DNA from: Dechloromonas agitata is5
GTDB lineage: Bacteria; Pseudomonadota; Gammaproteobacteria; Burkholderiales; Rhodocyclaceae
Assembly: GCF_000519045.1 (NCBI RefSeq)
Contig: NZ_KI912532.1
Coordinates: forward strand, 2,480,001-2,544,000
Length of the DNA stretch: 64,000 nt
Direction: 5' to 3'
Every line of letters begins with the position of its first letter. Position 1 is the first letter of the stretch. Of this stretch, positions 1 through 64,000 are shown in pieces. The position numbers and the translations under genes were made by a program. The notes beneath the pieces are model-generated. The model saw nothing but the letters and a program-made list of their open reading frames with translations. It was not told the origin of the DNA and made no database searches.

Positions 1-745
1 TCTTCGGCGACTGCCGGGCGCGGCTGGGATCGAGCGAAATGGCTGTCAGCGCCGGGATGTCGGCCTGATAGTTGCGGCCGTTCAGGCCGCGGCCGGTCTT
101 GACCAGAATGCCCGCGTCACCCAGTTCAGTCAGCAGCCGGCTGACCGTTTCCGGGGTGATGCCGAGAATGCCGCCGAAATCGGCCAGGCTCAGACGGTGC
201 ACGCGGTCGCTGTCGCCGATGCGGAGTTGCAACAGCAGGCGGGCCAGGCGAACCTTGGCCGGAACCGTGTTGCTGACCAGTTCGGAGAGCCAGGAGTCGG
301 TTTCGCGCAGGGCTTCCTGGGTTTTTTCGAGCAGGCGGAGTTGCAGTCCCGGGTGCTTGGCGATGAAGTCCTTGAAGTGGCTCATCGGAATCCGGCACAA
401 CTGGGTAGGCGTCAGGGCAATGGCCGTGTGCTGCTGTTCGTTGGCAAAAACCGAGTCGAGGCCGACGACATCGCCCTTTTTCAGGAAGCGGACGATGCGC
501 TGGTTGCCGCTGACGTCGTAGCGCAGCAGCTTGATGGCTCCCTGGCGGACGCAATACACCGCATTGGCCTGGTCGGCCATGTTGAATATCGTCGCCCCGG
601 CCTCGAAGGCCATGTCGTCGATCGGGATATGGAAGGCCGCCAGATCCTCCAGGCTGACATCGGCGCAGACCATGGTGCTGCGCAGGGAACACGTGAAGCA
701 GTTGCTACGACCGGAGCAGGTGTGGGTGCGATTGATAGTGGCCAT
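1..745 (-). CDS. FNR-like Crp-family transcriptional regulator (3' end outside window)
   Basis: The reading frame starts at an ATG at 745 (an in-frame stop lies three codons upstream) and runs off the left edge, giving 248 visible residues. It has an N-terminal cysteine cluster (Cys10, 16, 19, 27), a cyclic-nucleotide-like beta barrel, a central cysteine near 117 (LCRIP) matching the fourth cluster ligand of E. coli FNR, a long dimer helix and a C-terminal helix-turn-helix ending TPETVSRLL. Together these suggest an oxygen-sensing [4Fe-4S] FNR-type activator/repressor. The spacing C-x2-C-x7-C differs from E. coli FNR, so cluster binding is inferred. It lies 88 bp downstream of the copper operon on the same strand; no clear terminator separates them, so read-through is possible. 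Confidence 0.85.
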   Translation of the reverse strand, partial: MATINRTHTCSGRSNCFTCSLRSTMVCADVSLEDLAAFHIPIDDMAFEAGATIFNMADQANAVYCVRQGAIKLLRYDVSGNQRIVRFLKKGDVVGLDSVFANEQQHTAIALTPTQLCRIPMSHFKDFIAKHPGLQLRLLEKTQEALRETDSWLSELVSNTVPAKVRLARLLLQLRIGDSDRVHRLSLADFGGILGITPETVSRLLTELGDAGILVKTGRGLNGRNYQADIPALTAISLDPSRARQSPK

Positions 746-833
746 CGATTCTCATTGGGGAATAGTGACGCGGCTGGATACCGCTGTCGTTGTGGCTGCA
801 TGAAACGGAACTGCCAAGGGGATGATCTTAACC

Positions 834-3260
834 TCAACGCTGCAGGCGTAGGGAATTGGCGACGACCGAGACGGAGCTCATCGCCATTGCCGCGGCGGCG
901 ATCATCGGATTCAGACGGCCGGTGGCAGCGGACGGAATGGCGATGACGTTATAGCCCAGCGCCCAGAACAGGTTCTGGCGAATGATCGCCATCGTCCTGC
1001 GGGAGAGGTCGATACCGGCCGCGACGCGGGCGATGTCCCCGCCGACCAGCGTGATGTCGGCCGATTCGACGGCGATGTCGGCGCCGCCACCGATGGCGAA
1101 GCCGACGTCGGCAGCGGCCAGGGCGGGGGCATCGTTGATGCCGTCGCCGATCATGCCGACCTTCTCGCCGGCGGCCTGCAGTTCGCGCACGGCGGCCAGC
1201 TTGTCGGCCGGCGTGCAGCGGGCCAGCACGCGGTCGATACCGACCTCGCGGGCGACATGGCTGGCCACGGCCTCGACGTCGCCGGTCGCCATGACCGTCT
1301 TCAGGCCCAGGCGATGGAGCAGGGCGATGGCTTCGGCGGCACCCGGTCGTGGCTGGTCGGCGATGGCGAAAATGGCGACCGGCCGCCCGTCGATCGCGGC
1401 GTAGACCGGCGTCTTGCCCTGATCGGCCAGGCGGCCGGCTTCATCGGCGAGCGCTGTCAGGGCGATGCCCCTTTCTTCGAGCAGGGCGGCATTGCCGATG
1501 ATGATGTCGAGGCCGTCCACCCGGGCGGTGACGCCGCGCCCGGGATGGGCGGCGTAAACCTCGGCTGTCAGGCTGTCCTTCAGGCGTGGCTTGCTCCATT
1601 CGCCCAGCGCGCGGGCCAGGAAGTGCTCCGAACCGGCTTCGGCAGCGGCGACCAGCGACGCCAGGCGGTCCTCGCCCATGCCGGGCAGGATGAAGGCATC
1701 GGTCACCACCGGCTTGCCCTCGGTGATCGTGCCGGTCTTGTCGAATACGACGGTGGTCAGCTTGGCGGCCGTTTCCAGTGCCTCGCCATGGCGGATGTAG
1801 ATGCCGCGCTTGGCCGCCTGCCCGGTGCCGACCATGATCGCGGTCGGTGTGGCGAGGCCGAGGGCGCAGGGGCAGGCGATGAGCAGTACGGCGACGGAAT
1901 GGGCCAGCGCAGCCGAAACCGGCGCTCCGGCCAGTGCCCAGCCGCCGAAGGTAAGGGCGGCAACGCCGCCGACTGCCGGTACGAAGCGGGCGGAGATGCG
2001 GTCGGCCAGTTTTTGTACCGGCAGCTTGCTGCCCTGCGCGTGATCGACCAGTTTGACGATGCCGGAGAGCACTGTATCGCCGCCGATGGCGGTGACGGTC
2101 ATCGTGAAGCTGCCGTTGCCGTTAAGGCAGCCGCCGATCACCGTATCGCCCGGCGCCTTGGCGACCGGCAGCGACTCGCCGGTGATCATCGCCTCGTCGA
2201 TGCTGGAGCGGCCTTCCAGCACCCGGCCGTCAGTCGGCACCTTGTCGCCGGAACGGACACGCAGCACGTCGCCGAGTTGCACGTCGTCGATGGCAATCTC
2301 GCGCTCGTTGCCATCGGCCTCGATGCGCAGCGCGGTTTCCGGCTGCAGTTCGATCAGCTTGCGGATCGCCTCGCTGGCCTTGCCCTTGGCGCGCTCTTCC
2401 ATGTAGCGGCCGAGCAGGACGAAGGTGCAGATGCCGGCTGCCGATTCGAAATAGACATGGTGATGCATCTTCAGCACGCCGGGGATGCTGTAAACCCAGG
2501 CCGCGCCGGAACCGATGGCGATCAGCGTGTCCATGTTCGCTTCGCCCTGTTTGGCCAGCGCCCAGGCCTTCTTGAAAATGCTCTGGCTGCTGCCAAACAG
2601 GATAGCGGAAGACAGCACGAATTCCATGACGCGCAGGGTGGGCGAGCGGTGCATCATCATGCCGGAGATCATCACCGGAACGGTGAGCAGGGCCGATTGC
2701 ACGAAGCGCTTCTTCGCTTCCTCGACCCGTTCCTTTTCGCGCTCGACGAGCAGGCGGCGTTGCGACAGCGTATCCATCGGCCGGGCTTCATAGCCGAGGC
2801 GGCGCACGACCTCCGACACGCCATCGCGGTCGATCACGCCCTGCACCGTGACGGTTGCTGCCGCAAAGTTGACGGCGGCGTTGCGCACGCGCGGATCGCG
2901 CTTCAACTTCATTTCGATGAGCAGCGCACAGGAAGCGCAGGTCATGCCTTCGACCGCCACCGAACATTCGCTCACTGGTCCATCGACCGGCGCGGCAGCG
3001 ACCGGTTGTGCCCTGGGGGCGGCGACCAGGTTGCCGAGTACGGCATCGAGCGTTGCCAGCAGGCGTTCCTCGGGCAGGGCGAGCGGGTCGAAGCGGATGG
3101 CCAGCGAGCCGATGTCGGCTACGATGGCGACGTCCTTCACCGCCGGGTGCTTGCGCAGCAGGATTTCCAGGATGTAGCAGCGTTCAGCCTCCTTGACGAG
3201 CGGCGGTGCAATGACCCGGATGCGGCGTGAAAGGCGGTGAACGACGCGAAAATGCTTCAT
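834..3260 (-). CDS. copA: P1B-type copper-translocating ATPase with tandem HMA-like domains
   Basis: This 808-aa inner-membrane pump should move Cu(I) out of the cytoplasm using ATP. Residues 10-85 form a ferredoxin-like HMA-type domain without CxxC; a second HMA domain carries GMTCASC at 105-111. Then come the membrane CPC motif (ACPCALG, about 463), phosphorylation motif DKTGT (about 508), GDGINDAP (about 705), and the TM7 YN and TM8 MxxSS residues of Cu(I) pumps (YN about 770, MAMSS about 790). The nucleotide-binding signature reads SEHF instead of SEHP. The start at 3260 is chosen because its ATG overlaps the upstream TGA (ATGA). It is last in the operon. Whether it detoxifies copper or feeds enzyme assembly (CcoI/CtpA-like) cannot be told from sequence. 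Confidence 0.93.
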   Translation of the reverse strand: MKHFRVVHRLSRRIRVIAPPLVKEAERCYILEILLRKHPAVKDVAIVADIGSLAIRFDPLALPEERLLATLDAVLGNLVAAPRAQPVAAAPVDGPVSECSVAVEGMTCASCALLIEMKLKRDPRVRNAAVNFAAATVTVQGVIDRDGVSEVVRRLGYEARPMDTLSQRRLLVEREKERVEEAKKRFVQSALLTVPVMISGMMMHRSPTLRVMEFVLSSAILFGSSQSIFKKAWALAKQGEANMDTLIAIGSGAAWVYSIPGVLKMHHHVYFESAAGICTFVLLGRYMEERAKGKASEAIRKLIELQPETALRIEADGNEREIAIDDVQLGDVLRVRSGDKVPTDGRVLEGRSSIDEAMITGESLPVAKAPGDTVIGGCLNGNGSFTMTVTAIGGDTVLSGIVKLVDHAQGSKLPVQKLADRISARFVPAVGGVAALTFGGWALAGAPVSAALAHSVAVLLIACPCALGLATPTAIMVGTGQAAKRGIYIRHGEALETAAKLTTVVFDKTGTITEGKPVVTDAFILPGMGEDRLASLVAAAEAGSEHFLARALGEWSKPRLKDSLTAEVYAAHPGRGVTARVDGLDIIIGNAALLEERGIALTALADEAGRLADQGKTPVYAAIDGRPVAIFAIADQPRPGAAEAIALLHRLGLKTVMATGDVEAVASHVAREVGIDRVLARCTPADKLAAVRELQAAGEKVGMIGDGINDAPALAAADVGFAIGGGADIAVESADITLVGGDIARVAAGIDLSRRTMAIIRQNLFWALGYNVIAIPSAATGRLNPMIAAAAMAMSSVSVVANSLRLQR

Positions 3261-3859
3261 TTGGTCTTGCGGTAGCGGACAAGCAGGAAGACGAGGTAGA
3301 AGGTGGCCAGCCAGGCGTTGCTGTTGGCGATCGGATTCTGCAGCCAGCGCTTGGTGATCAGGTCCCAATGCACCCGGATCAGATAGAAGGCGACGATGTC
3401 ATTGAAGAAATTGGTGATTGCCTTCTCGGTCAGCGCACTGTCGACAATCGGCTGGAAGCGTGCCTGCAGTGAGCCTTCCGGGGGCGGCTCGGCCGGCAGC
3501 AGGCGGGCCTTCAGCTTGTCGAGCAGGGGCTGGAAGCCCTGTTCCAGCGACCAGGCCGGGGTAGCCGGCGCGGCGTCGGCCGGCATTGCGGCAGTGTCGA
3601 GCGGCAGGGCATCCACCACATCAAAAAGCTGGCGGGCGACTTGGGCGGTCGTTAGTTGGGCAGCGTCGTAGCGAATGGAAATCCGTTGCCAGCCGGTATC
3701 GACCGCCGCGCTGAGAACGCCAGTCAGGGTTCTCACCCCGGCGCCCAGGTCGGCCGCGACGTCCGGTGTGCACAACTCGGCCGGCAGTTCCAGCCGCAGA
3801 AAACCCCGCTCGCGATGGCAGACGACGATACGTCCGGCCAGTTGGGCAGCTTGCGACAT
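3257..3859 (-). CDS. HMA-like ferredoxin-fold membrane-anchored protein
   Basis: The 200-aa product has an N-terminal region (about 8-90) with the spacing and hydrophobic pattern of a heavy-metal-associated fold, resembling the degenerate first domain of the adjacent ATPase, but without a CxxC metal site. An Ala/Pro-rich linker follows, then a C-terminal helix near 178-195 that could span the membrane and ends in basic RYRKTK. It overlaps the ATPase gene by 4 bp (ATGA) and follows the Met-rich protein by 10 bp. Proteins of this sort often accompany P1B ATPases; a regulatory or docking subunit is a reasonable guess, not shown by sequence. Confidence 0.75.
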   Translation of the reverse strand: MSQAAQLAGRIVVCHRERGFLRLELPAELCTPDVAADLGAGVRTLTGVLSAAVDTGWQRISIRYDAAQLTTAQVARQLFDVVDALPLDTAAMPADAAPATPAWSLEQGFQPLLDKLKARLLPAEPPPEGSLQARFQPIVDSALTEKAITNFFNDIVAFYLIRVHWDLITKRWLQNPIANSNAWLATFYLVFLLVRYRKTK

Positions 3860-3869
3860 GGTGTATTCC

Positions 3870-4247
3870 TCAGGCGGCCGGTGCTTCCGTGGCCGGGGCC
3901 GGCGGTGTGCTGCGACCTTCCAGTTTTTCCTCGGCCTCGGCCATCAGGTCGTTGAGGTTTTCCTTCTGGTTCAGCGCGAAATCCTTGCCCATGCCGCTGA
4001 CCTTCGACAGGCCCTCGACGATTTCCTTCTGGTACTTGAAGAGCAGGAAGCCGGCTGCGATGCCGCCAGCGGCACCAACTGCCAGCAGGGCCAGCGGGTT
4101 GCGCAGCAAGGTGTTGCCGAGCAGGCCGCGACCGGCTGCAAAGCCCGTGGCAGCCATCATGGCGCCGGTGGCGACGGGTTTGGTCATCATCTGCCCGGCC
4201 TGGCTCATCATGTGCGGCATTTGCTTCATCATTTCTTCGGTCATCAT
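3870..4247 (-). CDS. Small Met-rich membrane protein of the copper operon
   Basis: The 125-aa product begins with a cluster of Met residues (MMTEEMMKQMPHMMSQAGQM) of the kind that can coordinate Cu(I), followed by a glycine/alanine-rich hydrophobic segment (about 65-85) and an acidic charged C-terminal tail. The ATG at 4247 is preferred because AAAGGAAC sits 5-10 bp upstream; an in-frame TTG at 4262 overlaps the upstream stop. Its place between the Cys-rich mini-protein and the HMA-like protein suggests a membrane copper-handling role. It loosely resembles DUF5132-type proteins found next to metal ATPases, but I cannot confirm the family. Confidence 0.75.
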   Translation of the reverse strand: MMTEEMMKQMPHMMSQAGQMMTKPVATGAMMAATGFAAGRGLLGNTLLRNPLALLAVGAAGGIAAGFLLFKYQKEIVEGLSKVSGMGKDFALNQKENLNDLMAEAEEKLEGRSTPPAPATEAPAA

Positions 4248-4258
4248 GATCGTTCCTT

Positions 4259-4441
4259 TCAAGAACTCTTAGGCTGATTATCGTTGTTGTCCGGCGTCGC
4301 TTCCTTGATGTCATGCAACATCTCGTAGATTCCGCGGCAACCCTCGCAGCAGAACTGGTATTGCTTGTCCGGTGTGTGCAGGAGGAAAGGCTTGGCGCCG
4401 ACATCGAGTCCGCACAGATCACAGGCCCGATTCTCACTCAT
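4259..4441 (-). CDS. 60-aa Cys-rich metal-binding domain protein
   Basis: This mini-protein contains CDLCG near residue 7 and FCCEGC near 31, a pattern matching the small metal-binding domain normally fused to the N terminus of CcoI/FixI-type copper ATPases (the ATPase-cat_bd type). Here it stands alone as a separate gene, and the copper ATPase is encoded three genes downstream. The start overlaps the TlpA-like stop by 4 bp (ATGA). A cytoplasmic Cu(I) handling role is likely by analogy. The C-terminal half is acidic and probably disordered. Confidence 0.8.
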   Translation of the reverse strand: MSENRACDLCGLDVGAKPFLLHTPDKQYQFCCEGCRGIYEMLHDIKEATPDNNDNQPKSS

Positions 4442-4929
4442 TTGAGTAATTCCAGGGCATGGCGCTCGAAGGTCACTTCGTCGGCCTCACCAACGATCTT
4501 GGCCCGCACAATGCCCTTGCCATCGATGAAGAAAGTGGTTGGCAGGGCGACGACGCCATAGTTGCGGGCGATGGTCGATGTTTCGTCGAGCAGGGCGGGG
4601 TAGGTGACGCCGATTTTCTTGATGAAGGCGTCGATAGTCTTCTTGTCCTGGCCGGCGTTGATCGCCAGCACCTCCAGTCCCTTGTCCTTGTGACGCTGAT
4701 AGACGGCCTCGATCGCCTTCATTTCGCCTTCGCAATACTTGCACCAGTCGGCCCAGAAGCGGATGACCAGTGGCTTGCCGAAGAAGGCCGCGGGGAAATG
4801 TGTGGCGCCGCCATCTGCCCGGAAGGTCTGGAAGGTGGGGGCAATGCTGCCGATATTGATATTGGCCTTGGGGGCATCGTTGCCACAGGCCGCGAGGAGC
4901 AGCGTGGCAATGAGCAGGAGGATGCGCAT
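4438..4929 (-). CDS. TlpA-like thioredoxin-fold lipoprotein
   Basis: The 163-aa product has a signal peptide with lipobox LLAAC (Cys15), so it is probably membrane-anchored facing the periplasm. The thioredoxin fold shows FWADWCKYC with redox cysteines 63 and 66 and the cis-proline segment VALPTTFFI. TlpA/ResA-type proteins reduce disulphides in metallochaperones and apo-enzymes; TlpA is known to act together with Sco proteins on the CuA site of cytochrome oxidase. The sco gene lies at the head of this same operon, supporting that partnership. It starts 1 bp after the upstream membrane-protein gene ends. Confidence 0.88.
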   Translation of the reverse strand: MRILLLIATLLLAACGNDAPKANINIGSIAPTFQTFRADGGATHFPAAFFGKPLVIRFWADWCKYCEGEMKAIEAVYQRHKDKGLEVLAINAGQDKKTIDAFIKKIGVTYPALLDETSTIARNYGVVALPTTFFIDGKGIVRAKIVGEADEVTFERHALELLK

Positions 4930-4930
4930 G

Positions 4931-5938
4931 TCAGTGTTCGATCAGGATCAGGTTGGAAGCCAGTATGAACCAGGTGGAGAGTGCCGTGAACAGCAGGAAA
5001 CCGGCAGCGGCCAGTTTGGCCAGCCGGGCGGAAACCCGCGGCACGATGGTGGCTAGGCTAGGCCGCCCGGCGAAGGACTGCATGGCCCCGGCGCCGAGCC
5101 CGGCTGCCGTGGCGATGAAGAGCGGGATGTACAACCCGTAGCCCTGGTAATCGTACTCCGGCTTCAGGATGCAGAAGGGGCAGTGGTGATGCGGGTGTTC
5201 GTAGATGTAGAGCGAAACGAAGGAGAGCACACCGGTTATCGCGGCAACGAAGCCCGCACCACTGGTCAGGGCGGTCAGGAAGCCGCTTGCCCGGCCGCCT
5301 CGGCGGCCATGCCAGAGGGAGGCGGCGATGGCAGCCAGCATGCCGCCATAGAACAGCCAGAGGGCGGGCAGGGGTTCGAGGCTGGTCGCTTCGGCGGTGA
5401 TGGTCTTGCTCTCCTCGGAGAACATGCTGCCGCAGCAGGAGGTGATCACGTTGGCCTTCAGGTTGACGAAATACTGCACTTCCAACCAGAGATTGGTGGC
5501 GAGGACAGGCAGCAGGAGCAGGAGCAGCACGTACTTGATGCGGACCAGCGGATAGTCGCGGGCCAACGTGTCGACATGGTTGATCGCCAGCCAGATGGCA
5601 GCCAGGAAGAACACGGCCATCTGCGCGATCAGCGACGGAAACCCCCAGGCGTTGACATTCAGCGTGCCGACCGCGCACATGGCGCCGACGAACATCACCG
5701 ACAGCCGGTCGGCGTTGAAGACGAAGAGCAGCAGCGCGGCCAATTGGGCGACGAGGACGAAGGTGAGCAGCGTCGAGAACAGGTAGGTGCGGCGTTCCAG
5801 CGCCAGCTGGCGTTCCGAACCGCTGTGGATGTCCCAGTGGCGGATGACCTGGACAGCGAAGGGCGCCGCGCCGGCCAGCATGACGACGGCCAGGCCGGCA
5901 GCCAGCAGCAGCGCGATGATGGCGGGCTGGAAGAGCAT
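4931..5938 (-). CDS. Polytopic membrane protein with HPHHHCPFC motif
   Basis: The 335-aa product has about eight predicted hydrophobic helices. Two segments stand out: SCCGSMF near residue 167 and a loop reading HPHHHCPFCILKPEY near 245, rich in potential copper ligands. I do not recognise a named family. The gene overlaps the ABC ATPase gene by 1 bp and sits 1 bp before the TlpA-like gene, so it is almost certainly co-translated with both. A role in binding or passing copper at the membrane, with the ABC transporter, is inference from the ligand-rich motifs and the operon. Confidence 0.78.
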   Translation of the reverse strand: MLFQPAIIALLLAAGLAVVMLAGAAPFAVQVIRHWDIHSGSERQLALERRTYLFSTLLTFVLVAQLAALLLFVFNADRLSVMFVGAMCAVGTLNVNAWGFPSLIAQMAVFFLAAIWLAINHVDTLARDYPLVRIKYVLLLLLLPVLATNLWLEVQYFVNLKANVITSCCGSMFSEESKTITAEATSLEPLPALWLFYGGMLAAIAASLWHGRRGGRASGFLTALTSGAGFVAAITGVLSFVSLYIYEHPHHHCPFCILKPEYDYQGYGLYIPLFIATAAGLGAGAMQSFAGRPSLATIVPRVSARLAKLAAAGFLLFTALSTWFILASNLILIEH

Positions 5939-6612
5939 CAGTCGTCGGTCAACCGGCCGTCGCGCATGCCGACGACGCGATGTACGGCAGACGATTCGAC
6001 GACCAGTGGGTCGTGGCTGGTCAGCAGCACTGTCTTGCCGGCTGCCGTGAAGCCTTCGAGGATGGCCATGAATTCCTTCGACAGCGCCGTATCCAGGTTG
6101 GCCGTCGGTTCGTCAGCGATGATGACTTCCGGGTCGTTGATCAGGGCGCGGGCAATCGCGACGCGCTGCTGTTCGCCGCCGGAGAGCCATTCGACCTTGG
6201 CGGCACTGCGATGGCCAAGCTTGAGCTGGTCGAACAAGGCGTCGGCGGCCGAAATCAGTTCACGACGCGGCCGGCCGGTCGGAAAGGCGGGCAGGATGAC
6301 GTTTTCCAGGGCCGAGAGGCCCTTGATCAGGTTGAATTGCTGGAACACGAAGCCGAAGCTCTGCCGGCGGATGTCGGTCAGGAAACGTTCCGGCAGGCCG
6401 GAGATGTCTTCGCCCTTGAAGCGCACCCGGCCGCTGGTCGGCCGCGACAGGCAGCCGACGATGGTCAGCAGGGTCGTCTTGCCGGAACCGCTCGGGCCGC
6501 GGAAGGCAGTGACCTTGCCGGCTTCCAGCGCCAGGTCGATGCCGTGCAGCGCCCAGTATTCATTGGGTTTGCCCTGGTTGAAGGCTTTCTTGATGTCGGA
6601 GAGTTCGATCAT
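5938..6612 (-). CDS. ABC transporter ATP-binding protein, MacB/LolD type
   Basis: The 224-aa ATPase has Walker A GPSGSGKTT (residues 39-47), signature LSGGEQQRVAIARAL, Walker B VIIADEP followed by the D-loop, and a switch histidine in TSHDP. Length and the SATANLD-like ATP-ADEPTANLD segment fit the MacB/LolD/FtsE class, which uses ATP to work mechanically on periplasmic or membrane-bound substrates. It overlaps the FtsX-like permease gene by 4 bp (ATGA) and the downstream membrane-protein gene by 1 bp. Its substrate is unknown; the copper context is the only clue. Confidence 0.9.
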   Translation of the reverse strand: MIELSDIKKAFNQGKPNEYWALHGIDLALEAGKVTAFRGPSGSGKTTLLTIVGCLSRPTSGRVRFKGEDISGLPERFLTDIRRQSFGFVFQQFNLIKGLSALENVILPAFPTGRPRRELISAADALFDQLKLGHRSAAKVEWLSGGEQQRVAIARALINDPEVIIADEPTANLDTALSKEFMAILEGFTAAGKTVLLTSHDPLVVESSAVHRVVGMRDGRLTDD

Positions 6613-7745
6613 GCGCGCATTACCGCGTCGGGGTCCGTGATGGCGGCGCGCCAGATCGGCACCAGCACCGCGGCCGTGTAGGGGAATACCGTGAAGAAAA
6701 ACAATGTGGCGATCTGCAGGCCGTCGATGGTCGGCACCAGGGTGAAGCTCGGATAGAGCACCGACCAGCCCTTGAGAACCGGTTCGAAGACCGCCGCGCC
6801 GAGATGGAAAACGTGCACGTAGGCAGCGATGAAGCCGAGCAGGAAGGCGGTCAGCGAAATGAGCAGTCCTTCCCAGGATTTCATGCGGATGACGTCGCCG
6901 GTTTCCCAGCCAATGGCCTTGAGGATGCCAATTTCCCGCTTTTCCTCGGCCGACAGTCCGGAGGCCTTTTCCCAGGCGAGGATGGCGAAGGCCAGGATGG
7001 CGCCGGCCAGCACGGTCAGCACGATGCCCTCGCGCCAGTCGAAAACGCTCTGATAGGTGCGCAGCACTTCCTCGCGCAGGATGGGCCGGGAATCGGGCAG
7101 CGAACTCGACAGCTTGGCCGCGATGTTGCGCACTTCCTGCGGATTGGCGACGGAGAGCGCGATGTCGGTAAAATGGCCGGCCGGGTATTCGAAGAATTTG
7201 CGGAAATCGTTTTCCGAGAGCAGCACCAGGTCGGCTGACAGCAGTTCCGAATCGGGCGACAGGACGGCCGACACCTCGAAGGTGAACAGCTTGCCGGAGT
7301 AGGAGCGGAAGGAGATGGTGTTGTGTGCCGCCAGGCCGCGCTCCCGGGCCAGCGTGTTGCCGACCATGATGTAGCCGTCCTTGACCTCGTCGGCCGGCCG
7401 CGCCATGAAGGTGTAGTTGGCATTGAGCACCGGGTCGTAGTAATACCCCCAGAGGCGGCCTTCCTTCTTCTGAACGCCGCGGAGGCGACCGATTTTCTCG
7501 ATGTAGTCGGGCGGGATCAGGTCGTGCCGGCCGGCGACCATGCGCTGCAGGATGACCTCCGGCGAACTGGCCAGCACGAAGGTTGCTTCGCTGCGCAGGG
7601 CGTGGGTGAACAGGGTCAGCGAGGCCAGCACGAAAACGATCAGGGTGTAGGCGACGAGCAGCCCGATGTTCTTGGTCTTGCGCCGGCCGAGCGAGGCCAG
7701 CGTGAAATCAATCAGGTGTAGTTGTTTTTCCAGCCAGGGGCTCAT
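6609..7745 (-). CDS. FtsX/MacB-family ABC transporter permease
   Basis: The 378-aa product has the FtsX/MacB layout: one transmembrane helix near 25-50, a large periplasmic domain (about 55-230), then three C-terminal helices. The segment EEKREIGILKAIGWETGDV is the typical coupling region before the last helices. It pairs with the ATPase encoded immediately downstream. Its start lies inside the end of the 108-aa gene (38 bp overlap), indicating translational coupling. MacB-type permeases usually move lipoproteins, peptides or act on a partner rather than move ions, so a role in releasing or maturing a copper-binding lipoprotein is conceivable but not shown. Confidence 0.88.
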   Translation of the reverse strand: MSPWLEKQLHLIDFTLASLGRRKTKNIGLLVAYTLIVFVLASLTLFTHALRSEATFVLASSPEVILQRMVAGRHDLIPPDYIEKIGRLRGVQKKEGRLWGYYYDPVLNANYTFMARPADEVKDGYIMVGNTLARERGLAAHNTISFRSYSGKLFTFEVSAVLSPDSELLSADLVLLSENDFRKFFEYPAGHFTDIALSVANPQEVRNIAAKLSSSLPDSRPILREEVLRTYQSVFDWREGIVLTVLAGAILAFAILAWEKASGLSAEEKREIGILKAIGWETGDVIRMKSWEGLLISLTAFLLGFIAAYVHVFHLGAAVFEPVLKGWSVLYPSFTLVPTIDGLQIATLFFFTVFPYTAAVLVPIWRAAITDPDAVMRA

Positions 7746-8034
7746 GGGGTTTCAATGCAGAGGGGCGTGGGGCCAGCAGCGAGCCGCTCGGGAAATGTTC
7801 GAGCGCGCCGGGGTGATCCTGAAAGGCCGAATGCAGATCGGCCTGGCTCGGGTGGCGAGTGTAGCGGGCCTCGGTAAACAGGGCCAGGTCGGTGAGGCCG
7901 TATTTTTCGACCAATGCCCGGTTGTCCGCCAGTTTCTGTTCCGCTTCGCGGGCCTGGCCCGGATTGGCGAGCAAAGCCGCCGCGGCCAGCGAAAGAATGG
8001 CGAGCCCACTTATCGCGAAGGTCGATGGGCGCAT
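7708..8034 (-). CDS. 108-aa exported or membrane-anchored protein of unknown function
   Basis: The product has a hydrophobic N terminus (about 7-24) that can act as signal peptide or anchor, then a charged helical part and a proline-rich tail. There are no cysteines and few candidate metal ligands. It starts on the last base of the sco stop codon (TAATG) and its 3' end overlaps the permease gene by 38 bp in another frame. The overlap and the unbroken operon argue that it is real. No family recognised. Confidence 0.65.
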   Translation of the reverse strand: MRPSTFAISGLAILSLAAAALLANPGQAREAEQKLADNRALVEKYGLTDLALFTEARYTRHPSQADLHSAFQDHPGALEHFPSGSLLAPRPSALKPHEPLAGKTTTPD

Positions 8035-8585
8035 TACAACTGCTTCCGGATGGCGGCCACGATGGCGTCGGGCGAAGCGCCCAGTTCGATGACTTGCGCC
8101 AGTTTGCCGTCGGTACCGATCACATAGGTGGAGGTCGTGTGATCGACGGCATAGCTGCCGTCGCCCTTGGCTGGTTGTTTGTTGTAGCCGGCGCCAAAGG
8201 CCTTGGCCAGGGCGGCGATTTCCTGCGGCGTGCCGGTCGCGCCGGCCATGTCGGGGTGGAAGAAGGCGGTGTATTCCTTCAGGTGCTTGACCGTGTCGCG
8301 TTCAGGATCGACAGAGATCATCAGCAACTTGACCTGGGCGCGTTCCGCCGGCTTGAGCGCCTTCAGCGCCTGGCCGCCGGCCGCCAGCGAGGCAGGGCAG
8401 ATGTCCGGGCAGTTGGTGTAACCGAAATACACCAGCAGTACCTTGCCACGCAGCTGGCGGGAATCGATAGGCCCGTCGGCCGTTTGCAGCAGGAAATCCG
8501 CGCCGGCCGGTAGCTTCGGGTCGCGCCCCGGCTGGCAGCCAAGCAGGCAGGCCACGACAAGGCCGATCAGGGAGAGTCTTTTCAT
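8034..8585 (-). CDS. SCO1/SenC/PrrC-type copper chaperone lipoprotein
   Basis: The 183-aa product has a lipobox (ACLLGC, Cys17) and a thioredoxin-like fold with the Sco motif TNCPDICP (Cys59, Cys63) and the distal histidine in VDHTT (His149), the three residues that bind copper in Sco proteins. Sco proteins deliver Cu to the CuA centre of cytochrome oxidase or sense redox state in the periplasm. It is the first gene of the overlapping operon. A strong terminator-like hairpin ends only 9 bp before its start codon, so expression may depend on read-through or on a promoter I cannot place. Confidence 0.93.
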   Translation of the reverse strand: MKRLSLIGLVVACLLGCQPGRDPKLPAGADFLLQTADGPIDSRQLRGKVLLVYFGYTNCPDICPASLAAGGQALKALKPAERAQVKLLMISVDPERDTVKHLKEYTAFFHPDMAGATGTPQEIAALAKAFGAGYNKQPAKGDGSYAVDHTTSTYVIGTDGKLAQVIELGASPDAIVAAIRKQL

Positions 8586-8594
8586 GTTCCGGGG

Positions 8595-8624
8595 AAAAAA
8601 ACAGGCAGACTGCGAGTCTGCCTG
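8595..8624 (-). terminator. Rho-independent terminator or attenuator upstream of sco
   Basis: On the minus strand a perfect 10-bp stem (CAGGCAGACT/AGTCTGCCTG, loop of 3) is followed by seven Ts. It lies after the 58-aa gene and immediately before the sco ribosome-binding site. Confidence 0.85.
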
Positions 8625-8652
8625 TGGGGCCGGAATCAGGCTAGCATCTGGG

Positions 8653-8829
8653 TCAAAAACGATTGGCTGCTCGCATCAGGGCGCCGCGCAGGGCGATGGT
8701 GACGCTGGAACCAAGACCGACGCGCTGGGCAACCGCAGGCAGGATGATCAGCGAGGCCAGGGCAAAGCCCGCGCCGAGCAGCAAGGAAGCCATTTCCGGC
8801 TGGTTCTGGGTTTGCGGTTTCTGGTTCAT
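8653..8829 (-). CDS. 58-aa single-helix membrane protein
   Basis: An ATG at 8829 is preceded by GGGAG at a suitable distance. The product starts with a polar Gln/Pro-rich stretch (MNQKPQTQNQPEM), then a hydrophobic helix (about 14-34, ASLLLGAGFALASLIILPAV) and a short basic tail. It is followed by the terminator before sco and reads from the same intergenic region as the divergent sirtuin gene. No family recognised. The good ribosome-binding site, membrane-helix composition and terminator support a real small gene. Confidence 0.65.
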   Translation of the reverse strand: MNQKPQTQNQPEMASLLLGAGFALASLIILPAVAQRVGLGSSVTIALRGALMRAANRF

Positions 8830-8850
8830 GGCATTCTCCCTTACGCTTTT

Positions 8851-8865
8851 TCGGTATCGTACCGA
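8851..8865. promoter_or_regulatory. Palindrome in divergent promoter region (TCGGTA-N3-TACCGA)
   Basis: A perfect inverted repeat with 6-bp arms and a 3-bp spacer lies 21 bp upstream of the 58-aa gene start. Possible operator; the regulator is unknown. Confidence 0.4.
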
Positions 8866-8884
8866 TTATTGTTGTAGAGCAGGA

Positions 8885-8901
8885 TGCGACATATTGTCGC
8901 A
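8885..8901. promoter_or_regulatory. Palindrome in divergent promoter region (TGCGACA-N3-TGTCGCA)
   Basis: A perfect inverted repeat with 7-bp arms and a 3-bp spacer sits between the minus-strand copper region and the plus-strand sirtuin gene. A further inverted repeat, CTACCC/GGGTAG, lies at 8915-8932. These are candidate operators; the odd spacing does not fit the usual FNR or CRP site. Confidence 0.45.
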
Positions 8902-9032
8902 CCGTGACGCACCCCTACCCTGATTGGGGTAGCGTCGATCCGCTCATTCGCATCATTCACGTAGACGGGAACAACGGCGTCAAGGCAACCTTGATCGGCC
9001 TGTTCCCGGGTCTGGAGGAGGTCTTGCTGCAC

Positions 9033-9818
9033 ATGGACACAACGGTCGACACCGTCATCGAGGAAATCGCCTGCCAGCTGCGGCAGGCCAGGCGAGCCTT
9101 GTTCATCACCGGCGCCGGTATCTCGGCCGATTCTGGATTGCCGACCTATCGCGGTGTCGGCGGGTTGTACGACCGGGAGTTAACGGCCGAGGGCATCCGT
9201 ATCGAGGAGGCGCTCTCTGGCGAACTGTTCGCCGTTTGGCCGGAGATTACCTGGAAATACCTGATCGAGATCGAGAAGAACTGTCGCGGGGCACAGCCCA
9301 ATGCGGCACACCGGGCGATTGCCCGGCTCGAGGATCATCTGGAGCGCGTGATGGTCTTCACGCAGAACGTGGATGGCCTGCACCGTGCGGCGGGTAGTAA
9401 GGATGTCGTCGAGATTCATGGCAACCTGCAGGAGCTGACTTGCACGGTCTGTGCGCATCGGGAGACCGCCGGCGACCTGACGGGGCGGGAGATTCCACCG
9501 CGCTGCCCGGCCTGCCGGGGCATCCTGCGTCCGAATGTCGTCCTGTTCGGCGAGGCTTTGCCGAACGACGAGATGGAGCGCTTCATTGCGGCATTCCAGG
9601 AGGGCTTCGACATCGTTTTCAGCATTGGTACGTCGAGCGTTTTTCCCTACATCGTTGAGCCGATGATTGTGGCTGCCAACCAAGGGATACCGACGGTCGA
9701 GATCAATCCGGCACGCACGCAACTGAGCGATATCGTCGATTTCTATGTGCCGCTCGGGGCAGCGGATGCGATGAGCCGCCTCCTCGAGGCGCTGGGCCTG
9801 GATGCGGTGGATTCCTGA
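9033..9818 (+). CDS. SIR2-family NAD-dependent protein deacylase
   Basis: The 261-aa sirtuin removes acyl groups from lysines using NAD+. Visible motifs: GAGISADSGLPTYRG near residue 27 (NAD binding), TQNVDGLH and the catalytic His in EIHGN, a zinc site of two CxxC pairs (CTVC and CPAC), and GTSSVFPY for nicotinamide/NAD contacts. The ATG at 9033 follows a GGAGGAGG stretch 11 bp upstream and fits the family N terminus; an upstream in-frame start at 8904 would add 43 residues unlike the family and cross the promoter region. It is a single gene, divergent from the 58-aa membrane protein gene. Confidence 0.92.
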   Translation: MDTTVDTVIEEIACQLRQARRALFITGAGISADSGLPTYRGVGGLYDRELTAEGIRIEEALSGELFAVWPEITWKYLIEIEKNCRGAQPNAAHRAIARLEDHLERVMVFTQNVDGLHRAAGSKDVVEIHGNLQELTCTVCAHRETAGDLTGREIPPRCPACRGILRPNVVLFGEALPNDEMERFIAAFQEGFDIVFSIGTSSVFPYIVEPMIVAANQGIPTVEINPARTQLSDIVDFYVPLGAADAMSRLLEALGLDAVDS

Positions 9819-9846
9819 GTTCAGGTGGTGTGTTATTGAATTGAAA

Positions 9847-9861
9847 TTGTGCAATGCACAA
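9847..9861. promoter_or_regulatory. 15-bp palindrome upstream of the phasin promoter
   Basis: TTGTGCA-A-TGCACAA is a perfect palindrome ending 6 bp before the -35 element. TGC/GCA-rich elements recur just after the -10 (CTGC at 9905, CTGCAG at 9923). PhaR repressors that control phasin genes bind TGC/GCA-rich repeats, so this is a candidate PhaR operator. Confidence 0.5.
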
Positions 9862-9867
9862 AATAAC

Positions 9868-9895
9868 TTGACATCCGGGTTGCGGTGGATAGAAT
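9868..9895 (+). promoter_or_regulatory. Sigma-70-type promoter for the phasin gene
   Basis: TTGACA (9868-9873) and TAGAAT (9890-9895) are separated by 16 bp and lie about 70 bp upstream of the phasin start. Confidence 0.7.
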
Positions 9896-9961
9896 TTGAT
9901 CATGCTGCGGTGCAACATTGGGCTGCAGAAAATAGATTACCCCAACCCCAGGAGAAGCGCC

Positions 9962-10519
9962 ATGTATACCAAACCCGAAGATTTCGCCAAGTCCGGCTTC
10001 AATTTCGCCCTGTTCTACGCCAACACCACCTTCGACGGCATCGAGCGTCTGGCCCTGCTGAACCTGGCCGCCGCCCGTTCGGTTTTCGAAGCTGCCATGT
10101 CCAACCTGAACACCCTGCTGGGTGCCAAGGACGTCCAGTCCTTCGTCGCCATCCAGAAGGAACTGGCCGCGCCGTCCATCGAGAAGGGCATGGAATACTC
10201 GCGTAACGTGATCGCCATCGCTTCCGAGACCAAGGACAAGATCGCCAAGGAAGTCGAATCCCAGGTTGCCGAAACCAACGCCAAGGTCTCCGGCCTGGTC
10301 GAGAAGGCCTTGGAATCCGCTCCGGTCGGTTCGGAAGCTGCCGTTGCTGCTGTCAAGAGCGCCATCAAGACCGCGAACGAAGCCTACGAAGGCCTGAACA
10401 AGGCTGCCAAGCAGGCTGCCGAAGTGGCCGAAGCGAGCGTTGCCGCTGCGACCAGTGCCACCCTGAAAGCCGCCAACGTCGTCGCCGTGCCGAAGACCGC
10501 CGCCAAGAAGGCTGCCTAA
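9962..10519 (+). CDS. phaP: Phasin family polyhydroxyalkanoate granule protein
   Basis: The 185-aa product has the phasin layout: an N-terminal segment that associates with granules (FAKSGFNFALFYANTTFDGIE), a long amphipathic alpha-helical region and an Ala/Lys-rich C-terminal tail (PKTAAKKAA). Phasins coat PHA storage granules and set granule size. The ATG at 9962 has AGGAGAAG just upstream, a clear promoter, an operator-like palindrome and a strong terminator, so this is a single-gene unit. Codon use is highly biased (GCC, AAG, GAA dominate), consistent with strong expression. Confidence 0.9.
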   Translation: MYTKPEDFAKSGFNFALFYANTTFDGIERLALLNLAAARSVFEAAMSNLNTLLGAKDVQSFVAIQKELAAPSIEKGMEYSRNVIAIASETKDKIAKEVESQVAETNAKVSGLVEKALESAPVGSEAAVAAVKSAIKTANEAYEGLNKAAKQAAEVAEASVAAATSATLKAANVVAVPKTAAKKAA

Positions 10520-10554
10520 ATCGCCCATTCGGGAGCGGTTCGCCGCTCGCCGTC

Positions 10555-10585
10555 AAAAAGCCCTTGGCGACCCCAAGGGCTTTTT
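10555..10585 (+). terminator. Terminator after the phasin gene
   Basis: A perfect 9-bp stem AGCCCTTGG/CCAAGGGCT with a 5-base loop is followed by a T run; the preceding A run makes it usable on both strands. Confidence 0.88.
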
Positions 10586-10614
10586 CATTGCAGAACACTG
10601 ACAAGGAGATTGCC

Positions 10615-10794
10615 ATGCCCCATACGCACGCCCACAGCAAAGCCGAAGCCATTCATGAGGCCATCGAACATTTCGCGGAAGAACACCATCACCAGCCCGA
10701 CGCGCACGAAAAGGCCCGCCTGGTTTCAGATGCCATCAAGGAATGGGAACACGAGGAAGTGGAGAGCATGCACGAGGGCGGCAAGGCGGCCTGA
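10615..10794 (+). CDS. 59-aa histidine- and acid-rich protein
   Basis: The product carries 10 histidines in 59 residues (HTHAH, IEHFAEEHHH, DAHEKA) and many Glu residues, with no signal peptide or membrane helix. AAGGAG lies 7 bp upstream of the ATG and a terminator follows, so it is a separate small transcription unit or read-through product after the phasin gene. The composition suggests a metal-binding or buffering helical protein, but no family is recognised. Confidence 0.7.
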   Translation: MPHTHAHSKAEAIHEAIEHFAEEHHHQPDAHEKARLVSDAIKEWEHEEVESMHEGGKAA

Positions 10795-10814
10795 ATTCAC
10801 CGTGTTTTCATGAA

Positions 10815-10850
10815 AGAGCCGAGGCACATGACCTCGGCTCTTGGGTTTTT
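10815..10850 (+). terminator. Terminator after the His-rich gene
   Basis: A perfect 10-bp stem AGAGCCGAGG/CCTCGGCTCT with a 7-base loop is followed by TGGGTTTTT. It lies between the His-rich gene and the convergent parC. Confidence 0.88.
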
Positions 10851-10864
10851 GGCGGCAGGCCGCC

Positions 10865-13279
10865 TTATTTGCGCGGCGTCTTGACCGGCTTGCCCTTGCT
10901 GCCGCGATTGCCGCGGCAATTATCCAGGCGTTCCCCCTTCAATTTGCCCGCGACCCCGTCGATGACGGGAATGATCTCATCCAGCGCCGTCTTGCCCGGT
11001 GTCGCGTCGATCAGCTTGAGGCCGCGGCCCTTCGCCAGCTGGCGGATTTCGTCGAGCGCAAAGACCAGGGCACGGCCGTCCCTGGTGAATACCGCGATGT
11101 CACCGGTGGCCGGAGCCGGCTGGAAGATGGCCGGGGCTTCGCCGTCGTCGAGCGTCAGGAAAGCCTTGCCGGCCTTGCCGCGCGAGACGAAGTCCTCGCC
11201 CTTGACGCGGAAGCCATAGCCGCCTTCGCCGGCTACCAGGTACAGCTTGTCGGCCGATACGGCCTGCGCCAGGCAGAGCTTGCCGCCATCCTGGAAATCG
11301 ACCAGCGAGGTGGCCGGCACGCCATCGCCCTTGCCACCCGGCAGGTCGGCGGCGGGAATGGAATAGGCGCGGCCCTGGTGGTCGAGCAGGATCAGGTGGT
11401 CCACGGTCCGGCAGGGCAGGCAGGCGAGCAGGCTGTCCCCGGAGCGGAAGCTGAGCTGGGTCGGATCGACGTTATGGCCGGAGCGCGAACGCAGCCAGCC
11501 GTGTTTCGAGACGATGAGCGTGGTTGGCTCGTCGGGGATCGACAGGCTCTTGGTATCGGACAAGGTGACCTTGGCGTCGGCCTCGATCAGCGTCCGGCGG
11601 TCGTCGCCGTATTTCTTCGCATCCGCCTCGATTTCGGCGGCGACGCAGGCGCGCAGGGCTTCCTCGGAATCGAGCAGGGTGTTCAGCCCGGCCGCTTCCT
11701 CGCGCAGCTTGGCCAATTCCTCGCCGATCTTGAGGCCTTCCAGGCGGGCCAGCTGGCGCAGGCGGATTTCGAGGATGTCTTCGGCCTGGATGTCGCTCAG
11801 CTTGAAGGCGGCGATCAGGTCGGCCTTTGGGTCGTCCGATTCGCGGATGACCTTGATGACCTTGTCGATGTCGAGCAGGATCGCCTGCCGGCCTTCGAGG
11901 ATGTGGATGCGCTTTTCGGCGGCGCTCAGGCGGTGGCGGGTGCGGCGCTCGACGGTGGTCAGCCGGAAACGGCTCCACTCGGCGATGATCGAATAAAGCG
12001 AGGCCTGGCGCGGCGCCCCGGCGACGCCGAGCACGGTGAGGTTGATCGGCGCGTTGGTTTCCAGGCTGGTGTGGGCGAGCAGCAGGCGGACCAGGTCGTC
12101 CTGGCCCTGGCGCGACGAAGCGGGTTCGATGACCAGGCGGACGTCGTGTTCCTTGCCCGATTCGTCGCGCACGCCGGATTCCGAAATGGCGGAGAGGAAG
12201 GCGGCCTTGAGATTGAGCTGTTCCGGCGTGAACACCTTCTTGCCGGCCTTTTCCTTGGCCACCGGGTTGGAGCAGGCTTCGATTTCCGACATCACCGTGG
12301 CGGTCGATACGCCGGGCGGCAGTTCGGTGATGACCAGGCGCCACTGGCCGCGGGCCAGCGGTTCGATCTTCCATTTGGCGCGGACGCGCAGGCTGCCGCG
12401 GCCAGTGCGATAGGTGGCGGCGATTTCCTCGGCCGACGAGATGATCTGCGCGCCGCCCGGGTAGTCGGGGCCGGGGATCATGGCCAGCACGTCGTCCTCG
12501 CTGGTTGCCGGGTTGCGGACCAGGGCCGCGGCGGCACAGGCCACTTCGCGCAGGTTGTGCGACGGGATTTCAGTCGCCATGCCGACTGCGATACCCGAGG
12601 CACCGTTGAGCAGGCAGAAGGGCAGGCGGGCCGGCAGCAGGCAGGGTTCGTCGTTGACGCCGTCGTAGTTTGGCTTCCAGTCGATGGTGCCTTCGTCGAG
12701 TTCGGCGAGCAGCAGTTCGGCGATCGGCGTCAGGCGGGCTTCCGTGTAGCGCATGGCGGCGGCGTTGTCGCCGTCGCGCGAGCCGAAGTTGCCCTGGCCG
12801 TCGACCACCGGGTAGCGCAGGCTCCAGTCCTGCGCCATGCGGACCATCGCGTCGTATACCGACGAGTCGCCGTGTGGGTGGTACTTGCCGATCACGTCGC
12901 CGACGACGCGGGCCGATTTGACATGCTTCGGGCTCTTGTACAGGCCCATGCGGTGCATGGCGTACAGGATGCGGCGCTGCACGGGCTTCTGGCCGTCGGC
13001 CACCGAGGGCAGGGCGCGGCCGGTGACGACGCTCATCGCGTATTCGAGATAGCGGCGGGCGGCATAGTCGGCGGGCGGCGGAATGTCGTCGGCCGGGCCG
13101 CTGGCAGCCGGGGGGAGGGGGGGCAGCGCGCCGGCATCGTCCGCTTCGGCGTGCCCCGCACTCCCGGCTGGTGTTGCGGCTGGCGCCACGTCAATGGCGC
13201 TGGGTGTCACGGCAGGCGCCGTTTCAGCGGCAGTTTCGGCTTCCGCGGGGGCGGTGAACAGATCGGGTTGGTCGCTCAT
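10865..13279 (-). CDS. parC: DNA topoisomerase IV subunit A
   Basis: The 804-aa subunit breaks and rejoins DNA to decatenate replicated chromosomes. The breakage-reunion domain shows [12 protein letters not shown] and [16 protein letters not shown] (the quinolone-pocket region) and the catalytic tyrosine in AMRYTEARL; the C-terminal part has beta-pinwheel repeats and ends in a basic Gly/Lys-rich tail. The N terminus is extended by an Ala/Pro/Glu-rich, probably disordered stretch of about 65 residues. ParC rather than GyrA is supported by the degenerate C-terminal blades, lack of a clear GyrA box, and parE in the same window. The ATG at 13279 is preferred over a TTG at 13285. parE is 13 kb away, so the two are not in one operon. 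Confidence 0.93.
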
Positions 13280-13482
13280 GGTCAATGCAAAAAATCAGGC
13301 AGGGCGCGATGTTACTCGAACTTCGCTGCCTGGCGTGGTGATGGTCCCATCCGTTCAGGGCCAGGCGGCGGCCTGCGGGTTATTCCCAAACCGTACGGCC
13401 GGTGGTTGGCGATAAAATGCACCCCTTTCGTCACTTTCGCCGGGGCGGCCGGCCGCGGCCTCGAGCATTCACCGGAGACATC

Positions 13483-14835
13483 ATGGAACAGACGTCCGTC
13501 CGCACCCACTGGTCCAGCCGCTGGGCCTTCATGCTGGTTACCATCGGTTCGGCAGTCGGGCTGGGCAACATCTGGAAATTTCCCTTCATGACCGGAACGA
13601 ATGGCGGCAGCGCCTTTGTGCTGGTTTACCTGGCGTGCATTGCCGCTATCGGGGTGCCTTTGCTGATGGCGGAGAGCATGCTCGGCCGCCGGGGACAGAG
13701 CAATCCGGTCGGCACCATGCGCAGTCTGGCCGACGAGGCCGGGGCGAGCCGGGCTTGGCAGGTCATCGGGCTGATCGGCATTCTCGGATCGGTGCTCATC
13801 CTTTCCTTCTACAGCGTGGTGGCCGGCTGGGTGCTGGACTACACGCTACGCGCGGTCGAGGGCTTTCAGGGGATGGACAAGGCGGCGCTGGGCGCGGCTT
13901 TTGGTGATCTTCTGGCCAGCCCGGGACGCTTGATCCTGTGGCACAGCCTGTTCATGGTGCTGTCGGCCGGTGTCGTGCTGGGCGGGGTGACCGGCGGCAT
14001 CGAACGGGCGAACAAGATCATGATGCCGGCGCTTTTCGCCATCCTGCTCGTGCTGCTCGGCTATGGTGCGGTTGCCGCCGACCTGTCGGCGGCCTTCCGT
14101 TTCCTGTTCCACTTCGAGCCGCAGGCGATCAGCGGCAAGGTCGTGCTGGCCGCCATGGGCCACGCCTTCTTCACGCTCAGCCTGGGCATGGGTGCGATTA
14201 TCACGTATGGCTCCTACCTCGGGCGGGAGGTGTCGATTCCGCGCACCAGCCTGGTCATTGCCGGGGCCGATACCCTGGTGGCCTTGCTCGCCGGGCTGTC
14301 GATCTTTTCTTTCGTGTTCGCCCAGGGGCTGGAACCGGCCGCTGGTCCGGGCCTGATCCTGCAGACGCTGCCGCTGGCTTTTGCCGGCATGCCGGGCGGC
14401 CACGTGATCGGTGTACTGTTTTTCGTGCTCGTCGTTTTTGCTGCCTGGACCTCGGCCATTTCGCTGATCGAGCCGGCCACGTCGTGGCTGGTCGAGCATC
14501 TCGGCTGGTCGCGCCGCGCCGCCGTGCTCAGCCTGGCCGGGCTGATCTGGCTGTTGGGCATTGCCGTGGCGCTCTCCTTCAATGCCTGGGAGGGGTTCAA
14601 GATCTTCGGACTGGGGCTGTTCGACCTGTTCGATGCGCTGACCAGCAAGTTCCTGATGCCGGTCGCCGGCCTGCTGATTGCCGTGTTCACCGCCTGGGTC
14701 ATGAAGCGCGAGCATGTCCGGGAGGAAATCGGCCTCAGCGGCGGAGCCTTCGCCCTGTGGTTCACCGTGGTGCGCTACGTCTCCCCGGTCGCCATCCTGC
14801 TCATCTTCCTGCACGTGATCGGCCTGCTTGGCTGA
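13483..14835 (+). CDS. Neurotransmitter:sodium symporter (NSS) family transporter
   Basis: The 450-aa protein has about twelve membrane helices. TM1 carries the family's GSAVGLGNIWKFPFMTGTNG segment, whose unwound centre binds Na+ and substrate in LeuT and MhsT. It should import an amino acid with sodium. GGAG lies 7 bp before the ATG at 13483; upstream in-frame codons do not resemble the family. It is divergent from parC and convergent with the kinase gene, so it is probably a single unit. The substrate cannot be read from the sequence. Confidence 0.9.
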   Translation: MEQTSVRTHWSSRWAFMLVTIGSAVGLGNIWKFPFMTGTNGGSAFVLVYLACIAAIGVPLLMAESMLGRRGQSNPVGTMRSLADEAGASRAWQVIGLIGILGSVLILSFYSVVAGWVLDYTLRAVEGFQGMDKAALGAAFGDLLASPGRLILWHSLFMVLSAGVVLGGVTGGIERANKIMMPALFAILLVLLGYGAVAADLSAAFRFLFHFEPQAISGKVVLAAMGHAFFTLSLGMGAIITYGSYLGREVSIPRTSLVIAGADTLVALLAGLSIFSFVFAQGLEPAAGPGLILQTLPLAFAGMPGGHVIGVLFFVLVVFAAWTSAISLIEPATSWLVEHLGWSRRAAVLSLAGLIWLLGIAVALSFNAWEGFKIFGLGLFDLFDALTSKFLMPVAGLLIAVFTAWVMKREHVREEIGLSGGAFALWFTVVRYVSPVAILLIFLHVIGLLG

Positions 14836-14847
14836 GGCGCCCGCTAT

Positions 14848-16791
14848 TCAGCCGCCGCTGTTCGCGTAGGTGGCGATCAGTGCCTTGAATTGCGCGGCCT
14901 GGATGGGCTTGCCGATGAAATCGTCCATGCCGGCGGCGCGACAGGTCTCGCGGTCGCTGTCCAGGACATTGGCGGTCATCGCGATGATTGGACAGTGCGG
15001 CCGGCCATGCAGCCGTTCAAATTCGCGAATCCGCTGGCTGGCCTCGACGCCGCCCATCACCGGCATTTGCATGTCCATCAGGATCAGGTCGAAATGCTGG
15101 CTGGCGACTTTCTCCAGTGCCTCGCCGCCGTGTTGGGCGACCATCACGCGGTGGCCGTCGCTGGCGAGCAAGTGATTGGCGATCATCTGGTTGATCCGGT
15201 TGTCCTCGACCAGCAGGATGTCCAGGGCTCGCCTCGCGGGGGGACTCGCCATGGCAAGCGGACTGGCTTCCGCGGCGATCCGGCCTACCGGCAGGTCGAG
15301 ATCAATGAAGAAAGTGCTGCCTTCGCCGAGTGTGGATTCGACCCAGATCCGCCCACCCATCAGCGTGACCAGGCGCTCGCAGATCGACAGGCCGAGCCCG
15401 GTGCCGCCGTAGCGGCGGGTGGTCGAACTGTCGGCCTGGGTAAACGCGTCGAAGACATGGCTGAGCTTGTCGGCAGGGATGCCGATGCCGGTGTCGCAGA
15501 CGGCGAGGCGCAAACGGCAGCGGCCGGGCGAGCTGTCTGGCAGGCGGCTGGCGGATAGCGTGATGCTTCCCCGTTCGGTGAATTTGACGGCATTGCCGGT
15601 CAGGTTGATCAGGATCTGGCGCAGGCGGGCTGGATCGCCGATCAGCCAGGGCGGGACGTCGTCACCTATTTGGGTGGTCATGGCCAGCCCCTTTTCGCGT
15701 GCCTGCACCAGCACCGGTTGCCAGGCCTGTTCCAGCAATTCGTTGACAGCAAAGGGCAGGGCTTCGAGTTCGATGCGGCCCGATTCGATTTTCGAGAAGT
15801 CGAGAATATCGTTGATGACGTCGAGCAAGTGTTCGGCCGACGACTTGACGATGCTCAGGTGCTCCCGCTGTCTGGCATTCAGTGGCGTCTCGAGCAGCAG
15901 GTCGGTCATGCCGATGACGCCGTTCATCGGGGTGCGAATCTCGTGGCTCATGTTGGCCAGGAATTGCGACTTGGCGACGCTGGCGGCTTCGGCCGCTTCC
16001 TTGGCGGCGCGCAGCTTTTGCTGGGCGTTGCCGATGACGCCGAGAAAATGCCAGCTGAGGCCGGTGACGAACAGGGCGATCAGCGCAAAGAGGCCGTACT
16101 GCAGGAGCCGTAGCCTGCCCTGTTCGCGGTCGTGTTTCTCTTCCAGTTGCTGCAACTGGCTGTAGCCGGCGTGAAACAGCCGGTTGGCATTTTCGTTCAG
16201 GCGGAAGAAGAAGGAAGGAATGCTCTTGTATTGCAGGGCCAAGGCTTCCTCGACGGCTTGCAGGCAGTCGCGCCGGCCGTCGCAGGCCTCGCGCCGGTCG
16301 AGGAGTTCGATCAACTGGCTGACCCGCAGGGGAATCTGCTCGACCAGGGGGGTAATCTCGATGACCTCGAGCACGGCACCGGGGGCGCGCAGATCCGGGC
16401 GGTAGTGGAACTCGCGAATCATTTCGTCCTGGCCCTCGATATTGAGGGCCAGGCGCTTTCTGACCGAGCCGCCGCTGTGCAGGACGTCGATGTTGGCGAT
16501 CAATTCCCTGACGTCGTCGTCGATCTTCTGTGCCAGCCGGGAGCGGGCGCTGGCACTGGTCGTGGCGAGCTGGAAGAAGGAACTTTCGATGCCCTGCACG
16601 CCATTGACGATGTATTCCCCGATGGCCAGCCGCGCCCGTTCATTGCTGCTGCGTTTATTCAGCTCGGCGATCAGGTTGGTGGTGACCTCGCTGATCACGA
16701 CGATGGCGAGCAGGCCAAAGCAGAGCAGTGCCAGCAACCATAGCGTGGCGCGGCGAGTCGCGGCGGGCAGCGACAGGATTACCTTGCTCAT
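14848..16791 (-). CDS. Hybrid sensor histidine kinase with receiver domain
   Basis: The 647-aa protein has a membrane helix near 14-38, a helical periplasmic domain (about 40-230), a second helix near 235-255, a kinase core with [15 protein letters not shown] (phosphorylated His near 285), N, G1 and G2 ATP boxes ([17 protein letters not shown]), and a C-terminal receiver (about 525-640) with phospho-acceptor DMQMP. There is no HPt domain or DNA-binding partner nearby, so the phosphorelay continues elsewhere. It lies 9 bp downstream of a periplasmic binding protein gene, suggesting that protein presents the ligand, as TorT does for TorS. The periplasmic domain is similarly helical. Confidence 0.9.
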
Positions 16792-16800
16792 CGGGACGGC

Positions 16801-17577
16801 TTAGCGGGCGCGGTTGTCGAGGAAGCCGTATTTGCGGAATACCGCCTGGCCTTCCGGCGAGGCGACGAAATCGATGAATTTGCGGCCGAGTTCAGGCTGG
16901 CGCGAAAAAGTCAGCTGGATGAGGAGCAGGGCCTGCGGTTCGGCGAGCCGGGTATCGAGATCGACCACATCGAGGTGCGGCACGTTGTCCGGAAAGAAGG
17001 CAGTTGCCCGCCAATTGAGGGCGATATCGCCTTCGCCGCGGCGCAGCGCCAGGTTGATGGCGCGCGAATCGGGCATCATCAGGGCCGCTTTGGCGACCAC
17101 CGCAGGGTAAATCCCGGCCTTGTCGAGGATACGCTTGGTTTCCTGGCCGATGCTGCCGCTCTCGACGTTGCCGACGATCAGTGTCAGATCCTTGCGCAGC
17201 AGTTCCCGCACGTCTGCCTTGACCCGCTTCGGGTTGCCCTTGGGCACGACGATGGCGACCTGGTTATAGCCGACCGTCTGGTAGTGGCCGAGCAGGCCCT
17301 CGGCGAGATGTCGATCCCGGTAGGAAGGCTCGCCGGGGAAATAGAGGTCGCCCAGCCGGCTGCGCTTGGCCGCGTTATAAAGGTCTTCCGAGCCGCCCTG
17401 GGAAATGGTGACCTTGACCTTCTCGACTTGCTCGAACTGTCGCGCCAGTTCGGTGATCGGGCGGACCATCGTAATGCCGCAATAAATGAGCAGTTCCCTG
17501 TCCTGGGCGTGGAGCGACGGAATGAAGGCCACAAGACAGAGGGCAAATCGGCGCACGGTGCGCAGTAGATCCGACAT
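16801..17577 (-). CDS. Periplasmic substrate-binding protein, ModA-like
   Basis: The 258-aa protein has a cleavable signal peptide (about 1-25, ending LHAQ) and a type II periplasmic-binding fold: LLIYCGITMVRPITELARQF at the start, GGSEDLYNAA, and a C-terminal FIDFVASPEGQAVFRKYGF typical of molybdate/tungstate-type binding proteins. No ABC permease or ATPase gene is adjacent; the only partner is the hybrid kinase 9 bp downstream. It is more likely the ligand-binding half of a sensor than part of a transporter. The ligand, an oxyanion by family analogy, is uncertain. Confidence 0.85.
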   Translation of the reverse strand: MSDLLRTVRRFALCLVAFIPSLHAQDRELLIYCGITMVRPITELARQFEQVEKVKVTISQGGSEDLYNAAKRSRLGDLYFPGEPSYRDRHLAEGLLGHYQTVGYNQVAIVVPKGNPKRVKADVRELLRKDLTLIVGNVESGSIGQETKRILDKAGIYPAVVAKAALMMPDSRAINLALRRGEGDIALNWRATAFFPDNVPHLDVVDLDTRLAEPQALLLIQLTFSRQPELGRKFIDFVASPEGQAVFRKYGFLDNRAR

Positions 17578-17670
17578 GGCAATGGCCCGAAATGAAAGGA
17601 ATATTATTTTAGAGTATTTGCTGGTTTTGGTACAAACCGGTGTGCTCAGGCCGGAGCGGCAGGTCAGTCG

Positions 17671-18051
17671 TCAAGCGTTGTCCAGTCCAGCCTCATCGGA
17701 GGCCAGCTGCTGCTCGCAGGCGGCCAGTAGCGTCTGGGCCAGTTCCGACTGATAGTTGGGGTCGAGCGCTTCCATCATTTCGTGGGCGGTGTACAGACCG
17801 GCTTCGCGGGATAGCTGGCTGGCGACCTGTCGGGCGAAGCGGTCGCTGAGTCCGGAAAGCCGACGGCGCTCGGCCAGCGGTAGGTTGTTCTTCGAGCGGG
17901 CCAGCCAGTCGGCGGCCAGCGTCGCGCCCTGGGCTTCGGTCAGCCACTGGCCGTGCTCGTAGTAGGCACTCAGCCGATGGGCGGCGAGCGCGAAGAGCAG
18001 GGCGACGCGGATGCCGCGCGGTGTCGGCGGGGTGTCGTCGCGGACCCGCAT
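17671..18051 (-). CDS. 126-aa protein of unknown function, coupled to radical SAM gene
   Basis: The start codon overlaps the radical SAM stop codon by one base (TGATG), so the two are translationally coupled. The product is mostly helical and soluble, with no cysteines except one near the C terminus and no clear domain. Its partner gene suggests an accessory role to the radical SAM enzyme, but the family is not recognised. Confidence 0.7.
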   Translation of the reverse strand: MRVRDDTPPTPRGIRVALLFALAAHRLSAYYEHGQWLTEAQGATLAADWLARSKNNLPLAERRRLSGLSDRFARQVASQLSREAGLYTAHEMMEALDPNYQSELAQTLLAACEQQLASDEAGLDNA

Positions 18052-20033
18052 CAGTCGTATTGGGCGCCAAGCGCCCTGGCGATGAAATTGCGCCCGACGC
18101 GGGGCTTCGGCACCCGCTCGTCGAACCAGCTGCGGACATCCTGATCGAGGCAGATGCCGTGCATGTAGTTGTAGAGCGCCTTGTTCAGCGCCTTGCCGAG
18201 GCGGTCGTGGTCAACACCGGTCGGGTCGATGAAATGCACGTCATTCTTGGCGAAAGTGACGGGCGGCAGGGGCTGGAGGGTGATGCCATATTCCTCCGGA
18301 TTGCGCCCGACCGGCGAATGCACGGTGCACGCGAAACGGTGGAAGAAGCCGGACTGGATGCAGTTTTCGGCGAACAACTGGCGAACGTATTCGAGGGCAT
18401 CGACCGTATCCTGCACGGTTTGCGTCGGGAAGCCGTACATCAGGTAGGCATGCACCAGGATACCGGCATCGGTGAAGGCGCGGGTGACGCGGGCTACCTG
18501 GTCGACCGAGACGCCTTTCTTCATCAGCTTGAGCAGGCGGTCGGAGGCGACTTCCAGGCCGCCAGAGACGGCGATGCAGCCGCTGTCGGCCAGTTGCAGG
18601 CAAAGCTCCGGCGTGAAGGATTTTTCGAAGCGGATGTTGCCCCACCACGAAATGGCCAGGTTGCGTCGCTGCAGTTCCTCGGCCATGGCGCGCAGGGCCT
18701 TGGGCGGCGCCGCCTCGTCGACGAGGTGGAAGCCGGTGTGGCCGGTTTCCTCGACGATGCGCTCGATGCGGTCGACCAGTGTTTTGGCGCTGGCGGCATC
18801 GTAGCGGCCGATGTAGTCGAGGTTGATGTCGCAGAAGCTGCATTTCTTCCAGTAGCAGCCGTGGGCGACCGTGAGCTTGTTCCAGTGCCCGTCCGACCAC
18901 AGCCGGTGCATGGGGTTGAGCATGTCGAGCAGCGACAGGTAGCGGTCGAGCGGCAGGCCATCCCAGGTGGCGGTGCCGACCTCCTCGAAGGGAATGTCGG
19001 GCAGGCCACAGTCGAAATAGCGCACGGCGCCGTCGACACGGGCAAAGGTGCGAACCAGGCCGGAATCGTCGCCAGCCGGGCGGCAGGCACTGGCCGGTGC
19101 GTCGGCGTTGAGCACGGGCGGCAGTTTGGAGGTCGTCGCCGGCCGGGCGCCGAAGTGCTGGTCGAGCAGGGCGAGCAAAGGGCGCTCGCCGTCGTCGAGC
19201 GTGACGTAGTCGAAATAATCAAAGACGCGCGGCTCGGCCAGTTCGCGCAGCTCGGTATTGACGAAGCCGCCGCCGAGCACGGTGACGATCTCGGGCCGCG
19301 TTGCCTTGATCGTCTGGGCGATGCGGAAGGCGCCATAGACCGAGCCGGGGAAGGGCACCGAGATCAGCACCAGATCGGGCTGGTGGCGCTCGATGGCGGC
19401 GTGGGTCAGGCGGGCCAGGGTGTCATCGACCAGGGTGGGTGGCGCGGCCAGTGCGGTGGCCAGCAGATCGAAGCTGGCCTGGCTCTGGGCCAGGGTTTCG
19501 CCATAGCGGACGAATTCGAAGCGGGTATCGACGGCCTCGCGCAATACGTCGGCCAGGTCGTTGAGAAAGAGTGTCGCCAGGTGGCGCGCGCGATCCTGGA
19601 TGCCGAGGGCGCCGAAAGCCCAGGCCAGCGGGTCGCCGCTCTCGTCGTCAACGTAGTTGTCGATGGCCGAGAAGCGGGGTCCTTCGGGCAGGAAGGCGCG
19701 CGAGCAGATGCGGTGGGCGATCGAGCCGTCACGGCCCTGGAGCAGGGCGATGGCGGGGTCGATGGCGGCCAGGTAGCGGTCGTATTCGTTGAGAAAGGTC
19801 TTCAGCGTGCGCGATCGCTTCTTGGGCGGGATGGTCTCGGCGGCTGCCTTCAGGCCGGGCAGGCCGGCGCGGGAGAGCAGGTCGAGTACCAGCAGCAATG
19901 CCAGGTCGGTCTGTTCGGCGTGAAAGCCGCGCGAACGCAGGAAACCGGTCAGGTAGGCGGTGGCCGGGTAGGGGGTGTTGAGCTGCGTCATCGGCGGGAT
20001 GACGCTGAGAATGCGGGGAGAGGCGGCGGTCAT
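18051..20033 (-). CDS. B12-binding-domain radical SAM protein
   Basis: The 660-aa protein starts with a region resembling the cobalamin-binding fold of this superfamily (SVIPPMTQLNTPYPATAYL, later VTVLGGGF), followed by a radical SAM core whose cluster motif is GCYWKKCSFCDIN, i.e. C-x4-C-x2-C rather than the usual C-x3-C-x2-C. The following strand motifs (FHLVDEAAPP, SGGLEVASDRLLKLMKKGV, HAYLMYGFPTQT) fit the core. A His/Asp-rich C-terminal extension follows. The substrate is unknown; such enzymes often methylate unreactive carbons. It forms a two-gene unit with the 126-aa protein and is preceded by a patatin gene on the same strand (36 bp gap). Confidence 0.85.
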   Translation of the reverse strand: MTAASPRILSVIPPMTQLNTPYPATAYLTGFLRSRGFHAEQTDLALLLVLDLLSRAGLPGLKAAAETIPPKKRSRTLKTFLNEYDRYLAAIDPAIALLQGRDGSIAHRICSRAFLPEGPRFSAIDNYVDDESGDPLAWAFGALGIQDRARHLATLFLNDLADVLREAVDTRFEFVRYGETLAQSQASFDLLATALAAPPTLVDDTLARLTHAAIERHQPDLVLISVPFPGSVYGAFRIAQTIKATRPEIVTVLGGGFVNTELRELAEPRVFDYFDYVTLDDGERPLLALLDQHFGARPATTSKLPPVLNADAPASACRPAGDDSGLVRTFARVDGAVRYFDCGLPDIPFEEVGTATWDGLPLDRYLSLLDMLNPMHRLWSDGHWNKLTVAHGCYWKKCSFCDINLDYIGRYDAASAKTLVDRIERIVEETGHTGFHLVDEAAPPKALRAMAEELQRRNLAISWWGNIRFEKSFTPELCLQLADSGCIAVSGGLEVASDRLLKLMKKGVSVDQVARVTRAFTDAGILVHAYLMYGFPTQTVQDTVDALEYVRQLFAENCIQSGFFHRFACTVHSPVGRNPEEYGITLQPLPPVTFAKNDVHFIDPTGVDHDRLGKALNKALYNYMHGICLDQDVRSWFDERVPKPRVGRNFIARALGAQYD

Positions 20034-20069
20034 GGGGCGGAAGTTTACCCGTCTCCCGGCTGCCGGCGG

Positions 20070-21095
20070 TCAATAAAACAGGCTGGCCAGATCGAGGCTG
20101 GCCTGCTTGCCGACCTGTGGGCCGTGCTTTTCCAGCCAGCGCCGGGCATGGGCGTGGCCGACGGCGAACAGGTTGTCGAAAAACTCATGGCTGACTGCCA
20201 GCTTGCTGTCGGAAGGCATTTCGCCCAGCACATGCTCGGCGCTGATGGCATGGAAGCGCAGGCCGGCCAGCCGGCGTTCGAAGCGGGCAATGGGCAGCTT
20301 GTCGAGCAGCCAGGCCGGCAGGTTGGGCGTGGCGATATGTTCGTGCAGGTGGGCGAACATCCGCATTTCGCGCAGGAAGGTTGAATTGAAAGCCAGTTCG
20401 CGCAGCCGGGTGCGGATGTCCTCGGCGCTTTCCGGCGTTTCGGCATAACGCAGGGGGGTGAGCAGGACGAGCAGGATGTCCGGCGTGCGGCAGTCGTAAA
20501 ACAGCGGAAAGACCGCCGGATTGGCGCTGTAGCCGCCATCCCAATAGGGCTCGCCATCGATGACGATGGTGCGGTGGATGGTCGGCAGGCAGGCGGAGGC
20601 CAGGAAGACGTCGGCCGTCAGTTCGTGGTTGCCGAAGACGCGCAGCTTCCCGGAATTGGCGTGGGTGGTGGCGATGAACAGCTTGATTGGGCTTTCCCGG
20701 CGCAACTGCGCGAAATCGAAGCGGGCCTCGATCAGGTCGCGCAGGGGGTTCAGGTCGAAGGGGTTGATCTGCTCCGGGCTCAGGTAGTTCGTCCATTGCA
20801 GCATCATCTTCAGGGCCGGGGAAATGGTGCCGGGCGAGCTGCTTGGGGAAGCAGTCGGGGCAAGGTCGGCGATGCCAGTCCAGAAGGCGCGCAGCGTTTC
20901 ACGGGCGCCATCCGGACCGCCGGTCATCAGGCCGTGCGCCAGACAGAGGGCATTCATGGCCCCGGCACTGGTACCGCTGACGCCTTCAAAGCGGAAGCGG
21001 CCATCGTCCAGCAGGGCATCGAGCACGCCCCAGGTAAAGGCGCCGTGTGCGCCACCGCCCTGCAGGGCCAGGCTGATGGTGGGGGATTCAGGCAT
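20070..21095 (-). CDS. Patatin-like phospholipase
   Basis: The 341-aa protein has the patatin oxyanion hole GGGAHGAF near the N terminus, nucleophile motif GTSAG and catalytic Asp in DGGYS, giving a Ser-Asp dyad. It probably hydrolyses acyl ester bonds in phospholipids or PHA-like polyesters. There is no signal peptide, so it acts in the cytoplasm or at the inner membrane face. It lies 36 bp upstream of the radical SAM gene and may be co-transcribed with it. Confidence 0.9.
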   Translation of the reverse strand: MPESPTISLALQGGGAHGAFTWGVLDALLDDGRFRFEGVSGTSAGAMNALCLAHGLMTGGPDGARETLRAFWTGIADLAPTASPSSSPGTISPALKMMLQWTNYLSPEQINPFDLNPLRDLIEARFDFAQLRRESPIKLFIATTHANSGKLRVFGNHELTADVFLASACLPTIHRTIVIDGEPYWDGGYSANPAVFPLFYDCRTPDILLVLLTPLRYAETPESAEDIRTRLRELAFNSTFLREMRMFAHLHEHIATPNLPAWLLDKLPIARFERRLAGLRFHAISAEHVLGEMPSDSKLAVSHEFFDNLFAVGHAHARRWLEKHGPQVGKQASLDLASLFY

Positions 21096-21157
21096 CGTCG
21101 CGACCTCGGTGTTGGCTTGCCAACATCATGCCATCGCAAGGGGCCGGCGCGTCACCT

Positions 21158-21475
21158 TCAACTGGCGGCGTAGCTGATCAAGTCGACATCGGCTGCGGCG
21201 AGGCGCAAGGGGATCAGTGCCTGGTAGGCGGCGGAATGGAACCAGCCGTCGACAGCTTCGACGCTGGGGAAGCGGATGACGACCGTATCGGTGTGGGTAT
21301 GGCAGCCGCCGAGCACTGCGTGCCGTTCACCGCGGAAAACCAGTTCGGCCTGCCAGGGAGCCAACGTGGCCGGAACCTGTGCGCGGTATTCGGCCCATTG
21401 GGCTGGGTCTTTGACGGTGATGTGACCAATGACGTAATACATGGTGTGAACGAGGCGTTGGGGCGGAGTGGCCAT
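21158..21475 (-). CDS. DUF1330-type small dimeric alpha-beta barrel protein
   Basis: The 105-aa product has the DUF1330 pattern: YYVIGHITVKDPAQWAEY at the start, FRGERHAVLGG, and VIRFPSVEAVDGWFHSAAYQ near the C terminus. The fold is a ferredoxin-like dimer; function is generally unknown. Translation may instead start at the internal ATG at 21442, which would place the family's first strand at the N terminus; neither start has a strong ribosome-binding site. Confidence 0.8.
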   Translation of the reverse strand: MATPPQRLVHTMYYVIGHITVKDPAQWAEYRAQVPATLAPWQAELVFRGERHAVLGGCHTHTDTVVIRFPSVEAVDGWFHSAAYQALIPLRLAAADVDLISYAAS

Positions 21476-21560
21476 GATAGGTCAAGCATCTGCGGTGTAA
21501 AGCCATTGCAACATCGGCATGGTGCAATGCGCGCCCCGAAACGATTTCCCTACGTTCGCG

Positions 21561-22424
21561 ATGTCTTTATCCGGTTTCCTTCGTCTTGCCCCGTTCATGC
21601 TTTCCTTGTCGTTCTGGCTGCTCGCCGCCCCGGTGGCACAGGCCGTGGCGCAGACATCGGCCGTTGCCGCCAGGCCGGCCGATGGGACGCAGCTCGCGCA
21701 GGATATCGCCAGCGCCGGGCGGCTGCGCATGCAGTCGCAGCGCCTGGCCAAACTCCATGTGCAGGCCGCCATGGGCCTCAAGGCCGGGCAGGCCCGGCAG
21801 CAGATCGAGGCTGCCCTGCCCGAGGTCGATGCCGAATTCGGCCGTCTGTCACGCTACGCCCGCAAGCCGAATATGCAACGCACCTTCGCCCGCAGCGAGG
21901 CCTTGTGGCAGGAAATGCGCGGCTTGTTGAAGAAGGCGCCGGATGCCGCCGGCAGCGAACGGCTCAATCTTGTGGCCGACGAATTGATGGTGCATGCCGG
22001 CAAGCTCGCCATGCTGATCGAGGGCGAGGGCGAAACGCCGGTCGGCCGGCTGGTGGACTTGTCGTCACGCCTCAACATGCTGTCGCAGCGCCTGGCCCGC
22101 CTCTACCTGCAGGCATATGCCGGCAACTACAGCCAAGGCGTGCTGACCGACATCGAGCAGGCCCGCAAGGAATTCGCCCACGGCTTGCAGGAACTGGATA
22201 CGGCGCGCGAGAACAGCACCTCCAGCCGGGACAACATCGGCCTGGCCAGGAATCAGTGGATTTTTTTCGACAACGCCATCCGTGACCTGAACAAGGCGGA
22301 CCGCCGCGAGGACAGATCCGCACAGAACGTCGCCACGAGCAGCGAACGCATCGCGCAGGTGCTGGACCAGACCAGCCTGCAATACGTCAGGGATTACGGC
22401 GAAGGCACCCGCACCGGCCGCTGA
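21561..22424 (+). CDS. Exported PilJ/NarX-type sensor-domain protein without output domain
   Basis: The 287-aa protein has a signal peptide (about 1-28) and two tandem copies of the helical type IV pili methyl-accepting N-terminal domain: IASAGRLRMQSQRLAKLHVQ near 50 and LSSRLNMLSQRLARLYLQAY near 170. These domains sense nitrate or other ligands in NarX/PilJ-like receptors. There is no downstream membrane helix, kinase or chemotaxis domain, so the protein is probably a free periplasmic binding module. The start at 21561 is chosen for its signal peptide; an upstream in-frame codon at 21519 would spoil it. Confidence 0.8.
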   Translation: MSLSGFLRLAPFMLSLSFWLLAAPVAQAVAQTSAVAARPADGTQLAQDIASAGRLRMQSQRLAKLHVQAAMGLKAGQARQQIEAALPEVDAEFGRLSRYARKPNMQRTFARSEALWQEMRGLLKKAPDAAGSERLNLVADELMVHAGKLAMLIEGEGETPVGRLVDLSSRLNMLSQRLARLYLQAYAGNYSQGVLTDIEQARKEFAHGLQELDTARENSTSSRDNIGLARNQWIFFDNAIRDLNKADRREDRSAQNVATSSERIAQVLDQTSLQYVRDYGEGTRTGR

Positions 22425-22433
22425 GGCCCAAAA

Positions 22434-22470
22434 CAAAGCCCCGGGGCGTTCTTGACGGCCCGGGGCTTTG
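22434..22470. terminator. Shared hairpin between convergent PilJ-domain gene and argC
   Basis: A perfect 12-bp stem CAAAGCCCCGGG/CCCGGGGCTTTG with a 13-base loop lies between the two convergent genes. A T run follows on the minus strand, so it is a better terminator for argC. Confidence 0.75.
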
Positions 22471-22486
22471 TCCTGGTGCGCTGGGA

Positions 22487-23437
22487 TCAGATCAGGCCGA
22501 GCGTTTCCTCGACGCCGAGATGCACGTTCATCGCCTGCACGGCGGCGCCGGAAGCGCCCTTGCCGAGGTTGTCCAGGCGGGCGACGACCAACATGCGCTC
22601 GTCGTTGCCGAAGACGGCGATGTCGACCCGGTTGGTGTCGTTGTTGGCTTCCACATTGTAGAAACCGCCTTCGGTGGTGGCGGCCAGGTCGACCGGCAGC
22701 ACGTTGATGAAGCGCTCGCCGGCGTAGTAGTCAGCAATGATTTTCTGCACGTCGGCTGGCGAGGCCTGGCGGGTGAATTGCTGCGGCTGCAGGTAGGCCG
22801 TGACGGCCAGGCCCTTGTAGAACGGTCCGACGATGGGCTGGAAGATCGGCGCCACGGTGAGGCCGGTGTAGGCCTGCATTTCCGGCAGGTGCTTGTGGGC
22901 CAGGGCCAGCGCATAGGGGCGCGGGGCCTTGAGGCGGGTCGCATCGCTGGCGGCGGCCTGGTAATCGGCGATCATCGACTTGCCGCCGCCGGAATAGCCG
23001 GTGATGGAGTTGGCGGCGATCTGCGTCGCGGCCGGCAGCAGGCCGGCCTGCACCAGCGGGCGCAGGGCGAGGATGAAGGCGGTGGCGTGGCAGCCCGGGT
23101 TGGCGATGCGCTTGGAGGCCTTGATCTTGGCGCGCTGATCCTTGGCCAGTTCCGGCAGGCCGAAGGTCCACGCCGGATTGACGCGGTGCGCGGTCGACGC
23201 GTCGATGACGCAGGTGTTCGGGTTGTCGACCAGCGACACCGATTCCTTGGCGGCCTCGTCCGGCAGGCACAGGAAAGTCACGTCGGAGGCATTGATCAGG
23301 CGCTTGCGCTCGGCCAGATCCTTGCGCTTGTCGGTGTCGATCTTGAGTACTTCGACGTCGCTGCGCTGGGCGAGGTATTCGTTGATCTGCAGGCCGGTGG
23401 TGCCTTCCTGGCCGTCGACAAAGACTTTGTAGGTCAT
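22487..23437 (-). CDS. argC: N-acetyl-gamma-glutamyl-phosphate reductase, short type
   Basis: The 316-aa enzyme carries out the NADPH-dependent reduction of N-acetylglutamyl phosphate in arginine synthesis. [14 protein letters not shown] forms the nucleotide-binding loop; the catalytic Cys is in NPGCHATAF, and SGGGKSM follows. Length and the GQEGTTG motif match the ArgC type 2 subfamily rather than the longer type 1. It stands alone, with a hairpin terminator downstream and a patatin lipoprotein gene on the same strand 72 bp downstream of nothing but its own promoter region upstream. Confidence 0.94.
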
Positions 23438-23509
23438 GGTGGGTCCGCTGGATGGGGTGTGAAAACGAAATTCTGGCAGAAAAGTGTGACGCTTTGGGGA
23501 TATCCCCCT

Positions 23510-24391
23510 TCAGCGCAGCAATTTCTGCTTGATCGCCGGCAAGGCGGCCAGTGCAGCGCGCTCGCCTTCGATCATGGCCTCGTTGCGCGCCGTGAAGTCC
23601 CACGACTTGACGTAGGGCAGCCTGGGGCGGATCACCACATCGGCGCCCTTGAGCTCGTTGGCCGCGATGGCGCCGCCCATGATGGTCGTCGTCTGCCACA
23701 TGATGGCCGTCATGCTGTCGGTTGGCTGGCCTTCCGGCTTGGCCGAAATATCGACAGCGATGACGATGTCGGCCCCCATGTCGCGCGCTGCCTGGACTGG
23801 CACCGGGCTGGTCAGGCCGCCATCGACATAACTGTGGCCGCGGAATTGCGTCGGCTGGAAAACACCCGGTACGGCCGCCGAGGCGCGCACCGCCATGCCG
23901 GTATCGCCGGTGCGGAAGACGACGCGCTCGCCGCTGTTGAGGTCGGTGGCAACGGTCGCGAAGCGGCGGTTCAGCTGTTCCAGCGGCCGGCGGTTGATGT
24001 GCTGGTTGATGAAGTCCTGCAGCGCCTCGCCCTTGAGCAGGCCGCGGCCCCCCAGCGTCCAGTCGGCAAAGATCTTCTCGTCGAGTTGCTGGGCGATCTT
24101 CTGCATGGCGAAGGCATCGTAGCCGGCGGCATAGAGCGAGCCGACGACCGCGCCGGCACTGGTGCCGACCACGTAGTCGGGGTAGATACCGTGCGATTCG
24201 AGCATCTTGATCACGCCGATATGGGCGAAGCCGCGGGCCGCGCCACCACCGAGGGCGAGTCCGATCTTCGGTTTGGCCGGCGCAGGGGGGGCTTTTTCAG
24301 GGCGCAGCGAGGTGCAGGCGCTGAGGAGGGCGGTTGCGGCGCTGGCGAGCAGCAGGCTGCGACGGCGGAGGTCGGGGCGGGATACAGTCAT
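23510..24391 (-). CDS. Patatin-like phospholipase lipoprotein (NTE/RssA type)
   Basis: The 293-aa product starts with twin arginines (RPDLRRRSLLLAS) and a lipobox LLSAC, so it is probably a lipoprotein, possibly Tat-exported. The patatin core shows GGGAARGFAHIGV, nucleophile motif GTSAG and DGGLTSP. It should hydrolyse acyl esters at a membrane in the periplasm. It lies 15 bp downstream of pldA, another phospholipase gene, so the two probably form a lipid-remodelling operon. Unlike the other patatin in the window, this one is exported. Confidence 0.9.
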   Translation of the reverse strand: MTVSRPDLRRRSLLLASAATALLSACTSLRPEKAPPAPAKPKIGLALGGGAARGFAHIGVIKMLESHGIYPDYVVGTSAGAVVGSLYAAGYDAFAMQKIAQQLDEKIFADWTLGGRGLLKGEALQDFINQHINRRPLEQLNRRFATVATDLNSGERVVFRTGDTGMAVRASAAVPGVFQPTQFRGHSYVDGGLTSPVPVQAARDMGADIVIAVDISAKPEGQPTDSMTAIMWQTTTIMGGAIAANELKGADVVIRPRLPYVKSWDFTARNEAMIEGERAALAALPAIKQKLLR

Positions 24392-24406
24392 CGTTTTGAT
24401 TGGGCG

Positions 24407-25465
24407 TCAGTACCATTCGAGCAGCGATACGCCGACGCCGTAGTAATTGGCGCGGTGATTGTAGTCGATCAGGCTTTCGCCGTAGCCGGAGAACCACTGC
24501 AGGTGGCCGCGCAGCTCGCCAGCGATGGGGAAGGCATAGTCCACCTGGATCGCGCCGCGGCTGCTGCTGCCGCCCTCCAGGTTGTGGCGGAGCAGTAGCG
24601 AGAACTGATGCCGCTTCATGCGGTGGACGATTTGCAGGTCGGCACGCCCCAGGTAGCTTTCGATATCCGGATTGTCGTCCGTATTGCGGTCTTCCTTGAT
24701 ACGCCACCAGGGGCGAAGGGTGACTGTCCAGTCCGCCTTTTCGAAGGCCAGTGTGCCGATGATGCGATTCCAGCTGCGTGAGAAAGGCAGCGCCCGGCCG
24801 TTTGACTGGTGGTTGATGCCGAGTGCGGCGAAGCGGCCGCGCCAGCCGCCCAGCGTGTAGTCGGTGCGCCACACCAGCATGGCTTCCGGTTCGTGGTTGG
24901 TTTCGCGGAAGGGGCGCGAATCGGCACCGGTATAGACTTGCCAGCGCGAGGTCTGGGTATAGCCGAACCAGAGGTCGCCGTTGCTGCCAAGAAGGTCTTC
25001 GTAGAGTTTGCTCTTCAGACTGATCTGCAACTTGGCTTCGGTGGTGCCGAGCGCGGTATAGCTGGCGCTGTGTTCGGCGGCAGGCGAGTTGGGGTGGTGG
25101 TTGGGCTGGTTGGCGCGGAAGAACGGCAGCACGTAAACCGGTTTGTAGGGCCGGATGCGCAGGATCCTGCCCCGTTCCTCCGGATCCAGTTCCCAGGCCT
25201 GGCCAAGCAGCGAGGGCGAGCGGGGCGTCTCGGGGAGAGCCATGCTGCTTTCGAGCGGTGGCTGCTCCGGGGCGGCGATGGCGGTTGGCTGCGCGTCGGC
25301 GGCATTCGTCGCAGGCAGCGGCGGGACGCCGGCGGCCACGCGGTCATAGCAGGCGAGCCGCGCGCGGTCGTCGATCAGGCGACGGCATTCGGACAGCGAC
25401 TCAAGGCCGGCAGCGTGGCCGGAAGCGACAAACAGCAAGGGCATGAACAGCGGATTGAGGCGCAT
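24407..25465 (-). CDS. pldA: Outer-membrane phospholipase A1
   Basis: The 352-aa protein has a signal peptide, a short N-terminal region with SECRRLIDDRARLACYDRV, a proline/alanine linker, then a 12-stranded-barrel domain. Active-site residues are visible in NHQSNGRALPFSRSWNRI (His, Ser and the following Asn of the OmpLA triad region). The C terminus ends in aromatic LLEWY, the outer-membrane assembly signal. OmpLA hydrolyses phospholipids that flip to the outer leaflet. The ATG at 25465 is chosen because the signal peptide begins there. A patatin lipoprotein follows 15 bp downstream. Confidence 0.92.
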   Translation of the reverse strand: MRLNPLFMPLLFVASGHAAGLESLSECRRLIDDRARLACYDRVAAGVPPLPATNAADAQPTAIAAPEQPPLESSMALPETPRSPSLLGQAWELDPEERGRILRIRPYKPVYVLPFFRANQPNHHPNSPAAEHSASYTALGTTEAKLQISLKSKLYEDLLGSNGDLWFGYTQTSRWQVYTGADSRPFRETNHEPEAMLVWRTDYTLGGWRGRFAALGINHQSNGRALPFSRSWNRIIGTLAFEKADWTVTLRPWWRIKEDRNTDDNPDIESYLGRADLQIVHRMKRHQFSLLLRHNLEGGSSSRGAIQVDYAFPIAGELRGHLQWFSGYGESLIDYNHRANYYGVGVSLLEWY

Positions 25466-25529
25466 GACGGGGCAATGGGCGTCCAAAATCGCATGATAGG
25501 CCAAGCCGGGACGGTACGCGGCGTGAACG

Positions 25530-25560
25530 AAAAGCCGGCCAGGCATTGCTGCCGGCCGGC
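25530..25560 (-). terminator. Terminator after the Spy-like gene
   Basis: On the minus strand GCCGGCC/GGCCGGC form a 7-bp stem with a 13-base loop, followed by TTTTCG. It separates the Spy-like gene from pldA. Confidence 0.75.
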
Positions 25561-25580
25561 CATGGGTCAGTCAGAAAGGC

Positions 25581-26063
25581 TTATTTCTGCGGCGGCGGGC
25601 CGCCGGCCGGACCGCGACGGCCCTGGCGTCCCCATTGCGTCTGCTCGTCGAAGGTCTTCTTCTGCTCCGGCGTCAGCTGGGCGTAGAAGTCCTTCATGGC
25701 GGCGACGTGCTGGCTCATCGCTTCCTGATGCTGTTTCTGCCATTCCAGCATCTTCTCGGCGCGCTCTGGCGCTGTCAGCGTGCTGAAGTCGACCGGGTCG
25801 GGGCGCTTGGCGTTTCCGGCAAACGGGTGGGATTCCTGGAATTTCGTCCAGGCGCCTTCCTGTTGCGGCGTCAGCTTCAGCGCGTCGTGCAGGCGCTGCT
25901 GGTGCATCTTCATGCGGTCGGCGAAGCGGCCTTCGGCATAACGACCGCCCATCGGGCCATCACCCCAGCAGCCGCCACGCTGGGCGAAGCTCGGGGCGGA
26001 CATGACAGCGGCGCTGGCTCCCAGCACCAGGGCGGCAATACGCAGTTTTTTGTTGTTCAACAT
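25581..26063 (-). CDS. Spy/CpxP-type periplasmic chaperone (LTxxQ family)
   Basis: The 160-aa product has a signal peptide ending SFAQ and two LTxxQ motifs (LKLTPQQEGAW near 65, AQLTPEQKKTF near 130) in a helical, Met/Gln-rich body, with a Gly/Pro-rich tail. Spy/CpxP proteins protect periplasmic proteins under envelope stress, often induced by copper or other metals. AAGGAG precedes the ATG at 26063. It is its own unit, closed by a terminator. Confidence 0.88.
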   Translation of the reverse strand: MLNNKKLRIAALVLGASAAVMSAPSFAQRGGCWGDGPMGGRYAEGRFADRMKMHQQRLHDALKLTPQQEGAWTKFQESHPFAGNAKRPDPVDFSTLTAPERAEKMLEWQKQHQEAMSQHVAAMKDFYAQLTPEQKKTFDEQTQWGRQGRRGPAGGPPPQK

Positions 26064-26268
26064 GGTGGACTCCTTGATGGTGAAGGCGGGACATTCCGCG
26101 CTGGAAACCATTAGAGCGCACACATGTAATTCAGCTATTTCCGTCCGGGGGGAAAGTGTTGCAAGCTGTTTCAGGTGTCAGGCTGAGAGAGCGTGAAGAA
26201 CATTCACCGCCAAGGCGCGAAGGCGCAAAGGGGGCGCCAAGGAAAAGCGCAGGAAACAATCCGGGTGC

Positions 26269-28218
<1,950 letters not shown>

Positions 28219-28331
28219 GCGGAACCTGAGCTTGGGTGATAATGTCTGTTGGCCACGCCAGCGCGGCGCGGACCGCGATTCTACCCGCCGCCGCGCCGGC
28301 CGTAATCACTATTCAGCCAAGGAATTCCCCG

Positions 28332-28982
28332 ATGAACATCGCCCAAATCGCCACGACCCGCCGTACCTGCAAAGCCTTCGATCCGCAGCGCAAGATTCCC
28401 GATGCCGTGATGGCCGACCTGCGCACCGTGTTGCGCTTCGCGCCGGCTTCGGTCAACTCGCAGCCCTGGCATTTCGTCGTTGCCGCCAGCGACGAAGGCA
28501 AGGCGAAGATCGCCGCCACGCTGGCCGGCAACTATGCCTACAACGCGCCGAAGGTGGCCCGGTGTTCGCATGCCGTGGTGTTCTGCGCCAGAACCGATCT
28601 CGACGAGGCCCACCTGGCGGCCCTGCTTGCCCAGGAAGAAGCCGATGGCCGCTTCCCGATGCCGGAGGGCAAGACCATGCAGAGCAATGCCCGCAATTTC
28701 TACGTCAAGTCGCACCAGGACAAGCAGGATCTTGACGCCTGGGTCGATCGCCAGGTCTACATCGCCCTCGGCAACCTGTTGCTGGCCGCCGGGGCACTGG
28801 GGGTCGATGCCTGCCCGATGGAAGGGATCGATACCGAAGCCGTCGATGCGGCGCTCGGCCTGCACGCCCAGGGGTTGCGTAGCGTGCTGATCGTCGCGCT
28901 CGGCTACAGTGCTGAGGACGACTTCAACGCCCGGCTGCCCAAGTCGCGCCTGCCGGAAGCCCGCATCTTTACCGATATCTGA
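28332..28982 (+). CDS. NfsB-like oxygen-insensitive NAD(P)H nitroreductase
   Basis: The 216-aa flavoprotein has the FMN-binding N terminus (ATTRRTCKAFDPQRKIP), SVNSQPWHFVV, and the C-terminal MEGID and ALGYSAEDDF segments typical of NfsB. It reduces nitroaromatics, quinones or flavins with NAD(P)H. The ATG at 28332 gives the standard family N terminus; further upstream in-frame codons would run into the parE promoter region. It is divergent from parE. Confidence 0.9.
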   Translation: MNIAQIATTRRTCKAFDPQRKIPDAVMADLRTVLRFAPASVNSQPWHFVVAASDEGKAKIAATLAGNYAYNAPKVARCSHAVVFCARTDLDEAHLAALLAQEEADGRFPMPEGKTMQSNARNFYVKSHQDKQDLDAWVDRQVYIALGNLLLAAGALGVDACPMEGIDTEAVDAALGLHAQGLRSVLIVALGYSAEDDFNARLPKSRLPEARIFTDI

Positions 28983-29034
28983 CGCGGCTGCCGGATGGCA
29001 TAATTGGTGTTTTCCGGCAAGCGAGGGGCAGGTC

Positions 29035-29229
29035 ATGGATGTTCAACCGGCAGAGCCAAAGACACCGCAGCGTGTGCGCGGTATCGACCGCCGATCCCGT
29101 AACCGGGTCGAGCCGCCCCCCTTCATGACGCGCAACGGCCTGGTCTTCGAGGAGCGCCGTTCGCCCTTCGATCGCCGGGCCAGTTGGTTGCGCGAGTATT
29201 CCTTCGATCTCGTCACACCCTCTTGCTGA
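29035..29229 (+). CDS. 64-aa basic protein of unknown function
   Basis: The product is rich in Arg and Pro (GIDRRSRNRVEPPP, RRSPFDRRASW) and has no signal peptide or membrane helix. It starts at the ATG at 29035 with a weak GAGGGGCAGG upstream. It lies 52 bp after the nitroreductase gene and 50 bp before the DUF808 gene on the same strand. Short proteins with repeated ERR/DRR motifs are common in betaproteobacteria, but no function is known to me. Confidence 0.5.
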   Translation: MDVQPAEPKTPQRVRGIDRRSRNRVEPPPFMTRNGLVFEERRSPFDRRASWLREYSFDLVTPSC

Positions 29230-29279
29230 ACCTGCCGGCGCCGCACCGGCGCTGAACTGACTGCGAACGGAGACCCGCA

Positions 29280-30206
29280 ATGGCCGGTGCCAGCCTGCTC
29301 ACCCTGATCGACGACATCGCGAGCGTTCTGGACGATGTCGCCATCCTGACCAAGGTCGCTGCCAAGAAAACAGCAGGTGTGCTGGGCGACGACCTGGCGC
29401 TGAATGCCCAGCAGGTGGCCGGCGTAGCGGCCGAACGCGAGCTGCCGGTGGTCTGGGCGGTGGCGGTCGGTTCGATCAGGAACAAGCTGATCCTCGTGCC
29501 GGCGGCACTGGCGATCAGCGCCTTCATCCCATGGGCCGTCATGCCGCTGCTCATGCTCGGCGGCTTCTACCTGTGCCTGGAGGGTGTCGAGAAACTGCTG
29601 CACAAATGGCTGCACAGTGCGGAAGATGACGCCGCACACCACGCCCAGGAAGTCGCTGCGCTGGCCGATGCCGACATCGACCTGGCCGCATTCGAAGCCG
29701 ACAAGATCAAGGGGGCCATCCGCACCGATTTCGTGTTGTCGGCAGAAATCATCGTCATCGCGCTCGGCACCGTCGCCGAGCAGCCCTTCCTGTCGCAACT
29801 GGCGGTACTGTCCGGCATCGGGGTGATCATGACCGTCGGCGTGTATGGCATCGTCGCCGGCATCGTCAAGATGGACGACGTCGGCGCTTGGTTGTTGCTG
29901 AAAGGGTCGGGACTGGCGAAATTGATCGGCAAGGGCTTGTTGCTGGCGGCGCCGAAGCTGATGCGCCTGCTGACCGTGCTCGGCACGGCGGCGATGTTTC
30001 TGGTCGGCGGCAGCATCCTGGCGCACGGTGTGCCGCCGCTGCACCATGCCATCGAACACTGGGCCGAACTGGCCGGCCCGGGGAGCAGCCTGGCCGGCAT
30101 GCTGCTCGACGCCCTGGTTGGCGTGGCCGGCGGGGCTCTGGCCCTGCTCGGCCTCAAGACGTTTGCGGTGGGCCGTCGGCTACTGACGGGGGGAGCGAAG
30201 GCGTGA
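29280..30206 (+). CDS. DUF808 (YedI-like) inner-membrane protein
   Basis: The 308-aa product matches the DUF808 family: start [21 protein letters not shown], then [35 protein letters not shown], and several membrane helices; the middle carries EKLLHKWLH and a hydrophilic charged loop. The family is widespread and of unknown function. Its stop overlaps the GTG start of the next gene (GTGA), so the two are translationally coupled. Confidence 0.88.
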
Positions 30207-31255
30207 GCAAGGCGTTGCGGTTGTCGGAAAAGTGGTTCCGTCTCGGCTTGTGGCTGGTCGCCTTCGTTTTCGCCAGCTTCCTGATTGGACTGGGCGGCAA
30301 TATCGTCGCCAACCTGCCCAAGGTCGAGCAGCGCTACACGCTCGATGACTTCATCGACAAGCCGGCCGCCGACACGCTGCGTGCCGAACTACGCGGCCTG
30401 CAGGAACAACGGCAGGCCGCCCAGGATGCGCACGACCAGGCGCAACTCAAATTCAACGGAGCACGGGCCAATTCGCAGGCCGCGCGCGATACCTTCAACA
30501 ACTGGCTGGCCACCCGCCATGCCACCAGGCGGGCGGAGCAGGACAGCGAACTGATCGAGCGGACACAGGCGCTCGACGCACTGAAGATCCTCGAACGCAA
30601 GGCGCAGGCCGATGTCGAGCGCCAGCAGCAGGCGTTGCTCGATGCCCGGCAGGCCGAAGCGCGAGCGCAACGCACTCTGCAGGCATTGCAGAGCGCCGCC
30701 TCGGAAAAGCTCGGTGTCGAATTGCGCCAGCAGGAACTCCGCGTCTTCGGCTACCGGCTGGCCCTGACCCTGCCGCTACTCGCCGTCGCCGGCTGGCTGT
30801 TCGCCCGCAAGCGGCAAAGCACCTGGTGGCCCTTCGTCTGGGGCTTCATCTACTTTGCGCTGTTCGCCTTCTTTGTCGAACTGGTCCCCTACATTCCGAG
30901 CTATGGCGGCTGGGTGCGCTACGTGGTCGGTATCGCGATCACCGTGCTGGTCGGCCGCTACGCCATCGTCGCGCTGAACCGCTATCTCGAGCGACAGAAG
31001 CAGGCCGAAGCCATGCCGGATGTCGAGCGGCGGAAGGAACTCAGCTACGACACGGCGCTGGCGCGACTGGCCAAGAAAGTCTGCCCGGGCTGCGAGCGCC
31101 CGGTCGATCTGGCCAATACGGCCATCGACTACTGTCCGCATTGCGGCATCTGCCTGTTCGATCGTTGCGGCAAGTGCTCGCAACGCAAGAGCGCGTTCTC
31201 CCGTTTCTGCCACGCTTGCGGAACAGCAAGCAGCGAGGGGCGGGCAGCTTCCTGA
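30203..31255 (+). CDS. Membrane protein with coiled coil and C-terminal zinc ribbon
   Basis: The 350-aa protein starts at a GTG overlapping the DUF808 stop. It has a membrane helix near 15-35, a long charged coiled coil (about 50-185, rich in Ala, Gln, Glu, Arg), three more helices (about 190-270) and a C-terminal zinc-ribbon domain with four cysteine pairs (CPGC, CPHC, CGKC, CHAC). The function is unknown; coupling to DUF808 suggests they work together in the membrane. The domain mix (membrane, coiled coil, zinc ribbon) is unusual. Confidence 0.8.
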
Positions 31256-31268
31256 TGGCGCTGCCCGC
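31240..31268. terminator. Hairpin between convergent zinc-ribbon gene and serB
   Basis: A perfect 9-bp stem GCGGGCAGC/GCTGCCCGC with an 11-base loop spans the zinc-ribbon stop codon. It has no T run, so it is a weak intrinsic terminator at best. Confidence 0.4.
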
Positions 31269-31272
31269 GCGG

Positions 31273-32115
31273 CTACGACTCGAATAGATTGAGCAGCGAG
31301 TCGAGGCCGCCGAAGTTGATGGCGACATCGGCCTTGGCGCGGGTTGCCGGTTTGGCGTGGAAGGCCACCGACAGGCCGGCCTGGGCCATCATCATCAGGT
31401 CGTTGGCGCCGTCGCCGCAGGCGATGACCTGTTCCTTCCTCAAGCCGAGTTCGTCGGTCAGGCGGGCAATATGGTGGGCTTTGGCCGACGCGTCGACGAT
31501 GTCGCCGACGACCTTGCCGGTCAGCTTGCCGCCGGAGATTTCGAGCTCGTTCGAGGTGGCGAAGTCGAAACCCAGTTCGATGCGCAGGCGCTCGGTAAAG
31601 TACGTGAAGCCGCCGGACAGGATGGCGGTGCGCAGGCCGGCGTTCTGGCAGGCTTCGAGTAGTTCGCGGGCGCCGTGCGAGAGGAGCAGGCGTTCGCCAT
31701 AGACGCGGGCGAGGACGCGGGCATCCAGCCCGGCGAGGAGGGCCAGGCGGCGGCGCAGGCTCTCCCGGTAGTCGATTTCGCCGCGCATGGCGGCTTCGGT
31801 GACTTCCGATACCTCGGCCTTCTTGCCGGCGAAGTCGGCCAGTTCGTCGATGCATTCGATGGTGATCAGCGTCGAATCCATGTCGAAGCAGATCAGGCCG
31901 AAATCGGAAAGCTTCTTGCCGGGCTGGGCGAAGGCCCAGTCGAGCTTCTCGGCTTCGATGAGCGGGATCAAGGCATCGAATTCGGGGGTCCGCATCGCCT
32001 CTTTCAGGCAGACCACCTGCGGCGGACGGGGCTCAACGGCGCTGGCGCCGGTAGCCGTAACGATGCGTTCGAGCAGGAAAGTGGGCAGGGCGCCGCCCTG
32101 GATGATGAGGTTCAT
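31273..32115 (-). CDS. serB: Phosphoserine phosphatase
   Basis: The 280-aa HAD enzyme catalyses the last step of serine synthesis. Motif I is FDMDSTLITIECIDELAD (nucleophile Asp plus general acid Asp), motif II is SGGFTYF, and motif III/IV is ACGDGANDLMM. The first 80 or so residues form an N-terminal extension (MNLIIQGGALPTFLLERIV) like the regulatory part of long bacterial SerB. It lies upstream of no other gene in the direction of transcription, and is preceded by the Cdd1-like gene 6 bp upstream. Confidence 0.93.
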   Translation of the reverse strand: MNLIIQGGALPTFLLERIVTATGASAVEPRPPQVVCLKEAMRTPEFDALIPLIEAEKLDWAFAQPGKKLSDFGLICFDMDSTLITIECIDELADFAGKKAEVSEVTEAAMRGEIDYRESLRRRLALLAGLDARVLARVYGERLLLSHGARELLEACQNAGLRTAILSGGFTYFTERLRIELGFDFATSNELEISGGKLTGKVVGDIVDASAKAHHIARLTDELGLRKEQVIACGDGANDLMMMAQAGLSVAFHAKPATRAKADVAINFGGLDSLLNLFES

Positions 32116-32121
32116 GGTGGT

Positions 32122-32421
32122 TCAGCGTGGTTCATCCCGCTGCCGGATGGCTTTGCGTTGTGCCGTGTAATGCCACCACGGCCGCGCCTCGTCGCCTTCC
32201 ATGAAGCGGGTGATTGAGAGGAAAACGTCGATCACACAAGGGTCCTGGCGGTACCCGGTGATCGAACAGAGCTGGTCGTAGAGCGCGAAGGCATCCCGCC
32301 CTTTCAACTGTTCCGGCGAGTCGATGCCCAGGCGGTGCAGGTCGGCGGCCACGGCGGGCCCGACATTCGGCAGGTCAGTCAGCGTCCTGATCCTGTCGCG
32401 CACCACCTTGGCTGGGTTCAT
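32122..32421 (-). CDS. Cdd1-like helix-hairpin-helix protein
   Basis: The 99-aa product resembles the small Cdd1/pathogenicity-locus family: LPNVGPAVAADLHRLGI is a helix-hairpin-helix, followed by LYDQLCSITGYRQDPCVIDVF and PWWHYTAQRK. It may bind DNA, but its function is unknown. It sits between aroG and serB on the same strand with gaps of 13 and 6 bp. Confidence 0.8.
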   Translation of the reverse strand: MNPAKVVRDRIRTLTDLPNVGPAVAADLHRLGIDSPEQLKGRDAFALYDQLCSITGYRQDPCVIDVFLSITRFMEGDEARPWWHYTAQRKAIRQRDEPR

Positions 32422-32434
32422 CGGGCTGGAGGGG

Positions 32435-33508
32435 TTAGCTCAGCCGTTCCGGCAGGACGTCGCGGAGCAGCACGGCGGCGTCGCGGATGGTTTTTTCGGT
32501 GGTTTCCCAGCCGATGCAGCCGTCGGTGACCGAACAGCCGTATTTCAGCTGCTTCAGATCAGCCGGAATCGGCTGGTTGCCAGCTTCGATATTGGATTCG
32601 ATCATCACGCCAAGGATCGACTTGTTGCCGGCGCGGATCTGGTTAACGACGTCGGCCATGACCAGCGGCTGCAGTTCCGGTTTCTTGGAACTATTGGCGT
32701 GCGAGCAGTCGACGACGATGTTGGCCGGCAGCTTGGCCTTGGCGATGGCGGCTTCAGCCATGGCGATCGAGACGGTGTCGTAGTTCGGGCCGGATTCACC
32801 GCCACGCAGCACGATGTGGCCGTGCGGGTTGCCGGTCGTCCGTACGATGGCGACGCGCCCTTCGTTGTTCAGGCCGAGGAAGGAGTGCGGGCGCGAGGCG
32901 GAGAGGATGGCGTTGGTGGCCACGGTCAGGTCGCCGCTGGTCGCGTTCTTGAAGCCGACCGGCGTGGACAGGCCGGACGACATCTCGCGGTGGGTCTGCG
33001 ATTCGGTGGTGCGGGCGCCGATGGCCGTCCAGGCGATGAGGTCGCCGTAGTACTGCGGGCCGTAGGGGTCGAGCGCCTCGGTGCCGGCCGGCAGACCGAT
33101 TTCGTTAACCTGGAGCAGGAATTCGCGCGCCTTCTCCATGCCGACGTTGACCTGGAAGGAGTCGTCCATGAACGGGTCGTTGATGTAGCCCTTCCAGCCG
33201 ACGGTGGTGCGCGGCTTTTCAAAATAGACGCGCATGATGATCTGCAGCGTGTCGCCGACTTCATCGGCCAGCTTCTTCAGACGATGGGCGTAATCGAGGC
33301 CAGCGACCGGATCGTGGATGGAGCAGGGGCCGACGACGACGAACAGGCGGTGATCCTTGCGATCGAGAATCTTGCGCAGCAGGTTGCGTCCGTGGCTGAC
33401 CGTTCTGGCTGCCTTGTCGGAAATCGGCAGTTTGGCGTGGATCTCGGCCGGCGTCGGCATCGAATCGAAGGCGGAGACGTTGATGTTTTCGAGGTTGGGG
33501 GTCGTCAT
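32435..33508 (-). CDS. aroG: 3-deoxy-7-phosphoheptulonate (DAHP) synthase, class I
   Basis: The 357-aa enzyme joins phosphoenolpyruvate and erythrose 4-phosphate, the entry to aromatic amino-acid synthesis. It has VVVGPCSIHDP (metal and PEP site), MRVYFEKPRTTVGWKGYIND, GARTTESQTHREM, DCSHANSSKK and GVMIESN. The N-terminal stretch suits feedback-regulated AroF/G/H enzymes; the specific effector cannot be told. The start overlaps the mfd stop by 4 bp (ATGA). Confidence 0.94.
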   Translation of the reverse strand: MTTPNLENINVSAFDSMPTPAEIHAKLPISDKAARTVSHGRNLLRKILDRKDHRLFVVVGPCSIHDPVAGLDYAHRLKKLADEVGDTLQIIMRVYFEKPRTTVGWKGYINDPFMDDSFQVNVGMEKAREFLLQVNEIGLPAGTEALDPYGPQYYGDLIAWTAIGARTTESQTHREMSSGLSTPVGFKNATSGDLTVATNAILSASRPHSFLGLNNEGRVAIVRTTGNPHGHIVLRGGESGPNYDTVSIAMAEAAIAKAKLPANIVVDCSHANSSKKPELQPLVMADVVNQIRAGNKSILGVMIESNIEAGNQPIPADLKQLKYGCSVTDGCIGWETTEKTIRDAAVLLRDVLPERLS

Positions 33509-36500
33509 TTGGTCAGCTCGCGAATCATGTCCTTCACTGCGGCAACCTTGTCGTTCAAGGCTGGGCAGTGGCGTGAAAGGGAAATTTTATCCTGTCCGGC
33601 TAATTTATAGGCCCGGTTATTCTGGATCAAATGAATAATCCTGATCGGGTCGATGGGCGGATTTTTCGAGAATTCCGGGCTGAACTGGATGGTGACCTGG
33701 TCGGCCGAGGCATCCAGCTTCTGGATCAGCAGCGGCTTGACCATCAGGCGCAGGCGGTGGGTGGCGATCAGCGACTGGCCCTGCAGCGGCAGTTCGCCGA
33801 AGCGGTCGATCAACTCTTCCTGCATGGCGTCGATCTCTTCCGCCGTTTCGCAGTTGGCCAGGCGCTTGTACAGCGTCAGGCGCTCATGCACGTCCGGGCA
33901 GTAGGCGTCGGGCAGCAGGGCCGGCGTGCGCAGGTTGATCTCGCTGCTGACGCCGAGCGGCTGCGTCAGGTCGATGTTGTCCAGGTTCTTGCCCTGTTTC
34001 AGGTGGGCGACGGCACGGTTCAGCATGTCGGCGAAGACATTGAAGCCGACCTCCTGCATCTCGCCGGACTGGCTGTCGCCCAGCACCTCGCCGGCACCAC
34101 GGATTTCCAGGTCGTGCATGGCGAGGAAGAAGCCCGCGCCGAGTTCCTCGGACATCTGGATCGCCTCCAGGCGTTGCTTGGCCTGCTTGGTCATCGCCTT
34201 TTCATCCTGCACCAGCAGGTAGGCGTAGGCCTGGTGGTGCGAACGGCCGACGCGGCCACGCAACTGGTGCAACTGGGCCAAGCCGAACTTCTCCGAGCGA
34301 TTGATCAGGATGGTGTTGGCGTGCGGGTTGTCGATGCCGGTCTCGATGATGGTCGTGCACAGCAGCAGGTTGGCGCGCTGGCTGGTGAAGTCGCGCATCA
34401 CGCGCTCCAGCTCGCGTTCGTTCATCTGGCCGTGGCCGATGACGATGCGCGCCTCGGGCACCAGCTTTTCGAGCTTTTCCCGCATGTTCTCGATGGTGTC
34501 GACCTCGTTGTGCAGGAAATACACCTGTCCGCCGCGCTTCAGTTCGCGCAGCACGGCTTCTCGGATGATGCCGTCGGAGAATTTCGAGACGAAGGTCTTG
34601 ATCGCCAGGCGCTTCTGCGGCGCGGTGGCGATCACCGAGAAGTCGCGCAGGCCTTCCATCGACATGGCCAGCGTGCGCGGGATCGGCGTCGCGGTCAGCG
34701 TCAGCACATCCACCTCGGCGCGCATGGCCTTCAGCGTTTCCTTCTGGCGCACGCCAAAGCGGTGTTCCTCGTCGATGATGACGAGGCCCAGGCGGTCGAA
34801 CTTCACGTCCTTGCCGATCAGCTTGTGCGTGCCGATGATGATGTCGATCTTGCCTTCGGAGAGCTCCTTCAAGGCCTGCGCCGATTCCTTGGCGGTCTTG
34901 AAGCGGGAGATTTCCGCCACTTTCACCGGCCAATCGGCAAAGCGGTCGACGAAGGTCTGGTAATGCTGCTCGCAGAGCAGCGTGGTCGGGCACAGCACGG
35001 CCACCTGCTTGCCGCCCGCGACGGCACAGAAAGCGGCGCGCAGCGCCACCTCGGTCTTGCCAAAGCCGACATCGCCGCAGACCAGGCGGTCCATCGGCTT
35101 GCCCGACTTCATGTCTTCGATCACGGCGGCGATGGCCTGCGCCTGATCGGCGGTCTCCTCGAAGCCAAAGCCGTCGGCGAAGGCTTCGTAGTCATTCTCG
35201 CCAAACTCGAAGGCGTGGCCCTGGCGGGCGGCGCGGGCGGCGTAGAGCGCCAGCAGTTCGGCGGCGGTATCCCGTGCCTGCTCGGCCGCCTTGCGCTTGG
35301 CCTTTTCCCACTGGCCGGAGCCGAGCGTGTGCAGCGGCGCCGCATCCGGCTCGGCGCCGGAATAGCGCGAAATCACGTGCAGCTGCGCCACCGGCACGAA
35401 AAGCTTGGCCTCGTTGGCGTAATGCAATTCGAGGAATTCCTGCTCGCCGGTGCCAAGATCCATGCGCACCAGGCCCTGGTAGCGGCCGATGCCGTGGCTC
35501 TCATGCACCACCGGGTCGCCGACCTTGAGTTCGGTGAGGTCCTTCAGCCAGTTGTCGAAACTGGCCTTGCGCGCGGCTTCGCGCCGGGTGCGGCGCGGTG
35601 CGCCAGCGTACAGCTCGGTTTCGGTAATGAAGGCGAATTGTTGTCCACTCGCGGGCAGCGCAAAACCGGCGTGCAGCGGGGCCACGCCCAGCGCCAGTGG
35701 CGCACCGCCGGCGACAAAGCCGGCGAAATCGGCGCTGGCCTCAGTTTTGATGCCGTGTTCGCCCAGCATGGCGGCCAGGGTTTCGCGCCGGCCGGCCGAT
35801 TCGGCCAGCAGCAGCACGCGGCCCTTGAAGCCCGCCAAGTGGTTCTTCAGCTTGTGAAGCGGGTCTTCGGCCCGGCGGTCGACGGCGATGTCGGGCAGGG
35901 CGGTGGTTGCGGCGTCAGTTTTGTTTTCCAGCACCAGCCGGCCGTAGCCCTTGGCGGCGGTGAAGAAGGCTTCGTCGGAGAGGAAGAGTTCGTCCGGCGG
36001 CAGCAGCGGACGCGCCTTGTCGCCTTGCAGTAGCTCGTAGCGCGAGCGTGTTTCCTTCCAGAAGGCGGCAATCGCCCCCGGTGCGTCGCCATGGGTGGCG
36101 AAGACGGCATCCTTCGGCAGGTAGTCGAAAACGGTGGCCGTTTCCTCGAAGAAGAGCGGAATGTAATACTCGATGCCGGCGCTGGCGATGCCCTGCGACA
36201 CATCCTTGTAAACGCCCGACTTGGCCGGGTCGCCCTCGAAGGCCTCGCGGAACTTCTGGCGGAAGCGCGTGCGGCCCTTGTCGTCCATCGGGAATTCGCG
36301 CGCCGGCAGCAGGCGCACTTCCGGCACCGGGTAGATGGTGCGCTGGGTGTCGACGTCGAAGGTCTTGATGCTCTCGATCTCGTCGTCGAACAGATCGAGC
36401 CGGTAAGGCACGGCCGAACCCATCGGGAAGAGGTCGATCAGGCCGCCGCGAATCGAGTATTCGCCGGGCGACACCACCTGCGTGACATTGGCGTAGCCGG

Positions 36501-36957
36501 CCAGCGTGACCTGGCTGCGGAATTTCTCGGCGTCGATGCGCTCGCCCTTCTTGAAGGCGAAGGTGTAGGCCGCCATGAACTCCGGCGGGGCCAGCCGATA
36601 GACGGCAGTCGAGGCCGGCACCAGCAGGATGTCCAGCTCGCCCTGCATGGCCGCCCACAGCGTGGCCAAACGCTCGGAAACCAGGTCCTGGTGCGGCGAG
36701 AAGCTGTCGTAGGGCAGCGTTTCCCAATCCGGCAGCAGGCGGACGCGCAGCTGCGGGCCGAACCAGGGGATTTCGTCGAGCAGGCGCTGGGCATCGTTGG
36801 CATTGGCTGTGATGACGGCGAGCAACTTGCCGGGATGGCGGCTGGCAATTTCAGCCAGCGCCAGGGCATCCGAGGAACCCGCCAGGGAAGGCAGATCGAT
36901 GCGCGAACCAGCCTTGGGCAGGGCGGGGAGAGAAAGCAGGGAGGGAGAGACGGACAC
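33505..36957 (-). CDS. mfd: Transcription-repair coupling factor
   Basis: The 1150-aa ATPase displaces stalled RNA polymerase and recruits UvrA. It has the UvrB-homology N-terminal region, the polymerase-interaction domain (GDPVVHESHGIGRYQGL), and RecG-like helicase domains with Walker A GDVGFGKTEVALRAAF, DEEHRFG, TATPIPRTL and QLRGRVGRS. A C-terminal domain (UvrA-autoinhibitory) follows. It starts with GTG at 36957; length fits the family. It is the leader of mfd-aroG, and an integron lies just upstream of its start. Confidence 0.95.
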   Translation of the reverse strand: MSVSPSLLSLPALPKAGSRIDLPSLAGSSDALALAEIASRHPGKLLAVITANANDAQRLLDEIPWFGPQLRVRLLPDWETLPYDSFSPHQDLVSERLATLWAAMQGELDILLVPASTAVYRLAPPEFMAAYTFAFKKGERIDAEKFRSQVTLAGYANVTQVVSPGEYSIRGGLIDLFPMGSAVPYRLDLFDDEIESIKTFDVDTQRTIYPVPEVRLLPAREFPMDDKGRTRFRQKFREAFEGDPAKSGVYKDVSQGIASAGIEYYIPLFFEETATVFDYLPKDAVFATHGDAPGAIAAFWKETRSRYELLQGDKARPLLPPDELFLSDEAFFTAAKGYGRLVLENKTDAATTALPDIAVDRRAEDPLHKLKNHLAGFKGRVLLLAESAGRRETLAAMLGEHGIKTEASADFAGFVAGGAPLALGVAPLHAGFALPASGQQFAFITETELYAGAPRRTRREAARKASFDNWLKDLTELKVGDPVVHESHGIGRYQGLVRMDLGTGEQEFLELHYANEAKLFVPVAQLHVISRYSGAEPDAAPLHTLGSGQWEKAKRKAAEQARDTAAELLALYAARAARQGHAFEFGENDYEAFADGFGFEETADQAQAIAAVIEDMKSGKPMDRLVCGDVGFGKTEVALRAAFCAVAGGKQVAVLCPTTLLCEQHYQTFVDRFADWPVKVAEISRFKTAKESAQALKELSEGKIDIIIGTHKLIGKDVKFDRLGLVIIDEEHRFGVRQKETLKAMRAEVDVLTLTATPIPRTLAMSMEGLRDFSVIATAPQKRLAIKTFVSKFSDGIIREAVLRELKRGGQVYFLHNEVDTIENMREKLEKLVPEARIVIGHGQMNERELERVMRDFTSQRANLLLCTTIIETGIDNPHANTILINRSEKFGLAQLHQLRGRVGRSHHQAYAYLLVQDEKAMTKQAKQRLEAIQMSEELGAGFFLAMHDLEIRGAGEVLGDSQSGEMQEVGFNVFADMLNRAVAHLKQGKNLDNIDLTQPLGVSSEINLRTPALLPDAYCPDVHERLTLYKRLANCETAEEIDAMQEELIDRFGELPLQGQSLIATHRLRLMVKPLLIQKLDASADQVTIQFSPEFSKNPPIDPIRIIHLIQNNRAYKLAGQDKISLSRHCPALNDKVAAVKDMIRELTK

Positions 36958-37164
36958 TGCGAAGCGAAAAGCGTGACGGGCCTTGGATTATAGCCGCTTC
37001 GCCAGGGTGCTCTGCGCCTGCACGGATGGGTGATTACCGGGGAGGCAAATGAGCGGAATTACGAAATGGAATGTTGGTTGGGCGCTGAATTGTGTCGGGT
37101 GAATCGTCTGAAATCGACCCGAAGCCGCCCGTGACAGCTATGAAAAACTGATGCTCAACGTAGA

Positions 37165-37239
37165 GCTAACCGGCGCTGCGCGGCCTTATCGCGCAGCGTC
37201 CAGCGACCGAAGGGAGCGAGGTTGAGCGCCATGTTAGGT
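37165..37239 (-). other. attC recombination site of the distal integron cassette
   Basis: Reading on the minus strand the site runs from ACCTAAC (RYYYAAC type) at 37239 to GTTAGCT at 37165, about 75 bp. Inside is a strong imperfect palindrome with perfect arms CGCTGCGCG/CGCGCAGCG. The right core departs from GTTRRRY at one base, as expected of variable attC ends. The TAA stop of the acetyltransferase lies in its left core. Confidence 0.8.
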
Positions 37240-37719
37240 TGCGTTTCGTGGCAAACGCATATGAATAAGCGCAACTCGATTTCCTCTCTTGTCTTGCCGT
37301 TCCTCGATGCCATAAGGCTGAAACCCAAGCTTCGGATATAGCAGTAGGCCTGCAACGTTTTGATTGAAACACGACACAGTTACCTCGGTTGCCTGATGCT
37401 TTGAGAAAGCAAGGCAGACCATACTTTCGATGAGATATTGGGCCACACCGCGCCCACGGGCTGCCGGGGAAACGATGACGTTTCCAATGGAGCAACACCC
37501 ACCAGATTCCCAGCGATAGAAGTTGGCGAAGGCGACTACTTCACCACCAAGCTCTACGACCGTCGAATCTGAACGCTGCGCGATTGCCTCCTGCAACTGC
37601 GATGCAGCCAGCGGGAATATTGCCTTTGGGAACAAGAAGAACAGCTCGTCTTCGCTTTGCGGAAAGCCGCAAATGAGTTGAATGTCTTCCTCGGCGACAG
37701 GGCGATGAGTCAGCGACAT
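37234..37719 (-). CDS. Integron cassette: GNAT family N-acetyltransferase
   Basis: The 161-aa protein has the GNAT fold, with the acetyl-CoA loop in VSPAARGRGVAQYLIESMV, and CFNQNVAGLLLYPKLGFQPYG in the C-terminal half. The substrate is unknown; some cassette acetyltransferases modify antibiotics, but this sequence does not closely match the aminoglycoside enzymes that I know. The gene fills the cassette between two attC sites, with its stop codon inside the attC left core and little untranslated DNA. It is more AT-rich than the flanking chromosome. Confidence 0.85.
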   Translation of the reverse strand: MSLTHRPVAEEDIQLICGFPQSEDELFFLFPKAIFPLAASQLQEAIAQRSDSTVVELGGEVVAFANFYRWESGGCCSIGNVIVSPAARGRGVAQYLIESMVCLAFSKHQATEVTVSCFNQNVAGLLLYPKLGFQPYGIEERQDKRGNRVALIHMRLPRNAT

Positions 37720-37729
37720 GCTTAAAGCA

Positions 37730-37793
37730 ACCTAACGTTTAAGGTAAGGGGCGCGCCGCTTGCGGCGCGTCCCGCTTGACCGCATGGTTAGGG
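37730..37793 (-). other. attC recombination site of the proximal integron cassette
   Basis: On the minus strand the site runs from CCCTAAC (37793) to GTTAGGT (37736-37730), about 64 bp, with a nearly perfect hairpin around CGCGCCGC-AA-GCGGCGCG. GTTAGGT matches the GTTRRRY core exactly. The membrane-protein gene of this cassette ends inside it. Confidence 0.85.
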
Positions 37794-38098
37794 TTGCGGC
37801 GTTTGATGAACCAGAAAACCAGAGCCCATTGAGCCAGACCGCAGCCAAAGAAAACGGACCACCAAAGGGACAGGACAAGCCGGCTGTTATAGGGAAACAA
37901 GCCTTGGCTCTCAAAGAATGAGATGGCAATCAAGGCGAGTGGATAAGCCAAGATGCTCGATGGTAAGCAAAGGACTAATAGCGCAAACGCCAAATTGCCC
38001 GCAATCTCATCGGTTTTTTCGCCGGTGAAGAAGGCTTGCGCGAGAAGCAGTGCCAGCGCAATGGCAAGCAGCCAGAATGAAAAGAGGCGCTTCGTCAT
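37739..38098 (-). CDS. Integron cassette: small membrane protein
   Basis: The 119-aa product has three predicted membrane helices (about 5-22, 32-60, 75-97). Its last 16 or so residues (NHAVKRDAPQAARPLP) are encoded by the attC site, a feature of cassettes whose gene runs into the recombination site. It starts 12 bp inside the cassette, directly after the attI junction, where it would receive the strongest transcription from the integron promoter. Function unknown. Confidence 0.8.
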   Translation of the reverse strand: MTKRLFSFWLLAIALALLLAQAFFTGEKTDEIAGNLAFALLVLCLPSSILAYPLALIAISFFESQGLFPYNSRLVLSLWWSVFFGCGLAQWALVFWFIKRRNPNHAVKRDAPQAARPLP

Positions 38099-38106
38099 GT
38101 GGTGCG

Positions 38107-38121
38107 AAACCTAACGTGAAG
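38107..38121 (-). other. attI junction (insertion point of the first cassette)
   Basis: On the minus strand the core GTTAGGT (38115-38109) marks where the first cassette joins the attI side next to intI. The remaining attI binding sites, expected up to about 38190, cannot be defined by eye. Confidence 0.6.
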
Positions 38122-38193
38122 TGGACATCAATTTTGCAGGGTTTCTCTCCTGCTTGAGATCTATATCGGTGCGGGGCATGTCTGTAATCGTCC

Positions 38194-38221
38194 TTGTCAT
38201 CGGATTTTTCGTGCATATACT
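38194..38221 (+). promoter_or_regulatory. Predicted intI promoter
   Basis: TTGTCA (38194-38199) and TATACT (38216-38221) are 16 bp apart. Transcription would begin near 38228, the position of the intI ATG itself. Confidence 0.6.
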
Positions 38222-38235
38222 GTGTTTATGTACAG
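38220..38235. promoter_or_regulatory. LexA-type box over the intI promoter and start codon
   Basis: CTGT-N8-ACAG is an exact match to the LexA operator frame. It overlaps the end of the -10 element and the ATG at 38228. This matches known SOS control of other integron integrases. Confidence 0.7.
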
Positions 38236-39265
38236 CGCTAAATATCCCGTCAAACCCTGCAAGCCTGCCGACAGGCCAGCGCTCAAGTCGGTGCGCTTGC
38301 TTGATCAGGTGCGTGAGCGTATTCGGTACAAGCATTACAGCATACGTACCGAGGAATCTTATGTCTATTGGGTACGCGGATTCATACGCTTTCATCAGTT
38401 GAAACACCCGAAGGACATGGGTTCCGCCGAGGTTACTGCGTTCTTGTCGTGGCTGGCGGCAGAGCGTGGCGTGGCACCATCCACGCACAAGCAGGCGTTG
38501 TCGGCACTGTTGTTTCTGTATCGCGAGGTTCTGGAAATCGATCTGCCGTGGATGAACGAAATTTTGCGCCCAAAGGATCGTGTCCGGGTGCCAACGGTAT
38601 TGTCGGTTGGCGAAGTGGCTCGCCTGTTTGCAGCGCTGGAAGGACAGATGGCGCTGCTCGCACGTTTGCTTTATGGCACGGGGCTTCGTTTGATGGAGGC
38701 GCTTCGCCTGCGGGTGAAGGATGTTGATTTTGAGCGCCGGGAAATTGTGGTTCGTGGCGGCAAAGGAGGCAAAGACCGGAGAGTCATGTTGCCTGATTCG
38801 CTGGCTGCGCCTATCAAGGACCAGTTGGCGCATGCCCGTTTGATCTGGTCACAAGATCGTGAGCGCAGCTTGCCGGGGGTATTCATGCCGGATGCACTGG
38901 ATCGAAAGTATCCAAACGCCGGGATGCAGTGGGCGTGGTTCTGGGTGTGGCCGGCTCCCGAGTTGTCGATTGACCCGCGTAGTGGTGTCCGTCGCCGTCA
39001 TCATCTTTATGAACAACGCCTGCAACGTGCTATCAAGCAGGCGGTATTACTTGCGGGAGTGAGCAAGCAGGTGTCGGTACACACCTTGCGCCATTCCTTC
39101 GCCACGCACTTGCTGGAAAGCGGTTACGACATCCGGACAGTCCAGGAGTTGCTGGGCCACAGTGACGTGAGCACCACGATGATTTACACCCATGTGCTCA
39201 ATCGTGGCGGGCTCGGGGTCATGAGCCCTGTAGATCGAATGGCAGCGAGTTCGCTTGTTGGTTGA
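38228..39265 (+). CDS. intI: Integron integrase (tyrosine recombinase)
   Basis: The 345-aa enzyme recombines attI with attC sites. Its N-terminal SAM-like domain ([20 protein letters not shown]) and catalytic core show the conserved Arg ([12 protein letters not shown]), [10 protein letters not shown] and [15 protein letters not shown] with the nucleophilic Tyr. The IntI-specific insertion is present ([30 protein letters not shown]), which separates integron integrases from XerC/D. It is intact and divergent from the cassettes. ATG at 38228 lies at the predicted transcript start, so the message may be leaderless; an in-frame GTG at 38222 is an alternative. Confidence 0.95.
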
Positions 39266-39458
39266 AATGTAGCCGAACGGCGCCTTTCCGGATGTAACTT
39301 CGACGGACGGCTTCTGGCCAAGTGCCACCAAACAGCCCATAGCTGAAACCCAGGTATTTAGCGCTCACGTGAAGCGAATCGGGTGGTCAAACGATGGAAC
39401 TGGCGCCAACCCGATCCCCATGCACCGGGGTGCCCCCGGTGCACACAACCTGCCGCAA

Positions 39459-40037
39459 TCAGCGGGCCGCCGTGGTCCAGACTTCCTTGCAGGTGGCGAT
39501 TTCGGCGTCGGTCATCACCGGCTTGATCTGGCAGCGTGCTTCCCAGGCGGCTTGGCGTTGCTGGCGTTCGAGTTGGGCGAGTTCGCGGTTTTTCGCCCGG
39601 GTTTCGGCTGCCTTGCGCTTCTCGGCTTCGCTGGCATTGAGCGCCGCCTGTTCGGCTTGTTCGCGGCGCTTTTCGGCGTCTGCTTCCTGCTGCAGTTTCC
39701 GTGCGGCGAGGATTTCGGCATCGCGCTTGGCGCGGGCGGCTGCCTTTTCCTCGCGGATGCGGCGCAGGTTGGCGTCTTCTTCGCTGGTTGCTGTGCTGCC
39801 GGGCTGTGCGCCGCTTTCGCCGCCGGCCGTGCCGTCTTGCGAGCGGTGCGGACGGGCGATGGCGCTGCGGATGATGCCGGAACCGCCTTCTGCTGTGTGT
39901 GTTTCACCCGTCGCATGTGGATGGGCTTCGGGCGAGGCGTGGGAATGGGACGATCGGACGCGCCCCTTGGCGCTGGCCTCCATGGGCAGCGCGATGGCGA
40001 GTGCGATGAGTGTCGTGAGCAGGCCGATCTTGTTCAT
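39459..40037 (-). CDS. Exported His-rich coiled-coil protein of unknown function
   Basis: The 192-aa product has a signal peptide ending ASAKG, a His/Ser/Gly-rich stretch (SSHSHASPEAHPHATGETH, about 29-50) and a long Ala/Glu/Arg-rich coiled coil (about 85-165). Two cysteines near the C terminus (RCQIKP, ATCKEVW) might form a disulphide. A periplasmic metal-binding or structural role is possible. It lies between intI and the sugar dehydrogenase gene, on the opposite strand from both. Confidence 0.65.
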   Translation of the reverse strand: MNKIGLLTTLIALAIALPMEASAKGRVRSSHSHASPEAHPHATGETHTAEGGSGIIRSAIARPHRSQDGTAGGESGAQPGSTATSEEDANLRRIREEKAAARAKRDAEILAARKLQQEADAEKRREQAEQAALNASEAEKRKAAETRAKNRELAQLERQQRQAAWEARCQIKPVMTDAEIATCKEVWTTAAR

Positions 40038-40240
40038 GTATTCCCCCGGGATAGGTCGTCTGGCAAATGCGCGGCGATTCTATCTGACATATCGGCGTGC
40101 CATCCGGGGATATTTCACGTTTCGCCTGTGGCTCAGGCGGCTTGCGCCGTGAGGAATTCGATGTTTTTTAGGCCGGGCCGGTGAAATAATGGCCGTTGTG
40201 GGCATTGCCCGGGCCATGCCATTTTTCAGGAGCATCCATC

Positions 40241-41890
40241 GTGACTGCATCGCAAAACAAGGTATCGATTTCGCCGGATGGCGAATCCTTCCCATTGCCG
40301 GAACAAGCCGATTACGCCGCCGAGTATGAGCGCGTCAGAGTCCTGGCCGAGGCGGCCCGGGCGAAGGGGCAGGAGGTGGTCGTGGTCATGGGGGTTGGCT
40401 TCGTCGGTGCCGTGATGGCCGCCATCGTGGCCGATTGCGTGGACCAGGATGGCCGGCCGAGCAAGTTCGTGATCGGCTGCCAGCGGCCGTCGACGCGTTC
40501 CTTCTGGAAGATTCCGCTGCTCAATCGCGGCGTCTCGCCGGTCAAGGCGGAAGATCCGCAGGTCGATGTGCTGATCGGCCGTTGCGTCAATGACAAGAAG
40601 ACGCTGACCGCGACCTACAACAGCCAGGTCATCGATCTGGCTGATTGCGTCGTGATCGACGTGCAGTGCGATTTCCTGAAGCAGGAGCTGGGCAACATGA
40701 AGTCCGGCGAATGCGACATGGCGGCGCTGGAGGCGACGCTGAAGACGGTTGGCCAGCACATCCGTCCGGAGTGCCTGGTGCTGATCGAAACCACGGTCGC
40801 CCCCGGTACCACCGAATTCGTCGCCTGGCCGATCCTGAAAAAGGCTTTTGCCAATCGTGGCATCACCTCGGTGCCGCTGCTCGCGCACTCCTACGAACGG
40901 GTCATGCCGGGCCGCGAGTACGTCGCCAGCATCCGCGATTTCTGGCGCGTCTGTGCCGGCTGCGACGCGGCGGCGCGGGCGCGGGTCGAGAAATTCCTGC
41001 ACGAGGTGCTCAACACCGACCAGTTCCCGCTCACCGTGATGGACCGGCCGATCGAGTCGGAAACCGCCAAGATTGTCGAGAACAGCTACCGGGCGACCAT
41101 CCTGGCCTACCTGCACGAGTGGTCGCTGTTCGCCGAGCGCAATGGGGTTGATCTGATCAAGGTGGTCGATGCCATCAAGATGCGGCCGACGCACAGCAAC
41201 ATGATCTTCCCCGGCCCCGGCATCGGCGGCTATTGCCTGCCCAAGGACGGCGGCCTCGGCTACTGGGCGTACAAGCACATCCTCGGCTTCGAGGATGGTG
41301 ACAAGGTGTTCCGCATCACGCCGACGGCGGTGGACATCAACGACACGCGGGCCCTGCATGTTGCCGAATTGACCCGCGACGCGCTGCGCAACATGGATCG
41401 CTACATCGCCGCCTCGCAGGTGCTGATCGCCGGGGCTTCCTACCGGCAGGACGTGGGCGACACGCGCTACAGCGGCTCGGAGCTGGTCGTCCGCAAGCTG
41501 ACCGAGATGGGCGCCGAGATGCGGGCGCATGACCCGTATGTCGAGCAATGGTGGGAATTTGCCGAGCAGGATGCCTATCCGACCTCGGGCTTGTCGTGGA
41601 AGCGCTTTTTCCGCAACCAGGATGAGTTGTCGAACTTGAAAGTCGACAACGATCTGGCGCAGGCGCTCCAAGGCGTCGACGCGTTGATCCTCGCCGTGCC
41701 GCATGACGCCTACCGCCAGCTGACACCCGACCAAGTAGTTGAATGGGCCGGCAAGCCGATTGCGGTGATCGACTGTTTCGGCCTGCTCGACGATGCGGTG
41801 ATTGCCCGTTACTTCGAGCTCGGCTGCGAAGTGAAGGGACTCGGTCGCGGCCACATCCAGCGTATCAAGCAGGCGTGTCGCCCGCGTTGA
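40241..41890 (+). CDS. Nucleotide-sugar dehydrogenase family protein, unusual 549-aa form
   Basis: Members oxidise a nucleotide sugar (UDP-glucose, UDP-ManNAc) to its acid with NAD+. An NAD-binding motif lies near residue 52 (VVVMGVGFVGAVMA) and the catalytic cysteine sits in GPGIGGYCLPKDGG, unlike the usual GGSCFPKD or GGHCIPVDP. The three-domain order is retained (TTVAPGTT, KIVENSYRA, SYRQDVGDTRYSG) but the protein is about 100 residues longer than typical, with a 45-residue N-terminal extension and insertions. The GTG start at 40241 has GGAG upstream. A glycosyltransferase follows, so a modified sugar product is plausible. The substrate is unknown. Confidence 0.85.
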   Translation: MTASQNKVSISPDGESFPLPEQADYAAEYERVRVLAEAARAKGQEVVVVMGVGFVGAVMAAIVADCVDQDGRPSKFVIGCQRPSTRSFWKIPLLNRGVSPVKAEDPQVDVLIGRCVNDKKTLTATYNSQVIDLADCVVIDVQCDFLKQELGNMKSGECDMAALEATLKTVGQHIRPECLVLIETTVAPGTTEFVAWPILKKAFANRGITSVPLLAHSYERVMPGREYVASIRDFWRVCAGCDAAARARVEKFLHEVLNTDQFPLTVMDRPIESETAKIVENSYRATILAYLHEWSLFAERNGVDLIKVVDAIKMRPTHSNMIFPGPGIGGYCLPKDGGLGYWAYKHILGFEDGDKVFRITPTAVDINDTRALHVAELTRDALRNMDRYIAASQVLIAGASYRQDVGDTRYSGSELVVRKLTEMGAEMRAHDPYVEQWWEFAEQDAYPTSGLSWKRFFRNQDELSNLKVDNDLAQALQGVDALILAVPHDAYRQLTPDQVVEWAGKPIAVIDCFGLLDDAVIARYFELGCEVKGLGRGHIQRIKQACRPR

Positions 41891-41916
41891 TTCGGCCTGG
41901 GCCGGGGGGTGCCCGG

Positions 41917-42882
41917 GTGCAGGTCGTCATCGTCAGCCCGGTGCTGGCTGATGCCAATAACGGCAACTGGCGCACCGCCCAGCGCTGGCAGCGTTTTCTG
42001 TCGCCGGTCGCCGACGTCCGTATCGTGACCGCCTGGCCGGATGCCCGGGCCATCGGCGACGACGTGATGATCGCCCTGCATGCGCGTCGTTCAGCCGGGG
42101 CGGTTGCCGCCTGGCATGCGGCCCGGGGCAGCCGGGGCCTGGCGGTCGTGCTGACCGGCACCGACCTGCATCGCGACATCCACGACAGCCCCCTGGCCAT
42201 CACCTCCCTGGATCACGCGCAGGCCCTGGTGGTGCTGCATGAACGGGGGATTGCCGCCTTGCCGGCCGGAGTGCAGGGTAAGGCCCGGGTCATCCTGCAG
42301 TCGGCCAGTGGTCGCCAGCCGGTGGTCAAAACGCCGCGTCACCTGAATGTGCTTGTCGTCGGCCATCTGCGCAGCGAGAAATCGCCGGAAACCGTGTTTG
42401 CCGCGGCCCGTATGCTGCGCGGCCAGCCGGACATCCGCTTCCGGCATATCGGGCAGGCGCTGGAGCCGCTGCTTGCCGAGCAGGCCATAGCGTGCGGGCG
42501 GGATTGCCCGGCCTATCGCTGGCTCGGCGGGTTGCCGCACGACAGGGTACGCCGGGCCATCCAGCGCGCCCATGTCCTGCTCCATAGCAGCCGCATGGAG
42601 GGTGGGGCGAATGTGGTGATCGAGGCCATCACCAGCGGCACACCGGTGCTGGCTTCGGCGGTCGATGGCAATATCGGCCTGCTCGGCGAGGATTACCCGG
42701 GCTATTTTCCGTGGGGCGATGTGGCCGCGGTGGCCGGCCTGCTCAAGCAGTTGCGGCGGGAGCAGGCGGCCGACGACGGCTTGCTGGCCCGCCTGACGGC
42801 AAGGGCGCTCGCCCGCGCCCCTCGCTTTCTCCCGGCGCGGGAAAGGCAGGACGTTCGGCAGCTGGTCGCCGATCTGGCGTGA
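41917..42882 (+). CDS. SenB-like/TIGR04348-type glycosyltransferase
   Basis: The 321-aa GT-B-type protein starts VVIVSPVLADANNGNWRTAQ and has LTGTDLHRDI, VVGHLRSEKSPETVFAAAR and the donor-binding SRMEGGANVVIEAITSG. This pattern matches the TIGR04348 group, which includes the selenosugar synthase SenB of selenoneine synthesis. The usual partner genes (senA, and senC/selD) are not in the window, so the assignment to selenium chemistry is tentative. It begins 26 bp after the sugar dehydrogenase; a TTG at 41887 overlapping that stop is an alternative start. Confidence 0.75.
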   Translation: MQVVIVSPVLADANNGNWRTAQRWQRFLSPVADVRIVTAWPDARAIGDDVMIALHARRSAGAVAAWHAARGSRGLAVVLTGTDLHRDIHDSPLAITSLDHAQALVVLHERGIAALPAGVQGKARVILQSASGRQPVVKTPRHLNVLVVGHLRSEKSPETVFAAARMLRGQPDIRFRHIGQALEPLLAEQAIACGRDCPAYRWLGGLPHDRVRRAIQRAHVLLHSSRMEGGANVVIEAITSGTPVLASAVDGNIGLLGEDYPGYFPWGDVAAVAGLLKQLRREQAADDGLLARLTARALARAPRFLPARERQDVRQLVADLA

Positions 42883-42906
42883 GTCGGCAGCATGCGCCGC
42901 CGACCA

Positions 42907-43257
42907 TTACAGGATGGCGAGTACCTTCTCGGGGGGGCGGCCGATGGCGGCCCGTTCGCCATTGACCACGATGGGCCGTTCGATCAGGCGCGGATGGGCG
43001 ACCATGGCGGCGATCAGCGCGTCTTGGCTGATCGTCGGGTCGGCGAGGCCGAGTTCGGCGTATTCCGCCTCCTTCTGGCGCATCAGTTGGCGGGCATCGG
43101 TCATGCCGAGTTGGTCGAGGAGGCGGCGGATTTCGGCCGGCGTCGGCGGTGTTTCAAGATAGGCGACGACGCTCGGCGTGATTCCCCGTTGCTGTAGCAG
43201 GGCCAGCGTTTCGCGGCTCTTCGAGCAGCGGGCGTTGTGGTAGATGACGATAGCCAT
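42907..43257 (-). CDS. ArsC-family reductase, YfgD-like
   Basis: The 116-aa thioredoxin-fold protein has IYHNARCSKSRETL with the catalytic Cys12, LETPPTPAEIRRLLDQLGM, and PRLIERPIVVNG. The sequence is closer to E. coli YfgD than to plasmid ArsC. YfgD-type proteins are glutaredoxin-dependent reductases whose true substrate is unclear; arsenate is possible. No arsenic efflux gene is nearby. It lies 7 bp after the DUF3334 gene on the same strand. Confidence 0.87.
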   Translation of the reverse strand: MAIVIYHNARCSKSRETLALLQQRGITPSVVAYLETPPTPAEIRRLLDQLGMTDARQLMRQKEAEYAELGLADPTISQDALIAAMVAHPRLIERPIVVNGERAAIGRPPEKVLAIL

Positions 43258-43264
43258 CGCGCCC

Positions 43265-43957
43265 TCACATGCCGAGCGACTTGAGCAGGTCTTCGTGATC
43301 CGTCGCTTCTGCCAGGACCGCTTCCGCCTTCGCCTGGGCGTTGCCGGCATGAACCTGGGCCAGCAGTTCATCCGGGTCCGGCGCTTCGCTGGCCTCGAAA
43401 TCGTTCATCTTGATGAATTCCGTGCGGTCTATCGCCAGCTCAAGGTAAAAGATGTTGTTGCGACCGGTGTAGAAGGTGACGCGGCGTGATTCCGGCGTGT
43501 CGAGATTGGTGTCGACGCTGAGCATGACCTGCTTGTTGAGCGCCAGCATCTTCGGCTGGTTCTGCGTGATATGGGTTTGCAATTCGCGCGCCACCTTGCC
43601 GGTGAAGTCACCGACGATCTGGTTCATCAGCTCGCCCATCACGTTGCCGACCTCGTCCGAGGTGTGGGAGGTTGCCAGGCCCTCGCGGGACATGCCCATG
43701 TGCAGCATGTAGCTCTCGTACAACTCCATCGCGGCGGCGGCCGAGAAATTGATGACGACCAACCCGGAAAACCCGCCGTCGAACAGCACGAAGCAGCCGA
43801 TGTCCGGTTTCAGGCAGGTCTTGGTGATGCGCTGGACCATGCCGGAATAGTGAATCTGGCTCTGCGTGGCGATGGAAAGAACCTTGGTGACCGAATTGCA
43901 CAGGCTGCGCAGGATGTCCTCGGTGCCATACACGGTACGGGTGTCGGAAGTGCTCAT
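43265..43957 (-). CDS. DUF3334, CheX-like protein
   Basis: The 230-aa protein has a core resembling CheX/CheC phosphatases (FSAAAAMELYESYMLHMG, SDEVGNVMGELMNQIVGDF) and the DUF3334 signature GRNNIFYLELAIDRTEFIKM, followed by an acidic Ala/Glu tail. CheX-like proteins dephosphorylate CheY in chemotaxis; whether this one retains that activity is unclear. It is co-directional with the ArsC-like gene. Confidence 0.8.
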   Translation of the reverse strand: MSTSDTRTVYGTEDILRSLCNSVTKVLSIATQSQIHYSGMVQRITKTCLKPDIGCFVLFDGGFSGLVVINFSAAAAMELYESYMLHMGMSREGLATSHTSDEVGNVMGELMNQIVGDFTGKVARELQTHITQNQPKMLALNKQVMLSVDTNLDTPESRRVTFYTGRNNIFYLELAIDRTEFIKMNDFEASEAPDPDELLAQVHAGNAQAKAEAVLAEATDHEDLLKSLGM

Positions 43958-44059
43958 GGTTCGGGTTTTGGCCAGTAATGGGATAAATAATATTTATAAC
44001 ATGGCGCGAGGGGCAGGCTGCCATCATTTGTTGTGCCGAGCGCGCCGGCGCCGCGATAT

Positions 44060-44652
44060 TCAGGCGCGGAGATGCCGGGCGAACCAGCTGGCAACGGCAG
44101 GCAGCGGTTTGTCCAGGGGAGCGAGCCGGTGTGTCTCGTGGGTACCGCCCAGATGCCGGGCGGCGCGCTGGAAAGCGGCTGGCGCCAGTTCGTCGTCGTG
44201 ATCGAACAGCATCAGTAGCGGCGCCACCATCAATTCGAGCGATTGCACGCCGGACCGGTCGATCAACCCGCCGTGGCAGGCCAGGGCTTTGACCTGGATG
44301 TCGCGCTGCGCGGCGCAGCGGATGGCGGCCGGGGCGGTATCGCCGTTGGCAAAGAGCCCGAGAGGAAGGGTCTGCATGTCGCCGTCGTTGCGGATCAGGT
44401 CGAGGACGTCGAGCAGGCGTTGCGCCAGGCGCGGGACATTCTGCGTCGCGTCGACAAACTGCAGTTCCTGCGTGGTCAGCAGGTCGATGCTCAGCGTTGC
44501 ATAGCCGCGCGCCTCGAACTCGGCCGCCGTCAGGTGGTCCTCATCCAGGCGGTGGGCTCGGACGATGAGGATCAGGCCGCGTGGGTGTTCCGGCAGGCCG
44601 AGCCGGCCATGCAGCGAGCCGTGCTGCGTCTGCAACGCGATGTGGCGGATCA

Positions 44653-44653
<1 letters not shown>
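44060..44653 (-). CDS. Dienelactone-hydrolase-like alpha/beta protein, apparently lacking the nucleophile
   Basis: The 197-aa product follows the alpha/beta hydrolase pattern (LILIVRAHRLDEDHLTAAEF, TLSIDLLTTQE, VAPLLMLFDHDDELAP, a terminal THETHRL histidine), but where the nucleophile motif GxSxG/GxCxG is expected it reads LFANGDTAPA, with no Ser or Cys. It starts on the last base of the amrS stop (TGATG), so it belongs to the AmmeMemoRadiSam operon. It may be a non-catalytic homologue. Confidence 0.7.
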
Positions 44654-45740
<1,087 letters not shown>

Positions 45741-45744
<4 letters not shown>

Positions 45745-46295
45745 GTCTGGGCCTCCTTCCATTTTTTGACCGTGTAACGCGCGAGCTGGACGCCGGAGCT
45801 CCAGTAATCGGCTGGCAGACCGGCCTTCTGCTTGAGGTGCGCCATGAACAGTCCCGGGTTGGGCAGTTGTTCCCAGACTTGCGGCAGGAAAGTCGAGCGC
45901 CGGCTGCCGACCGAAAAGATCACGCCGTCGATGTTCGGGCGCAGCTGGGCGAGGGCGTCGGCCTCGTTGCTGAAGGTCATCGGCTCGGCCGGGGTCAGCA
46001 GCGAAACCTCGACCCGCGTCAGGTCCAGTTCGTCGGCCGCCAGCGGTTCGAAGCGCGGATCGTCGAAGGCGGCAGCCAGGGCGTTTTGCTGCACGTCCTG
46101 GCGCAGCGGGCGCCAGGCTTCCAGGCTGCCGATGCAGCCGCGCAACTGACCGTGCTGGGTTAGGGTGACGAAAGTTGCGCCGGGAGCGTCCAGTTCCGGC
46201 GCATGGCTGGCTTCGACCGGCCGGGCGGGCTGGCCGAGACGGCTGGCGATGGCGTTGCGGGCGAGGGCCAGCAGGATGGGGCCAAGGTCAGTCAT
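45741..46295 (-). CDS. amrA: AmmeMemoRadiSam system protein A (AMMECR1 domain)
   Basis: The 184-aa protein is an AMMECR1-domain protein: FVTLTQHGQLRGCIGSLEA (the LRGCIG motif), AAFDDPRFEPL, RVEVSLLTPAE, and FLPQVWEQLPNPGLFMAHLKQKAGL. The human AMMECR1 homologue is linked to disease, but the molecular function is unknown. The ATG at 46295 starts inside the end of amrB (8-bp overlap). Confidence 0.9.
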
Positions 46296-47091
46296 CGGGC
46301 ACTCCTTCGCTGAAAGCGATGGCGGCGTAGCCGACCACGCGGTCGCGGTCACCGGCTGTATCGCCGGAATTGCACAGGCCGAGCAGGGCCGGCTGCAGGC
46401 CGCGCCGGCTGGCGGCGAGCAGCAGGCCGTTGATCGGGAAAGCACCACAGGCCTGCTCGGGATGGATGTGGGTGTCGAGTTGCAGGATGTGCCGGCAGGT
46501 ATTGCTGTCGACCTGCTGCGCGGTGGCGTAGGGCAGGAAGTGCGACAGGTCGGAACTGACGACGATCAGTGTCTCCGGGCCGCCCCAGAGCGTGTCGAGC
46601 ACCTCGGCCACCTCGTCCGGCGTGGCATGGCCGACGGCGAGCGGTACCAGCGTGAAGTCGCCAAGCAGCCGTTGCAGGAAGGGCAGATGCACCTCCAGCG
46701 AATGCTCGAAGGCATGCACGGGGTCGCTGAAGACGATCTGCGGCAGGTCGGCGAGGCGGGCGATGGCCTGGGCGTCGAGCCGGATATTGCCGAGCGGCGT
46801 CGCAAAAACCGTCGCTTCCGGCAGGGCGATGCCATTCACCGCGACCCGGTGCGTCGGGCCGAGCAGGATCACCCGGCGGATCTGGCCGGCCTGCGGCAGC
46901 AGGCTGGCATAACCGCGGGCAGCCATCGGCCCGGAATAGATGTAGCCGGCGTGCGGCACGATGAGCGCCTTGGGATGAACGGGCGAGGTGGCTTCCGCTC
47001 CGGCCAGCAGGCGGTCCACGGTTGCCGTGAGGGTTTGCGGATCGCCGGGGTAGAAGGCGCCGGCGACGGCAGGGGGACGAATGGCATTCAT
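46288..47091 (-). CDS. amrB: AmmeMemoRadiSam system protein B (MEMO1)
   Basis: The 267-aa product is a MEMO1 homologue: PAVAGAFYPGDPQTL at the start, VPHAGYIYSGPMAA, LLGPTHRV, EHSLEVHLPFLQ and VVSSDLSHF. Conserved His residues and a Cys (GAFPINGLLL region, ACGAF) match the metal-site region of MEMO1, which binds copper or iron. The ATG at 47091 is preferred; longer in-frame forms do not match the family. It leads the amrB-amrA-amrS-hydrolase operon. Confidence 0.9.
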   Translation of the reverse strand: MNAIRPPAVAGAFYPGDPQTLTATVDRLLAGAEATSPVHPKALIVPHAGYIYSGPMAARGYASLLPQAGQIRRVILLGPTHRVAVNGIALPEATVFATPLGNIRLDAQAIARLADLPQIVFSDPVHAFEHSLEVHLPFLQRLLGDFTLVPLAVGHATPDEVAEVLDTLWGGPETLIVVSSDLSHFLPYATAQQVDSNTCRHILQLDTHIHPEQACGAFPINGLLLAASRRGLQPALLGLCNSGDTAGDRDRVVGYAAIAFSEGVPDD

Positions 47092-47101
47092 GGCGCTCTC
47101 C

Positions 47102-48358
47102 TCAGATGAGCAGCAAACCAAGGCCCATGCCGCCGCCGATGGCGAGCAGGCCGGGCAGGGCATGGCGGGCCAGCGTGCCGCCGCCGATGCTGACCACTAG
47201 GCCGATCTTGAAGGCCAGGTTGGCGAGCAGGGCGAGGGCGACGGCGATGACTGCCTCGCCGCTCGCCACCTTGTCGAGATTGAACATGCGCAGCGTGGAT
47301 AACACGCTGGCGTCGGCATCGGTCAGGCCGGATACCAGCGCGACGATGTAGAGGCCGCTGTTGCCGGCGCGATCCTGCAGCCAGGCCGAGGCGAGCAGCA
47401 CGACGGCGTAGAGCAGGCCGAAGGAAACGGCGGTCTTCAGTTCGGTCGGGTTCTTGACCTCCGGCATCGGCAGGTTGTCGGCGGCGCTCAGGATTTTCCA
47501 GCCGTACAGCGCCATCGCTACGCCGGGCACGATGCTGCAGGCGAAGACGATGGCGATCGGCGCAGCCAGGTGCGGAGCAACGACCCCGGCGACCAGCCAC
47601 AGGCGGATCATCACCATCACGTTGGCGATCAGGATGACGATGGCCGACATGCGGACCAGGTCGGCATGTTCGCGGGCATGGCGGGAGAACATCATGGTCG
47701 TCGCGGTCGACGAAGCGAGGCCGCCGAAAATGCCAAGCACCGCCGCGCCGTGCCGGGCGCCGATGATGCGCAGGGCGAGGTAGCCGGCCAGCGCCAGGCC
47801 GGAAATGAGCACCACCATCCACCAGATCTGGCGCGGGTTGATCGCGTCGTAGGGCCCGAAATCCTCGCTCGGCAGTATGGGCAGGATGACGAAGGAGAGA
47901 ACGGCGAATTGCAGGATGGAGTTGATGTCCTTCGGCGTCGTCCGTTGGCTCAGTTGCTTGAGCTCGGCCTTGAAATAGAGCAGCACGGTGGTCGTGATGG
48001 CCAGCATGACGGCCAGCGTCGCGTAGCCGAACCAGACTGCCGCACCGAGGCCGTAGGTCACGACGACAGCCGCTTCCGACGTGAAGCCGCGGTATTGCTC
48101 CTCCTGCTGCGACGAGAAATTGGAGGCGATCATCGCCCCGGCAATGACCAGCAGGCCAACGGCGAGCAGCCAGGTGCTGCCGGAGCGCTCGTCGAGCAGG
48201 GCGAACAGGCAGCCGAGCATGGCGACCAGCGAGAAGGTGCGCAGGCCGGCCGCCGAGTCGGGCCGCCGCTCGCGTTCCATGCCGATCAGCAGCCCGATGC
48301 CCAGGGCCGTGGCGAAGGCCTTGACCGGTTCAACCAGTTCGGGAACCACGAAGCTCAT
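47102..48358 (-). CDS. MgtC/DUF4010-type membrane protein
   Basis: The 418-aa protein has about ten membrane helices. The first part resembles MgtC/SapB (ALGIGLLIGMERERR), the rest the DUF4010 pattern (GLASSTATTMMFSRHARE, SGLTDADASVLSTLRM). The family is thought to work in ion transport or membrane stress but is undefined. Good ribosome-binding site (TGAGGAGG) before the ATG at 48358. It lies 10 bp upstream of amrB, so it may be the first gene of that operon. Confidence 0.85.
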   Translation of the reverse strand: MSFVVPELVEPVKAFATALGIGLLIGMERERRPDSAAGLRTFSLVAMLGCLFALLDERSGSTWLLAVGLLVIAGAMIASNFSSQQEEQYRGFTSEAAVVVTYGLGAAVWFGYATLAVMLAITTTVLLYFKAELKQLSQRTTPKDINSILQFAVLSFVILPILPSEDFGPYDAINPRQIWWMVVLISGLALAGYLALRIIGARHGAAVLGIFGGLASSTATTMMFSRHAREHADLVRMSAIVILIANVMVMIRLWLVAGVVAPHLAAPIAIVFACSIVPGVAMALYGWKILSAADNLPMPEVKNPTELKTAVSFGLLYAVVLLASAWLQDRAGNSGLYIVALVSGLTDADASVLSTLRMFNLDKVASGEAVIAVALALLANLAFKIGLVVSIGGGTLARHALPGLLAIGGGMGLGLLLI

Positions 48359-48399
48359 GCGCCTCCTCAGTTTTAATCGTTCTTCAGTAAAATTAAGCC

Positions 48400-49086
48400 A
48401 TGCCACGCCATTTCGCAATCGTTCCCGCTGCCGGCAGCGGTTCCCGCTTCGGTGCCGAGAAGCCCAAGCAGTATCTCGACCTCCTCGGGCGGCCGCTGAT
48501 CTTCCATACCCTCAAGGCGCTGACCGCCTGTCCGGACATCGAACGGGTATGGGTCGTGCTGGCGCCGGATGACCCATGGTGGCCGCGCACCGACTGGAGC
48601 GAACTGGGCGCCAAGCTGGAAACCGTGCGTTGCGGTGGCGCGACGCGGGCGGAGAGCGTCAGCAACGGTTTGCAGGCCGCGGCGATGGTCGCGGCCGACG
48701 ATGACTGGGTTCTGGTGCACGACGCCGCGCGGCCCTGCCTGTCGCCGGCCATGCTCGATGCGCTGTTTGCCGATCTGGCGAATGACCCGGTCGGCGGCAT
48801 CCTCGCCGTGCCGGTCGCCGACACCCTGAAGCGGGCCGATGCCGAACAGCGCGTCGCGGCCACCGAGCCGCGCGACGGGCTGTGGCAGGCGCAGACCCCG
48901 CAGATGTTCCGCTACGGCCTGCTCTGCGACGCGCTGCAAAAGTGCCGCGACGTGACTGATGAAGCCGGCGCCGTCGAGGCGCTCGGCCTCAGGCCCAAGC
49001 TGGTGCGCGGCGATGCCACCAACCTGAAAGTGACGTATCCGGCCGACCTTCCTTTGGCCGCCATGATTTTGAGGGCACGTAAATGA
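48400..49086 (+). CDS. ispD: 2-C-methyl-D-erythritol 4-phosphate cytidylyltransferase
   Basis: The 228-aa enzyme transfers CMP to methylerythritol phosphate in the MEP isoprenoid route. It shows [20 protein letters not shown] (nucleotide loop), [12 protein letters not shown] and [11 protein letters not shown]. It starts at the ATG at 48400 and its stop overlaps the ispF start by 4 bp (ATGA), the usual ispDF layout. Confidence 0.95.
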
Positions 49087-49565
49087 ATTTCCGCGTCGGG
49101 CAGGGCTACGATGTTCACAAACTGGTCGAAGGCCGCAAGCTGATCCTCGGCGGCGTCGAGATTCCGCACCCCACCGGCCTGCTCGGCCACTCCGACGCCG
49201 ACGCGTTGCTGCACGCCATCACCGATGCGCTGCTCGGTGCCGTGGCGCTCGGCGACATCGGCCGCCATTTCCCCGATACCGATCCGCGCTACAAGGGGGC
49301 CGACAGCCGCGTGCTGCTGCGCGGTGCCGTTGCCTTGCTGGCCGAGCGCGGCTGGCGGCCGGTCAATGTCGATGCGACGCTCATCGCCCAGCAGCCCAAG
49401 CTGGCGCCGCATGCCGCCGCAATGGTTGCCAACGTCGCAGCCGACCTTGGCCTGCCGGTCGATGCGGTGAACATCAAGGGGAAAACCAACGAACGGCTGG
49501 GCTATCTCGGGCGCGAAGAGGCCATCGAGGCGCAGGCCGTCGTGCTGGTCGAACGTGCCGGCTGA
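49083..49565 (+). CDS. ispF: 2-C-methyl-D-erythritol 2,4-cyclodiphosphate synthase
   Basis: The 160-aa enzyme follows IspD/IspE in the MEP route and forms the cyclic diphosphate with loss of CMP. Metal-binding DVHK near the start ([10 protein letters not shown]), [13 protein letters not shown] and [15 protein letters not shown] are present. It overlaps ispD by 4 bp and thpR by 11 bp. Confidence 0.95.
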
Positions 49566-50133
49566 GCGCCGGCCCCCAAGAGCTGAACGGCCGCCCTCGG
49601 CCAGAGTTTTTTTCGCCCTCTGGCCGCCAGCCGCGGTGGCCGATACCTTGGCCGGCGTGGCGCACACATTTGCGTCACAACACGGCGGGCGCCCGACCCG
49701 TCTCGACACCATTCATTTGACGCTGGCTTTCCTGGGCGATGTGCCGGTGTCTGCGCTTCCCAAATTGTGTGCCCTGGGGCGTTGCCTGCAGGCGAGCCGC
49801 TTTGACTTGCACCTCGATCGCCTCGCTTACTGGGCGCACAACCATGTGCTTTGGGCCGGTTGCCGCGCAACGCCGGAGGGTTTGACCGACTTGCACGGCC
49901 GCCTGCACGCCGCGCTGGGCGAGGGCGGTTATCCGGTCGATCCGCCGGGCCGCCGTTTCACGCCACATGTCACCCTGGTACGCAAGCTGGACCTCGCCGA
50001 ATCGACCGATTGGCCGCCGCTGCCCAGCTTGATCTGGCACTGCGCCAGCTTCGTCCTGGTGCAATCGGTCTTGACGCCGGAAGGGCCGAATTACCGGGTG
50101 ATCGAGACCTTCCCGCTGCGCTGCGGCGTTTAA
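49555..50133 (+). CDS. thpR: RNA 2',3'-cyclic phosphodiesterase (2H family)
   Basis: The 192-aa protein has the paired HxTx motifs of the 2H phosphoesterases, HLTL near 53 and HVTL near 138, and the N-terminal VFFALWPP signature. LigT/ThpR opens 2',3'-cyclic phosphates on RNA ends. It starts at a GTG 11 bp inside ispF. Its stop overlaps the convergent envZ-like stop by 4 bp. Confidence 0.9.
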
Positions 50134-51431
50134 CGCCTGGCCGGCAGCGTCAGGCGGACGAGCAAGCCGCCCCCGGGGTTGGACAGCAGATCGAGTTGGC
50201 CGTCGTGCAGGCGGGCGATGCGGTCGACGATGGCCAGGCCGAGACCGGTTCCGCTGGCATTGGTACGGGCCACTTCCAGGCGGGTGAAGGGGCGTTTCAA
50301 ACGGTCGGCTTCGCCATCCGGAATGCCCGGGCCGCGGTCGCTGACCTCGATCAGGATTTGTCCGTCGGCTTCGGACAGGCGCAGGCCGATCTCGCCGCCG
50401 GCGTATTTGGCGGCGTTGTCGATCAGGTTGGTCACTGCCCGGGTCATCGCCTTCGGGCGCAACCAGAGCGGGGCAAGGGCCGGAATATCGCTGACCACCT
50501 GGCGGCCGATGCTGCCCTGGCGCGCCGCAATGCTGGCGAGCAGGGCGGAGAGGTCGGTCTCGGCGGCTTCTTCCCCGGTGTTGGCGCGGGCGTAATCCAT
50601 GAACTGCGAAATCACGCCTTCCATCTGCTCGATGTCGGAAACGACCGCCTGGCGGGCACCTTCGTCGGCAACGCTGAGTTCGGCCTCCAGCCGCAGGCGG
50701 GTGAGCGGGGTGCGCAGGTCGTGTGAAATGCCGGCCAGCACTTCGGAGCGCTCCCGCTCCGTGCGCTGCAGGTCGGCGGCCATGGTGTTGAAGGCGATGG
50801 CCAGACGGCTCAATTCCTCCGGGCCGTCCTCCGGCAGCGGGTCCGGCGTCTGGCCGCGGCCCACCGTTTCGGCGGAGCGGGCCATGGCCTTGAGCGGCCG
50901 GCTGATGCGGGAGGCGATCAGCCAGGCGACGGCCATCGCCAGCAGGCTGGCGAGCAGGCCCCAGGTCAGCCAGTGGCGGGCGAAGTTGCGGGCGGCCCGC
51001 TCGCGGGGCAGGACCAGCCAGTATTCCTCCTCGTCAGCTTCGTCGAGGCGGAAGCTGACCCAGAAGCCGGGCACGCCATCGACACTGGCGGCGATGCGGG
51101 TGTGCCGGCCGAGGCGCTGGTGGATTTCATTTTGCAGCAGCCGGAAGAAACGCCCTTCGGGCATGGCTTCGATGCGGTCCTCCGGCTCGGCCGGCAACAG
51201 GCGGATGCCTTCCCGGCTGGAAAACTCAGCAAACAGGCCAAGGCGCTTGTCCGGCGCGGCAGCAAACAGCGAGGCGCGGATCAGGTTGACGGCGGAGGCG
51301 GCCAGTTGCGCCGTTTCGCGGGCGCGCGGCTCGGCATCCATGTAGCGGAACAGGCTGAGCCAGGCCACCGTCGTAGCCAGCAGCAGGGCGGCGAGGAGGA
51401 GGAAGGTGCGCGCCAGCAGCGTGCGCGGCAT
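50130..51431 (-). CDS. envZ: EnvZ-like sensor histidine kinase
   Basis: The 433-aa kinase has a membrane helix near 10-28, a periplasmic domain (about 30-155), a second helix (about 158-178), a HAMP domain, the dimerisation motif ISHDLRTPLTRLRLEAEL with the phospho-His, and ATP-binding N (LIDNAAKYAG), G1 (DRGPGIP) and G2 (GTGLGLAIV) boxes. The motifs match EnvZ/RstB-type kinases. It lies 4 bp after the OmpR-like gene. Confidence 0.9.
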   Translation of the reverse strand: MPRTLLARTFLLLAALLLATTVAWLSLFRYMDAEPRARETAQLAASAVNLIRASLFAAAPDKRLGLFAEFSSREGIRLLPAEPEDRIEAMPEGRFFRLLQNEIHQRLGRHTRIAASVDGVPGFWVSFRLDEADEEEYWLVLPRERAARNFARHWLTWGLLASLLAMAVAWLIASRISRPLKAMARSAETVGRGQTPDPLPEDGPEELSRLAIAFNTMAADLQRTERERSEVLAGISHDLRTPLTRLRLEAELSVADEGARQAVVSDIEQMEGVISQFMDYARANTGEEAAETDLSALLASIAARQGSIGRQVVSDIPALAPLWLRPKAMTRAVTNLIDNAAKYAGGEIGLRLSEADGQILIEVSDRGPGIPDGEADRLKRPFTRLEVARTNASGTGLGLAIVDRIARLHDGQLDLLSNPGGGLLVRLTLPARR

Positions 51432-51435
51432 GCGC

Positions 51436-52161
51436 TCAGTCCCGGGGGGCGCCGTCCGGCACGAAGACGTAGCCGAAGCCCCACACCGTCTGCAGGTAGC
51501 GCGGCTGGGCCGGGTCGCTTTCGACCAGCTTGCGCAGGCGGGAAACCTGGACGTCGATGGCGCGGTCGAACGGTCCCTGCTCGCGGCCGCGGGCCAGGGT
51601 CATCAGCTTGTCGCGCGACAGCGGCTGGCGCGGATGCTGGAGCAGCACCTTGAGCACGGCGAATTCACCGGTGGTCAGCGGCAGCAGTTCGTCGCCGCGC
51701 TTCAGCGTGCGGGCGGCGAGGTCGACTGCGATATTGCCGAAACGGATGATCTCGGCATCGCCTTCCGGCGCGCCGGGCGGCTTGCTGCCCTGGCGGCGCA
51801 GCACGGCATGGATGCGGGCGAGCAGTTCGCGCGGGTTGAAAGGCTTGGGCAGGTAGTCGTCGGCGCCCATTTCCAGGCCGACGATGCGGTCGACTTCGTC
51901 GCCCTTGGCGGTCAGCATGATGATCGGCGTCTGGTCGCCCTGGCCGCGCAACCGGCGGCAGACCGACAGGCCATCCTCGCCGGGCATCATCAGGTCGAGC
52001 ACGATCAGGTGGTAATGTTCGCGGGCGCGCAGCTTGTCCATTTGCTGGGCATCGGCGGCGGCCTTAACCTCGAAGCCCTGTTCGCCGAGGTAGCGGGTCA
52101 GCAGGTCGCGCAACCGGGCGTCGTCGTCGACGACGAGGATGTGATGGTGTTGTTCGTTCAT
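51436..52161 (-). CDS. ompR: OmpR-like response regulator
   Basis: The 241-aa regulator has a receiver (VVDDDARLRDLL, phospho-Asp in VLDLMMPGEDG, TAKG) and a winged-helix DNA-binding domain (LTTGEFAVLKVLLQHP, RDKLMTLARGRE, RYLQTVWGFGYVF). Close agreement with OmpR, including the DKLMTLARGRE and RLVE segments. The ATG at 52161 is preferred over an upstream in-frame codon. It is the first gene of ompR-envZ; the target genes are unknown. Confidence 0.92.
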   Translation of the reverse strand: MNEQHHHILVVDDDARLRDLLTRYLGEQGFEVKAAADAQQMDKLRAREHYHLIVLDLMMPGEDGLSVCRRLRGQGDQTPIIMLTAKGDEVDRIVGLEMGADDYLPKPFNPRELLARIHAVLRRQGSKPPGAPEGDAEIIRFGNIAVDLAARTLKRGDELLPLTTGEFAVLKVLLQHPRQPLSRDKLMTLARGREQGPFDRAIDVQVSRLRKLVESDPAQPRYLQTVWGFGYVFVPDGAPRD

Positions 52162-52320
52162 GCTGGCAAGGATAAGGTCAGGCGCCGGAAGCGATGCGTG
52201 GAATGGTAACAAGCTTTGTATATCCGGCGCCGGGGAAACATATTCTTACATCTTCGGTCGCTTGCCCCTGCCGGCCGGATGGACAATGATGCTGTCCGTC
52301 AAACCGATTGCGCCTCTGCC

Positions 52321-52647
52321 ATGAAACGCCTTGCTACCTGTTCGCTGCTGCTCCTGAGCCTGCTCGGCTCGGTGGGCGGTGCGTCGGCGCAGGCTTCGTG
52401 GCGCGATCTGCCCCCCGAGGAGCGGCGCCAGATGCGCCAGCAGATGCGCGAGCACTGGCGCCAGGAACACGATGTCCGGCGCCAGGAAATGCGGCGCGAC
52501 GAGTTTCGCCGCGAGGAGCCGCCCCCCCGCTGGCGCGACCTGCCGCTGGAGGACAGGCGCCGTCTGCGCGACGAGATGCGCGAGCAGCGCGGTTTGCCGC
52601 CGCATCCCGAGCATCGGGGCGGCGGGCGGGGCTGGCGGCCGGATTGA
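52321..52647 (+). CDS. Exported Arg-rich protein with two repeats
   Basis: The 108-aa product has a signal peptide ending GASAQ, and two similar charged repeats: SWRDLPPEERRQMRQQMREH near 25 and RWRDLPLEDRRRLRDEMREQ near 68. Between and after them the protein is Arg/Glu/His-rich; the tail is Pro/Gly-rich. Similar repeats occur in the Zn-resistance-associated/LTxxQ-type helical proteins, but no family is clear. It is divergent from ompR-envZ. Confidence 0.75.
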   Translation: MKRLATCSLLLLSLLGSVGGASAQASWRDLPPEERRQMRQQMREHWRQEHDVRRQEMRRDEFRREEPPPRWRDLPLEDRRRLRDEMREQRGLPPHPEHRGGGRGWRPD

Positions 52648-52693
52648 CCGCGGAGCGAGCCGCACTGGCCGGCCTCCGGTAAAATGCCGGCCC

Positions 52694-53386
52694 ATGTTGA
52701 TCCTCGCCCTCGAAACCTCCACCGAACTCGGCTCCTGCGCCTTGTGGCGCGACGGCCTCGTCAGCCAGCGGATCTGCCCCGAGAAGCGGCCGCATTCCGA
52801 AACGCTGCTGCCGCTCGTCCGCGAATTGCTGGCGGCGGGCGGTGTGCGTGTTGCCGACCTCGATGCCATCGCCTTCGGCGTCGGCCCCGGCGCCTTCACC
52901 GGCCTGCGGGTGGCTTGCGGTGCGGCCCAGGGCCTGGCCGTGGCAGCGGATGTGCCGCTGATCCCGGTCTGCAGCCTGGAAAGCATGGCCGAGCAGAGCG
53001 CCGGCGAACGGGTGTTGGCCTTGCTCGATGCGCGCATGGGCGAGGTTTATTCCGGGTTCTACGAACGCGAGGCCGGCGGCGCTTATGCGCTGCGCGGCGA
53101 GATCCGCGTTTCGCCGCCGGGTGAGGTCGCGCTGCCGGCCGGCGCCGGCTGGCTGGCTTGTGGCAACGGGCTGGCGGTGTATCCGGCGTTGCTCGAGCGG
53201 GTGCAGGCAACCGCGGGGGCGATGCATGCCGGCATCCTGCCGATGGCCGACAGCCTGGTGCGCCTGGCCGCCGTCAAGGCGGCACGGGGCGAGGGCATCG
53301 ACGCAGCGCAGGCGGCACCGCTCTATATCCGCGACAAGGTGGCCAAGACGGTGGCCGAACGGCTGAGCGAAGGCGGCCGGGCGTGA
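52694..53386 (+). CDS. tsaB: tRNA threonylcarbamoyladenosine synthesis protein TsaB
   Basis: The 230-aa protein scaffolds TsaD and TsaE in t6A tRNA modification. It has the ASKHA fold motifs ILALETSTELGSCAL and GVGPGAFTGLRVACGAAQGLA and DARMGEVYSGFY. Its stop overlaps the GTG of rimI (GTGA). Confidence 0.93.
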   Translation: MLILALETSTELGSCALWRDGLVSQRICPEKRPHSETLLPLVRELLAAGGVRVADLDAIAFGVGPGAFTGLRVACGAAQGLAVAADVPLIPVCSLESMAEQSAGERVLALLDARMGEVYSGFYEREAGGAYALRGEIRVSPPGEVALPAGAGWLACGNGLAVYPALLERVQATAGAMHAGILPMADSLVRLAAVKAARGEGIDAAQAAPLYIRDKVAKTVAERLSEGGRA

Positions 53387-53847
53387 GTGGCCTGGCTATC
53401 GCGGCCGAGTTCTTCCCGATGAACGAACGCGACCTCGATGCGGTCGCTGCGCTGGAAGCCAGCCTGCAGGTTTTTCCGTGGTCACGCGGCAATTTCGCCG
53501 ATTCGCTGCAGAGCGGTTACAGCGCCTGGGTTCTCCGCCTGGGGGGCGACCTGATCGGTTTCTCGGTGGTCATGTCGGTGCTCGACGAGGCGCATCTGCT
53601 CAATATCGGCGTCGGCAAGCGCTACCAGGGCCAGGGCTACGGTGCCCGCCTGCTGCGCCATGCCATGGAGTGCGCCCGGCTGGGGGGCGCCGACCGATTG
53701 TTCCTCGAAGTGCGACCGTCCAACGAGCGGGCCGTCGATCTCTATCGCCACTTCGGTTTCCGCCAGATCGGCCTGCGCAAGGGCTATTATCCGGCCGTGA
53801 CCGGGCGCGAGGATGCGCTGATTTTTGACAAGGAACTGGTGGCATGA
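53383..53847 (+). CDS. rimI: Ribosomal protein S18 N-acetyltransferase RimI
   Basis: The 154-aa GNAT protein acetylates the S18 N terminus. It shows VGKRYQGQGYGARLLRHAM (acetyl-CoA loop) and LEVRPSNERAVDLYRHFGF. The GTG at 53383 overlaps the tsaB stop by 4 bp; the stop overlaps the next gene's ATG by 4 bp. Confidence 0.92.
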   Translation: MSGLAIAAEFFPMNERDLDAVAALEASLQVFPWSRGNFADSLQSGYSAWVLRLGGDLIGFSVVMSVLDEAHLLNIGVGKRYQGQGYGARLLRHAMECARLGGADRLFLEVRPSNERAVDLYRHFGFRQIGLRKGYYPAVTGREDALIFDKELVA

Positions 53848-54626
53848 GCTTGAGTCGTGAGCAGATGCTCGTCGAGATGGGGATTTCGCCGATCTGGGTG
53901 CGGCGCGACGTGCCGGCCGCCGCCGCGGCGGAAGCGACCGGCCACAGCGAAGAATCCACTGCTTTGCCCGCGTCGGCCAGCGTCGAGGAAGCAGTCCCCA
54001 TCAGCCCGCCTCCGGCTGCCCCGTCCGCCATGCCGGCCGGCGAGGTCGGTTCGGCCGACTGGCCCACCCTGGCCCGCATGGTCGCCGCCTGCCGCGCCTG
54101 CCCCCTGGGGGAAGGGCGGAGGCAGGCCGTGCTCGGCGTCGGCGATACCAGCCCGGACTACCTGTTCATCGGTGAGGGGCCCGGAGCGGAAGAGGATGCC
54201 AAGGGCGAGCCTTTTGTCGGCCAGGCCGGCAAGTTGCTCGACAACATGCTGGCCGCGCTCGACATCGCCCGGGGGAACCGGGTCTATATCGCCAATGCCG
54301 TGAAATGCCGACCGCCTGGCAATCGCACGCCGGAAGCCCCGGAAATGGCCGCCTGCCGGCCGTTCCTGGAGCGCCAGGTGGCGCTGCTCAAACCCAAGGT
54401 CATCGTGTTGCTCGGCAAGGCGGCCGTGCATAGCGTACTGCATGAGGACAAATCGCTGGCCTCCATGCGCGGCCAGCGCTTCGAATACGCCGGAATCCCC
54501 GTCGTCGTGACCTATCACCCGGCCTACCTGCTGCGCAACCTGCCCGACAAGGCCAAGGCCTGGGAAGACCTGTTGTTCGCCCGCCGTATCCTGCGCGAGC
54601 GTGCTGCGCCTGAACTGCCGTTCTAG
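53844..54626 (+). CDS. Uracil-DNA glycosylase, family 4 type
   Basis: The 260-aa protein removes uracil from DNA. The catalytic region shows GEGPGAEEDAKGEPFVGQAG, and HPAYLLR near the C terminus. Cysteines in ACRACPLGEGR, NAVKCRPPGNR and AACRPFLERQ are the four ligands of a [4Fe-4S] cluster in this family. The first 75 or so residues are Ala/Pro-rich and probably disordered. It is the last gene of tsaB-rimI-udg, all coupled by 4-bp overlaps. Confidence 0.92.
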   Translation: MSLSREQMLVEMGISPIWVRRDVPAAAAAEATGHSEESTALPASASVEEAVPISPPPAAPSAMPAGEVGSADWPTLARMVAACRACPLGEGRRQAVLGVGDTSPDYLFIGEGPGAEEDAKGEPFVGQAGKLLDNMLAALDIARGNRVYIANAVKCRPPGNRTPEAPEMAACRPFLERQVALLKPKVIVLLGKAAVHSVLHEDKSLASMRGQRFEYAGIPVVVTYHPAYLLRNLPDKAKAWEDLLFARRILRERAAPELPF

Positions 54627-54874
54627 GCTGGCTGCGAAGGGAAGAGGTTGTGGAGACCTGAGTTGGCTGGTCTGTTGGCTGCCTGCTGTTAGGCCTGCCG
54701 ACGTTGGCCTGTCGCGCTCCCTAGGGCGGTAATGTGCAGGTTACCAGCCGGCTAAATACCGGGCTGGAGCAGCAGATTCCGTTAATGATCCGTCAGCACA
54801 TGGCGTTGCGCCGCGTAAATTCATGATTTTTAATGATTTTCCGGGTTATTCGCATATCGGAGGGCTGAGCAGCG

Positions 54875-56995
54875 TCACCCCTCCTGTTGCCGCCCAATGA
54901 ATTCCGCCAGCGCTGCCGGGTCGAGCGGGCTCGCAATCAAGTAACCTTGGAATTCGTCGCAACCACAGGTGGCCAGCAGCTGCATTTCCGCCAGCGTCTC
55001 GACGCCTTCCGCGACCAGGTGCAGGTTGAGTCCCTTGCCAAGGAAGATGATGGCGTGCGGAATGGTCATTGCCGATTCCTCGCGGTTGCAGCCTGAGACG
55101 AAGGAACGGTCAATCTTCAGGGTGTCGATTGGCAGGCGCTGCAGGTAGGCGAGCGATGAATAGCCGGTACCGAAATCATCTACCGCCACGCGCACGCCCA
55201 GCGCCTTGATGCCGTTCAGACGGCGGATGGTTTGTGCGACGTCGCCCATGATCGCGCTTTCGGTGATTTCCAACTCCAGGCATTCCGCTGGCAGGCCGCT
55301 CTCCGCCAGCGTGTGGGCGATGAGTGCCGGTAGGCCCGGCTCGTCGAGCTGGCGCACCGAGAGATTGACCGCAATGGTCAGGCGACGGCCATCGACCATC
55401 GGCCAGCCGGCGGCTTCGTGGCAGGCGGCGGCCAGCACCTGTTCGCCGATGGCCACGATGTGCCCGGTTTCTTCGGCCAGCGGAATGAAGCGGTCAGGCG
55501 TGATCAGCCCCATTTCCGGGTGCTGCCAGCGCACCAGTGCTTCGCAGCCGTGCAGGCGGCCGGCGGCGTCGACCTTGGGCTGGTAAACCACCTTGAAATG
55601 CCGCGCCTCGATGGATTCGCGCAGGGCGTTTTCAAGTCCGAAGCGTTCCTGCATCGCCTGGTTCAGGTTTCGAGTGTAGAACTGGTAACGCCCCTTGCCC
55701 TGTTCCTTGGCGTGATACATCGCCATGTCGGCCACCCGCAGCATGCCGTCGAGATCCTGTGCGTCGTCCGGATACATGCTGACGCCGATGCTGCAGTTGA
55801 TCTGCAACTGGTGCCCGCCCAGCGTCATCGGGGCCTGGATGGCGGTGATGATCCGTTCAAGCAGTGGCTTGGTATCGCCGGCGTGGTTCTGGTCGCCCAT
55901 CAGCAGCACGAATTCGTCGCCGCCATAGCGGGCAACCGTGTCCACACCGCGCAGCGCCGAGCGCAGGCGCCGGGCGATCTCGATCAGCAGCAGGTCGCCG
56001 GTGGCATGGCCGAGGCTGTCGTTGATCACCTTGAAATTGTCGAGGTCCACGAAAGCCAGCGCCACCTTACCCTGCTGCCGTCCGGCCGCCAGGATGGCCT
56101 GCTTAAGCCGGTCGCCGAGAAGGTTGCGGTTGGGCAGGCCGGTCAGCGGGTCATGGGTGGCCTGGTGATGCAGGGTCATCTGGTAACGGCGGCGCTCGGT
56201 GATGTCCTCGACGATGCCCTCGTAGTAAAGCAGGGAGCCATCGAAATTGCGTACCGCGTGGGCGTGTTCGGAAATCCAGATGCGTGTGCCGTCGCAGCAG
56301 TAGATTTCCGATTCAAAATCGGTCACCTTGCCGTCGCGCTGGATCAGTTTCTTGAATTCGGCGCGGCGCAGCGGGTCCACATACAGGCGGCTGCCGATGT
56401 CCTTGAAGCTGGCGATCAGAACCTCGGGGCTGGGGTAGCGGTAGAGTTTAGCCAGAGCCTCGTTCACCGCCAGATAGCGGCCGCTTTCGGTACTCTGGAA
56501 CATGCCGATCACCGAGTTCTCGAAAATGCTGCGATAGCGGAGTTCCGTATCCGCCAGTTGCAGCATGGCCAGTACCCGCTCGGTTATGTCTTCCAGATAG
56601 CCATCGAGTACTGGCGTGATTTCCTTGCCCCGGTTGAGCATGCCCCGTTCGCGGACCCATTTTTCCTTGCCGTCGCGGGTGATGATCCGGTATTCCAGCG
56701 CATAACGCTCACCGCATTCGATGGCGGCGAGGATGGTGCCGCGCACGATGGCGCGGTCTTCCGGGTGGGTCAGATTTTCCAGTGAGTGTTCGGTGTTCCC
56801 GATCAACTCGTCGGGGCGATAGCCAGTCAGGGCTTGCGCACCATCGCCGACTTCCAGTAGGGTCCAGTGCTGGTCGATCAGGCAGCGGAAACTCATACCC
56901 TCGAAATATGGCGGCAGGCGGACCGCTTCCGGCAGTTTCCCCCTGTTCCGGCTTGTTCCCCCTCCGCCGAACGGCCAGTAGTGGTCAGTGGGCAT
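54875..56995 (-). CDS. PAS-PAS-GGDEF-EAL cyclic di-GMP enzyme
   Basis: The 706-aa protein has two PAS domains (about 30-145 and 150-275), a GGDEF domain with RYGGDEF and an RxxD inhibitory site (RGVD) exactly five residues before it, and an EAL domain. The EAL catalytic residues are all visible: [47 protein letters not shown] and QGYLIASPL. Both domains look active, so it may make or break c-di-GMP. ATG at 56995 is preferred over GTG at 57007. It overlaps the NIT-domain gene by 11 bp, so it takes its signal from that operon. Confidence 0.92.
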
Positions 56996-57863
56996 AAACG
57001 GCTGCACGCGGCGGCTCCTGCGGGGTGCTGTGGGTCAGGGTGTCGACGCTGTCGCCGATCCAGGCGAAGACGGCATCAATCGCTGCGGTGGACAGCGAGA
57101 AAAACGCCTGCGGGGAAATGGTGATGCCCGACGCCTGCAGCATCTGCGTGCGGATGATTCGCGCCATGTGCTGGATCGCAGCATTGGCTGTTGTCGAGCG
57201 TTCGCCCAGATCGGTCACTTGCTTGAGCAGCGATTCTGCGCGGGCAACCAGAAACATCAGCCGGACGCGTGCCACCGCCGGGCAGCCGTGCCGGGTTGCA
57301 ATGCTCATGCCGAGCGCGCGTGCCTGACCAAGGCATTCGGTGATGGCCGGCAGGCGTACCAGGCAGTCGCGGACAAGCGGCCGACCCGCTTCCGGTACCA
57401 GCGGTTCGATGCGCGCCTCGCCAAAGGCCTGCAGCCATTTCAACAGCATTTCAATCATCATCGTGTGCTGTGCAACGCTCTGCTCAATGGTGAGATCGCC
57501 CAGGCGCTCACACAGGCTGCGCCAGCGGTGGCCGAACAGTGCCAGCTCATTGGCCGTCAGGCAGGGCGACGGCTGCCGCGCCTCATCGCGGATCGCCGTC
57601 TGCAGTTCCGGCAGGCGCTGTGCGATGTCGTTTTCAAGTGCCATCAGGCGAGTACGAAAGCTGCTGTCACCCGCCAGCCAGGCCGAGCTCAGCCCGCGGT
57701 GCTGCTGGATGCCGGCAATCAGCACCAGCAGCGCCCGGCAGGCGGCCAGCGATTCGCGGTGCGACAGGCTGGCCAGACGGCGGCGGTCTTGCCGGGCATG
57801 CATGATCATGAGGGCGAGAATGAGCGCAGCCAGTACCGGCATCGACATCATCAACCATTCCAT
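56985..57863 (-). CDS. Nitrate/nitrite-sensing-type (NIT-like) membrane protein
   Basis: The 292-aa product has a hydrophobic N-terminal helix (about 3-22) and a mostly helical remainder with [21 protein letters not shown] near 53, the RGLS pattern of NIT sensing domains. No output domain follows, so it may act as a ligand-binding partner of the MCP or the GGDEF-EAL protein beside it. AGGAGAAG precedes the ATG. It lies 20 bp after the MCP gene. Confidence 0.75.
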
Positions 57864-57883
57864 TGTGCTTCTCCTGAAATTCC

Positions 57884-59065
57884 TTATTCGTATCGGTACT
57901 GCGCCAGCGCTGTGTTCAGCTGGTTGGCGAGGTCGCTGAGGTAGTGCGAAAGCTCGCTGTTTTCGCGGATCAGGCGCTCGTTGTTGTCGGCTAGCCGGGC
58001 CACCTGTTCGATGTCGCCGGCCAGGTTGTGTCCGGCCTGGCTCTGCTCGCGGCTGGCCGCGGCGATGTCACGGATCAGCGCCAGCGTGCGTTGGCTGTTG
58101 CCTTCGACCTGATGCAAGGCGCTCACCGCCTGGCCGACTTCAGCCAGGCTTTGCGTTGCCTTTACCGAGGTGGCATCCATGGACACCAGCATCAGGCCGA
58201 CATCGCTGGTAATACCTCCGATCTTGGTGCCGATTTCGCCGGTCGCGTTGCGGGTCAGTTCGGCCAGCTTGCGGACTTCGTCGGCGACGACGGCAAAGCC
58301 GCGTCCCTGTTCGCCGGCGCGGGCAGCCTCGATGGCCGCATTAAGCGCGAGCAGGTTGGTTTGCCCAGCAATGCCGGCGATCAGGTCGACGATGCCGGCG
58401 ATTTCGTGCGACCGCTCTTCAAGGCGCTGTGCCCTGGCCGAGCTTTCGCGCACCGTCTGAGCAAGATGTTCGAGGCTGGCGGCCAACTCGGCAACGCGGC
58501 CGGCTCCGTCGTGGGCCATGCGTCCGGATGCTTCGGCGACTTCGGCCGCATCGCCGGCATTGTCACTGGTACTGCTCAGGCTGACCGACAGTTCTTCCAG
58601 CGTTGCCGAGGCGGCAATGGTGATGTCGCGCTGGTGGCGCACACCGTGATCGCCGCCTTCGGCGTTGCTGCTGGTTTCGGCAGCGGCGCTGGAGAGCTCG
58701 TGCGACATCCGGGCAAAGTCGACGAATACGCCGGAAAGGGTGCGCGCCATGGTGTTGATGCGCTCGGCGAGCGGTGCAAGTACCCCGCAGCGCGCCGGTA
58801 TGAGGCGGGCGACCAGTTGTCCCTGCGTCAGCGACATGACCTGCACCTCGATCAGGTGCAGAGCCTGTGCCACCCGGCCGGTGGCGAACCACTGGGCGGC
58901 CAGGATGAGGACGAGGACCAGCGCCGACAGTCCTTGCGTGGTTGCGGTCGGGCTGGCGATGCCGGCACCACAGGTGACTGCGGCGAGGGTGCTGGCCATG
59001 AGTTGAAGACGCAGGCTTGAAAAGCCTTGCGTACTCGCGGGTGAGGGTGTGGTTTCTGGTTCCAT
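57884..59065 (-). CDS. Methyl-accepting chemotaxis protein without a large periplasmic domain
   Basis: The 393-aa protein has one or two membrane helices near 23-62 with hardly any periplasmic loop, then a HAMP-like linker and the cytoplasmic signalling domain; its hairpin tip [20 protein letters not shown] is highly conserved. It therefore senses a membrane, cytoplasmic or protein-delivered signal. First gene of the MCP-NIT-GGDEF/EAL operon; a link between chemotaxis-type sensing and c-di-GMP is likely. Confidence 0.88.
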
Positions 59066-59575
59066 CGTTGCTTGTCAAATGGAGATAGCCATGAGTCAAG
59101 CAAATACGGTGCCATTTCATTAAATCAACAGGTTACCAACCGTTTTTGCAGGAGCTATGTGTTTTTTGGTGCGTTTGACAAATCGGTTTGCTGTGCGCTG
59201 CACCAATTCAGGATGAGGTTGATGCAGCTGGCCACGTTCAATAGCCCCCTTGCTGCCTGTGATCAGCAACACCGGGAAACTTGGAATAAAGGCAAGCTCG
59301 TTGGCCAGCAGCCATTGGCCATCAGGTGACCGCAACACTCCGTAACCTGTCGTCGGGCCGATTCACACAACTCGGCCTTTGCCGACATTGGCCGATCGCT
59401 CCATGTCGGTCAGCAGTCCGCCGGTTACCTGCCATTGGCTGCGAATTTGGGCTGAACGTCCGCTTCTTCACTTGGCGAACTCACACAACCGACCCCAAGC
59501 TGACATTCAGCCCCCATTTACGCGAGGACTGCTAGCTATTCGAAAGCGGTCGCTGAGGTTCGGCAAGAGCTGTAT
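59066..59575. other. 510-bp region without a supported gene, bordering the copper island
   Basis: No convincing gene is visible. A short minus-strand frame (59120-59338, 72 codons) lacks a ribosome-binding site and family match. Two imperfect copies of a roughly 28-bp element begin with TTCACACAACTCGGCC at 59361 and CTCACACAACCGACCC at 59480. The region marks the change from GC-rich operon to the AT-richer copper genes. Confidence 0.5.
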
Positions 59576-60970
59576 TTAACTCTTCCGTGCAGGCAACCAA
59601 AGTGAAAACCTGGTTACCCCATCAGTAGAATTGACGCTGACGCTTCCGTTATGTGCCAAAGCAATGGATTTGGTAATCGCCAATCCCAAACCAGAGCCTT
59701 CCCCTGCGCGTTGCCGAGATGAGTCGACTCGGTAGAAACGGTCGAACAGTCTTGGCAGATGTTCTGAAGGTATCGTTTCTCCGCTATTTTCAATGCGGAC
59801 TCTGACTTTCTCATCCTCAATCTCAAGAGCAATGTTGATAAAACCATGTTCTGGCGTATGGCGGATTGCGTTTGAAAGCAGGTTGCCGACCGCTCGCCGC
59901 AGCATTAACCGGTCTCCATCAACTTCGGCGTTGCCATGCAACGTCAATTGCAAGTGTTTTTCGTCAATCAGCGGCTCGTAAAACTCAAGCATGCCCGATA
60001 TTTCAGCTTTGAGGTCTATGGGCTCTTGTGTCGGCACCAGGAGATGGTTGTCGGCTTTGGCCAAGAAAAGCATGTCGGCGATAGTGCGAGACAATCGCTC
60101 AAGTTCTTCCGCATTCGATGCAAGAACATCCTGATATTCATCAATCGAGCGCACCTTGGACAGCATTACCTGCGTTTGAGTCAGCAGGTTGCTGACTGGC
60201 GTTCGCAATTCGTGGGCAATATCTGACGAAAAGTCAGATAGCCGGTCAAATGACTCCTTGAGACGGCCCAGCATGTCATTCAGCGTGTTGACTACCTCTG
60301 CCAGTTCGGCCGGAATTTCGCCTGCTTCAATCCGCTGGTCCAGGCTGTTGGCTGTGATGTCCGATGCCCGACGGGTAATGTTTCGCAACGGAGCCAGTCC
60401 TCGTCTGGCTACTAACCATCCCAAAAATCCACTCAGCAAGGCAGCAAGAATTACGACGGCCCACATCGTTAGCCTGAACGACTGCATGAAATGCTCGTGG
60501 TGAGTAAGACTGGTTGAGAGAAGCACCTCCAGTGGCGCCTCGCCTTCAGCGCCAGTTGGAGCCAGGCCCGAGGTGCCACGATAGTGTTGCTCTTCCTTTC
60601 CCTGCCAGGTTCTAGGAAGGGGGCTGCCTTGTTTTGGCAGATAATTTCTTTGAGGGAAGTCTGCCCCCTCAGACAAGTACAGTTGCTTACCATCGGAACC
60701 CCATACCCCTACCGCTAGACCATGGTGACCAATCAAGGCTGCATCCAGCTGCGCAGGCAAACCATCGAAGTCTCCTTCAGCGCGTGCTGAAATGACTGCG
60801 TGTTGAATGAGTTCAAGCTTTCCCTCGAGTAGCTCCAGGTCCATGTCCTCAAAGTGACGTTCAACCAACTCGGCGATAACCAATCCCAGAATCAGAAGAA
60901 CACTGGATGAAACGACGGCAAAGAGAAGCGTTAGCCGGGTGGTCAGTGATTTCCTTCGGCGTAGCATCAT
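59576..60970 (-). CDS. cusS: CusS-like heavy-metal sensor histidine kinase
   Basis: The 464-aa kinase has two membrane helices (about 15-35 and 165-187), a periplasmic domain between them, HAMP ([17 protein letters not shown]), the phospho-His motif [20 protein letters not shown], and ATP-binding [14 protein letters not shown] and [13 protein letters not shown]. These match the heavy-metal sensor kinase group (CusS/CopS/IrlS). It overlaps the regulator gene by 4 bp. It is AT-richer than the genes to its left. Confidence 0.9.
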
Positions 60971-61644
60971 TCGGCTGTTTCCAGCACATAACCCATGCCG
61001 CGAACAGTGTGGATGAGCTTCAATTCAAAGCTGTCATCAACCTTGGCTCGCAGGCGACGTATCGCCACCTCGATAACGTTGGTGTCGCTATCGAAATTCA
61101 TGTCCCAGACCTGGGAGGCAATAAGCGACCTCGGCAGGACTTCCCCTTGGCGGCGCAGCAGCAACTCCAACAATGAAAACTCCTTGGAGGTGAGGTCGAT
61201 TTTTTTGCCAGCCCGAGTAACCCGCCTGCGTATCAAATCAAGCTCGAGGTCGGCCGCTCGCAGCACGTCGGCCTCTTTGGTTTTGGAGCCTCGTCGCAGC
61301 AGGGTGCGCACTCGTGCCAGTAGTTCCGAAAAGGCAAATGGCTTAACCAGATAGTCGTCAGCCCCCAGTTCCAATCCCTTCACCCGGTCATCGACGGAAT
61401 CGCGGGCGGTCAGAAACAGCACTGGCATGTCCTTGCCTGCCTTGCGAATGCCCTGCAATACCTGCCACCCCTCAATGCCCGGCAACATGACATCCAGCAC
61501 GGCCAAGTCGTAAGCCTCAGTCAAGGCAAGATGTAGCCCATCCAAGCCGTCTCTGGCCAAGTCGACCATGAAACCGGCTTCTGTCAGGCCCTGCTTAAGG
61601 TAATCGCCTGTTTTCGGCTCGTCTTCGACGACCAATATCCTCAT
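60967..61644 (-). CDS. cusR: CusR/CopR-like heavy-metal response regulator
   Basis: The 225-aa OmpR-family regulator begins [20 protein letters not shown], has phospho-Asp in [11 protein letters not shown] and a winged-helix domain with [21 protein letters not shown] and [11 protein letters not shown]. It strongly matches CusR/CopR regulators that turn on copper-efflux genes. The ATG at 61644 is preferred to a TTG one codon upstream. It is divergent from the cytochrome c gene; the operator-like box at 61712 lies in the shared region. Confidence 0.92.
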
Positions 61645-61711
61645 CAAACTACTCCCTGTGACTCATTTCCTGCGACTTATTCTGCTCTCAGGCGGCAGCT
61701 TAACCATCCAG

Positions 61712-61727
61712 ATTACGGAAATGTAAT
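61712..61727. promoter_or_regulatory. CopR/CusR-type operator 1
   Basis: ATTAC-N6-GTAAT, in the context TTACGGAAATGTAATTTT followed by CGGTCAG, lies between the divergent cusR and cytochrome c genes. Its near copy lies at 62434. Confidence 0.7.
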
Positions 61728-61793
61728 TTTTCGGTCAGTTTCTGGTTAGGTCACTTTCCCCAAAATGGTGCATATTGAAATCAGGGGACGCGT

Positions 61794-62426
61794 ATGAAGC
61801 AATTTTTGTTGGGGGCAGCCTCTGTGATTGGCCTTGGGGCTATTGCGGGCTTTGGTTATATCCAGAATGGCGGTCTCGATTTCGCGGCGGATAGGACACA
61901 CTCAGATGGCGTGACCAAGCTGATTGCCTGGGCGCGTGAGCAATCCATCACGAGGCAAGCGAAAGACATCGTTTCCCCCGGAGATTTGGCGTCCGGAGAG
62001 CGTATTCGCCGCGGTGCGGGCAACTACGAAGCCATGTGCGTTGGTTGCCATCTCTCCCCTGGCATGGAAGACAGCGAGATACGCAAAGGTCTGTATCCCG
62101 TTCCGCCCAATCTCGCCTTGGCAGATGACGCAACGAATGCGTCAGAAGGCGATGGACGTCGTTTCTGGATTATCAAACACGGTATCAAAGGCTCCGGCAT
62201 GCCGGCATGGGCTGCAGGTGGTATGGATGACGAAGCCATCTGGGACCTGACGGCTTTCATCAAGGTGCTACCGAAGCTCTCAGCCAACGCGTATGAGGGC
62301 AGTGTTGCTGCAAGCGAGGGGCATTCGCATGGCGGCATGCCTCATGAGCCCGCGCTACAACAACCGTCGGAGAAGGGACATAACCATGAGAGCCACTCCC
62401 ACAGCCGCCACAAACACAGCCACTAG
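61794..62426 (+). CDS. Exported cytochrome c with His-rich tail
   Basis: The 210-aa product has a signal peptide or anchor (about 1-22), one haem-binding motif CVGCH near residue 81, distal Met candidates in the GSGMPAW region, and a C-terminal His-rich tail (SHGGMPHEP, HNHESHSHSRHKHSH) that could bind copper. It lies next to copper-response genes and downstream of the first operator-like box. The tail suggests a haem protein with a metal-binding extension. Family match beyond class I cytochrome c is uncertain. Confidence 0.85.
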   Translation: MKQFLLGAASVIGLGAIAGFGYIQNGGLDFAADRTHSDGVTKLIAWAREQSITRQAKDIVSPGDLASGERIRRGAGNYEAMCVGCHLSPGMEDSEIRKGLYPVPPNLALADDATNASEGDGRRFWIIKHGIKGSGMPAWAAGGMDDEAIWDLTAFIKVLPKLSANAYEGSVAASEGHSHGGMPHEPALQQPSEKGHNHESHSHSRHKHSH

Positions 62427-62433
62427 GGCCCAT

Positions 62434-62449
62434 GCTTACAGAAATGTAA
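62434..62449. promoter_or_regulatory. CopR/CusR-type operator 2
   Basis: CTTAC-N6-GTAAT in the context TTACAGAAATGTAATTTT followed by GGGGTCAG lies just after the cytochrome c gene and before the DUF411 gene. Of the first 24 or so bases it differs from box 1 at only a few positions. Confidence 0.7.
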
Positions 62450-62531
62450 TTTTGGGGTCAGGTAGCTGTTGGTTGCGCCTATCTAAACTCTGTTCCTATA
62501 CGTTAGCCCTCACTGCTTAACGGAGACCGAA

Positions 62532-62966
62532 ATGCTCAAGACCAGACCTCTCATCATTGCCTTTGCTTTGTTTGCTGCCATCCCACAGGCCCATGCGGCC
62601 GAGCGCGTCGAGGTCTTCAAGAGCCCTTACTGCGGCTGCTGCGAAAAATGGGTTGAACACATGCGCAAGGCTGGTTTTGACGTCGTCACCAAGGACGTTA
62701 ACGACGTGCCTGCTGCCCGGAAATTGACCGGCATGCCGGAACGTTTTGGCTCCTGCCACACTGCCAAGGTCGGTGGCTATGTGGTCGAGGGGCATGTGCC
62801 CGCAGCCGATGTCCAGCGCCTGCTGAAAGAAAAGCCCAAGGCCGTCGGCCTAGCCGCACCCGGCATGCCCCAAGGTTCGCCGGGTATGGAAACCAATCAT
62901 CCACAACCGTATGACACGCTGCTCGTCCAGGCGGACGGAAGCCACAAGGTTTTCGCAAAACATTAA
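62532..62966 (+). CDS. DUF411 periplasmic metal-binding protein
   Basis: The 144-aa product has a signal peptide (ending AHAAE) and the DUF411 pattern: SPYCGCCEKWVEHMRKAGFDV, GSCHTAKVGGYVVEGHVPAADV. The CGCC and GSCH cysteines are candidate Cu(I) ligands. DUF411 proteins are common in copper-resistance operons. It is 23 bp upstream of the CusF-like gene. Confidence 0.88.
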   Translation: MLKTRPLIIAFALFAAIPQAHAAERVEVFKSPYCGCCEKWVEHMRKAGFDVVTKDVNDVPAARKLTGMPERFGSCHTAKVGGYVVEGHVPAADVQRLLKEKPKAVGLAAPGMPQGSPGMETNHPQPYDTLLVQADGSHKVFAKH

Positions 62967-62989
62967 CCTTTATCACAAGGAGAACACTT

Positions 62990-63328
62990 ATGAAGAAATT
63001 GATTGCCTCCCTTTCCGTTATCGGCGCTTTGGCTCCCGCAATTGCGTTGGCCGCTGACCATGGCGCGCATGCCGGTCACGGTGCAATGCACGCTCAGGCT
63101 GCGGAATCCCCGCTCATCGACGGCCTAGTGAAAAAGGTGGACAAGGCTGGAGGCAAGCTGACCGTCTCCCATGATGCATTGCCCAACGGCATGCCAGCGA
63201 TGACCATGGCGTTCAAGGTCAAGGATGCTTCCTGGCTCGACAAAGTGAAGAGCGGACAGAAAATCCGATTCGCATCGGACAACATCAATGGTGCAATGAC
63301 TATCGTCCGCCTGGAACTGCCAAAGTAA
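62990..63328 (+). CDS. cusF: CusF-like periplasmic copper chaperone
   Basis: The 112-aa product has a signal peptide ending LAAD, a His-rich segment (HGAHAGHGAMH) and the CusF-type fold with GMPAMTMAFKV, where Met residues bind Cu(I). It should pass copper to a CusCBA-type pump. AAGGAG is upstream of the ATG. It lies 49 bp before the outer-membrane channel gene. Confidence 0.9.
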   Translation: MKKLIASLSVIGALAPAIALAADHGAHAGHGAMHAQAAESPLIDGLVKKVDKAGGKLTVSHDALPNGMPAMTMAFKVKDASWLDKVKSGQKIRFASDNINGAMTIVRLELPK

Positions 63329-63336
63329 GAACATGT

Positions 63337-63351
63337 TGGCACGCGGTGCCA
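63337..63351. other. Intercistronic hairpin between cusF and cusC
   Basis: TGGCAC-GCG-GTGCCA is a perfect 6-bp stem with a 3-base loop and no T run. It may adjust mRNA stability or expression of the downstream gene. Confidence 0.4.
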
Positions 63352-63377
63352 GCGTAAAACATCACGAGGACAAGCCG

Positions 63378-64000
63378 ATGAAACGAATAACACCCTCGCG
63401 CAAACTCCTGTGCGCCGCGCTTACAGCATCTTGGTGCCTGGGTGCCCAGGCCCAAGTTCAACCGGGCAGCAATGTTGAGAGCTTGCTGTCGATGGCACGA
63501 GAAGGAAACCCCGACTTCGCCAGCATGCGCTACGAAGCTGATGCCGCCACTGAGCGGATTACCCCAGCCGGGGCATTGCCTGACCCTAAATTGCGCACCG
63601 AATTGATGGACATTACCAAGGGCGGCTCGCAAAGCGCCTCCCTGTCCCCCAGCCGGGTCGGTAGCACGCGCTACACCTTGATGCAGGACATCCCCTGGTT
63701 CGGAAAACGCGACCTCAAGCGCGAAATTGCCGAACTGGAGGCAGAGGGCGCCAAGGGGCGCGCCTACGGCACCTGGAGCGAAGTCGCCGCCAAAATCAAG
63801 ACCACCTACGCGCAGCTCTACTACCTGAACCGCAATGAAAGCCTGACCAAGGAAATTCTCGACCTGATGGTGCGCCTGGAGAAAATTGCCCAGGTTCGCT
63901 ACGCCGGCGGCCTGGCAGCGCAGCAGGACGTTATCCGGGCACAGGTCGAACAGACTTCGATGCGTAACGAACTCATCGCTATCGAGACTGAACATCATCA
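63378..64000 (+). CDS. cusC: CusC-like outer-membrane efflux channel (3' end outside window)
   Basis: The visible 207 residues begin MKRITPSRKLLCAALTA (signal peptide ending GAQAQ) and continue with the TolC-family helical pattern, including DPKLRTELMDI, LMQDIPWFGKRDLKREIAEL and a long helical body. The gene follows a CusF-like chaperone, so CusB and CusA are expected just beyond the window. Exact subfamily (CusC versus CzcC) is unclear without the rest. Confidence 0.88.
   Translation, partial: MKRITPSRKLLCAALTASWCLGAQAQVQPGSNVESLLSMAREGNPDFASMRYEADAATERITPAGALPDPKLRTELMDITKGGSQSASLSPSRVGSTRYTLMQDIPWFGKRDLKREIAELEAEGAKGRAYGTWSEVAAKIKTTYAQLYYLNRNESLTKEILDLMVRLEKIAQVRYAGGLAAQQDVIRAQVEQTSMRNELIAIETEHH

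Follow-up and report, generated by a model that had tools for sequence, protein, structure and literature searches.

What is the role of ten tightly packed genes in which copper chaperones, a thioredoxin and a Cu(I) pump are combined with an ABC transporter? The locus lies in Dechloromonas agitata is5, on the minus strand between positions 834 and 8585 of the window, i.e. the whole 64,000-nucleotide stretch analysed (NZ_KI912532.1, 2,480,001 to 2,544,000). Our reading, about as probable as its negation, is that the operon encodes a type VII ABC machine that handles copper in concert with NosL and Sco chaperones, with N2O reductase as its main client in the family and other cuproenzymes elsewhere.

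Layout of the operon and its flanks

All ten ORFs are present (Table 1). Their junctions consist of overlaps of 1, 38, 4, 1, 4, 4 and 4 bp and gaps of 1 and 10 bp, which bears out the overlapping and abutting arrangement described in an earlier sequence-only reading. To note, the P1B ATPase starts at the ATG at 3260, as the listed TTG at 3368 would make it overlap the preceding gene. The extent given for the operon was right for these ten genes, but conserved genes continue past both sides. Upstream is a small membrane-protein ORF, with relatives in 46 of the 65 loci having enough upstream sequence (best 80 of 450 relatives). Downstream are a CRP/FNR regulator (18994-19746 in locus L127) and, past the left edge of the window, a DsbD_2-family protein and the two NosL-domain proteins NosLc and NosLb. 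The terminator-like hairpin that separates the small ORF from sco is a possible attenuator; a hairpin with a stem of at least 8 and a T4 run occurs in 13 of 38 relatives, and the region shows no excess of terminator-like sites (5 versus 6.7 in shuffles).

Table 1. Features of the locus, in window coordinates
Feature	Position	Strand	Evidence
CRP/FNR-family regulator, end a few bases outside the window	1..745	-	cNMP_binding 71.7 bits, HTH_Crp_2 41.1 bits
P1B-type Cu(I) ATPase (CopA/CcoI class)	834..3260	-	PF00122, PF00702, PF00403, TIGR01511
200-aa protein, no family assigned	3257..3859	-	nothing over cut-off
Met-rich membrane-associated protein	3870..4262	-	conserved Met residues
Free-standing TRASH / ATPase-cat_bd domain	4259..4441	-	PF12156 29.5 bits (cut-off 27)
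TlpA/ResA-like thioredoxin, likely lipoprotein	4438..4929	-	PF00578 AhpC-TSA 96.8 bits
Polytopic 8-TM protein, 335 aa, periplasm-facing Cys/His motifs, core component	4931..5938	-	predicted model and conservation
ABC ATPase, MacB/LolD/FtsE class, core component	5938..6612	-	PF00005 ABC_tran 110.2 bits
FtsX-type (type VII ABC) permease, core component	6609..7745	-	PF02687 26.7 bits (cut-off 25.5)
p108, small, N-terminal hydrophobic stretch and conserved His, core component	7708..8034	-	matches no family
Sco/SenC copper chaperone, likely lipoprotein	8034..8585	-	PF02630 SCO1-SenC 139.5 bits
Terminator-like hairpin, small ORF/sco interval	8601..8625	-	11-pair stem and T run
Small membrane-protein ORF (58 aa), conserved upstream	8653..8829	-	relatives and alignments
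Palindrome TGCGACA-TAT-TGTCGCA, candidate RegA/RegR-type operator	8885..8901	.	motif recurrence

The core and its copper and thiol partners

A GTDB scan returned 450 relatives of the polytopic protein, of which the best-scoring 80 were kept, 65 with enough upstream sequence; gene calls in these loci are mechanical (GC3-based). Among these best 80 of 450, all 65 such loci have the FtsX and ABC genes upstream of the polytopic one, and p108 precedes FtsX in 64 of 65. As judged from sequence, p108, the permease, the ATPase and the 8-TM protein are shown to form one four-gene unit.

Neither p108 nor the polytopic protein has a match in Pfam or NCBIfam at E<=0.05. In p108, H61, H74 and H80 are kept in 96-100% of 80 aligned rows. 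The AlphaFold2 model of the 8-TM protein (pLDDT 86.4, pTM 0.88) displays eight long helices and has no clear fold match. Residues C88, C168, C169, H251, H252, C253 and C256 are invariant over 45 rows, and the positive-inside pattern predicts that the Cys/His motifs are outside, facing the periplasm. The FtsX model is of middling confidence (pLDDT 77.5, pTM 0.63). Foldseek analysis yields 64 PDB matches at E<=0.001, among them LolCDE chain E (6e-16) and MacB (1e-13); the best 50 of the 64 comprise LolCDE, MacB, HrtBA, YbbAP, FtsEX, Bce, YtrEF and a pneumococcal transporter. The permease exhibits the FtsX fold with a periplasmic domain between TM1 and TM2 that characterizes type VII ABC systems (MacB superfamily).

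Copper or thiol motifs are kept in Sco, TlpA, TRASH, NosLb, NosLc and DsbD_2. C59 and H149 of Sco are invariant and C63 is 93% conserved (55 rows); in the TlpA-like protein C63 and C66 are invariant, and C15, which forms a lipobox by eye, is conserved at 99% (79 rows). The TRASH protein, a domain that we take to be the type located at the CcoI N-terminus, has five invariant Cys (56 rows). The P1B ATPase scores over curated cut-offs for E1-E2_ATPase (189.4 bits), HMA (44.4 bits) and TIGR01511 (565 bits, cut-off 397). The 200-aa protein had been described as HMA-like; it possesses an invariant H164 (55 rows) and has no Pfam match over cut-off, the best being CHAD (17.5 bits versus 25.6), which does not sustain that description. 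For the Met-rich protein, no Pfam family is over cut-off, and the only Pfam/NCBIfam match is TagQ (19.1 bits versus 300).

Distribution, NosL partners and the link to nosZ

Of 150 family genomes, 26 encode the polytopic protein, FtsX and NosLc together; the 124 others have none of the three. As FtsX at E<=1e-8 is confined to these 26 polytopic-protein genomes, the ABC module is a constant and dedicated part of the unit, contrary to the occurrence in mostly unrelated contexts that the sequence-only reading had named as telling against the system. In genomes G101, G023, G080, G046 and G041, NosLc lies 20-63 kb from the core. The sequence data thus show the four-gene core to be co-inherited with NosLc in the family sampled. 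Carriers are also found among more distant bacteria (10 other genomes in a 369-genome class draw, 5 further ones in a 299-genome phylum draw), so that the gene set is not restricted to close relatives, the other doubt raised at the outset. All 10 class-draw carriers encode a NosL domain. In the own genome, the two downstream NosL proteins match PF05573 with 104.3 and 47.2 bits (cut-off 24). This NosL pair, absent from the earlier reading, is the strongest partner found. Other genes of these loci presumably encode NosF, NosY, NorC, FecI/FecR, formate dehydrogenase and SIR2, names given on the appearance of the sequences.

nosZ was detected in 29 of 41 carriers, enriched without being obligatory: 20 of 26 family carriers possess it versus 62 of 124 family non-carriers (p 0.016). 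A NosZ-dedicated system was rejected, since 12 of the 41 carriers have no detectable nosZ, including G285 (one contig, 100% complete). N2O reductase does not require the system, because the 62 non-carriers possess nosZ in its absence; two of these belong to the genus of the window. The NosL pair adjoins nosZ in G046 and G101, and in a Thauera locus (L117) the core is found beside nosD-, nosF-, nosL- and nosY-like genes. In the own genome, the nos cluster is already equipped with NosD, NosF-like and NosY-like proteins and a NosL of its own, together with Sco-like and PCuAC genes.

The palindrome upstream of the operon is the only match in the window with up to two mismatches, 0.5 being expected by chance. 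Allowing one mismatch, 49 of 64 loci have it in the 300 bp preceding the first operon gene, and 56 of the 85 such palindromes in the 80 loci occupy this position; it precedes only 8 of 32 strong NosLc genes (all among the best 80 of 450). Base-shuffled 2.2-kb sequences contain 0.008 matches each, even at two mismatches. The same palindrome precedes 18 of 28 nosZ genes of family carriers (all those listed for the 20 nosZ-bearing ones). Among family non-carriers it precedes 16 of 27 nosZ genes, a sample taken, not at random, from 25 of the 62 nosZ-bearing genomes. Outside the family, it is absent, at up to two mismatches, before 10 of 10 nosZ genes of carriers. By eye, the palindrome fits 10 of the 11 specified positions of the RegR motif given in PMC5506826. 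A RegB/RegA-like pair, which scores 239 and 167 bits and so falls below the respective cut-offs (350 and 250), adjoins nosZ in the own genome. Since the site fits the RegR motif and this pair lies next to nosZ, it is doubtful that the linked CRP/FNR protein would be the palindrome's binder.

A putative copper-handling machine and its alternatives

The mechanism that we infer is as follows. By analogy with other type VII ABC systems, cytoplasmic ATP hydrolysis by FtsX-ABC would be converted into movement of periplasmic domains. FtsX-ABC may load Cu(I) on, or unload it from, NosLb, NosLc and Sco with the help of p108 and its conserved His and of the 8-TM protein, whose five invariant Cys and His-rich motif would face the periplasm. 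The Cu-binding thiols would be kept reduced by TlpA and the DsbD_2 protein, while cytoplasmic Cu(I) might be supplied by the P1B ATPase with the free TRASH domain and the Met-rich partner. The most likely main client in the family would be N2O reductase, at low oxygen and under RegA-type control; carriers that lack nosZ would need a different cuproenzyme as client. The mechanical action on a lipoprotein chaperone initially proposed is compatible with the predicted LolCDE/MacB-like fold.

Known systems resemble the locus in part. NosDFY-NosL also combines an ABC machine with a NosL-domain protein, and some loci lie in a nos neighbourhood. However, the operon has an FtsX-type permease and no NosD match among its ten genes; in the own genome, NosD and a NosY-like gene are located apart, in the nos locus. 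The system also differs by p108, the 8-TM Cys/His protein and two additional NosL proteins, and nosZ is not obligatory. The type VII fold is common to MacB of MacAB-TolC, which is also the best NCBIfam profile of the ATPase, below cut-off; here ATPase and permease are on separate genes, without a MacA-type match among the ten. The ATPase does not reach the FtsE threshold either (188 bits, cut-off 264.85). The TlpA-Sco-PCuAC pathway of CuA sites has Sco and TlpA-like proteins in common with the operon, which contains no PCuAC match and adds an ABC machine and a NosL pair. A tentative formulation, to which we give somewhat less than an even chance, is a second type of ATP-driven copper-insertion machine, independent of NosDFY, with an FtsX-ABC motor, the 8-TM protein as a membrane hub whose Cys/His face the periplasm, a His-bearing p108 and an obligate NosL set of its own, serving several cuproenzymes including N2O reductase.

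The DsbD_2 protein, Sco, TlpA and a split CcoI (TRASH domain plus P1B ATPase) could instead form a cbb3 cytochrome oxidase assembly set, as the families shared with CcoGHIS/CcoI would suggest, as well as the fact that 38 of 41 carriers (25 of 26 and 13 of 15) have ccoN over cut-off. The presence of ccoN is nonetheless uninformative, because it is over cut-off in 134 of the 150 family genomes, whether or not they carry the system. The ATPase-cat_bd domain is on its own gene rather than at the P1B ATPase N-terminus, and ccoG- and ccoH-type matches are absent from the ten genes. The core also occurs without ccoN over cut-off (G285, complete; G518 and G065, drafts), and no CopA block was found in 18 of the 60 loci where the core is followed by 4.5 kb of sequence (best 80 of 450). 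A cbb3-dedicated system was rejected on the near-universality of ccoN and these carriers without it, and a cbb3 assembly role is unlikely. Of the two clients suggested initially, N2O reductase thus retains support (nosZ enrichment, adjacency in some genomes, a common control site), whereas cbb3 oxidase as specific client does not. Just as improbable is copper export or detoxification, in which the ABC machine and the P1B pump would clear excess copper from periplasm and cytoplasm: a Cu(I) pump is encoded and the Met-rich and TRASH proteins might serve as copper stores or buffers, but the set includes the delivery chaperones Sco, TlpA and the NosL pair, TonB-dependent receptors (importers) adjoin the system in a number of loci, and the control site is shared with nosZ.

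Less probable again is a Lol-like machine extracting or positioning copper lipoproteins (Sco, TlpA) without touching copper. By fold as well as by profile, the permease matches LolCDE subunits best, the ATPase is likewise separate, and the operon encodes likely lipoproteins (lipobox by eye). However, the permease scores 40.7 bits against a lolCE cut-off of 362.45, there is a single permease gene instead of a two-permease heterodimer, the gene context is one of copper, and this reading would leave unexplained why Cys/His are conserved in p108 and the 8-TM protein. The least probable reading is a heme or thiol/disulfide exporter of HrtBA/CydDC type, serving respiratory enzymes indirectly; HrtBA among the Foldseek matches and the CxxC and CC motifs of the 8-TM protein speak for it, but the conserved operon genes include no heme gene and the constant partners are copper proteins.

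No name was found for this copper-trafficking unit, as the sequence-only reading had anticipated, and among the open-access literature matches listed, no title or abstract start describes the gene combination. The system provides a context for four conserved proteins that match no curated family over cut-off, and suggests that ABC motors of more than one kind can partner NosL-type chaperones. N2O is a strong greenhouse gas; its reduction is the main biological sink, and copper insertion is a weak point of that process. A co-inherited ABC-NosL system with a nosZ-type control site offers a defined gene set in which to study how these bacteria metallate N2O reductase at low copper.

Gene content and conserved core

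The ten ORFs that the sequence-only reading assigned to a copper operon were all found, packed as it had claimed. Family searches uphold the identities of Sco, FtsX, the ABC ATPase, the TlpA/ResA-like thioredoxin, the TRASH/ATPase-cat_bd protein and the Cu-type P1B ATPase, and yield no match above cut-off for the small His-bearing protein p108, the polytopic, the Met-rich and the 200-aa proteins. The window, whose first base is position 2480001, comes from a single contig of 3.63 Mb. The neighbouring gene set totals ~15, more than that reading gave; both NosLc and NosLb harbor a NosL domain. Hairpins comparable to the one preceding sco are present in 13 of 38 relatives, and the hairpin is possibly an attenuator giving an excess of the small membrane protein. 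Together with an extra palindrome before NosLc, it suggests that the locus may yield more than one transcript.

Features of the copper locus and its surroundings (window coordinates)
Feature	Position	Remarks
Copper operon	834-8585	minus strand; ten genes
CRP/FNR regulator (end)	left of window	first in order
DsbD_2-family membrane protein	left of window	second in order
NosLc	left of window	third in order
NosLb	left of window	fourth in order
Terminator-like hairpin with T run	8601-8625	between small membrane ORF and sco
58-aa membrane ORF	upstream of sco	conserved; hairpin between ORF and sco
Palindrome TGCGACA-N3-TGTCGCA	8885-8901	sole match in the window at ≤2 mismatches
SIR2-like deacetylase gene (presumed from the look of the sequence)	8904-9818	divergent from the operon

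A genome scan using an alignment of 26 polytopic proteins as query found 450 relatives, the best 80 of which were kept; their titles are mostly Rhodocyclaceae, plus Gallionellaceae, Nitrosomonadales and some Burkholderiales. Among these best 80 of 450, gene presence was counted at loci with enough flank (65 upstream, 60 downstream, 47 with long flanks). Upstream of the polytopic gene, FtsX and ABC genes occur in 65/65 loci, p108 in 64/65, the small ORF in 46/65 and sco in 43/65; downstream, TlpA is present in 48/60 and the P1B ATPase in 42/60. NosLb/NosLc are found in 29 and the DsbD_2 protein in 27 of the 47 long-flank loci. Among 18 more distant stretches, 15 encode the polytopic protein, all 15 with FtsX and ABC and 13 with p108. 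This near-constancy across close and distant loci defines p108-FtsX-ABC-8TM as the core, the Sco and CopA blocks being frequent add-ons. To note, L170, a locus of the distant relative G518, carries NosL-, p108-, FtsX-, ABC- and 8TM-like genes, its polytopic protein being 27% identical; in G518 a nosZ match is absent and no ccoN scores over cut-off.

A palindrome in common with nosZ

Since 0.5 matches at ≤2 mismatches are expected by chance in the window, the perfect palindrome before the operon is weighty only with comparative data. At ≤1 mismatch, 49 of the 64 loci with ≥4.2 kb upstream carry it no more than 300 bp ahead of the operon's first gene. All 80 loci (1.2 Mb; best 80 of 450) hold 85 such palindromes: operon starts account for 56, while 8 precede NosLc, 5 precede TonB-dependent-receptor hits, 1 precedes a TlpA hit and 15 are elsewhere. 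Of the 32 strong NosLc genes in these loci, only 8 have one. Base-shuffled sequence from 40 of the 80 loci (0.62 Mb) contains none.

In D. agitata itself, a perfect palindrome precedes NosLc and a one-mismatch copy lies ~55 bp before nosZ. The nosZ upstream comparison, which also took in five further carriers of the core from other stretches, detects the palindrome (≤1 mismatch) at 18/28 genes of family carriers, 16/27 sampled genes of family non-carriers and 0/10 of carriers outside the family. The similar rates within the family indicate a common predicted nosZ control site of Rhodocyclaceae, shared with the copper operon and not carrier-specific. The palindrome agrees at 10/11 specified positions with the RegR motif quoted in PMC5506826; Bradyrhizobium RegR is reported to control nor, nos and copper-homeostasis genes (PMC4064962). 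A RegB/RegA-like pair, scoring under curated cut-offs, adjoins nosZ in D. agitata. One-mismatch palindromes also precede ORFs that we take to be NorC-like and formate-dehydrogenase-like (L122 11199; L127 1684), a pattern expected of a global redox regulon.

NosL partners and probable client enzymes

NosL is described as a Cu(I) chaperone for the CuZ site, required at low copper (PMC7558416, PMC6530538). In one draw of 150 family genomes, the polytopic protein occurs in 26, and FtsX and NosLc in the same 26 (for NosLc, Fisher p 1e-29, a test that ignores kinship; 19/68 genera). Close linkage does not account for this co-inheritance, as in five genomes (G101, G023, G080, G046, G041) 20-63 kb separate NosLc from the core. 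Any NosL domain is present in 26/26 carriers versus 47/124 non-carriers, and in 10/10 other class-draw carriers; five further phylum-draw carriers have a NosL-type gene close to the core.

In the close relative G112, an extra NosL-type gene and a TonB-dependent receptor lie between the CRP and DsbD_2 genes (L192 4944-7889). A third NosL type adjoins such a receptor at L042 13628-14191, L045 8793-9365, L048, L050, L063 and L084, beside what look to us like FecI/FecR genes in L042 and L045. The loci with this third type possibly serve copper uptake through a sigma-factor-controlled receptor.

The sequence-only reading had named N2O reductase and cbb3 oxidase as examples of possible clients, and co-occurrence supports the former: nosZ is present in 20/26 family carriers versus 62/124 non-carriers (p 0.016), and in 20/23 versus 54/105 among genomes ≥90% complete and ≤5% contaminated (p 0.002). 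As to the oxidase, ccoN scores over cut-off in 134/150 family genomes and therefore cannot discriminate carriers. All six carriers in the family that lack nosZ are draft assemblies of 130-570 contigs. Outside the family, 9/15 carriers have nosZ, and the complete, one-contig G285 has neither nosZ nor a ccoN over cut-off. N2O reductase is thus a likely client, but not the sole one. Paired nosZ genes ~5-8 kb apart on one contig occur in G019, G080, G023, G029, G106 and G088.

Structural models and proposed mechanism

The 8-TM (polytopic) protein is modeled confidently (pLDDT 86.4, pTM 0.88), and comparison with the PDB gives no outstanding fold. C88, C168-C169 and the motif EHPHHHCPFC are all in Lys/Arg-poor loops, which by the positive-inside rule places these sites on the predicted periplasmic side. 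The three His of p108 are kept in 96-100% of 80 alignment rows. The FtsX model (pLDDT 77.5, pTM 0.63) matches the folds of LolCDE, MacB, HrtBA and YbbAP. In type VII ABC systems, cytoplasmic ATP use moves periplasmic domains and the substrate is not passed through the membrane. This mode, in a setting among Cu(I) chaperones, suggests that NosL/Sco may be loaded with Cu(I), or release it, at the 8-TM hub in an ATP-gated step.

No name was found for this copper-handling system, which is real and conserved. Within the family, NosLc is firmly a new partner of it, and the system has a predicted control site in common with nosZ.
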